Shown piece by piece: positions 1 to 29,280 of a stretch of DNA of 29,280 bases. The DNA comes from a virus, in IMG/VR virus record IMGVR_UViG_3300017719_000119, positions 1-29,280 of that record. The stretch is one strand, 5' to 3'. The stretch's first letter is position 1. Each line of letters opens with the position of its first letter. Both the position numbers and the translations under genes were made by a program. The notes under the pieces are model-generated. The model was not told where the DNA came from. It made no database searches and was given only the letters and a program-made list of their open reading frames with translations.

Positions 1-867
1 AAATATCAGACTATGTTAGATAGTGTACAAGGTAGAGGTCCATGTTTGGCATTTTTACCTTTCGTATCATTACCTGAAATAGAGGGTTGTATTGTAACAT
101 GGGATTTTATTGAGACTATTCATTCACGTTCATATACATACATCATTAAAAACTTATACTCACAACCAGGTGAAGTATTTGATACTATTATTGGTGATGA
201 GAAAATTCAGAAAAGAGCACAAACTATTACAGAAACTTATGATGACCTAATTGCGTCAGGTTATAAGTGGCATTTAGATAATAAGTCAGTGACAGAATAT
301 GAACTTAAAAAGAAATTATGGAAAGCATTGGTCACTGTAAACATTTTAGAGGGTTTACGTTTCTATGTATCATTTGCTTGTTCATTTGCATTTGGTGAAT
401 TAAAACTACTTGAAGGTAGTGCTAAGATTATTTCTTTTATTGCAAGAGACGAATCACAACACTTAGCAATGTCACAAAGAATTATTAATAACTACAGAGA
501 AGTAGAAAACGATAAAGTCATGCTAAAGGTCATTAAAGACACAGCAAAAGAAGTTGAGACAATGTATGACGAAGCAGTAGAGGAAGAGAAACGTTGGGCA
601 ACATATCTATTTTCCAAAGGAAGTATGATTGGTTTATCAGAAAAACTGTTACACCAGTTTGTAGAATATATGGCAAATCGCAGAATGAAAGCAATCGGCC
701 TGACACCAAAATACGACCAAAAAACAAATCCACTACCATGGGTAGACCACTGGCTGAATTCAAAGGGTACACAAAATGCACCACAAGAAACAGAGATTGA
801 GTCTTATGTAATTGGTGGTATTAAACAAGATGTAGAAAAAGACCAATTTAAGAAATTTAAATTATAA
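1..867 (+). CDS. nrdB: Ribonucleotide reductase class Ia beta subunit (5'-truncated by window edge)
   Basis: Small subunit of aerobic class I ribonucleotide reductase. It holds the diiron-tyrosyl radical cofactor that drives NDP reduction by NrdA, making dNTPs for phage replication. The frame is open from base 1 (K-Y-Q-T before the first ATG at 13), so the N-terminus lies outside the window and ATG 13 is not the real start. The first iron-ligand block is seen as ETIHSRSYTYI, with the E-x-x-H pair and the tyrosine expected to carry the radical. The second block is ARDESQHL (E and H ligands). The visible 288 residues fit the C-terminal three quarters of T4 NrdB (388 aa). The stop TAA shares its last A with the ATG of the next gene. 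NrdA is presumably upstream of the window. Confidence 0.95.
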   Translation, partial: KYQTMLDSVQGRGPCLAFLPFVSLPEIEGCIVTWDFIETIHSRSYTYIIKNLYSQPGEVFDTIIGDEKIQKRAQTITETYDDLIASGYKWHLDNKSVTEYELKKKLWKALVTVNILEGLRFYVSFACSFAFGELKLLEGSAKIISFIARDESQHLAMSQRIINNYREVENDKVMLKVIKDTAKEVETMYDEAVEEEKRWATYLFSKGSMIGLSEKLLHQFVEYMANRRMKAIGLTPKYDQKTNPLPWVDHWLNSKGTQNAPQETEIESYVIGGIKQDVEKDQFKKFKL

Positions 868-1058
868 TGGAAAAAGCAACAAAACATTGTACGAATTGTG
901 ATACAAAATACACCGTGACGTGGGATTTAGATGAACAAGATTTAGAACCAATGACGTGTCCTTTTTGTGGTTGGGAAGTTGAAGAACAAGAAGAGATTAT
1001 TGAGGAAATACCGAATGACGCAGACGGACACGACAGAGAAGACGATAATTGGGATTGA
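867..1058 (+). CDS. Small zinc-ribbon protein
   Basis: A 63-residue acidic protein with two CxxC knuckles, HCTNCDTKY near residue 8 and CPFCGW near residue 31, which together form a typical four-cysteine zinc ribbon. The C-terminal half is a run of Glu and Asp. The start overlaps the nrdB stop (TAATG), implying translational coupling, and the end overlaps the resolvase gene by 44 nt. Small zinc ribbons of this kind are common beside nrd and recombination genes in marine T4-like phages. The actual role is unknown; nucleic-acid or protein binding is the natural guess. Confidence 0.75.
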   Translation: MEKATKHCTNCDTKYTVTWDLDEQDLEPMTCPFCGWEVEEQEEIIEEIPNDADGHDREDDNWD

Positions 1059-1572
1059 TTACAGTTTAACAAGTCCTGCTATTAGTATTGATAATGGAGC
1101 ATTGATGTTCTTTTACCTCACAGGTAAAAAGAAATGGGCAATGACAATGAACGATACAATTGTTGGTGAGTTACATAAAGAATATAAAACTGATATAGAA
1201 AGATTCAAAAATATATCAGATTTCGCAATCAAAGTAATCCAGTCAACTTATAATCCTCATGTTTACATTGAGGGTTATTCTTTTGGTTCAAAAGGCCGAG
1301 GTGTATTTCAAATTGCCGAGAATTGTGGCATTTTAAAGTACAGATTAGAAGAACTAAATATACCATACAGTGTTATTGTTCCTAGTGTTGTAAAGAAATT
1401 TGCAACAGGAAAAGGTAATGCTGATAAAGACAAAATGTATGAGGCATTTGTGAAAGATTTGAAAATTGACTTGAAGAAAATATTTGATACCGAAAAGGTG
1501 GGCAATCCACTATCAGATATTGTTGACAGTTATTACATAGCGAAATGTGGAGAAGATAATGAACGTAATTAA
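1015..1572 (+). CDS. RuvC-like Holliday junction resolvase
   Basis: RNase H-fold endonuclease of the RuvC type, expected to cleave branched DNA made during recombination-dependent replication and packaging. The four acidic catalytic positions are visible in order: D in IIGIDYSLTS near the N-terminus, E in VYIEGYSFGS near residue 83, and the D-x-x-D pair in LSDIVDSYYIA near the C-terminus. The start at 1015 was chosen because GAGGA (1002-1006) lies 8 nt upstream; an upstream in-frame start at 967 would only add a basic tail deeper inside the previous gene. The length (185 aa) is close to bacterial RuvC (about 170). T4 itself uses endonuclease VII (gp49), so this is probably the functional replacement. 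Confidence 0.85.
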   Translation: MTQTDTTEKTIIGIDYSLTSPAISIDNGALMFFYLTGKKKWAMTMNDTIVGELHKEYKTDIERFKNISDFAIKVIQSTYNPHVYIEGYSFGSKGRGVFQIAENCGILKYRLEELNIPYSVIVPSVVKKFATGKGNADKDKMYEAFVKDLKIDLKKIFDTEKVGNPLSDIVDSYYIAKCGEDNERN

Positions 1573-2260
1573 AGGTTGGCATTTGCCAGATTGGGATAGA
1601 CATTATGAAGCAATGTTGAAAGAATATGATGGTAAATGGGAATATCAAAAAGATACAAGAGATTTTAGTTTAGCATATGTAAAAGACTTTACTAAAGAAT
1701 GTATTGATGTTGGTGGTAATATTGGTTTCTGGTCAAGAGACCTTGCAAATAAATTTAAATTCGTTCATGCATTTGAACCACATCCAGATAACATATTAGC
1801 ATTTAAGACTAATATGAAAGAAACAAATTACACACTATATTCAGTTGCAGTATCAGATAAGAGAGCTGGTAGAGTAGATTTATTTTCATCACCAGACGAG
1901 TGTGGTAATGTAAGTCTTAATGAATGGGGTGTACAAACAGGTAATAGTTTAAGAAAATTAGAACAAGAACAACTTTCTAAAATAACAGTTGATGTAGTTG
2001 CAATTGACGACTATAACTTTACAAATATTGGTTTTATGAAAGTAGATGTACAAGGTAACGAAAGAAACGTTGTATTAGGTGCTGAACAGATGTTACGTAA
2101 CAATGATGTTACATTAGTATTAGAACTACCTATGAGTCCTGGTAGAAAAACTTACGAAGCAGAAAAGAAAGAACATGATACTATCGTAGATATTCTAAAA
2201 GAATATGGATACGAAAAGAAAGGTCAACTACGGAAGGAGGCCGTATTCCAGAAATGTTAA
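1559..2260 (+). CDS. FkbM-family SAM-dependent methyltransferase
   Basis: Class I methyltransferase of the FkbM family, which usually O-methylates sugars or polyketides. The SAM-binding motif I is CIDVGGNIGFWS near residue 46, followed by the acidic motif HAFEPHP and the FkbM-typical FMKVDVQGNE near residue 160. ATG 1559 is preferred over a GTG at 1547 because GGAGA sits 5 nt before it. It overlaps the resolvase gene by 14 nt and the next glycosyltransferase gene by 7 nt. As the first gene of a glycosyltransferase run, it most likely methylates a sugar residue of the same glycan. The substrate cannot be read from the sequence. Confidence 0.85.
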   Translation: MNVIKGWHLPDWDRHYEAMLKEYDGKWEYQKDTRDFSLAYVKDFTKECIDVGGNIGFWSRDLANKFKFVHAFEPHPDNILAFKTNMKETNYTLYSVAVSDKRAGRVDLFSSPDECGNVSLNEWGVQTGNSLRKLEQEQLSKITVDVVAIDDYNFTNIGFMKVDVQGNERNVVLGAEQMLRNNDVTLVLELPMSPGRKTYEAEKKEHDTIVDILKEYGYEKKGQLRKEAVFQKC

Positions 2261-2982
2261 GAATAGGTGTAGTTACAACATTAAGTAAAAAATTATATAA
2301 AGAATACGGACATAAGTTTTTTGAGACTTATAATTGGCCTTTTGATTTGATTGTTTACAGTGAAGACATGTTAGATATACCAAACATGAAAGGTCTAGTA
2401 GTACGTTCATCATTTGATGAGATACCAGAGTTAAAAGAATTCGTTGAACGAAATAAAGATAGACCAGTTTCAGATACACCACAAGGTTATCTACATGACG
2501 CAGTTAGATTTAGTTACAAAGTATATGCATATTGCAATGAAATTATTACAAGTGAAGACTATGATGGTTTAATCTGTATTGACGCAGATAGTATCTTTAA
2601 CAAGAGGATAGACGAAGAATGGATTGAAAAACATATACACAGAAAAGAAAGTTTTATGACTTATCTTGGTAGAGGTAATCTTTACAGTGAATGTGGTTTC
2701 CTATACTTCAACAGAAACCATGAAAATACTTTTGAGTTTGCTGTTCGTATGAAAGAAATGTACAACACAGATACAGTTTATAAACTAAAAGAGTGCCATG
2801 ATAGTTTCGTATGGGATTATGTACGAAAACAAACAGAAGAGATACATGGTTGTAAAAATTATAGTATTGGCGATGGTAAACCAGGTCACGTACAAGCAAG
2901 GTCTATATTAGGACCTGTTTATGACCACATTAAAGGTCCTAAACGTAAGAAATTATTGAGAAGTCCAGAAAGGCGATTTTAA
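2254..2982 (+). CDS. GT-A-type glycosyltransferase-like protein
   Basis: A 242-residue protein with GT-A features: an N-terminal beta-strand LRIGVVTTL and a metal-binding DxD motif in GLICIDADSIFNKRID near residue 108, followed by CGFLYFNRNH. These fit nucleotide-sugar-dependent transferases with a Rossmann-like donor domain. The C-terminus is strongly basic (KGPKRKKLLRSPERRF), which could aid membrane or nucleic-acid association. The start has a strong GGAGG about 13 nt upstream inside the methyltransferase gene, and the stop overlaps the next ATG (TAATG). Donor and acceptor are unknown. Confidence 0.7.
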   Translation: MLRIGVVTTLSKKLYKEYGHKFFETYNWPFDLIVYSEDMLDIPNMKGLVVRSSFDEIPELKEFVERNKDRPVSDTPQGYLHDAVRFSYKVYAYCNEIITSEDYDGLICIDADSIFNKRIDEEWIEKHIHRKESFMTYLGRGNLYSECGFLYFNRNHENTFEFAVRMKEMYNTDTVYKLKECHDSFVWDYVRKQTEEIHGCKNYSIGDGKPGHVQARSILGPVYDHIKGPKRKKLLRSPERRF

Positions 2983-3659
2983 TGATAAACATTTTTATTG
3001 GTTATGATAGTAAAGAAAAGGCAGCCTTTTCTACACTAACGTATAGTATTTTACAGAATAGTACAAAACCAGTTGCAATTACACCAATTGCTTTAAACAA
3101 TATTAAAGATGACTTTGTAAGAGAACGTAATAGTTTATCTTCTACAGAGTTTAGTTTCAGTAGATTTATTATACCACATTTGATGAATTACCAAGGTTGG
3201 GCAGTATTCATGGATTGTGATATGTTAATGAGAACTGATATTAACGAACTATGGCGACAGAGAGACGACAAGTATGCCGTACAAGTAGTCAAACATAATT
3301 ACGTACCAAAACATAACAAAAAGTTTTTAGGTCAAACACAGACAGCATACGATAAAAAGAATTGGTCTAGTGTCATGTTGATGAACTGTAAGAAGTGTAC
3401 ACAACTAACACCAGACTATGTAAACAAAGCAAGTGGTTTAGAGTTACATCAATTCAAATGGTTAGAGAGTGATGACTTAATTGGTTCTATAGATAAAACT
3501 TGGAACTGGTTAGTAGGCGAATATGAATATAATCCTGAAGCAAAGAATATACACTTTACAGAGGGTGGTCCTTGGTTTAAAGATTATGAAAATGTTGATT
3601 ATGCAAAAGAGTGGTTTGAATATTATTTTGAATCAGGAACGGTACAGATTAAAAAATGA
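2982..3659 (+). CDS. Glycosyltransferase family 8-like protein
   Basis: A 225-residue GT-A transferase. It begins INIFIGYDSKE, the usual first strand of GT8-like enzymes, and carries the DxD motif in WAVFMDCDMLMRTDI near residue 80. A downstream block, GSIDKTWNWLVGEY, and a late histidine in NIHFTEGGPWF match the pattern of GT8-like transferases, where a C-terminal His helps bind the metal. The gene overlaps both neighbours by 1-4 nt, so it is translated as part of the cassette. It probably adds a hexose or related sugar to a surface glycan; specificity is not visible. Confidence 0.8.
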   Translation: MINIFIGYDSKEKAAFSTLTYSILQNSTKPVAITPIALNNIKDDFVRERNSLSSTEFSFSRFIIPHLMNYQGWAVFMDCDMLMRTDINELWRQRDDKYAVQVVKHNYVPKHNKKFLGQTQTAYDKKNWSSVMLMNCKKCTQLTPDYVNKASGLELHQFKWLESDDLIGSIDKTWNWLVGEYEYNPEAKNIHFTEGGPWFKDYENVDYAKEWFEYYFESGTVQIKK

Positions 3660-4519
3660 GTATTGAGTGTTTTTTAACAGGTGTAGGTAAAGATAAATTC
3701 TTATTGAACTTGGCTACTAGTCAGAATGGTATCATACATCAACCAGAATTAGGTAGAAACGAAAAGATTAAACCATTTGATAATGCATTTTGGCCTACGT
3801 TTAATAAACGTGAGTGGACTAAAAATCCTATTGCAGTTATAGGTACATTAAGAGGTACACATGAATTAATACAACTTGCAATGCAAAGAAAACATACATT
3901 TTATTATTTGGACCATGCATACTTTCACGCTACAAGAAATTATGTACCTGGTCCACATGGTAGATTGTATAGAATGATACGAAGTCAATTACAACTTAAT
4001 TATAATGTGATGTTAGAAGATGAAGATTGGAAAAGAATTAAGAAGTATGGTGAGCCAAAAAGACCCAAAGAATTTGTTAAACAAGGTAGTGAAATATTAA
4101 TTATACCACCTACAGAGGCCATTGCCAGAGTATATGGTTTTGATGTACCATATTGGTTAGAAAAAACACAAAGAGATATTAGAGCATTTACAGATAAAGT
4201 AATTAGAATTAGATATAAAGATACAGACATACCTTTACAAGAAAGTTTAAAGAACGCATATTGTGTTGTTGCTTTCCAATCTACAGTTGCTATAGAGGCA
4301 ATTTTATCTGGTATACCTTGTATTGTGGATCCTATTTCACAAGCAAAACCAGTTTCAAGTACCACTATTGCAGATATAGAAGAATTATATTATCCTACAG
4401 AAGATGAGATTATGTTATGGCAGTATAGTTTACTAGCATGTCAATTTACAGAAAACGAATTTAAAACAGGCGAGGCTTATGAAGCCACAAACAGGTTACA
4501 ACATGATAATTGGATTTAA
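3656..4519 (+). CDS. GT-B/capsule-synthesis-like protein, tandem paralogue 1
   Basis: First of three adjacent related genes. The 287-residue protein shares with the next two an aromatic YLDHAYFHATRNY-type block near residue 85 and a C-terminal donor-binding-like block, FQSTVAIEAILSGIPCIVD then QAKPVSS, near residue 207. This pattern (a Ser/Thr-rich turn, E/D-A, G-I-P) is that of the nucleotide-binding half of GT-B transferases and Kps/Wcb capsule-type proteins. It overlaps the previous gene by 4 nt (ATGA). It is expected to be a cytoplasmic sugar transferase, but the family assignment rests on motif resemblance only. Confidence 0.65.
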   Translation: MSIECFLTGVGKDKFLLNLATSQNGIIHQPELGRNEKIKPFDNAFWPTFNKREWTKNPIAVIGTLRGTHELIQLAMQRKHTFYYLDHAYFHATRNYVPGPHGRLYRMIRSQLQLNYNVMLEDEDWKRIKKYGEPKRPKEFVKQGSEILIIPPTEAIARVYGFDVPYWLEKTQRDIRAFTDKVIRIRYKDTDIPLQESLKNAYCVVAFQSTVAIEAILSGIPCIVDPISQAKPVSSTTIADIEELYYPTEDEIMLWQYSLLACQFTENEFKTGEAYEATNRLQHDNWI

Positions 4520-5480
4520 CGGTTCATTCAGAGATAGTTTCTTCAAGTTTCCTAAACATGAGGATTTTAAACTATGTGATTTTGAAAATCCACTACCACC
4601 TACAGCAGACGCCTACATAACAACAGGTGTTCAAGGTGTATATAAAGATTGGTCAGACCAGTATGAGTATATAAAAAGTACAGGTAAACCACAACTAGTA
4701 GTAGAGGGTGCCACATTTAGAAAAAATCTAATTATGGATAGTGACACATATTATTATAGAGTTAGTCTTGGTTGTTATACACATGACAAAGGTATATTTA
4801 AAAACAAAGGTGTAGGTCCTGATAGATGGAATATGATACAACAAGAACAAGATATTGAGATTAAACCTTGGCGAAAGAAAGGTCATTATATTCTATTGTG
4901 TTTACAAAATCCTAGTGATACAAGTTTAAACGATTTATATACAGAAGAAGTTTACAAAGACCTAGTTAGATTCACAAAAGGCGATGGTATAGAATATAAT
5001 TATTTAAACTACCTATATAAAATAATACAACAGATTGGTCAAGTTACACATGAACCTATAGTTGTTAGATTTCATCCTAGATTTTTAGATAAGTATGGTG
5101 ATAGAAAAAGAGGTTTCTTTGCAAGATTTAAACAACTTGGTGTAAAGAATGAAATTAGATATAGTGAGAACTACCAAGACTGGAATGAAACAAATGGTGG
5201 TTTTGGTTTTCAAAAAGATTTAGATGGTGCAAGAGCAGTAGTCTCATATTCAAGTAACGCATTAGTTGAAAGTGCGTGTGAGGGAATACCAACAATTGCA
5301 TTATCGCCGACTTCTCATGCTAGACCAGTTTCATACCATGATGTAAGTATTCTTAAAGAGAAACATATTGATTGTAAGTTTGATAGACAACAATGGTTAA
5401 ATGAGTGTGCTTACACTCAATGGAAAGTAAGCGAAATTAATTCAGGCGAAGTACATAAGAGGTTATTAGAATGGCAATAA
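4503..5480 (+). CDS. GT-B/capsule-synthesis-like protein, tandem paralogue 2
   Basis: Second of the three paralogues (325 aa from ATG 4503). It shows the aromatic block YYYRVSLGCYTHDKG, then GPDRWNMI, a motif shared with paralogue 3, then IVVRFHPRF, and the donor-site-like SSNALVESACEGIPTIALS followed by ARPVSY. ATG 4503 is preferred because the first beta-strand MIIGFNGSFRD starts there; the upstream in-frame ATG 4479 would add eight residues and deepen the overlap with the previous gene to 41 nt. The FHPR element resembles the substrate/donor contact region of surface-polysaccharide transferases. Exact function unknown. Confidence 0.65.
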   Translation: MIIGFNGSFRDSFFKFPKHEDFKLCDFENPLPPTADAYITTGVQGVYKDWSDQYEYIKSTGKPQLVVEGATFRKNLIMDSDTYYYRVSLGCYTHDKGIFKNKGVGPDRWNMIQQEQDIEIKPWRKKGHYILLCLQNPSDTSLNDLYTEEVYKDLVRFTKGDGIEYNYLNYLYKIIQQIGQVTHEPIVVRFHPRFLDKYGDRKRGFFARFKQLGVKNEIRYSENYQDWNETNGGFGFQKDLDGARAVVSYSSNALVESACEGIPTIALSPTSHARPVSYHDVSILKEKHIDCKFDRQQWLNECAYTQWKVSEINSGEVHKRLLEWQ

Positions 5481-6322
5481 TTACACATAAAATGGCGTGG
5501 GACAAGTGTTTATCACATGAAATCTGGCCAGCGATTGAAAAGGGTTGGAAAGACGCAGACCACGAAATTCATTTCTTTTGGGGTTTAGCAGGTAATAATA
5601 TAAGAAATATCAAAGAGTGTGAGGAACAAGGTAAAGAATGGTGGTACGTTGATGTAGGTTATTTAACTGACCAAATTGTAAGATATCCTGAACCGAAGAT
5701 AGTTTCCCGAATAAATACTTATTTTAGAATTGTACGTGGTGGTATTCACACAACACAATTTAGAGTAATAAGTCCAGACAGATGGAATATATTAGGAAAG
5801 AAAGCAAAAGCTAAAGGCAATCCTAATACTCCGTTTACTGGTAGTATAGAATTTAAAGGTTGGAGAAGTACAAGAGGCAACCATGTATTGGTAGCGCCAT
5901 CTAGTCCAACAGTTACTTATCATGTTAATGGTATTACACAACAAGAGTGGATTGACCAAGTCACAACAGAGATTAAGAAACACACAGACTTACCGATAAG
6001 GATAAGAAACAAACCAAGACCTGGAAATCAGTGGTGGAATACTCACATCCATGATGACTTAAACGAAGCACAATGTTTGGTCACCAACATGAGTTTATCC
6101 GCTATAGACGCTATATTACACTATACTCCTGTGTTTTGTCATAATAGAAATGTGGCATGGCCTGTTGCAAGTAGAGATTTGAAGTTTATTGAAAAACCAT
6201 TTAAGCCTGGGGCGAAAACAGTTAACGAGTGGTTGCAGATGATGTGTTACAATCAGTTTAATTTGGATGAAATTGAAGATGGCACGGCTTATGCAACGTT
6301 GCAGGAGCAGATACGAGTATGA
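5471..6322 (+). CDS. GT-B/capsule-synthesis-like protein, tandem paralogue 3
   Basis: Third paralogue (283 aa). Shared blocks are WWYVDVGYLTD, a GGIHTTQF...PDRWNIL stretch near residue 90, IRIRNKPRPG near residue 175 and the donor-site-like TNMSLSAIDAILHYTPVF with WPVASR. AGAGG lies about 8 nt before ATG 5471, and the gene overlaps the previous one by 10 nt. The Gly-Ile-Pro of paralogues 1 and 2 is replaced by Tyr-Thr-Pro, and the preceding Glu by Asp, so the three copies have diverged strongly and probably differ in substrate. Assignment is by resemblance to the sister copies. Confidence 0.6.
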   Translation: MAIITHKMAWDKCLSHEIWPAIEKGWKDADHEIHFFWGLAGNNIRNIKECEEQGKEWWYVDVGYLTDQIVRYPEPKIVSRINTYFRIVRGGIHTTQFRVISPDRWNILGKKAKAKGNPNTPFTGSIEFKGWRSTRGNHVLVAPSSPTVTYHVNGITQQEWIDQVTTEIKKHTDLPIRIRNKPRPGNQWWNTHIHDDLNEAQCLVTNMSLSAIDAILHYTPVFCHNRNVAWPVASRDLKFIEKPFKPGAKTVNEWLQMMCYNQFNLDEIEDGTAYATLQEQIRV

Positions 6323-6453
6323 AGAAGCCAAGACATGAATTTGATTTCTTTGTAAGACTTAGAATGTGGTACGCAGCCTTTAGAGGACATAAAGGCAAAA
6401 GATGGAATTATGAGCCATCAGAGTGGTACATGGGTCGTCACAAAGGAAAATAG
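6319..6453 (+). CDS. 44-residue basic hypothetical protein
   Basis: Short ORF starting at an ATGA overlap with the previous stop and ending with TAG directly before the next ATG (6454), so it fits exactly into the operon. The upstream GCAGGAGCAG supplies a Shine-Dalgarno sequence. The protein is basic and aromatic (several Arg/Lys; Trp, Tyr and Phe throughout, for example FFVRLRMWYAAFRGHKG). I do not recognise a family. The exact fit between neighbours, ribosome binding site and composition make it a likely real gene. Confidence 0.6.
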   Translation: MKKPRHEFDFFVRLRMWYAAFRGHKGKRWNYEPSEWYMGRHKGK

Positions 6454-7227
6454 ATGAAACAAGATTTGATTATTATTGGTTATGGTCACGTAGGCAAAGC
6501 AGTTGATAAGATTTTAAATCCTATACACAGAATTGTCGCAATTGATATTGAGGGTTACCAAAAAAATACAATCACAAAGCACGAAGGATATTCAGCAAAG
6601 GGTATCATTGTTTGTGTGCCTACACCAGAGGCACCAGATGGTAGTTGTGATATTTCTATAGTAGAAAAAGTATTACAAGAAAGTAATAAATTAAATCTTC
6701 CAGTATTAATTAAGAGTACCATTTCAATAGATGGTTACGCTGAACTAGCACATAAATATAGTATTACATATAGTCCAGAGTTTTTAAGACAAAAACATGC
6801 TGTTGACGATATGAAGAATGTTAAAGACATTTTTATTGGTGGTGCAGACGTACCATTTTGGGTAGATGTATTACGAGAGGTGTATCCTATGACAGTTAAG
6901 ATACATGAATGTAGTGTACCTGAAATGATAATGACGAAGTATATAAGAAATTCTTTCCTTGCAACAAAGGTAGTTTTCTTTAATGAGATACATCAACTTT
7001 GTAAGAAACTTGACATAAGTTACGACAAGGTGGTTTCAATGGTAGAGAAAGATGACAGGATTGGATCCAGTCATATGAAAGTACCAGGTGACCACGGTAA
7101 AGGATATGCCGGTGCATGTTTTCCAAAAGACGTGAAAGCATTTTTAAGAACGGCAGAAAAATCAGCAACTAGACTATCTGTTTTACGAACAGTAGATAAA
7201 ACAAATAGGCAACTGAAAGGTGACTAA
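6454..7227 (+). CDS. Short UDP-glucose/GDP-mannose dehydrogenase-like enzyme
   Basis: NAD-dependent nucleotide-sugar 6-dehydrogenase family (oxidation of a UDP- or GDP-hexose to the uronic acid). The N-terminal dinucleotide motif is IIIGYGHVGKAVD; IVCVPTPEAPDG and SPEFLRQ near residue 109 are family signatures; the catalytic cysteine is in GYAGACFPKDVKAF near residue 225, matching the usual GFGGSCFPKD. At 257 residues it contains the NAD-binding and central domains but lacks the C-terminal UDP-binding domain of typical enzymes (about 390-450 aa). It lies directly between the three paralogous transferases and another glycosyltransferase, so it probably prepares a uronic-acid-type donor, or acts on another short substrate. 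Confidence 0.85.
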   Translation: MKQDLIIIGYGHVGKAVDKILNPIHRIVAIDIEGYQKNTITKHEGYSAKGIIVCVPTPEAPDGSCDISIVEKVLQESNKLNLPVLIKSTISIDGYAELAHKYSITYSPEFLRQKHAVDDMKNVKDIFIGGADVPFWVDVLREVYPMTVKIHECSVPEMIMTKYIRNSFLATKVVFFNEIHQLCKKLDISYDKVVSMVEKDDRIGSSHMKVPGDHGKGYAGACFPKDVKAFLRTAEKSATRLSVLRTVDKTNRQLKGD

Positions 7228-7464
7228 ATGTCCAAGATTAAAAACAAAACCAGATGGTTGGGTTTTGCAATTGCTGTTCTTAGCGTTTACATTTTATCTA
7301 GTGCAAATATCAGCACACAATGGATTGGATGGTCGTTAAGTGTAGTAGCATGTGTTATGTGGGTATGGTTCGGATACAAAGATAAAGATTGGCCGAGAAT
7401 GCTTATGGAAACCATGTATATGTTATTAAGTTTGAGGGCAGTTTTTAATTGGTTAGGTCTATGA
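7228..7464 (+). CDS. Small multi-pass membrane protein
   Basis: A 78-residue protein with three predicted hydrophobic helices: about residues 11-27 (GFAIAVLSVYILSSA), 32-49 (IGWSLSVVACVMWVWFG) and 60-76. The N-terminus is basic (MSKIKNKTR), suggesting a cytoplasmic start. The pattern, including SAN after the first helix, resembles the membrane protein at 26599-26910, so the two may be distant relatives. It starts immediately after the dehydrogenase stop and its own stop overlaps the next start (ATGA). Function unknown; it could anchor or shuttle glycan enzymes. Confidence 0.65.
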   Translation: MSKIKNKTRWLGFAIAVLSVYILSSANISTQWIGWSLSVVACVMWVWFGYKDKDWPRMLMETMYMLLSLRAVFNWLGL

Positions 7465-8141
7465 ATTTTGTATGTGTATATTATGGTAAAAAATATCAGG
7501 TTGAGTATGTACAACACCTGTATAATATGGTTGAAAGACATACAAGAGTACCGTACAATTTTATCTGTTTCAACAACCACGAAGATTTAGCATTAAAAGT
7601 AAAAGGCGACATAGAGTATCGTAGATTTCATTACACCGATTTTGATGGTTGGTGGAATAAACTACAACTATTCAGTCCAGAGGCAGGTCTAGTAGGACCT
7701 AATCTTTACATGGACCTTGACGTAGTTATATTAGATGATATTGATGACCTTTTTACCTTTGGTGATGACCAAACGTTTGGTGTAATCAGAGACTTCAACC
7801 CTTCCACAAAACAGTACAACTCTTCTATAATGAAATGGAATAATACCGTTGGTACACCATGTATATGGGAACCATATCTATTAGAACGTGATAAGTGGAA
7901 CAGAGAACAAGGCGACCAAAATGTCATGTCTCTATTAATGCAAAAACATGGTCAACGGTGGTTACGTACTATGCCAGATGAGTGGACTTTTAGTTACAAA
8001 TGGAATAATAGAATAGAACCAAGATATCATAAGAACGACTGGACTTTTGAAAAGGTCAGCGAATCGAAGGTGGCCGTGTTCCACGGTAAACCAAATCCTC
8101 ACGAATCAGAGCAGGAATGGGTCAAATCCAACTGGTGTTGA
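7461..8141 (+). CDS. GT-A-type glycosyltransferase
   Basis: A 226-residue transferase. It begins MNFVCVYYGKKY, and the DxD motif is in NLYMDLDVVILDDIDDLF near residue 90, with a C-terminal histidine in VAVFHGKPNPHE, typical of metal-dependent GT-A/GT8-like enzymes. ATG 7461 overlaps the preceding stop (ATGA); a TTG at 7449 is possible but adds only four residues. It is the last gene of the first glycan cassette: a non-coding stretch with a perfect palindrome and a promoter follows. Confidence 0.75.
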   Translation: MNFVCVYYGKKYQVEYVQHLYNMVERHTRVPYNFICFNNHEDLALKVKGDIEYRRFHYTDFDGWWNKLQLFSPEAGLVGPNLYMDLDVVILDDIDDLFTFGDDQTFGVIRDFNPSTKQYNSSIMKWNNTVGTPCIWEPYLLERDKWNREQGDQNVMSLLMQKHGQRWLRTMPDEWTFSYKWNNRIEPRYHKNDWTFEKVSESKVAVFHGKPNPHESEQEWVKSNWC

Positions 8142-8170
8142 CAACTTGTCGCACATAAAAAACCAAAAAT

Positions 8171-8183
8171 GAGACCAGGTCTC
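8171..8183. repeat. Perfect 6-bp palindrome flanked by A-tracts
   Basis: GAGACC-A-GGTCTC, a perfect inverted repeat (realistically a 5-bp stem with a 3-nt loop in RNA) 30 nt after the end of the glycan cassette. On the + strand it is followed by A runs, not T, so it is not a standard intrinsic terminator for the + strand genes. It could be an RNA-processing or 3'-protection hairpin, or a protein-binding palindrome upstream of the 8216 promoter. Confidence 0.5.
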
Positions 8184-8215
8184 AAAAAAAATAGCTAAAA
8201 AAAGCAAAAAAACGC

Positions 8216-8243
8216 TTGCTTTCTAGGCTGGTTCATGTATAAT
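8216..8243 (+). promoter_or_regulatory. Sigma70-type promoter with upstream A-tracts
   Basis: The -35 is TTGCTT (8216-8221), the spacer 16 bp, and the -10 a perfect TATAAT (8238-8243). Three A-tracts (8184-8191, 8197-8203, 8206-8212) lie immediately upstream in roughly helical phase, resembling an UP element or curved DNA. It should start transcription near 8250 and drive the run of small genes to 10604. Confidence 0.8.
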
Positions 8244-8252
8244 GGACACATA

Positions 8253-8417
8253 ATGATTAAAGAATATAACAAAAAGAAAATGCAAGTACAATTAAAAAGA
8301 CTTGAAAAAAGAGTTGCCTTTGCTAAAAAAGTGTTGTATAGTAATCCATATAAATCACTTTTTGAAGTAATGCAAATTATTAATAACACTAAACAAGGAG
8401 AAAAACACTATGTCTAA
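8253..8417 (+). CDS. Small basic hypothetical protein
   Basis: A 54-residue lysine-rich helical protein (KKMQVQLKRLEKRV then FAKKVLYSNPYKSLFEVM). The ATG at 8235 overlaps the -10 hexamer of the promoter and lies before the expected transcription start near 8250, so it cannot be the start on that transcript. ATG 8253 would make an almost leaderless mRNA, and ATG 8280 would give the 24-30 nt leader seen for the other promoters but has only a weak AAGAAA ahead. The start is therefore uncertain. The function is unknown. The gene overlaps the next by 8 nt. Confidence 0.55.
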   Translation: MIKEYNKKKMQVQLKRLEKRVAFAKKVLYSNPYKSLFEVMQIINNTKQGEKHYV

Positions 8418-8604
8418 AACTAAAAACTACTATTGGGACGAAGCAGAAAAAGCAGTAGATAAGATTATTGCAAATGTCAAAAACAATCTTATTACTAAAT
8501 CAACTGCTGAAAAAGAAATCATGGACGTTGAAGCAGTATCACTATTAGGTATTGATGAGTACAACGTTGATGAGTTTATTGACAGTGAGTTAGAGAACGC
8601 TTAA
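8410..8604 (+). CDS. Small acidic conserved-type phage protein
   Basis: A 64-residue acidic, mostly helical protein (YYWDEAEKAVDKIIANVK; LLGIDEYNVDEFIDSELENA). A strong AAGGAG precedes ATG 8410. I recall similar short proteins ending in a LGIDEYN-like motif in marine T4-like phages, but no function is known to me. It lies second in an early-type operon and its stop overlaps the next start (TAATG). Confidence 0.65.
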   Translation: MSKTKNYYWDEAEKAVDKIIANVKNNLITKSTAEKEIMDVEAVSLLGIDEYNVDEFIDSELENA

Positions 8605-8678
8605 TGATAACATCATTTTTTATATTAATGGTTTCAATGATGACAGTAATAATACTGTTAAGAAAGGTACTATCTTAA
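8604..8678 (+). CDS. 24-residue single-span membrane peptide
   Basis: Mini-ORF joined to both neighbours by TAATG overlaps (8602-8606 and 8676-8680). Almost the whole peptide is a hydrophobic helix (ITSFFILMVSMMTVIILL) ending in a short basic tail with Arg and Lys. The exact double overlap suggests real translation coupled to the flanking genes. Phage membrane peptides of this size can be holin-like, superinfection-exclusion or regulatory peptides; none can be chosen here. Alternatively it is a chance open frame used only for reinitiation. Confidence 0.45.
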   Translation: MITSFFILMVSMMTVIILLRKVLS

Positions 8679-9139
8679 TGAATAAATCTTCTAGTTTAAA
8701 TTTAGTATATGGTATTGAATACTTTGATGATGAAGATTGTGACTACTTCTACATCTATCATACCATATTCAGAAATGTACCTTTAAATCATCTTAATAGA
8801 ATGAATGATAAGAATATGCACAAGAGAGTGAAATCATATTGTGATAAAAATTTTAATGAGACGGCTACAAATGCCACAGGTCATACTAAAGTACAAATGA
8901 TACATGGTGACCACTATTACAAAACTTATGATGATGTATTTGGTAAAGATGTAGTTGGCGTTGATAACTCTCTATACAAAGATTATGGTCAGTTATGGAA
9001 TACTAGACAATTCTTTAAAAAAGATTGGAATCCAAAACTAACCGAAAAATATACATATCAAAACTTAAATGCCGTAGATAAGGCAATTGGTATTATGGAA
9101 AAAAATGAACTAACAAAAGGACACACTTATGATAATTAA
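8678..9139 (+). CDS. Hypothetical protein, 153 aa
   Basis: Soluble-looking protein rich in Tyr, Asp, Asn and His (YFDDEDCDYFYIYH near residue 15; GHTKVQMIHGDHYYKTYDDVFG in the middle). No membrane segment or recognised domain. AAGGTACTATCTTA precedes the ATG, giving AAGG as the likely ribosome binding site, and it overlaps the next gene by 11 nt. Function unknown. Confidence 0.6.
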   Translation: MNKSSSLNLVYGIEYFDDEDCDYFYIYHTIFRNVPLNHLNRMNDKNMHKRVKSYCDKNFNETATNATGHTKVQMIHGDHYYKTYDDVFGKDVVGVDNSLYKDYGQLWNTRQFFKKDWNPKLTEKYTYQNLNAVDKAIGIMEKNELTKGHTYDN

Positions 9140-9389
9140 TGTAGGCGATACAATACAAGACATGAAAGGTAGAGAAGGAGTTATAACTAATATCGGTATT
9201 GCAACCGAACCAACTGATATAGCTGCCGAGTTACCAACAAGTCTAAATGCAAAGACATATGATACTTCACTAAATTATACTGGTGCAGTTACATTCGGTT
9301 CAAACTGGTGTTACTTCGTACAGATAGAGAAAGTATTAAAGAAAAATGACTTTGAAGAATCAGCAACGGACTGGATTGATGGCGACTAA
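9129..9389 (+). CDS. Small beta-rich protein, SH3/KOW-like, paralogue A
   Basis: An 86-residue protein with the pattern VGDTIQDMKGREGVITNIGI, then KTYDTSLNYTGAVTF, then WCYFVQIEKVLKK. This is the short-strand, Gly-turn pattern of small SH3-like or KOW-like barrels. The gene at 10150-10380 shares the VGD start, the ITNI strand and YDTSLNY, so the two are paralogues. AGGA lies before the start, which overlaps the previous gene. Role unknown. Confidence 0.6.
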   Translation: MIINVGDTIQDMKGREGVITNIGIATEPTDIAAELPTSLNAKTYDTSLNYTGAVTFGSNWCYFVQIEKVLKKNDFEESATDWIDGD

Positions 9390-9663
9390 ACAACCATGGT
9401 ACCATGGTGTTACGTTACCATGGGAACAAAATATTATAGACAATGCAATAAACTATTCAATAGTTGAGTGGCGTTCATTAGGTAAGACCACCAAGACCAT
9501 TGTCAAAACTTATAAAGAAGCAAAAGAATTGTATGACTTAACCAAAGCGGAACATAGTGCCACATTGGTATATGCAATAAACGAACAAGGTAGTCATGCT
9601 AATATGAATCATTTATCAGACTTTAACACAAAGGATACACATGTCAAATCAAAGAAAAGGTAA
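9379..9663 (+). CDS. Hypothetical protein, 94 aa
   Basis: Starts at ATG 9379 inside the previous gene (MATKQPWYHGVTLPWEQNII), preferred over an upstream in-frame ATG at 9346 that would overlap by 44 nt. The centre is helical and lysine-rich (KTTKTIVKTYKEAKELYDLTKAE) and the end is basic. No known domain recognised. It overlaps the next gene by 23 nt. Confidence 0.5.
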   Translation: MATKQPWYHGVTLPWEQNIIDNAINYSIVEWRSLGKTTKTIVKTYKEAKELYDLTKAEHSATLVYAINEQGSHANMNHLSDFNTKDTHVKSKKR

Positions 9664-9856
9664 CTATCAGAAGAAAGAGACAGGTATGACCAGTGAAATG
9701 GGTGTACTAAAGTTTTTTAAAACAGCTGCATGGGAACTAGAAAAATCAGGTAAATCAGACGAGGCATTTTATTTTGAACAGGTTGTAGATTGGTTACAAA
9801 AAGGATATAGGTTGCCAACTGACCAAAAAAATGTTATAAGGTGTCTAGGAATATAA
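9641..9856 (+). CDS. Hypothetical protein, 71 aa
   Basis: Small protein with a basic N-terminus (SNQRKGNYQKKE) and a helical body (GVLKFFKTAAWELEKSGK; FYFEQVVDWLQKGYRLP). GGA precedes ATG 9641. It could be a small DNA- or protein-binding factor, but no family is recognised. It lies within the small-gene operon behind the 8216 promoter. Confidence 0.55.
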   Translation: MSNQRKGNYQKKETGMTSEMGVLKFFKTAAWELEKSGKSDEAFYFEQVVDWLQKGYRLPTDQKNVIRCLGI

Positions 9857-9865
9857 AGGAGATAA

Positions 9866-10141
9866 ATGTTGAAATATAATGAAGATAAAATACTAAAAGA
9901 AATCGGTGACTATATTAAGTCAACCTATGGTCAACACTACGCTCAAGTTAAAGAGGGCGTACAAGTACAAGACTTATTGAGGTCTATTGGTGTTGATAAA
10001 GACTTTTGCCAAGCTAATGCAATTAAATATCTTGCAAGATTTGGTAAGAAATCAGGTCGTAATAGAGCAGACCTGTTAAAAGCAGTACATTATATTGTAC
10101 TATTAATGTCCAGCGAGGACGCAACAAACAAAAAAGGTTAA
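9866..10141 (+). CDS. DUF3310-like protein
   Basis: A 91-residue helical protein with the core DFCQANAIKYLARFGKKSGRN followed by DLLKAVHYIVLLM. That matches the signature I know for DUF3310 (phage proteins sometimes loosely labelled nucleotide kinase), in which a (F/L)xxGNAIKYLxRxGKK helix is followed by D-L-x-K-A-xx-Y(L/I). AAAGGAGAT precedes the ATG. The molecular function of the family is not established to my knowledge. Confidence 0.7.
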   Translation: MLKYNEDKILKEIGDYIKSTYGQHYAQVKEGVQVQDLLRSIGVDKDFCQANAIKYLARFGKKSGRNRADLLKAVHYIVLLMSSEDATNKKG

Positions 10142-10149
10142 GGAGACCA

Positions 10150-10380
10150 ATGATGTTGATTCAAGTAGGCGATAAGGTAGAGATTGCTACTGAATGGGGT
10201 AAAGGTAAGAGTGTAGAAGGATACATTACCAATATCCGAATCCATACGAATAAACAACAAGGTGTACATACAAAAGAGTATGACACTTCATTGAATTATA
10301 AGGGTGTAATTGATTACCAAACTAGAGGTGGTAAATTACACAGTGCAGGTTTAAATCAACTAAGGAAAGTTAACAAATGA
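10150..10380 (+). CDS. Small beta-rich protein, SH3/KOW-like, paralogue B
   Basis: A 76-residue protein beginning MMLIQVGDKVEIATEWGKGK, then VEGYITNIRIHT, then KEYDTSLNYKGVIDYQ and a C-terminal LNQLRKV strand. It aligns by eye with the 9129-9389 product through VGD, ITNI and YDTSLNY. AAGGAG lies 5-10 nt before the start. It is separated from its paralogue by three unrelated genes. Function unknown. Confidence 0.6.
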   Translation: MMLIQVGDKVEIATEWGKGKSVEGYITNIRIHTNKQQGVHTKEYDTSLNYKGVIDYQTRGGKLHSAGLNQLRKVNK

Positions 10381-10604
10381 TGAATGATAAGTTAGAATTA
10401 ATTAGTAAGATAGATGACGCCATTGCTAAACTAAATTTTGGCGATGCTCAAGGTTGTCTTGATGTACTATCAGGTATTAAGTCTTCCGCTCAAACGGAAG
10501 TAAATGAATTTGAGAAATGGGCAGAAGAAGAATCAAAGAAAGAGCCAGTTATGGTAGATGACCAGATTGACATGTTTGATTCGCTTTCTGATAAAATGCA
10601 GTGA
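10377..10604 (+). CDS. Small acidic helical protein
   Basis: A 75-residue protein: an amphipathic helix (ELISKIDDAIAKLNFGDAQGC), then an acidic linker with EEESKKEP and a C-terminal DDQIDMFDSLSDKMQ. DQIDMFD resembles the short QxxMFD/QLDLF-type motifs by which many proteins bind sliding clamps, so a clamp contact is conceivable; this is an inference from a short motif. Two adjacent ATGs (10377, 10380) are both usable. It is the last gene before the 165-nt intergenic region. Confidence 0.6.
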   Translation: MMNDKLELISKIDDAIAKLNFGDAQGCLDVLSGIKSSAQTEVNEFEKWAEEESKKEPVMVDDQIDMFDSLSDKMQ

Positions 10605-10616
10605 TTTTAGGGGGTA

Positions 10617-10651
10617 CTGGAGTACGTAAGACACGTCTTAAACCACTCCAG
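10617..10651 (+). repeat. Nested stem-loop in intergenic region
   Basis: CTGGAGT (10617-10623) pairs perfectly with ACTCCAG (10645-10651). Inside, TAAGAC (10627-10632) is complementary to GTCTTA (10635-10640). The result is a two-tier stem-loop directly after the stop of the previous gene. No T-run follows at once, so it is not a simple terminator; a processed 3' end or a structured leader is possible. Confidence 0.55.
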
Positions 10652-10666
10652 CGCCATCCTAGAGAG

Positions 10667-10684
10667 ACTTTTTCCTCAAAAAGT
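10667..10684 (+). repeat. ACTTTTT/AAAAAGT hairpin
   Basis: ACTTTTT (10667-10673), loop CCTC, AAAAAGT (10678-10684): a perfect 7-bp inverted repeat between the larger stem-loop and the promoter. Because it is A/T only apart from one pair, it is weak as a terminator on either strand; its T-run could still act with the preceding GC-rich stem (10617-10651) at a distance. Confidence 0.45.
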
Positions 10685-10710
10685 GAGTAAAAACGTGCTT
10701 TTTATTATGG

Positions 10711-10739
10711 TTGCCATTTGAAACGTTTTATGATAGTAT
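10711..10739 (+). promoter_or_regulatory. Sigma70-type promoter (TTGCCA class)
   Basis: The -35 is TTGCCA (10711-10716), the spacer 17 bp, and the -10 TAGTAT (10734-10739). The predicted start near 10746 gives a leader of about 24 nt with AAAGGA before ATG 10770. It shares the TTGCCA hexamer and 17-bp spacing with promoters at 18722, 23340 and 27836. Confidence 0.75.
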
Positions 10740-10769
10740 TATTAACAAATAAACAAAAGGACATATATT

Positions 10770-11087
10770 ATGACATTTAAATACGATAAAGAAAACTTAT
10801 TTAAAGAATTTGAGGCAGTTAAACAGAAAGATATTGCTCTTTCTAAACTATCAACACTAGAGGCAAAAGAAAACGATTACTATACCAATAGAATTATTTG
10901 GTGTGACGAACATGCCAAACTAAAAGTTGAGCATCCAGAATACTACGACCTAGTAGATGTTAATTTTGACAAATTAAAGTCAACATATCAAACAACCAAT
11001 CCTAGAGATACATTTTATCAGATAGGTTTTGGTAAATCATTCCAAGAAGTACAATCAGAAAGTATTCCAGAAACGGTAAACGACTAA
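10770..11087 (+). CDS. Hypothetical protein, 105 aa
   Basis: First gene of the transcript from the 10711 promoter, with AAAGGA about 9 nt before ATG. Charged, helical N-terminal half (KENLFKEFEAVKQKDIALSKLSTLEAKEN) and a C-terminal part with Tyr-rich elements (EYYDLVDVNFDKLKSTYQ). No domain recognised. Its stop overlaps the next ATG (TAATG). Confidence 0.6.
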   Translation: MTFKYDKENLFKEFEAVKQKDIALSKLSTLEAKENDYYTNRIIWCDEHAKLKVEHPEYYDLVDVNFDKLKSTYQTTNPRDTFYQIGFGKSFQEVQSESIPETVND

Positions 11088-11299
11088 TGGCTCAATCAGA
11101 CTATTCTTCACACGATTGGACAAAATATACAGATGACGCTATTGTAGTGGCTTCTGATATTGGTATACAATTAGAAGTGAATAAGAGTAAAGTGATTTTT
11201 ACTAACCCTAAAACTCTAAAGAAACAAGAGGTAGATGTATCTAGGTTGGTAAGAGTATTCGTAAACAATATTGTAGGACAAAGAAAGAGTATTAAGTAA
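11087..11299 (+). CDS. Hypothetical protein, 70 aa
   Basis: Small soluble protein (SSHDWTKYTDDAIVVASDIG, then beta-strand-like VNKSKVIFTNPKT and VDVSRLVRVFVNNIVG). Joined by TAATG overlaps to both neighbours, so it is translated within one operon. Not recognised. Confidence 0.6.
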   Translation: MAQSDYSSHDWTKYTDDAIVVASDIGIQLEVNKSKVIFTNPKTLKKQEVDVSRLVRVFVNNIVGQRKSIK

Positions 11300-11694
11300 T
11301 GGCTATTATCTATACAAACAATTCAAGTGGCGCTATTCGTAGGTTGAGAAACAGAAAGCCACCAAAAGCATACCTTGAGGCATTGGAAAAGCATAGAAAG
11401 TATCTTGCTAAAATGGGTTTTGATACAGATGAAAAAGGTAGAATCAAATTGACAAAAGATGGTAGACATGCCATTAATATTGTAAGTAGAATGATTAAAG
11501 AAGATGACAATGTTATCAAACAACCTACTAATGCAGTACCATTGTCAAACAAAATTGGTTCAGGTGGTACAAAACCTGACAATCGTTGGAAGATTGAGGC
11601 GAGTAAGAACTTTACAATTGCTCCAGCGTACAATAAAGGTCCTTACATGGTAGTCGCTAAAGAGGACATCAAAACAGCAGGAAGGAAAGTATAA
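11299..11694 (+). CDS. Basic hypothetical protein, 131 aa
   Basis: Strongly basic protein: SGAIRRLRNRKPPKAYLEAL near the N-terminus, a helical HRKYLAKMGFD, then GRHAINIVSRMIKEDD, and a flexible Gly/Lys-rich tail. The charge and the early Arg cluster suggest nucleic-acid or ribosome contact, but no domain is recognised. TAATG overlap with the previous gene; 1-nt overlap with the next. Confidence 0.6.
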   Translation: MAIIYTNNSSGAIRRLRNRKPPKAYLEALEKHRKYLAKMGFDTDEKGRIKLTKDGRHAINIVSRMIKEDDNVIKQPTNAVPLSNKIGSGGTKPDNRWKIEASKNFTIAPAYNKGPYMVVAKEDIKTAGRKV

Positions 11695-11972
11695 TGACAT
11701 TTTTAGAAAAGTGTTTCGGCGTATTAGCAATACTGGCGTTTTTATTAATAACAGGCGTTGCGAAATCAGATGAGCCTAAAACTATTACACCACAAGAGTT
11801 TGTTCAAACTGTAGTGGAAGTACCAGGTAAAGTAGGTACATGGTTTAGTGGTGAGGTAACAAAAACTAAAGAGTACCAAAAAGAGAGTTGGGCAAAAACT
11901 AAAGAAGATTTTGCTAGTCTTGTAAAGAAATTTGGTCTATTAGGGAACAAAGAAGATGTTACACAAAATTAG
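11694..11972 (+). CDS. Secreted small protein with signal peptide
   Basis: A 92-residue protein whose first 25 residues form a typical Sec signal (CFGVLAILAFLLITGVAKSDE; likely cleavage after VAKS or nearby). The mature part is polar and helical with an amphipathic WFSGEVTKTKEYQKESWAKTKE block. It would act in the periplasm or inner membrane. First of a series of exported proteins in this region. Function unknown. Confidence 0.65.
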   Translation: MTFLEKCFGVLAILAFLLITGVAKSDEPKTITPQEFVQTVVEVPGKVGTWFSGEVTKTKEYQKESWAKTKEDFASLVKKFGLLGNKEDVTQN

Positions 11973-12222
11973 TCAATTTTGCGATAAGATAAAATCTATC
12001 CAGAGAATGGCAGAAGATTTAAGGGTCTTGAAATATCAGACCCCTAAATCAACAGAAAGAGATTTTAAGATTCAAAATATGATTGAGACAATCCAATATG
12101 ATTGTCAATTAATAGCAAATGATAAATCAGATTATGGTAAAGAACAAGATGAAAAAGGGAATTATGGCGATTATAGTGGTGTTAACCATGACGGCATGTT
12201 CAACAAACAAGGGAAACAATGA
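11956..12222 (+). CDS. Hypothetical protein, 88 aa
   Basis: Helical N-terminal part (HKISQFCDKIKSIQRMAEDLRV, then FKIQNMIETIQYDCQLIAND) and a Gly/Asp/Tyr-rich, probably disordered tail (GNYGDYSGVNHDG). The gene overlaps the secreted protein before it by 17 nt and the lipoprotein gene after it by 4 nt, so it is co-translated with exported proteins, although it has no signal itself. Function unknown. Confidence 0.55.
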   Translation: MLHKISQFCDKIKSIQRMAEDLRVLKYQTPKSTERDFKIQNMIETIQYDCQLIANDKSDYGKEQDEKGNYGDYSGVNHDGMFNKQGKQ

Positions 12223-12716
12223 CAACAACTGGAATCCAGCGTTTAGTATTATTAGGACTATTATCACTGGCTCTAAGTAATTGTACGAGTATGAATAGAA
12301 GTCATGTTGGTGCATTTGCTGGTGGTGCCTCTGGTACGGCAGCTTGCAGTGCTTTAGGTGTAACAGACGCATATGCTATAGGTGCATGTGCTGTTATAGG
12401 TGCGTTTAAAGGTGCAGATATGCTATATTCAAGTGATAAAGATGTACACAACGCAGTATTTGTAGACCACCTTAACACAAGTCCAAGTCATGGTCAATCA
12501 TATACAAATTGGTATAACAGAAAAACAGGAAACAGTGGTATAATTAAGATTACTAGAACTTACACACAAGGACCTATTAAGTGTAAGGCGTACAATCACA
12601 CTGTTGACATAACAAACTCTTGGCCTTTGGTTGGTATCGGTGGTGTCAATCGTAAAGTAGAATTTGGTACTGCTTGTCAAATGCCAGACGGACAATGGAT
12701 AGAAAAACCAAGATGA
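12219..12716 (+). CDS. Lipoprotein of the 17-kDa surface antigen type
   Basis: A 165-residue protein with a signal peptide and lipobox (LALSNC, lipidated Cys near residue 22). It then has a glycine-rich hydrophobic double segment (VGAFAGGASGTAACSALG and AYAIGACAVIGAFKGADM), the glycine-zipper of the rickettsial 17-kDa antigen type, and a C-terminal domain with W-x-N-xx-TG, CKAYN and GTACQMPDGQWIE. This C-terminal pattern is typical of that outer-membrane antigen family of Alphaproteobacteria. In a phage it may be inserted in the host outer membrane to block receptors or alter the envelope; that is an inference. Confidence 0.75.
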   Translation: MTTTGIQRLVLLGLLSLALSNCTSMNRSHVGAFAGGASGTAACSALGVTDAYAIGACAVIGAFKGADMLYSSDKDVHNAVFVDHLNTSPSHGQSYTNWYNRKTGNSGIIKITRTYTQGPIKCKAYNHTVDITNSWPLVGIGGVNRKVEFGTACQMPDGQWIEKPR

Positions 12717-12871
12717 GTAGAATAGAACATATAAAAAGACTAGAAAAAGAAGTCAAAGAAAAAGAAGAATTGATGGAGTTTGAGAATAACCCATCCACGC
12801 TTGCCTTATATGAGGAAGAAGTGTATAATACTAAACAATCAATAGAGAGTTTAAAAAATGCAAGACCCTAG
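12713..12871 (+). CDS. Short coiled-coil protein
   Basis: A 52-residue, highly charged protein whose first part, RIEHIKRLEKEVKEKEELME, is a clear heptad-like coiled coil. The start is ATG 12713 (ATGA overlap with the lipoprotein stop); the longer in-frame extension from TTG 12674 lies inside the lipoprotein gene and is not needed. It overlaps the next gene by 14 nt. Function unknown. Confidence 0.5.
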   Translation: MSRIEHIKRLEKEVKEKEELMEFENNPSTLALYEEEVYNTKQSIESLKNARP

Positions 12872-13247
12872 AAAATCTATGAAAGTGTATATGTTTTACA
12901 CAGCCTTAATTATATCAATACTTTTATTATGTAAAATGGCAATTGCAGAGGAAGTCGTATATAGCAAGATTAAAACTATTAAACCAGAAGATACTGGTGG
13001 TCAATATTGTTACATCACTGTTGAAATAACACAAGTTGGTGATACAATATACAAAAAAGAAATTCTGAACTGTGCTGATGGTAGAAAGAATCCAGCAAGT
13101 CCTGGTTATTGGGATTTGTTTGCACAATTTTATTACCATGATACAACACAACCAGAATATTGTCGTAAGTATGCACGACCAGGCCATGCCTTTAAATCAT
13201 TCGGAGAGGTCTGCCTGAACGCTAACGGCGAATGGGAGGTACAATAA
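12858..13247 (+). CDS. Exported protein with 17-kDa-antigen-like C-terminus
   Basis: A 129-residue protein with an N-terminal signal (FYTALIISILLLCKMAIAEE, likely cleaved after AIA). The C-terminal half contains EYCRKYARPGHAFKSFGEVC and NGEWEV, which recalls the CR-x-Y ... G-x-A/V-C ... DG-x-W pattern of the 12219 lipoprotein; it lacks a lipobox and glycine zipper. GAGAG precedes ATG 12858; ATG 12879 is an alternative. Probably periplasmic, with paired cysteines available for disulfides. Confidence 0.6.
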   Translation: MQDPRKSMKVYMFYTALIISILLLCKMAIAEEVVYSKIKTIKPEDTGGQYCYITVEITQVGDTIYKKEILNCADGRKNPASPGYWDLFAQFYYHDTTQPEYCRKYARPGHAFKSFGEVCLNANGEWEVQ

Positions 13248-13390
13248 TGATAAAAAATATCATTATCATTGCGTTATTGGTAATATTATACAACAGTGGA
13301 ATCGTTGATAAACAACAGATTTTGGGAATTGTTCAATCCAGCATTGACTTTATCCAAGAACTAGTGTATGATGTATCTGAAAATGTATAA
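13247..13390 (+). CDS. 47-residue membrane or exported peptide
   Basis: Small ORF starting at a TAATG overlap with the preceding stop, with a strong GGGAGGT upstream. The first residues (IKNIIIIALLVILYNSG) form a hydrophobic segment, and the remainder (GIVQSSIDFIQELVYDV) is amphipathic. The ribosome binding site and the overlap support it as real. Function unknown; holin-like or envelope-acting peptides have this form. Confidence 0.55.
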   Translation: MIKNIIIIALLVILYNSGIVDKQQILGIVQSSIDFIQELVYDVSENV

Positions 13391-13413
13391 AAAAGAAAGA
13401 GTAGTAATATAAA

Positions 13414-14052
13414 ATGATGAAAAATGTGAAAGTAATTGGTTTAGTATCGGCTCTGGCATTAATGTCGGCGTGTTCTACTAACAGTTACAAGATTGTCCAA
13501 GAGGACAAAGAGAAGTTGACTAAAGTACCAAAGTGGTACATGGCTGACTTCAACGAGAAGAAGGCTTGTGATATGTCATTTATGGCAGACAACGGTCTTA
13601 TTAAAACAGATGATGACGGTAAAGTATGTATCTTTGGCGTAGGAACTGCTGTTTCGCCTGACCTTAATCTTGCAATAGAAAAAGGTAAAATGATAGCAAA
13701 GGCTGAGTTAGCTGATATTATCAAAGGTGAAATGAATAAACAATCTAAACAATTTATTACCGAACTTGGTAAGAATCAAACTAAAACTGTAGTATCAGAT
13801 GTAGAATCTACTTTGGTAAATATTATCAAAGAAACTAAAGTTAGAGGTTATGAAATCTTTGAACAAGATGTTACAATGACTAGTAATGGTTATTATAGAG
13901 CATGGATAGGATTAAGATTACCAATGGGCGAGTTTAATAAAATGTTCCACTACACGATTGAAGAAGCAACAGACTCTTATAATTTAAAAGAGGCGTCTTC
14001 TGAAGCGTTTAAGAAAGTGGTTGAAAACAATGAGAAGAAAGATGTCCAGTAA
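13414..14052 (+). CDS. LPP20-like lipoprotein
   Basis: A 212-residue lipoprotein: signal VIGLVSALALMSAC with the lipidated Cys near residue 20. The middle contains FGVGTAVSPDLNLAIEKGKMIAKAELAD, the G-x-A...(N/D)xxxAxxxAxxxA(R/K)xxLA pattern of LPP20-type lipoproteins, and a later stretch with GYYRAWIGLRLPMGEFNK. It would be anchored in the host envelope. It overlaps the glutaredoxin gene by 11 nt. A function in superinfection exclusion or envelope stress is possible but unproven. Confidence 0.65.
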   Translation: MMKNVKVIGLVSALALMSACSTNSYKIVQEDKEKLTKVPKWYMADFNEKKACDMSFMADNGLIKTDDDGKVCIFGVGTAVSPDLNLAIEKGKMIAKAELADIIKGEMNKQSKQFITELGKNQTKTVVSDVESTLVNIIKETKVRGYEIFEQDVTMTSNGYYRAWIGLRLPMGEFNKMFHYTIEEATDSYNLKEASSEAFKKVVENNEKKDVQ

Positions 14053-14314
14053 TATAATCATATACTCAAAGTCTAACTGTGTGTATTGTAATAAAGCAAA
14101 GGCGTTAGTTAAAAACCTTGGTTTAGAATACACAGAGAAGGCTTTAGAATCCTTTGATTCACCTCAAGCAATGCTTGAAGACATTGGTAAGAATGTTAGA
14201 CAAATGCCTCAAATTAAAATTGATGGCGAACTGATTGGTGGTTATAATCAATTAGTAGAACATTTTGCCAAACAAGGTAAAGTGAATTTCAAGGGAGAAA
14301 AAATAAGTGAGTGA
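14042..14314 (+). CDS. Glutaredoxin
   Basis: A 90-residue thiol-disulfide oxidoreductase. The redox-active site is CVYC in IIIYSKSNCVYCNKAKALVK; the cis-proline is in VRQMPQIKIDGELIGGYNQL, which also shows the G-G-Y/x GSH-binding element. ATG 14042 (GAGAAGAAAG upstream) is preferred to 14021 because the first beta-strand begins just after it. In T4-like phages a glutaredoxin supplies electrons to ribonucleotide reductase; with NrdB in this window that is the likely role. Confidence 0.9.
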   Translation: MSSNIIIYSKSNCVYCNKAKALVKNLGLEYTEKALESFDSPQAMLEDIGKNVRQMPQIKIDGELIGGYNQLVEHFAKQGKVNFKGEKISE

Positions 14315-14780
14315 TAACGATAATCTAATATTTTTTCCAACAGATAAAATAGTACGTGAAGTCAAAACTAAAAGACAAGAAACAGAGTATGCTAAACAAA
14401 TTAAGAAACAACAGACTAAAGAATTTGTTGAACACTCCGTTGATGACATTGCTTTTGACCTTTTACGTAAATTTGTTGACATTGGTATTCGCACAAAGAA
14501 TGATAACTTTACAAAAGACCTTGCGATAGTGATAGACAGTATTAGAGGTTTAGTGTACAGAGATTTTGATATGGCTCATCCGGCTCAATTGTTATCTACC
14601 AAAATGGTACAATTAAAAACAATGAGAGACGGTACACATAAGAGTGCCAAAATAGATTATAGTAGTTTGATGGATGAAACAAGACCAAAAACTACAAGAC
14701 CTTTGTCAAAGGATATAAAAGATGAATTGAACCACCTACAAGATGGTGGTGACATGTTCACTCCTGATGATGAATTATAG
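14307..14780 (+). CDS. Conserved-type phage hypothetical protein, 157 aa
   Basis: Starts with GTG 14307 (AGGGAG upstream), overlapping the glutaredoxin gene by 8 nt. The N-terminus NLIFFPTDKIV resembles the IIFP-K element at the start of a conserved hypothetical protein I recall from marine T4-like phages, followed by a helical core (DIAFDLLRKFVDIG; LAIVIDSIRGLVYRDF; HPAQLLSTKMVQLKT) and an acidic disordered tail (GGDMFTPDDEL). No biochemical function is known to me. Confidence 0.65.
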   Translation: MSDNDNLIFFPTDKIVREVKTKRQETEYAKQIKKQQTKEFVEHSVDDIAFDLLRKFVDIGIRTKNDNFTKDLAIVIDSIRGLVYRDFDMAHPAQLLSTKMVQLKTMRDGTHKSAKIDYSSLMDETRPKTTRPLSKDIKDELNHLQDGGDMFTPDDEL

Positions 14781-14856
14781 AATTCAGACGAGCATACTAC
14801 AAATGTACGATATGTCTTGTTGAATAGTGGCGACTAAACGCAATTGAGGAGCAATT

Positions 14857-15177
14857 ATGCTAAAATACATTATGAATAAGTTAAACGCTAAAAAACAAGG
14901 AGATGTTAAAATGGCTAGAACTAAAATGTCAAAAACGACAAAAGTGAGAAATCTTTTCTCAAAAGGTAATTCTGTTACTTGGAAGACTCTAAGAAACACA
15001 TTTGACCTTAAATCACCAGCTGCAATGGTTGGTAAATTAAGAAACGAAGGTATGATGATTTATGAAAATAGAACATCTGCTGGAGTATCTTACAGAGTAG
15101 GAACACCATCAAAAGCTGTTATCGCAGCTGGTCAAACTGCTTTGTTTGGTTCACAAGGTTACGCTGTATCAGCATAA
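14857..15177 (+). CDS. Winged-helix/HTH DNA-binding-like protein
   Basis: A 106-residue basic protein (88 residues if started at ATG 14911). The core, VRNLFSKGNSVTWKTLRNTF then SPAAMVGKLRNEGMMIYENR and VSYRVGTPSKAV, has the helix-turn-helix plus beta-wing layout of small winged-helix proteins found in marine T4-like phages. Both ATGs have good ribosome binding sites (GAGGAG before 14857; AAGGAG before 14911), so two forms may be made. It is followed by a strong intergenic stem-loop. Possibly a transcriptional regulator. Confidence 0.7.
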   Translation: MLKYIMNKLNAKKQGDVKMARTKMSKTTKVRNLFSKGNSVTWKTLRNTFDLKSPAAMVGKLRNEGMMIYENRTSAGVSYRVGTPSKAVIAAGQTALFGSQGYAVSA

Positions 15178-15189
15178 CCCTTTAATTTT

Positions 15190-15264
15190 GAGGCGGACAC
15201 CGATGGTTTTATTAGTTTATCCCATCAAGGTTTTTTCATATCTACCTTTCTTTCTGTCCGCCTC
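15190..15264 (+). other. GC-rich stem-loop, possible structured RNA
   Basis: GAGGCGGAC (15190-15198) is perfectly complementary to GTCCGCCTC (15256-15264): nine GC-rich pairs enclosing 57 nt in an otherwise AT-rich region. Inside, GATGG (15202-15206) pairs with CCATC (15222-15226), followed by AAGGTTTTTT. The inner hairpin plus T-run could terminate transcription; the outer helix suggests a folded RNA or a 3'-end domain. No long gene fits here. The element lies between a winged-helix gene and a late promoter. Confidence 0.6.
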
Positions 15265-15277
15265 ATTATCCTCCATG

Positions 15278-15285
15278 TATAAATA
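15278..15285 (+). promoter_or_regulatory. T4-type late promoter
   Basis: TATAAATA, the exact T4 late-promoter -10 octamer recognised by the gp55 sigma factor with gp33 and the sliding clamp. It lies in intergenic DNA 40 nt before ATG 15325, without a -35 element, as expected for this class. It should make the DUF6433-like gene late-expressed. Confidence 0.8.
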
Positions 15286-15324
15286 TACTAGTATGAAATT
15301 ATTAAACAAATTGGAGAATTAATC

Positions 15325-15855
15325 ATGGTACAACAAAACCCAAATCTAATAAGCAAAGCTGCAATGACAGCCATGCAATCAACCTCTGGTTCAAGTGAAC
15401 CATTGTTGTCAGAAATTTTAACAAAAGTAAACAACGCAAAAGATAAACCTAAAAAGATTGCCGTTTTAAAAGAAAACGATAGTCCACATTTAAGAATGAT
15501 TTTAAAAGGTGCATTTGACCCTAACATTGTATGGGATTTACCAAAAGGCACACCACCATTTATACCAAATGAAGTACCAGCAGGTACCGAACATAGTTGG
15601 TTGAGAACAGAATCAAAAAAACTATGGCATTTTGTCAAAGGTGCAGATGATGGAACTAAAAAAGTATCTAAAGAAACTATGTTCTTACAAATCCTAGAAG
15701 GATTACATGTTGACGAGGCAAACGTACTCTTAAATATGAAAGACAAGGTTCTTAATAAGAAGTATAAAGGTTTAACTGAAGCAGTGGTTAAGGAAGCGTT
15801 CAATTGGGACGATAATTTTGTTAAAATTGAAAAAGGACCGTCTTATCCTGTCTAA
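15325..15855 (+). CDS. DUF6433-like phage protein
   Basis: A 176-residue protein with the order KIAVLKENDSPHLRMILKGAFDP, then WDLPKGTPPFIPNEVPAGTE, KLWHFVKG, ETMFLQILEGLHVDEANVLLNMKDK and LTEAVVKEAFNWDD. This matches my memory of the DUF6433 family, which is conserved in marine T4-like phages and has no assigned biochemical role. TTGGAG precedes the ATG, and the TATAAATA late promoter is 40 nt upstream, so the protein is probably made late and could be linked to virion assembly; that is an inference. Confidence 0.75.
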   Translation: MVQQNPNLISKAAMTAMQSTSGSSEPLLSEILTKVNNAKDKPKKIAVLKENDSPHLRMILKGAFDPNIVWDLPKGTPPFIPNEVPAGTEHSWLRTESKKLWHFVKGADDGTKKVSKETMFLQILEGLHVDEANVLLNMKDKVLNKKYKGLTEAVVKEAFNWDDNFVKIEKGPSYPV

Positions 15856-15924
15856 TTTAGAACAAAAATAGAACAAATCACTACAAAACACAGTAAAATA
15901 AGTCTTTTTAGCTAAAGAAAGTGC

Positions 15925-15952
15925 TTGACTTTGTTGTCGGAACCTGTATAAT
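15925..15952 (+). promoter_or_regulatory. Sigma70-type promoter
   Basis: The -35 is TTGACT (15925-15930), the spacer 16 bp, and the -10 a perfect TATAAT (15947-15952). Transcription should start near 15959, 24 nt before ATG 15983, with AAAGGAT as ribosome binding site. The closest of the set to the bacterial consensus. Confidence 0.85.
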
Positions 15953-15982
15953 GGTACCATAAATAATAACAAAGGATATATA

Positions 15983-16309
15983 ATGAAAAAATTAGTATTA
16001 ATCTTCTTCGCAATTTACTTGGCCTCTTGGTCAGTGGTGAGTTGTGCTAAAGCAGATGATTATAATACTGCCGTAGTTGGTCACGTTATCACACAAAAAG
16101 TACAAGGTAATAATGTTGACATGTCAGTGTTTGAAGCTGAACTACAAAAAATGTTTGCTATCTTTGCTTTGCAAGTTGCAGACCATATGGAAAAGAATTT
16201 ACCTATGATTATGGAAACCATCACTGCTCAGTTAAGACAAGAGATTGACAGTAAACATAAGTGTTTGCTATTGAAAGATAGTAAAATCACTGATAAGGAA
16301 TGTTCATAA
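15983..16309 (+). CDS. Secreted small protein
   Basis: A 108-residue protein with a Sec signal peptide (KKLVLIFFAIYLASWSVVSCAKADD). A Cys in VVSC could be a lipobox (V-V-S-C), so it may be a lipoprotein or be cleaved after AKA. The mature part is helical (FEAELQKMFAIFALQVADHMEKNLPMIMETI) and ends with a pair of cysteines (KCLLLK, DKECS). Transcribed from the strong promoter just upstream. Function unknown. Confidence 0.65.
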   Translation: MKKLVLIFFAIYLASWSVVSCAKADDYNTAVVGHVITQKVQGNNVDMSVFEAELQKMFAIFALQVADHMEKNLPMIMETITAQLRQEIDSKHKCLLLKDSKITDKECS

Positions 16310-16312
16310 TAT

Positions 16313-16621
16313 ATGGCAAAGAAACCAACTAGCAAAAAACTAAAGTACGATATACCAGAGATACCATTTACATATGATTTCTATTTGGTGTATTGGGAGG
16401 ATATTCAATCCGACGCTGGTTGGAAAACAATGAAAGAAATTCAAAACATGAAACCTGCTATCTGTGTATCAACTGGTTGGTTGGTAAAAGAAGATAGACA
16501 AGTACATGTATTGATGAGTGACTACAATTATGAAGAGAATGGTGACTTGGCAGATGGTGGTAACACAACAGTTATACCTACAAAGAACGTTATCAGAAAA
16601 TTCAAAATTGCAGATTTATAA
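16313..16621 (+). CDS. Hypothetical protein, 102 aa
   Basis: Soluble protein with a basic N-terminus (AKKPTSKKLKY) and a beta-rich body: FYLVYWEDIQSDAGWKTMKE, then ICVSTGWLVKEDRQVHVLMSDYN and VIPTKNVIRKFKI. This arrangement is that of small conserved phage proteins, but I cannot name the family with certainty. It follows the secreted protein by three bases and is probably co-transcribed with it. Confidence 0.6.
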   Translation: MAKKPTSKKLKYDIPEIPFTYDFYLVYWEDIQSDAGWKTMKEIQNMKPAICVSTGWLVKEDRQVHVLMSDYNYEENGDLADGGNTTVIPTKNVIRKFKIADL

Positions 16622-16627
16622 TATAAC

Positions 16628-16642
16628 AATCCTGGGAGGATT
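16628..16642 (+). promoter_or_regulatory. Shine-Dalgarno-sequestering hairpin
   Basis: AATCCT (16628-16633), loop GGG, AGGATT (16637-16642). The Shine-Dalgarno sequence GGGAGG (16634-16639) of the gene starting at 16648 lies in the loop and 3' stem, so folding would hide it. Six base pairs, four of them A-U, make it weak and possibly temperature- or protein-sensitive. Confidence 0.4.
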
Positions 16643-16647
16643 ACATA

Positions 16648-16980
16648 ATGAGTAAGCGAAAGACTAAAGAACTAGACCACCACCTCAAAAACATTATTGG
16701 CAAAGTGCCAGACATGTTAAAAAACTTCATAAAATCAGACGAGCAACAACTATTATACTATTCTGGCGAATGGGCAAAAGATGTATATGATAACTTCACT
16801 GAAAAACAGGCTGAAAAAATATTTGGTAAGATTAAGAAATTACAACCTGACCTAATGTTCTTTCAAAAAAAACTACCTGAATTTACAGATGAAGAGGGTC
16901 ATGTGTATGGTGGTTACGATTACATTGCTCGTAAAAAACATATAAGTAGAAACAAATTCATAGTACGTAGAGGTAGATAA
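16648..16980 (+). CDS. Basic hypothetical protein, 110 aa
   Basis: Lysine-rich protein: HHLKNIIGKVPDMLKNFIKS, then YYSGEWAKDVYDNFTEKQ, KIFGKIKKLQPDLMFFQKKL and a C-terminal ISRNKFIVRRGR. No domain recognised. Its stop overlaps the next ATG (TAATG), coupling it to the glucosaminidase-like gene. The ribosome binding site GGGAGG is within a small hairpin. Confidence 0.6.
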   Translation: MSKRKTKELDHHLKNIIGKVPDMLKNFIKSDEQQLLYYSGEWAKDVYDNFTEKQAEKIFGKIKKLQPDLMFFQKKLPEFTDEEGHVYGGYDYIARKKHISRNKFIVRRGR

Positions 16981-17651
16981 TGAGAAAATCATTAATCCGA
17001 ATCAAAGAGGCTTTTGAAAAGTTTTTTACCATTGCAGGCGTTCTTGCTGTTATAGCTTTAATAGCGTGGTTAACCTATGGTACACCACCAGAAGCAAATG
17101 AACTACCAGAAGACCTTACAACAGAAGACGTAAACAAGATAGTTGAAACAGAAGAGAAGTTTGATGTAGAACAAATATTGGTTGAAAAACCAGACTTTGA
17201 ACATAATAGTAATCAAACTTTTTTAATCAGTGTACGTGGGTGTATTCATTATATTGAGAACACCACTACAGATATATTACCAGTAAACCATGAACTATTA
17301 CTAGCACAGGCGGCTTTAGAGAGTGGTTGGGGTACATCTAGGTTTGCCAAAGAGGGTAAGAATTTATTTGGCATACGTACATATGATTTGAGAGAACCAC
17401 ATATGTTACCGTCAAACAATCCTAAAAAGTGGGGTGTAAAAGTTTATTCACATGAATGTGATTCTGTTTTACACTATATGAATATCTTAAACAATGGTAG
17501 TGCCTTTGGTGATTATCAAAATTTAAGAGACACTATAGGTGTTGATGACCCATTTCCATTAGTTGAAACATTGGATGCTTATGCCTCTGATAAAAACTAT
17601 TTTGGCAAAGTTAGGTCTATTATCAGGAAGATACAAAAAGAATACAACTAA
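16980..17651 (+). CDS. Membrane-anchored Bax/FlgJ-like N-acetylglucosaminidase
   Basis: Peptidoglycan hydrolase of the glucosaminidase (Bax-like) type. The N-terminus has one membrane segment (TIAGVLAVIALIAWLTYG, residues about 17-35), then an acidic linker and the catalytic domain from about residue 80. The signature LLLAQAALESGWGTSRFAKE contains the conserved catalytic Glu, followed by NLFGIRTYD and an ending with DAYASDKNYFGKVRSII, both diagnostic of the family. A membrane-tethered (signal-anchor) form would act on the wall from the periplasmic side, either as a lysis enzyme or in envelope remodelling. Confidence 0.85.
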   Translation: MRKSLIRIKEAFEKFFTIAGVLAVIALIAWLTYGTPPEANELPEDLTTEDVNKIVETEEKFDVEQILVEKPDFEHNSNQTFLISVRGCIHYIENTTTDILPVNHELLLAQAALESGWGTSRFAKEGKNLFGIRTYDLREPHMLPSNNPKKWGVKVYSHECDSVLHYMNILNNGSAFGDYQNLRDTIGVDDPFPLVETLDAYASDKNYFGKVRSIIRKIQKEYN

Positions 17652-17659
17652 ATATAACC

Positions 17660-18712
17660 ATGTTAACAATATTCATAACTTTCATTAGTGCGATTTCTAT
17701 ATCTATAATAGCCGCTGGTTATTCTATTATGGGACTTGCCACATTATTCGCAGGAGCAGTGCTTCCCATTATTGCTATGGGTAGTGCATTAGAGGTTGGT
17801 AAACTTGTAGCCGCCTCTTGGTTGTATAATAACTGGAACAATAAACTTGTACCACAAACTATAAAGGCCTATCTTACATTTGCCGTTATAGTATTAGTCT
17901 TTATCACATCTATGGGTATCTTTGGTTTCTTATCAAAGGCACACCTTGACCAAGTACAACCACAATCAAGTAACAATATTAAAATAGAGTTGTTAGATAA
18001 TCAAATCAAACAACAGAATATAATTATATACAGGTCTCAAAAGACTTTAACTCTATTAGACAAGGCATTAGAGAAATATGTTGACATGGAATATGTCACA
18101 AGAGGTCTTAAAGAAAGAGAAAAACAAAAACCTGAAAGAGACGCCTTAACACTTGCAATTAATAATGCTAGTGATAAGATAACAGAATTATCCGACAAAA
18201 AAGGTGTATTACAATTAGCACAAGATAAGATAGAGGCTGAAGTAGGACCTATCAAATATATTGCAGAGTTGATATATGGTGAAAATGCACAAGACCACTT
18301 TGACAAGGCTGTCAGGTGGGTAATAATAGTATTGATATTCGTATTTGACCCATTGGCAGTATTGTTGTTGATTGCAGCTAATATTTCATTGAGGACTAGA
18401 AAACATGAAAAAGAAAGTAAAATCGCCGAAGAAAAGAAAGACGTTGAAGGCGAACTTAAAAACGAAATTAAGAAAACGAAGAAACAAACTTTATCAGCAA
18501 AAACTAGAGCGGCCAATCTCAAACGTGAACAAAAAATTTATAGAGATTTTTTTAAAAAACTAGGCGCCAGAGACCTAAAAAATAGAGATTATGAGAAGTT
18601 TTTTGGTACAATGGGTAAGAAAGAAATGAAGGCTCTAGGTCTGGATCCTGACGAAATACGTATAAAAATGGACCAGATTATGGATTGGAATGAACAATCA
18701 ACAAAACCATAA
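17660..18712 (+). CDS. Large membrane protein with coiled coil
   Basis: A 350-residue protein. N-terminal hydrophobic segments (about residues 2-22, 26-43 and 70-92, for example AYLTFAVIVLVFITSMGIFGFL), a long charged helical/coiled region (about 105-210, ELLDNQIKQQNIIIYRSQK onward), a further membrane helix (VIIVLIFVFDPLAVLLLIAANI, about 220-241) and a basic cytoplasmic tail rich in Lys and Glu. The layout suggests a membrane protein with a periplasmic coiled coil. Similar proteins are, I believe, common in marine T4-like phages. Its place after a wall hydrolase suggests an envelope role. No clear Shine-Dalgarno sequence precedes ATG 17660. Confidence 0.65.
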   Translation: MLTIFITFISAISISIIAAGYSIMGLATLFAGAVLPIIAMGSALEVGKLVAASWLYNNWNNKLVPQTIKAYLTFAVIVLVFITSMGIFGFLSKAHLDQVQPQSSNNIKIELLDNQIKQQNIIIYRSQKTLTLLDKALEKYVDMEYVTRGLKEREKQKPERDALTLAINNASDKITELSDKKGVLQLAQDKIEAEVGPIKYIAELIYGENAQDHFDKAVRWVIIVLIFVFDPLAVLLLIAANISLRTRKHEKESKIAEEKKDVEGELKNEIKKTKKQTLSAKTRAANLKREQKIYRDFFKKLGARDLKNRDYEKFFGTMGKKEMKALGLDPDEIRIKMDQIMDWNEQSTKP

Positions 18713-18721
18713 GAAAAGAGC

Positions 18722-18750
18722 TTGCCAACCGAGTAGGAATATGATAGGAT
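18722..18750 (+). promoter_or_regulatory. Sigma70-type promoter (TTGCCA class)
   Basis: TTGCCA (18722-18727), 17-bp spacer, TAGGAT (18745-18750). The predicted start is near 18757, which would leave ATG 18760 without a leader and supports ATG 18787 as the start of the next gene. The -10 is the weakest match of the set. Confidence 0.6.
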
Positions 18751-18786
18751 ACCAACATAATGATACACAGCGAGGATATAAAACGT

Positions 18787-18957
18787 ATGACTTCAACATC
18801 ACACTTAACACCAGACCAAGCACGTAGAATTACAAACGCAGAAAACACTTGTAAGTCTTCTACTACTGATTGGTCTAAAAACTTCTGGTATGGTGTACTA
18901 GAAAAACTTTGTAGAAAATATGACGCAATGGATTACTTTAGAAAGGCGTCACATTAA
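18787..18957 (+). CDS. Small hypothetical protein, 56 aa
   Basis: Small soluble protein (LTPDQARRITNAENTC, then WSKNFWYGVLEKLCRKYDAMDYF). ATG 18787 is chosen because GAGGA lies 10 nt upstream and the leader length (about 30 nt) matches the other TTGCCA promoters; ATG 18760 adds nine residues but would be nearly at the transcription start. Its stop overlaps the next ATG (TAATG). Function unknown. Confidence 0.5.
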   Translation: MTSTSHLTPDQARRITNAENTCKSSTTDWSKNFWYGVLEKLCRKYDAMDYFRKASH

Positions 18958-19541
18958 TGAATATATTTTACGTACACAAAGACCCAATCATTTCAGCTAC
19001 AATGCTTATTGACAAACATGTAGTTAAGATGATTGTAGAATCAGCACAGATGTTATCAACAGCACACCGTATGATTGATGGCACACAATACACAGGCAAG
19101 ACCAAGACAGGTAGAAATATCAAACGTTGGCGTCATCCTAATTCTAACATGGATAATGTATTGTACAAAGCGTGTCACACAGGACACCCTAGTACATTAT
19201 GGGTTATGGAAAATGCTTACAACTATCACTGGTTATACAAACACATGATTGCTCTTAACGACCAATTCAAGTTACGTTATGGTCATGTAAAAGACCATTC
19301 AACTATCACTTTACTAAAAGAGATATTGATGTATCCACCTAAAAATATATCACTAAACAAACTACCTACAGACCCAACACCTGCTATGCCAGATGATTGC
19401 AAAATACCAGGTGACGTTGTAGGTTCTTACAGAAAATATTACATTGAACACAAACGTAGTTTTGCCTCATGGAAATCTCCAGGCAAAATGCCTACATGGT
19501 ACAGTGAGGGAATACAACATGCAAAAGAAAGTACGGCCTAA
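18957..19541 (+). CDS. Conserved phage protein, DenV/Pyr_excise-like in part
   Basis: A 194-residue protein starting MNIFYVHKDPIISATMLIDK and containing HVVKMIVESAQMLSTAHRM near residue 21, then HPSTLWVMENAYNYHWLYKHM near residue 77. I recall related proteins in marine T4-like phages, sometimes labelled pyrimidine-dimer DNA glycosylase because of remote likeness to DenV. The characteristic HVVKM(I/L)xE(S/A)xQ(M/L)LSTAHR is well kept. A DNA-repair activity is possible but not supported by visible catalytic residues beyond this likeness. Confidence 0.65.
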   Translation: MNIFYVHKDPIISATMLIDKHVVKMIVESAQMLSTAHRMIDGTQYTGKTKTGRNIKRWRHPNSNMDNVLYKACHTGHPSTLWVMENAYNYHWLYKHMIALNDQFKLRYGHVKDHSTITLLKEILMYPPKNISLNKLPTDPTPAMPDDCKIPGDVVGSYRKYYIEHKRSFASWKSPGKMPTWYSEGIQHAKESTA

Positions 19542-19761
19542 ATTTTACGAAAAACATCCAACAGAAAACAAAATCAGATGGCGTTATATTGATGAGTCAT
19601 TTGATAGGTTCAATAGAAAATTAATTACAACAGACAGTTGGCATATCATCACAGAGAAAGAGTATTACATGCTCAAAAAAGGTGGTGCAGAATACATCAA
19701 TAGAAAAGAACGTAGAGATTTTAAGAATGAACAAATAAAGATTATGAAAGGTGAGATTTGA
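19519..19761 (+). CDS. Basic hypothetical protein, 80 aa
   Basis: Starts at ATG 19519 (GAGGGA about 9 nt upstream), 23 nt inside the previous gene; the longer frame from 19444 would lie almost wholly in that gene. Lysine/arginine-rich: KKVRPKFYEKHPTENKIRWRY, then INRKERRDFKNEQIKIMK. No recognised domain. The stop overlaps the next start (TTGA). Confidence 0.55.
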   Translation: MQKKVRPKFYEKHPTENKIRWRYIDESFDRFNRKLITTDSWHIITEKEYYMLKKGGAEYINRKERRDFKNEQIKIMKGEI

Positions 19762-20711
19762 AAAAGATACTTGTAACAGGTGGTTTTGGTTTTATTGGTT
19801 CTAGGCTTGTAGAAGAGTTGTCAAAGAACCATGAGGTTATCGTTTTAGATAATAAAGATACCTATGGTACAATTGACGGTGGTGCCAAGAAAAAGATGTA
19901 CAGTTATCGTACACGTAATTGGAAACTAGAACGAATTTCAATTGTTGAGGGCGATATAATAAACCAAAGAGATTGTTTACGTGCCTTTACATTTCAACCA
20001 GACGTAGTTGTTCATTTAGCTGCCTATCCAAGAGCACAGATTGTTGACGACAATCCGGTTTTAGGTATACCAAAACTAGTTTCAGGCACAACTAACTTAT
20101 TGTATAATGCTGATAAATTTCAGACTAAAAGATTTGTTTATGTCAGTAGTAGTATGGTGTATGGTGATTTCAAAGACGGTGTTGAAGAACACGCTGATAC
20201 AAAACCAACAAACTTATATGGTGAGGCAAAACTTATGGGCGAGAGATTAACAAAACTCTTCTGTAAGAAAAACAATATGGATTATATTATTGTCAGACCA
20301 AGTGGTGTCTATGGTAAAGGTGACTTACCAGATAGAGTGATACCTAAATTCTTTGCCAAAGCAATGAAGAATGAAAAGATTACTTTACACAATGGTAATA
20401 ACAAGGTTGACTTTACATATAAAGATGACGTAGTTAGAGGTTTAAAAAAGTGTGCTTTAGAATCACATGTTAAAAACCAAAGTTTTAATATAACAAATGG
20501 TCATGCACATAGTTTAAGAGAACTTGCAGACCACGTTTTGTTTTTAACAGGCAGTGAATCAGAAGTAGAAGATATTGGCGCACATAAATTATATCCTATG
20601 AGAGGTACACTTGATATTAGTAAGGCGAAGTTGTATCTTAAATGGCAACCCGAACATACATTTGAAGAAGGACTAAAAAAATATTATGACTATCTTACAG
20701 GCAGAGACTAA
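19758..20711 (+). CDS. NAD-dependent sugar epimerase/dehydratase (extended SDR)
   Basis: A 317-residue extended short-chain dehydrogenase acting on nucleotide sugars (UDP-glucose 4-epimerase-like). The NAD motif is ILVTGGFGFIGSRL at residues 4-17; the aspartate of VLDNKD closes the adenine pocket; VVHLAAYPRAQ and VYVSSSMVYG precede the catalytic Tyr-x-x-x-Lys in NLYGEAKLMGE near residue 153; IIVRPSGVYGKGDLPD follows. The start is TTG 19758 (GGTGAG upstream), overlapping the previous stop. It is directly coupled to the aminotransferase gene, so the pair probably makes an amino sugar donor. Confidence 0.9.
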   Translation: MKKILVTGGFGFIGSRLVEELSKNHEVIVLDNKDTYGTIDGGAKKKMYSYRTRNWKLERISIVEGDIINQRDCLRAFTFQPDVVVHLAAYPRAQIVDDNPVLGIPKLVSGTTNLLYNADKFQTKRFVYVSSSMVYGDFKDGVEEHADTKPTNLYGEAKLMGERLTKLFCKKNNMDYIIVRPSGVYGKGDLPDRVIPKFFAKAMKNEKITLHNGNNKVDFTYKDDVVRGLKKCALESHVKNQSFNITNGHAHSLRELADHVLFLTGSESEVEDIGAHKLYPMRGTLDISKAKLYLKWQPEHTFEEGLKKYYDYLTGRD

Positions 20712-21807
20712 AATACCATTTACAGATTTGTATTCTCAATATGAAGAATGTAAATCAGAAATAGATTATGGTGTCAGTAGAGTTATTAATGAAACAGATT
20801 TCTTAACAGGTAAAACTACAGAGAAGTTTGAAAAGAGAATAGCAGAATACTGTAAAGCAGAGGCCTGTGCTTCAGTTAATAGTGGTTCTATGGCATTGAC
20901 TTGTGCCTTAAAGGCAGTTGGTGTTGGTGCAGGTGACGAAGTGTTAACAGTTGGTGCCACATTTATTGCTACTACAGAGGCAATATTATCTGTTGGTGCA
21001 AAACCAGTTTATGTAGATATAGATGAATTCTATCACATGGACGTTACAAAGATGAAGAATACTGATAAGATGAAAGCAATCTTATTTGTAGATATGTATG
21101 GTCAAACACCAGATATAAAACACATATTAAGTTTTGCTAAAAGGTTTCAATTAAAAGTTATTGAAGACGCAGCTCATAGTTTTGGTTCAGATTACAATGG
21201 TAAAAAGGTGGGTAGTTTAGTAGATTTGACATGTTTTAGTTTTAATCCAGTCAAGAATTTAGGTGCCTTTGGTGACGCAGGCGCTGTAGTTGGTAAAAGT
21301 AAATATGTAAACATGGTAAAGATTTTAAGAAACCATGGTCGTGGCGAGAATGGTTGTACATGGCAAGGCATAGTAGGTTATAATGGTAGAATTGATAACT
21401 TACAAGCGGCCGTATTAGAAAAGAAATTAAAAAAGGTAGATAGTTGGATTGAAGAGAAACGAGAAGTTGCTCATAGATACACAGACGCCTTAAAAGATAT
21501 TGTAGTTGTACCTAAAGAAACACCTTGGTCTAAACATACGTATTATGTTTATGTCATTATGGTAGAAGATAGAGATAATCTCAGAAAGTTTTTATCTAGT
21601 AGAGGTATTGAGACTAGAATACATTATGCTAAACCTACTTTCAAAAGTTATGATAAGTTGTGGCATAGTTGTCCTAAAACTGAGAACGTAAGTGACATGG
21701 TATTAAGTTTACCATGTTATCATAATCTTCCTGAACACCATCAGGATTACATAATAAATAGTATCAAAGAATATTATAATGAAGGAGACCAAAAACATGG
21801 CGTATAA
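20686..21807 (+). CDS. DegT/DnrJ/EryC1/StrS-family sugar aminotransferase
   Basis: PLP-dependent aminotransferase of nucleotide-keto-sugars (373 aa, normal length). Visible landmarks: NSGSMALTCALKAVGVGAGDEVLTV near residue 65 (phosphate-binding region), VIEDAAHSFGSDYNG near residue 160 (Asp to the PLP pyridine nitrogen), the Schiff-base lysine in SFNPVKNLGAFGDAGAV near residue 188, RNHGRGENG and YNGRIDNLQAAVLEKKL later. It overlaps the epimerase gene by 26 nt. Together they resemble pathways for 4-amino- or 3-amino-sugars of O-antigen and S-layer glycans. Confidence 0.93.
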   Translation: MTILQAETKIPFTDLYSQYEECKSEIDYGVSRVINETDFLTGKTTEKFEKRIAEYCKAEACASVNSGSMALTCALKAVGVGAGDEVLTVGATFIATTEAILSVGAKPVYVDIDEFYHMDVTKMKNTDKMKAILFVDMYGQTPDIKHILSFAKRFQLKVIEDAAHSFGSDYNGKKVGSLVDLTCFSFNPVKNLGAFGDAGAVVGKSKYVNMVKILRNHGRGENGCTWQGIVGYNGRIDNLQAAVLEKKLKKVDSWIEEKREVAHRYTDALKDIVVVPKETPWSKHTYYVYVIMVEDRDNLRKFLSSRGIETRIHYAKPTFKSYDKLWHSCPKTENVSDMVLSLPCYHNLPEHHQDYIINSIKEYYNEGDQKHGV

Positions 21808-22033
21808 TAGAGACAAGACATTAGAAGCAGTGAAATCACATGCTCAAGGTCACATTGACAAACACAAGATTAACGTAGAAATATTGTTAGAGAGACCAGC
21901 AGGCATTGGCGAACACGGTGATTTATTAACTGAAATTGAAAAAGAGTTAAAAATCATTGCAGAATACCAAGACCAACTTGATGTTGTTGAACAACATTTT
22001 GAAACAAAGGACCCTTTTAAGGCTCAAGCATAA
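21797..22033 (+). CDS. Small helical hypothetical protein, 78 aa
   Basis: Starts at ATG 21797 with GAAGGAG about 9 nt upstream, overlapping the aminotransferase gene by 11 nt; a further in-frame ATG at 21779 adds six residues. Mostly helical: DKTLEAVKSHAQGHIDKHKI, then GDLLTEIEKELKIIAEYQDQ. I recall a similar small protein, with the AVKSHAxGHIxKHxxNVEIxL pattern, in T4-like marine phages. Function unknown. Confidence 0.6.
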   Translation: MAYNRDKTLEAVKSHAQGHIDKHKINVEILLERPAGIGEHGDLLTEIEKELKIIAEYQDQLDVVEQHFETKDPFKAQA

Positions 22034-22347
22034 TGCCGACATATACCTTTGAAAATACCAAGACTGGAAAAGTTTGGGACGACATGATGTCCATTTCAGA
22101 TAAAGAGACATATCTGGAGAAGAATAAACACATTAAACAGTGCCTAACAAAGATAAATATAGTAGGTGGTGTACAAGGCATGGGTGCAATGAAGAATGAC
22201 CAAGGTTGGCAGGAAAACATGCAACGAATTGCTGAAGCACACCCTACCTCTAACTTGGGCCAAAGATATGGTAAAAGGTCTATCAAAGACGTGAAGACAG
22301 CAGAGGTAATAAAAAAACACAAACGAAGAAAACGAGGACTAAAGTAA
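22033..22347 (+). CDS. FmdB-like N-terminal phage protein lacking cysteines
   Basis: A 104-residue protein whose start, MPTYTFENTKTGKVWDDMMS then ISDKETYLEKN, resembles the N-terminus of FmdB zinc-ribbon proteins (MPTYEY...F...SI) but has no CxxC pair. The C-terminus is basic (KKHKRRKRGLK). Such MPTY-starting proteins occur in marine T4-like phages. The stop overlaps the next start (TAATG). Function unknown; nucleic-acid contact is possible given the tail. Confidence 0.6.
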   Translation: MPTYTFENTKTGKVWDDMMSISDKETYLEKNKHIKQCLTKINIVGGVQGMGAMKNDQGWQENMQRIAEAHPTSNLGQRYGKRSIKDVKTAEVIKKHKRRKRGLK

Positions 22348-22745
22348 TGGCAGATATACCAGATTATATGCGTGGGTTTGATACCACAGACGATTGGGGT
22401 TTTACTCCTGTATCAAAAGCACCAAGCGAGAATAATACTCCTAGTATTGACCCCTCTGTAATTGACAACCAAACATTAGAGGTTGCTAAAGTAAAAGAGG
22501 ACGTTAAGGATATTAAATCTATGATGTCTGAAATTATGCAAATTGTAGCTGAAAAAGATACAGTTACAAAAGAACTTACAGACGAAGAAACGTTGAGTAG
22601 GTTTAAAGAGATAGAAAAGGTTATATTACCTTTTTTATACAACTTATCAAAGTCAGAAGAGCCATATATTCATTGGCCGAATCGACAGCCTATAATTAAG
22701 GCACAGATTGATAAGATATTATCGTTAACAAGAGGTAAACAATAA
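22347..22745 (+). CDS. Conserved-type hypothetical protein, 132 aa
   Basis: Acidic N-terminal part beginning MADIPDYMRGFDTTDDWGF, a Ser/Pro linker, then a coiled helix (EVAKVKEDVKDIKSMMSEIM) and a helical C-terminus (RFKEIEKVILPFLYNLSKS; HWPNRQPIIKAQIDKIL). It resembles a class of conserved T4-like marine phage proteins that start with the aspartate/Trp motif above; the function is not known to me. It directly precedes the endolysin gene. Confidence 0.6.
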   Translation: MADIPDYMRGFDTTDDWGFTPVSKAPSENNTPSIDPSVIDNQTLEVAKVKEDVKDIKSMMSEIMQIVAEKDTVTKELTDEETLSRFKEIEKVILPFLYNLSKSEEPYIHWPNRQPIIKAQIDKILSLTRGKQ

Positions 22746-23255
22746 ATGCAATCAAATTATCAGAAATGTTTAGAAACTATTTTACACCATGAGGGTGGAT
22801 ATGTAAATCATCCAAAAGACCCAGGTGGTGAAACAAATCTAGGCGTAACTAAAAGAGTATATGAAGAATGGGGTGGAACAAAAGACATGAAAGACTTAAC
22901 AGTTGAAGATGTTGCTCCAATCTATAAAAAGAACTATTGGGACAAAATGAAAGGTGACGACTTGCCAGGTGGCTTGGACTTATGTTGCTTTGATTTTGGT
23001 GTCAATGCAGGACCAGGCCGAAGTGCAAAGTACCTACAAACAATGATTGGTACAGTTGCAGATGGTGGTATTGGACCTAATACTTTGAAAGCCGTTGCTG
23101 AATACGTTGAAGCACACGGTATTGAAAAAGCAATCACTAACTTTCAAAACGCTAGACAAGGTTACTATGAGAAATTAAGTACCTTTGATACCTTTGGTAA
23201 AGGTTGGACTAGACGTGTAAATGAGACTACAGAGTTAGCGAAAACTCTTACATGA
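22746..23255 (+). CDS. GH108-type endolysin (N-acetylmuramidase-like)
   Basis: A 169-residue phage lysozyme of the GH108/PG_binding_3 type. The catalytic Glu is in ILHHEGGYVNHPKDPGGETNLGVT near residue 16, the classic EGGY signature; PIYKKNYWDKMKGDDLPGGLDL and CFDFGVNAGPGRSAKYLQ follow, then the C-terminal binding domain around GIGPNTLKAV and RQGYYEKL. The ATG follows the previous stop directly. After the TGA stop (23253-23255) the frame stays open for 26 more codons to TAA at 23334, a possible readthrough extension. It would digest host peptidoglycan at lysis or in the virion. Confidence 0.9.
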   Translation: MQSNYQKCLETILHHEGGYVNHPKDPGGETNLGVTKRVYEEWGGTKDMKDLTVEDVAPIYKKNYWDKMKGDDLPGGLDLCCFDFGVNAGPGRSAKYLQTMIGTVADGGIGPNTLKAVAEYVEAHGIEKAITNFQNARQGYYEKLSTFDTFGKGWTRRVNETTELAKTLT

Positions 23256-23339
23256 GACTATAAACGTCTTAATGATGAGAAACTTAAAGCAGGTCGTGAC
23301 GAAATAAACGATATGTATGCAAAAAAAGGCATTTAAGCA

Positions 23340-23368
23340 TTGCCATTACCAGTGAAATGTGGTATACT
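23340..23368 (+). promoter_or_regulatory. Sigma70-type promoter (TTGCCA class)
   Basis: TTGCCA (23340-23345), 17-bp spacer, TATACT (23363-23368). Predicted start near 23375, 30 nt before ATG 23405, with GAAGGTG as ribosome binding site. Likely source of the transcript that carries the nuclease, the exported protein and the tmRNA pieces. Confidence 0.8.
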
Positions 23369-23404
23369 ATATGTTAGACAATTAAAAATGAAGGTGAAAA
23401 CATT

Positions 23405-24085
23405 ATGAGTAAGAATTTTATTCAACTAGACGAAAGTAAATTCCCTACAACTAAAGGCAAGAACCAAAATGGTTTTCGTTTCTATGAAGTAGATGGACAA
23501 CACTTTCCTTCCATAACTACTGTACTCGGCGTACAAAAGAAACCAGGTCTTATTGCTTGGCGTAAAAATGTAGGCGAAGAGGCTGCGAAGTGGGAAATGA
23601 ACAGAGCAGCTAGACGTGGTACAGCAGTACACAATCTAGTTGAAAACTACCTAAAAGGTGAGACGCCTACTACAAGAGACGTACTACCACTAGGTATGTT
23701 TAGATTATTGAAACCTTATCTTGAACAACTTGATAATATTCATGCATTAGAGAAAATCATGTACAGTAAAAAACTGACCATTGCTGGTCAAGTTGATTGT
23801 ATTGCAGAATACAATGGTAAACTGTCCGTGATTGACTTCAAAACAGCGAACAAAGAAAGAGTTGATTCTTGGAATGAGAATTACTATATTCAATGTACTG
23901 CTTATGCACATATGTATGAAGAACTATTTGGCACAAAGATTGACCAAATTGTTATCTTGCAAGCAGGTGAAGATGGTTCATGTAAGGCATTCGTAAAAAA
24001 CAAAGCAGACTATGAAGAAAAACTTGAGTCGGCTATTAAGTATTTTTATAAATATTACGAAGAACAATCTAAAGACAAGGCGTAG
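23405..24085 (+). CDS. PD-(D/E)XK nuclease, MGME1/Cas4-like exonuclease
   Basis: A 226-residue nuclease of the PDDEXK_1 group. The core motif is GQVDCIAEYNGKLSVIDFKTANK near residues 128-150 (G-x-x-D, then D-F-K-T, giving the Asp, Asp and Lys of the active site); the N-terminal RGTAVHNLVENYLKG supplies the conserved His, and YYIQCTAYAHMYEELFG gives the motif-III Q-x-x-x-Y. Such single-strand-acting exonucleases are conserved in marine T4-like phages and act in recombination or genome degradation. It has its own promoter (23340). A chance TATAAATA (24047-24054) lies near its end. Confidence 0.88.
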   Translation: MSKNFIQLDESKFPTTKGKNQNGFRFYEVDGQHFPSITTVLGVQKKPGLIAWRKNVGEEAAKWEMNRAARRGTAVHNLVENYLKGETPTTRDVLPLGMFRLLKPYLEQLDNIHALEKIMYSKKLTIAGQVDCIAEYNGKLSVIDFKTANKERVDSWNENYYIQCTAYAHMYEELFGTKIDQIVILQAGEDGSCKAFVKNKADYEEKLESAIKYFYKYYEEQSKDKA

Positions 24086-24123
24086 TCGTATTTGTATTAC
24101 CACCTATCTTTGAGGAAGAAGTA

Positions 24124-24498
24124 ATGAAAAAAACAATAATTACATTATTCTTCTCACTTTTAATGTTCCAAGCAATGGCTGGCATGTTAAGAGCACAAGA
24201 AGTTGAAAAACAAATCACTGATTATAATTTCTTTTCTACAGGAATACCAATTCTATGTGGTACACCAGATGAGGTAGGTAGATATACAAAAGACAAAGGT
24301 TTTGAAGTATTTAATGTATCAGTGGGTAAAGCCGGTGCAAGACCAGATGGTGAAGTAGTATATTATGTATTTTACTGGTTTCAACCGAGTGGCACACAAA
24401 CAATGGTTACAATAAGTAATTTAAACATGACCGAGTCATGTATATTGTACCATTCATACGAGACAACTCTATCGCCTATGTTAGGCACAGAGTTATAA
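24124..24498 (+). CDS. Exported hypothetical protein, 124 aa
   Basis: Signal peptide (KKTIITLFFSLLMFQAMAGM, with a likely cleavage after AMA or LRA) and a mature beta-rich part: GIPILCGTPDEVGRYTKDKG, then VVYYVFYWFQPSGTQTMVTI and ESCILYHSY; the two cysteines may form a disulfide. GAGGAAG precedes the ATG. Ends six bases before the first tmRNA stem-loop. Function unknown. Confidence 0.65.
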   Translation: MKKTIITLFFSLLMFQAMAGMLRAQEVEKQITDYNFFSTGIPILCGTPDEVGRYTKDKGFEVFNVSVGKAGARPDGEVVYYVFYWFQPSGTQTMVTISNLNMTESCILYHSYETTLSPMLGTEL

Positions 24499-24504
24499 GA
24501 ATTA

Positions 24505-24566
24505 GTCGTTGACGACAAACATGGTAGGCAGACTGGACTCCGGGGCAGTTCCGGACAGCTCCACCA
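24505..24566 (+). ncRNA. ssrA: Acceptor piece of circularly permuted tmRNA
   Basis: Upstream half of a two-piece tmRNA. T-arm: TCCGG (24539-24543), seven-base loop GGCAGTT (24544-24550), CCGGA (24551-24555). It is followed at once by the acceptor 3' strand CAGCTCC (24556-24562) and an encoded ACCA end (24563-24566). CAGCTCC pairs with GGGGCTG at the 5' end of the coding piece (24689-24695; six Watson-Crick pairs and one G-U). Upstream, ACAAAC (24515-24520) pairs with GTTTGT (24722-24727) of the coding piece, as expected for helix P2. GTCG-TTGA-CGAC (24505-24516) is an alternative small hairpin; the exact 5' end is uncertain. The T-loop lacks the usual TTCRA. Confidence 0.9.
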
Positions 24567-24586
24567 TAAACACACTAGGAGTAAAA

Positions 24587-24676
24587 ATGTTTAATTGGAT
24601 TAAAAATTACTTTGACAAATGGGTCAAAAAAGAAGAAGACCGCCGGATTAGATATTTGAGTGGTAAAGGCAAATAG
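24587..24676 (+). CDS. 29-codon ORF between the tmRNA pieces
   Basis: Short ORF with AGGAGT seven bases before ATG 24587 and TAG at 24674-24676. The peptide is aromatic and basic (FNWIKNYFDKWVKKEEDRRI), an amphipathic helix-like sequence. It occupies most of the 122-nt segment between the two tmRNA pieces, which would normally be removed on maturation. It may be a real gene inserted in the intervening segment, or a chance frame; the ribosome binding site argues for translation. Function unknown. Confidence 0.5.
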   Translation: MFNWIKNYFDKWVKKEEDRRIRYLSGKGK

Positions 24677-24688
24677 TGTGCTTATGAC

Positions 24689-24850
24689 GGGGCTGATACA
24701 GGATTCGACAGGTGTTGAGAAGTTTGTAAGAGGTTAATAGGTGGCAACCTTTCATGCTAATTAAACGCAAACGATAATAACTTTGCATTAGCGGCTTAGT
24801 CGCTTAGGGTTTTGTGGATTGAACCTCGTAACAGAATCAATCCACGCTTT
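24689..24850 (+). ncRNA. ssrA: Coding piece of circularly permuted tmRNA (tag ANDNNFALAA)
   Basis: Downstream half. It begins GGGGCTGATACAGGATTCGA, almost the universal tmRNA 5' end with the D-like loop. AGGTT (24731-24735)/AACCT (24746-24750) forms a PK1-like stem. The tag frame starts at the resume codon GCA (24767) and reads ANDNNFALAA with TAG at 24797-24799. The stop region folds as AGCG (24790-24793)/CGCT (24801-24804), like P5, and a 9-bp hairpin GTGGATTGA (24814-24822)/TCAATCCAC (24837-24845) closes the 3' part. The RNA frees stalled ribosomes with SmpB and tags the nascent chain for ClpXP. The 3' end is approximate. Confidence 0.92.
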
Positions 24851-24883
24851 ACAAATGACGTATAATATGATATAAAGGTAAGT

Positions 24884-25102
24884 ATGAATAGTAAAGAATT
24901 TAGTTTGATAATTGAGAACATTGTAAAAGATAAGAAACCAATAACTTACCTAGACGCAATAATTCACTACTGTGAGACCGAGAATATTGAGGTTGAAACT
25001 GCTAGTAGAATGATTACCAAATCCCTAAAAGAAAAAATTAAAGCTGAAGCAGCTGAAGTCTGCCTACTTAAAGGTGGTAGACCAGCAAGATTACCTGTGT
25101 GA
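24884..25102 (+). CDS. 33: Late-transcription coactivator gp33
   Basis: Small T4 gp33-type protein (72 aa; T4 gp33 is about 112). It bridges the RNA polymerase flap and the sliding clamp to activate late promoters, together with the gp55 sigma factor. The N-terminus NSKEFSLIIENIVKDKKPITY and the following DAIIHYCETENIEVETASRM helix match the marine T4-like gp33 group; the C-terminus is basic and Pro/Gly-rich (GGRPARLPV). AAAGGTAAGT precedes the ATG. TATAAT at 24861-24866 has no good -35, so the gene may be read from the upstream promoter through the tmRNA region. Confidence 0.8.
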   Translation: MNSKEFSLIIENIVKDKKPITYLDAIIHYCETENIEVETASRMITKSLKEKIKAEAAEVCLLKGGRPARLPV

Positions 25103-25112
25103 GGAGATATAG

Positions 25113-25727
25113 ATGAACGTAGAATTGATTGAAAAATTAGGTAGTGACCTGTCTGTTGTAAATGCAGCTAGAGTGTCATTCAGTAAGAAGAAAGATGTAT
25201 TTGATGAGAAAGATGAGAAACTAATCAAGTACCTTGCAGACCATAACCATTGGTCGCCATTTGGTCATGCAACGTTACAATTTTTAATTAAGGCACCTGT
25301 GTTTGTTGCAAGACAACTAGTAAAACACCAAGTTGGTTTAGTATGGAATGAAGTAAGTCGTAGATACGTAGATGATGAACCACAATTTTATATGCCATTT
25401 ATATGGCGTGGTAAACCAGAAAACAAAAAACAAGGTTCAAGTGACAAAGAGATTGAATATGATATTTCTTCTACAATTCAATATGTAAAAGAAACATACA
25501 ACAATCTATTAAAAGAGGGTGTAGCACCTGAAATGGCAAGAATGGTACTACCTCAAAATATGATGACAGAGTGGTATTGGACAGGAAGTTTATATGCCTT
25601 TGCTCGTGTCTGTAACCTAAGGAACAAAGAAGACGCACAAGAAGAAACAAGAATGATAACACAACCGTTATCAAGGCATATTAAAGACCATTTTCCTATA
25701 AGTGCAAAGTATTTGTTAGATGATTAA
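25113..25727 (+). CDS. thyX: Flavin-dependent thymidylate synthase ThyX
   Basis: ThyX makes dTMP from dUMP with FAD, NADPH and methylene-tetrahydrofolate. The family motif is seen in VARQLVKHQVGLVWNEVSRR (consensus RHRxxSxNExSxRY; here KHQVGLVWNEVSRRY, so the first two Arg and the Ser differ). Also HNHWSPFGHATLQFLIKAP near residue 45 and LPQNMMTEWYWTGSLYAFAR near the C-terminus are typical. 204 residues is normal for phage ThyX. GAGGAGAT lies before the ATG. It complements NrdB in the dNTP supply. The unusual motif residues match what I recall for some phage forms. Confidence 0.93.
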   Translation: MNVELIEKLGSDLSVVNAARVSFSKKKDVFDEKDEKLIKYLADHNHWSPFGHATLQFLIKAPVFVARQLVKHQVGLVWNEVSRRYVDDEPQFYMPFIWRGKPENKKQGSSDKEIEYDISSTIQYVKETYNNLLKEGVAPEMARMVLPQNMMTEWYWTGSLYAFARVCNLRNKEDAQEETRMITQPLSRHIKDHFPISAKYLLDD

Positions 25728-26338
25728 TGCAATATGGTGGCTATGATGTTTACAAAATTTATCTCGGCGTTAAACTCCATTTCACTACGAGCTCATATGA
25801 CTATATCAAGTACAATGGAAAGAACAACGCAACTCTTGAGTCGTTTACTAAACGAAAAGATAGGTATTTTTTTCATAAGTTATCTAAAAGATATAATGAA
25901 CGAGACATACTGGATTATTTTGTTAGTAATTTTGCTATTGATGGTCGGAAGTGGATTGGAAATCTTATAAGAAATGATGGTAATGAAGCCTATATTAACT
26001 ATAAAAAATATAAAGAGACTTTTGATTACTCTTTACGAGAAGACCTTGGTCGTATGCTTTCTGATTTTGAGTTTAAGCGCCTTTCTTTTGATGATGGCAT
26101 GGGCATACGTAATGGACAACATTCACGATTCTTACGTTTACTTATTCAAAGGAAAGTTAGTCTCCAAACCGCCATACTTCTTGACGAGCTTATTGCGTTT
26201 CGTAAAAATTATGACAAAGAAATATCTGAAACAGTGGTTTGGCCTAAAATTTCAGAAACAATGGTCAAATTAAGACCATTCATAAAACTTGATAGAACAA
26301 CTGCCAAGTTTACAATAAAAGAGGTGATAAATGGATAA
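25727..26338 (+). CDS. 59: Helicase loader gp59
   Basis: T4 gp59-type loader that places helicase gp41 on gp32-coated forked DNA during recombination-dependent replication. It aligns by eye with T4 gp59 over DVYKIYLGVKLHFTTSSYDY, then YNGK, RKDRYFFHKLSKRYNERDIL, YFVSNFAIDGRKWIGNL and the C-terminal block LIQRKVSLQTAILLDELI with VVWPKISETMVKLRPFI. Length (203 aa) is close to T4 (217). The start overlaps the thyX stop (TAATG). Two other + strand open frames inside it are shadows. Confidence 0.93.
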   Translation: MQYGGYDVYKIYLGVKLHFTTSSYDYIKYNGKNNATLESFTKRKDRYFFHKLSKRYNERDILDYFVSNFAIDGRKWIGNLIRNDGNEAYINYKKYKETFDYSLREDLGRMLSDFEFKRLSFDDGMGIRNGQHSRFLRLLIQRKVSLQTAILLDELIAFRKNYDKEISETVVWPKISETMVKLRPFIKLDRTTAKFTIKEVING

Positions 26339-26612
26339 AGTAAAAGATTTTTGGTTACAGAGTTATAGAAGTGATAAGGTTGCTTTTTACTTTGAACTAG
26401 TTAGTTTCATATTTACAGTGGGTGCAAGTGTGACGTTGGCTGTAACAGCTGATAGTCCAGATATGCGAATTGTATATCCTGGTTTCTTTGTTGGTAGTAT
26501 TACAGGTTTCTATGCACACTACAGACGTAAACTAGCATGGCCTACAGTATTAGTAGGTTACTTTTCATTGATGAACGTATTTGGTTTAGGAGTTGCACAT
26601 GGTTGGTGGTAA
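26331..26612 (+). CDS. Small three-helix membrane protein
   Basis: A 93-residue protein with hydrophobic helices at about residues 20-39 (YFELVSFIFTVGASVTLAVT), 47-62 (IVYPGFFVGSITGFYAHY) and 69-90 (WPTVLVGYFSLMNVFGLGVA). GAGGTG precedes ATG 26331, which overlaps gp59 by 8 nt; the end overlaps the next membrane protein gene by 14 nt. The pair may act together in the inner membrane. Function unknown. Confidence 0.65.
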   Translation: MDKVKDFWLQSYRSDKVAFYFELVSFIFTVGASVTLAVTADSPDMRIVYPGFFVGSITGFYAHYRRKLAWPTVLVGYFSLMNVFGLGVAHGWW

Positions 26613-26910
26613 TGTCAGAAAGAAATTAGATGACAAGATTAAAGACTTAAACTCTACAAGAGTATTTAAGAAGATTACACCAAAAGGTGACCTATCATGG
26701 TACATTAAATGGGTTTCTAGTATATTCATTATTGGTGGTATGGCATTGACCAGTGCTAACATATTTCCTATGAACATTATAATTCATGGTATTGGTGTTA
26801 CAGGTTGGTTGGTAGTCGGTATGTTATGGCATGACCGTGCATTAATCTTTTTAAATGCAGTTGCCATTTTTACATATGCAACAGGATTATTAAATCATTA
26901 TTATGGCTAG
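26599..26910 (+). CDS. Small membrane protein, related in pattern to 7228-7464
   Basis: A 103-residue protein: basic N-terminus (GNVRKKLDDKIKDLN), then three hydrophobic helices (WVSSIFIIGGMALTSANIF; IIIHGIGVTGWLVVGMLW; ALIFLNAVAIFTYATGLL). ATG 26599 is used (TTTAGGAG upstream), not the TTG at 26593. The order of features (helix ending in SAN, G...W helix, charged turn, third helix ending LLN) resembles the 7228-7464 product, so they may be distant paralogues. Function unknown. Confidence 0.62.
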   Translation: MVGGNVRKKLDDKIKDLNSTRVFKKITPKGDLSWYIKWVSSIFIIGGMALTSANIFPMNIIIHGIGVTGWLVVGMLWHDRALIFLNAVAIFTYATGLLNHYYG

Positions 26911-27847
26911 ATACTTTGATGAAGAGTGGCCAAAAGAAGAAGAGATATTAAGAATAGGTTTAGAACAATCTAAACGACACAAAAGAGAACGAATGACAAG
27001 AGTATTTTGTATTGGTAATGGTACTAGTAGATTAGGTTTAGATTTACAAACTCTAAAACCACATGGTAAAGTTTATGGTTGCAATGCCATTTACAGAGAA
27101 GAGTTAGATAAGATTGACGCATTGATAGGTGTAGACCATGGTATTATGCATGAGATATATCATGCTGGCGTAGCACAAAAAGTACCATGTTATTTTAGAG
27201 ATTGGACTAAAGTGCCTGCCTATACATATGAAATGATGATGGACAGTGGTATAGATAAATTAGAAATGGAAGAACTACAAAAGAAACATAATATCATTAT
27301 TACTAATGAACGTGGTGACAGTACAGAATATGTTATGCATGGTTCTAAATTATCAGGCATAGTAGGAATTATTAAGAAAGATGGTGGCACAGAAAAGAAA
27401 AATATTAGTCATGGTGCTATCAAAGTATCATGGATAAAAACACCAGACTATTCTGAATCAATTACAGAATATATGGACAATAAAGATAAGGGTTGGTCAG
27501 CAGGACCAACAGCAGGTTGGATTGCATGTAAGAAAGAAACACCAAGTGAGGTGTTTTTGATAGGACATGACCTTGACAGTACAGATAAAAAGGTCAATAA
27601 CATATTTGCTGGTACTAAACATTATGTATCAAAAGAAATGCACCCAACACCAAGTATAAACTGGAAGAGACAGTGGAAAGACTTGTTTCAATCGTTTAAT
27701 AGTATAAAATTCTATAAGGTCAACAGATATAATGACGGCCGTGATGATGTAAATAAACCAATTGAAGAGTGGAAAGGCGTGAAAAACCTTGATTATATTG
27801 ACTACACAGAATTGGCAGAAAAAATCAAACCAGCATTGCCATTATGA
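26903..27847 (+). CDS. Unknown Rossmann-like protein (GNGTS motif)
   Basis: A 314-residue soluble protein. Near residue 34 is VFCIGNGTSRLGLDLQTLKP, a glycine-rich G-N-G-(P/T)-S turn as found in DUF115/MAF-type and some sialyltransferase-like proteins, followed by VYGCNAIYRE and DALIGVDHGIMHE. A late block, GPTAGWIACKKETPSEVFLIGHDLD, also resembles that group. Related proteins are, I think, conserved in marine T4-like phages. A glycan- or nucleotide-linked activity is possible; I do not assign one. It overlaps the previous gene by 8 nt and its end contains the next promoter's -35. Confidence 0.6.
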   Translation: MARYFDEEWPKEEEILRIGLEQSKRHKRERMTRVFCIGNGTSRLGLDLQTLKPHGKVYGCNAIYREELDKIDALIGVDHGIMHEIYHAGVAQKVPCYFRDWTKVPAYTYEMMMDSGIDKLEMEELQKKHNIIITNERGDSTEYVMHGSKLSGIVGIIKKDGGTEKKNISHGAIKVSWIKTPDYSESITEYMDNKDKGWSAGPTAGWIACKKETPSEVFLIGHDLDSTDKKVNNIFAGTKHYVSKEMHPTPSINWKRQWKDLFQSFNSIKFYKVNRYNDGRDDVNKPIEEWKGVKNLDYIDYTELAEKIKPALPL

Positions 27848-27864
27848 CCATTATAGTGTATATT
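27836..27864 (+). promoter_or_regulatory. Sigma70-type promoter (TTGCCA class)
   Basis: TTGCCA (27836-27841), 17-bp spacer, TATATT (27859-27864). Predicted start near 27871, 25 nt before ATG 27896, with AAAGGA as ribosome binding site. The -35 overlaps the end of the preceding coding region. Confidence 0.78.
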
Positions 27865-27895
27865 AGTAACAATAAATTAAAGGAATAAAACGAAC

Positions 27896-28378
27896 ATGAA
27901 TCTACCAGAAATAACATTTAAATGTCGTGTCGCCGGTGAGTGGATGGACAAGACAACAGATGATTTTTTTAAAGGCAAACGTGTAGTGCTATTTGCATTA
28001 CCTGGTGCTTTTACACCAACATGTTCAAGTAAACAGTTACCGAAGTACGAAGAAATGTACGACCAATTTATTAACAAAGGCGTATCAGAAATATACTGTC
28101 TATCTGTTAATGATGGTTTTGTAATGAACGCTTGGGCAGACAACCTAAACGTTGAGAAAGTAAAGATGATACCAGATGGCTCTGGTGAATTTACTAGACG
28201 TATGGGTATGTTAGTTAAGAAAGACGATAAAGGATTTGGGTACAGGTCTTGGCGATATGCAATGATAATCAATGACGGTGTTGTTGAACGTGTATATGAA
28301 GAGGCAGGTAAATGCGACAATTGTACGAGTGACCCATTTGAAGTCAGTGGAGCAGAAAATGTCCTATCTGGCTGCTAA
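27896..28378 (+). CDS. Peroxiredoxin (Prx5/AhpE-type)
   Basis: A 160-residue thiol peroxidase that reduces hydrogen peroxide or organic peroxides. The active site is FALPGAFTPTCSSKQLPKYE near residues 33-52, with the peroxidatic Cys after T-P-T and the Thr/Pro pair of the P-x-x-x-T-x-x-C motif. SVNDGFVMNAWAD near residue 78 and SWRYAMIINDGVVERVYEEAG near residue 122 are family landmarks of the Prx5 group. Several later cysteines (KCDNC, SGC) could act as resolving residues. It has its own promoter. It probably protects the infected cell or works with the glutaredoxin at 14042. Confidence 0.93.
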   Translation: MNLPEITFKCRVAGEWMDKTTDDFFKGKRVVLFALPGAFTPTCSSKQLPKYEEMYDQFINKGVSEIYCLSVNDGFVMNAWADNLNVEKVKMIPDGSGEFTRRMGMLVKKDDKGFGYRSWRYAMIINDGVVERVYEEAGKCDNCTSDPFEVSGAENVLSGC

Positions 28379-28384
28379 AACTTG

Positions 28385-28392
28385 TATAAATA
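28385..28392 (+). promoter_or_regulatory. T4-type late promoter upstream of gp32
   Basis: TATAAATA (28385-28392), identical to the one at 15278, in the 82-nt gap between the peroxiredoxin gene and gp32. No -35 is needed for this class. It suggests that gp32 is also made late, as well as from the 27836 promoter. Confidence 0.75.
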
Positions 28393-28460
28393 CTAATGAG
28401 GCCGAATTAAACAGGTCACACGAAAACAATAATACGAAAATACATACAAAGGAGTAAAAT

Positions 28461-29280
28461 ATGGATTTTGAATCATTAAAACAATCAAGTGGTAATTTTG
28501 ATAAAATTACAAAAGCACTAGAAGCTTCAAGTGAAAAACCAGAAGCGAAATCATCTAACAAATACCAAGACGACAGACTTTGGAAACCTGAACTAGATAA
28601 AACTGGTAACGGTTACGCTGTGTTACGTTTCTTACCTTCTTCAAGTGGAGAAGAAATGCCATGGCAAAGAGTTTGGTCACATGCCTTCCAAGATAAAGGC
28701 GGTTGGTATATTGAAAACTCTCTAACAACATTGAATCAAAAGGATCCAGTGTCAGAAGAGAATACTAGACTATGGAATACTGGCGTAGATAGTGACAAAG
28801 AAATTGCTCGTAAGAGAAAAAGAAAATTGTCATACTATTCTAATATTTTGATAGTTAGTGACCCTAAACATCCAGAAAATGAAGGCAAGACGTTCTTGTT
28901 TAAATTTGGTAAGAAAATCTTTGATAAGATTACCGAAGCAATGCAGCCGGCATTTGAAGATGAACAGGCAATTAACCCATTTGATTTTTGGAAAGGTGCA
29001 AACTTTAAACTGAAAATCAGAAAAGTTGATGGTTATTGGAACTATGATAAGTCCGAATTTGAGGGTGTTTCTCAAATCAAAGAGTCTGATGAAGATATCA
29101 AGGCTATTTGGTCAAAACAATATCCTCTATTACCTTTTGTTGACCCTAGTAATTTTAAGACCTATGATGAGCTCAAGAGCAAATTGAATAGGGTAATTAC
29201 GGGACAACAGAATACAACCAATATCGAATCTGTAGACCTCCCACCACAGACCGAACAGGTTGTACCAAGTCAACCGGATG
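28461..29280 (+). CDS. 32: Single-stranded DNA-binding protein gp32 (3'-truncated by window edge)
   Basis: T4 gp32-type protein that coats single-stranded DNA in replication, recombination and repair. The N-terminus MDFESLKQSSGNFDKITKAL carries the basic-Ser region used for cooperative binding. The core includes NGYAVLRFLPSS, GGWYIENSLTTL and LSYYSNILIVSDPKHPENEG, then FKFGKKIFDKITEAM, FWKGANFKLKI and the basic/aromatic residues that line the DNA groove. The T4 zinc ligands (H, C, C-x-x-C) are mostly absent: the CPVC position reads DPVS. GGAGT precedes ATG 28461. The frame is open at the window end, so the acidic C-terminal tail is not seen. Confidence 0.93.
   Translation, partial: MDFESLKQSSGNFDKITKALEASSEKPEAKSSNKYQDDRLWKPELDKTGNGYAVLRFLPSSSGEEMPWQRVWSHAFQDKGGWYIENSLTTLNQKDPVSEENTRLWNTGVDSDKEIARKRKRKLSYYSNILIVSDPKHPENEGKTFLFKFGKKIFDKITEAMQPAFEDEQAINPFDFWKGANFKLKIRKVDGYWNYDKSEFEGVSQIKESDEDIKAIWSKQYPLLPFVDPSNFKTYDELKSKLNRVITGQQNTTNIESVDLPPQTEQVVPSQPD

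Follow-up and report, generated by a model that had tools for sequence, protein, structure and literature searches.

A probable small protein gene nested in the spacer of a permuted tmRNA gene from a marine T4-like phage

Introduction

In circularly permuted tmRNA genes the piece with the T-arm and the acceptor 3' strand lies upstream of the piece with the tag reading frame, and the intervening sequence (IVS) between the two was formerly taken as throw-away RNA. The locus described here raises the question of whether such an IVS can itself be a gene. It lies in a window of 29,280 nucleotides, by which we mean the whole stretch of viral DNA that was analysed (IMG/VR record IMGVR_UViG_3300017719_000119, positions 1 to 29,280). 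An initial annotation of this DNA, made from its letters alone, had described the tmRNA; the open reading frame (ORF) with a Shine-Dalgarno (SD) sequence that is nested in the IVS was absent from its observations.

The window carries a permuted two-piece tmRNA gene

Positions 24504-24846 on the plus strand of the window carry a circularly permuted (two-piece) tmRNA gene of the alphaproteobacterial type, belonging to a T4-like phage. In a whole-window Rfam scan, tmRNA_permuted (RF04321) matched 24504-24799 with 95.2 bits (cut-off 47, E 1.6e-17) and alpha_tmRNA (RF01849) matched 24468-24846 with 72.2 bits (cut-off 50, E 4.9e-18), both in permuted order, while no other Rfam family reached its gathering score in the window. 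The initial annotation had proposed the permuted two-piece reading and suggested an Rfam comparison as its check; with two tmRNA models above their curated cut-offs in the permuted arrangement, that reading is upheld.

According to the alignments and the sequence, the tmRNA 3' piece (24504-24566, plus strand) comes first, as in permuted genes, and contains the T-arm, the acceptor 3' strand CAGCTCC (24556-24562, plus strand) and an encoded ACCA end (24563-24566). The 5' piece (24689-24846, plus strand) holds the acceptor 5' strand, a D-loop-like region, the tag frame and a 3' hairpin region, and the RF01849 alignment extends to its last base. CAGCTCC pairs with GGGGCTG (24689-24695) at seven of seven positions, including G3:U70, the alanine identity pair, and ACAAAC (24515-24520) is complementary to GTTTGT (24722-24727). 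The tag frame (24767-24799, plus strand), GCA AAC GAT AAT AAC TTT GCA TTA GCG GCT TAG, starts at the resume codon GCA and encodes ANDNNFALAA*; an identical tag is found in loci L203, L018 and most of L584-L599. Its hydrophobic, degron-like end and the stop codon are conserved across relatives. The paired strands, the ACCA and the tag frame were all found where the initial annotation had placed them.

The program ARAGORN did not call a tmRNA in the window, which we judge to be a miss of the program because two covariance models match. When the surroundings of the gene were scanned, sigma-70 promoter and terminator matches were no more frequent than in shuffled sequences. The nearest kin of the window tmRNA are other phage tmRNAs (95% for L203), compared with 64% for the best of 109 bacterial tmRNAs. 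Among phage records, blastn with the window gene gave a confident match to Mosig only.

The initial annotation had regarded phage tmRNAs as mostly one-piece and had left the novelty of this one undecided. A two-piece phage class has in fact already been published: Melnitz, a phage of OM43 (Methylophilales), carries a two-piece tmRNA upstream of a transcription coactivator gene, and 53 two-piece tmRNAs had been counted in phage genomes by 2022, of which 50 belong to phages of marine or aquatic origin (PMC9004378). Mosig, a phage of SAR11 (Pelagibacter), has an annotated SsrA at the place corresponding to the Melnitz tmRNA, and we found an unannotated permuted tmRNA above the cut-off in the Pelagibacter (SAR11) phage HTVC008M (L003:2828-3037, RF04321 90.6 bits). 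Since Melnitz, Mosig and HTVC008M carry such tmRNAs, the window tmRNA itself joins a known class. Like Melnitz and Mosig, the window combines a permuted tmRNA of alphaproteobacterial type with a marine T4-like phage and a position at the gene for the late-transcription coactivator or close to it; it has no glutamine riboswitch above the threshold of the Rfam scan. The own IVS of Mosig is short. Alphaproteobacterial permuted tmRNAs (RF01849, RF04321; PMC11915505) share the piece order, acceptor, T-arm and tag with the window gene, but their IVSs are short.

The intervening sequence holds a candidate gene of 29 codons

The IVS of the window (24567-24688, plus strand) measures 122 nt, starting after the encoded CCA and stopping before the GGGG that opens the second piece, and is predicted to be excised from the mature tmRNA. 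It begins with TAAACACACTA (24567-24577, plus strand), followed by GGAG, five bases, an ATG, a frame of 29 codons and the stop codon TAG at 24674-24676. The SD-like AGGAG (24577-24581, plus strand) recurs, in motif and position, in many viral IVSs. The candidate gene (24587-24676, plus strand) encodes MFNWIKNYFDKWVKKEEDRRIRYLSGKGK; identical or near-identical versions are found in L125, L127 and L282, and distant homologs occupy the IVSs of other phage tmRNAs, for example in L068, L243, L265 and L536. In the minimum free energy (MFE) fold, TAAACACACTA pairs with TAGTGTGCTTA (24674-24684, plus strand), whose first three bases are the ORF stop codon, and covariation of the IVS ends in ORF-bearing relatives is in agreement with this closing helix. 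The MFE fold of the precursor is a single long hairpin made of the acceptor stem and the IVS helix with the ORF as its loop (z about -2.9).

The closest relatives that have the window's tmRNA are without the ORF, and the ORF is therefore dispensable. A PHROGs search with the IVS proteins returned no significant family. Judged by eye, these are short membrane-type or amphipathic-helix proteins, and they are probably ordinary accessory phage proteins whose genes use the tmRNA transcript for expression.

Nested genes are found in phage permuted tmRNAs and in none of 109 bacterial ones

To compare viral and bacterial IVSs, genes were collected with a T-arm pattern that is blind to IVS content, which yielded 107 viral permuted tmRNAs with both pieces. 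An SD-led IVS ORF of at least 20 codons was present in 13 of these 107, as against none of the 109 bacterial genes obtained with the same pattern (Fisher p 7e-5). When only viral IVSs of at least 90 nt were considered, 13 of 45 contained such an ORF, where dinucleotide shuffles lead one to expect 0.8 (maximum 4 in 200 rounds). The bacterial IVS has a median length of 30 nt in the 109 genomes and reaches 90 nt in one of them; that of a Pelagibacteraceae genome is 7 nt.

Further scans brought the collection to 69 distinct ORF-bearing IVSs with several protein families. Homologous as well as unrelated small genes of about 23-77 aa occupy the IVS in dozens of marine phage tmRNAs, including that of the cultured Melnitz, where four phages have a member of the window's family within their annotated SsrA feature (E 2e-9). 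These counts are lower bounds, since the IVS extractor needs a GGGG 5' end and a set T-arm and misses lineages such as L495 (which has GGGCGGC) and L471. IMG/VR contigs may contain some cellular sequence; the phage genes next to ORF-bearing tmRNAs, encoding a T4-type single-stranded DNA-binding protein (L208), a DnaB-type helicase and ThyX (L209), ThyX (L243) and NrdA (L079), support a phage origin in these cases, as in Melnitz.

The substitution pattern of the IVS ORFs was analysed in 17 non-overlapping pairs from other phages. Synonymous differences numbered 160 at 438 sites and non-synonymous differences 158 at 1808 sites, corresponding to a pooled pN/pS of 0.24, and the differences were distributed as 106, 51 and 161 over the three codon positions. 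The other two frames gave pN/pS values of 0.67 and 1.54. Judged from these comparisons, the IVS ORFs as a class are genes under purifying selection at the protein level. In L281 and L441 the IVS has 185 nt, one base fewer than the 186 nt of L208; this puts the nested protein out of frame and shortens it from 52 to 36 aa, which reflects a pseudogene or a sequencing error.

The stop codon lies inside the IVS in 30 of the 69 ORF-bearing IVSs, the window among them, so that the excised window IVS would be a complete mini-message. In the other 39 the frame enters the mature tmRNA 5' piece. Melnitz (L004:1971-2303) belongs to this second group; there the frame extends 42 nt into the mature 5' piece. 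Once excised, an IVS of this group would make a non-stop message, on which the tmRNA from the same precursor could act.

In the literature searched, the coverage of which was partial and does not amount to proof, we found no earlier description of a protein gene in the IVS of a permuted tmRNA. What is known is the permuted phage tmRNA; what appears to be undescribed is the protein gene inside it. The Melnitz paper covers the tmRNA only (PMC9004378), and the Melnitz record tables are without a CDS in the IVS, which nevertheless holds an ORF of the window's family. A 2025 survey mentions a tRNA gene as well as a repetitive element among IVS contents, and in its accessible sections no protein gene is named there; the same sections describe group I intron tmRNAs with a homing endonuclease gene, a nested protein gene being known from 36 of 883 intron forms (PMC11915505). 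The latter resemble the window in having a protein gene nested in a removed part of a tmRNA, but they involve a T-loop site, self-splicing and a selfish endonuclease, whereas the window has an intact T-loop, no Rfam intron family at threshold, and its ORF in the spacer of a permuted gene. A paper on small proteins of S. meliloti was checked in case it had already reported a protein from an IVS, and was rejected, its tmRNA small ORF being the tag only.

The intervening sequence as an exchangeable slot

Comparison of closely related tmRNAs revealed that the IVS changes while the mature RNA hardly does. Between the window and L203, the mature tmRNA shows differences at 2 of 62 and 8 of 150 positions, but the IVS is 122 nt long and coding in the former and 47 nt long and non-coding in the latter. 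A third state, an IVS of 28-29 nt, accompanies the window's T-arm and tag in L584, L585, L587 and L588. Likewise, a single difference in 62 and another in 150 mature positions separate L552, which has an ORF in an IVS of 109 nt, from L560, whose IVS measures 29 nt, and L068 and L314 form a further pair with evidence of cassette exchange. On a tree of 176 mature tmRNA rows the ORF state changes 36 times; the alignment behind it is short, with weak support at many branches, and at least 19 of the changes are forced by well-supported branches.

Some of the nested genes are also found elsewhere. A family of 73 aa lies within the IVS in 6 of the 62 loci compared and outside it in most others, and at 20 loci with the gene outside, the 2-kb flank contains a permuted tmRNA on the same strand with a different IVS. 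The motif HRLHTTKYEDLC, which is the C-terminal motif of longer relatives of the window protein, is the hallmark of a small phage gene that stands on its own in L462. At least two more tmRNA lineages, the Mosig-like L471 and L495 (acceptor GGGCGGC/GCCGTCC), carry this gene inside the IVS. At the level of sequence, comparison shows an IVS that behaves as a replaceable slot, whose content beside nearly the same mature tmRNA can be one gene, a different gene or a minimal hairpin.

The IVS of a permuted phage tmRNA in L146 (2644-2920) contains a tRNA-Arg(TCT) gene (2723-2799), which means that the slot takes RNA genes too. In phages of Sinorhizobium, Mesorhizobium, Ruegeria and Rhodobacter (L579, which is Sinorhizobium phage Phosso, L580, L582 and L583), IVSs of 93-410 nt are without an SD-led ORF; among these large-phage IVSs, that of Phosso (410 nt) is perhaps a structured RNA, and that of Roseobacter phage DSS3P8 measures 106 nt. 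In DSS3P8 (L582:145-578), a GOLLD RNA (RF02032, 150.7 bits) adjoins the permuted tmRNA.

RNA constraint on the IVS ends and alternative explanations

The ends of the IVS are constrained as RNA. Among 46 distinct end pairs from ORF-bearing genes, the eight terminal IVS pairs were standard in 93% of cases, compared with 72% (maximum 79%) when the 3' ends were re-dealt. The IVS ends thus covary as RNA while the ORFs evolve in a protein-like manner. All 46 genes also have an acceptor of seven pairs out of seven with G3:U70, a figure that is largely given by construction because extraction required GGGG, CTCC and at least six of seven pairs.

One alternative is an ORF that acts in cis as a leader, where translating ribosomes would open the closing helix of the IVS, delay or license cutting of the precursor, and in this way couple the supply of tmRNA to translation. 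The SD sequence and the stop codon do abut or sit within the closing helix, and in many families the start is nearly fixed at 18-20 nt from the CCA end. Such a start is, however, also expected from conserved IVS ends, and the scan behind this distance (which was not used for prevalence) itself asked for an SD and an ATG near the CCA end. Moreover, unrelated proteins fill the slot, some of them also free-standing, most families are under protein-level purifying selection, and relatives retain the tmRNA without an ORF. We therefore consider a leader function unlikely. A somewhat less likely proposal casts the tmRNA precursor of the phage as a dual transcript under feedback. Cutting of the tmRNA and translation of the IVS gene would then be competing events within one hairpin. 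In many relatives, moreover, the tmRNA would tag the product of its own excised IVS, which would act as a non-stop message, so that the protein would accumulate only when trans-translation is overloaded.

That the tmRNA is an ordinary one with a longer spacer, and the ORF an untranslated chance by-product of AT-rich sequence, is improbable. In favour of this reading, 29 codons are short for a single ORF, and 21 of 5000 shuffles of the AT-rich window IVS contained an SD-led ORF of at least 29 codons. The close variants of the window ORF show one or two base differences, all of them non-synonymous and too few for a pN/pS of its own, and the coding status of this ORF therefore rests on its distant homologs and on the other families. 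In agreement with a coding function, the homologs in the IVSs of L068, L221, L243, L265 and L536 (for example MFKFIRVWFENWMAKKEENVPKYLGGK in L068 and MFNFIKIWIKNWIEQKEKDRVKYLGK in L243) scored above all 2000 shuffles; the match to longer members such as that of Melnitz was weaker, with 1 of 2000 shuffles as good. The protein-type selection across IVS families, the uneven occurrence in viral and bacterial genes, and the existence of some IVS proteins as ordinary genes elsewhere likewise argue against chance.

The small protein ArfA offers a precedent for yet another explanation: the arfA message can be stop-less after RNase cutting and is linked with tmRNA. Stop-less IVS ORFs, cut by RNase P, might likewise give a product that is tagged by the accompanying tmRNA, as the tally of 39 of 69 and the long frame extension in Melnitz would allow. 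The likeness to arfA holds only for such relatives, as the window ORF terminates inside its IVS, and no sequence relation is claimed. Stops 13 nt into the 5' piece, furthermore, need no selection, because the conserved tmRNA sequence in that frame dictates them. As an account of the window we regard this feedback as quite improbable. Finally, it is hardly credible that the tmRNA is decaying, its gene disrupted by an inserted small gene and its production lost: ARAGORN fails to call it and its RF01849 score lies below that of many relatives, but its acceptor and ANDNNFALAA tag are intact, the IVS ends covary, the insertion is confined exactly to the discarded part, and ORF-bearing members reach 125 bits with RF01849.

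A permuted tmRNA precursor with a probable nested small gene

In this marine T4-like phage, the IVS of a permuted tmRNA gene has probably become a small protein gene, located in a replaceable cassette slot. A single transcript would run from the tRNA-like 3' piece through the SD-led ORF to the tag-bearing 5' piece, and the IVS ends together with the acceptor strands could pair to give a single long hairpin whose loop contains the ORF. Host tRNA-processing enzymes would then free both pieces, with RNase P acting at the GGGG and 3' maturation at the CCA, after which the pieces may re-pair into a working tmRNA that can be charged. Ribosomes could read the ORF either on the precursor or, after excision, on the 122-nt IVS. 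The IVS would be the part of the tmRNA gene with few sequence constraints, which is a likely reason for its use as a cassette site, and recombination between phages probably uses the conserved tmRNA flanks as homology arms.

Read in this way, the spacer is a gene slot in marine T4-like phages, occupied by small proteins that annotation has overlooked and that are selected and exchanged between phages. This suggests a reason why phages retain the permuted gene form, and it makes the IVS a place to look for unannotated phage proteins, of which even the cultured Melnitz has one. It also makes it possible to test directly if a single precursor can double as tmRNA and mRNA.

Neighbouring genes in the window

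The T4-like context noted in the initial annotation was confirmed. Directly downstream, the tmRNA gene is adjoined by a gene for a T4 gp33-like late-transcription coactivator (24884-25102, plus strand; PF16805 with 76.5 bits, phrog_254), which is a neighbour of the tmRNA on the Mosig map too, and genes for a gp59 helicase loader, ThyX and NrdB are located nearby. Elsewhere in phages, a glutamine riboswitch follows directly after the tmRNA in L004 (2356-2404), L217 (13402-13456) and L039 (1019-1072) and lies upstream in L038; that of Melnitz starts past the end of the tmRNA match and not inside it. The window furthermore encodes an FkbM methyltransferase, a UDP-glucose dehydrogenase, a nucleotide-sugar epimerase, an aminotransferase and a peroxiredoxin (1547-2260, 6454-7227, 19758-20711, 20686-21807 and 27896-28378).
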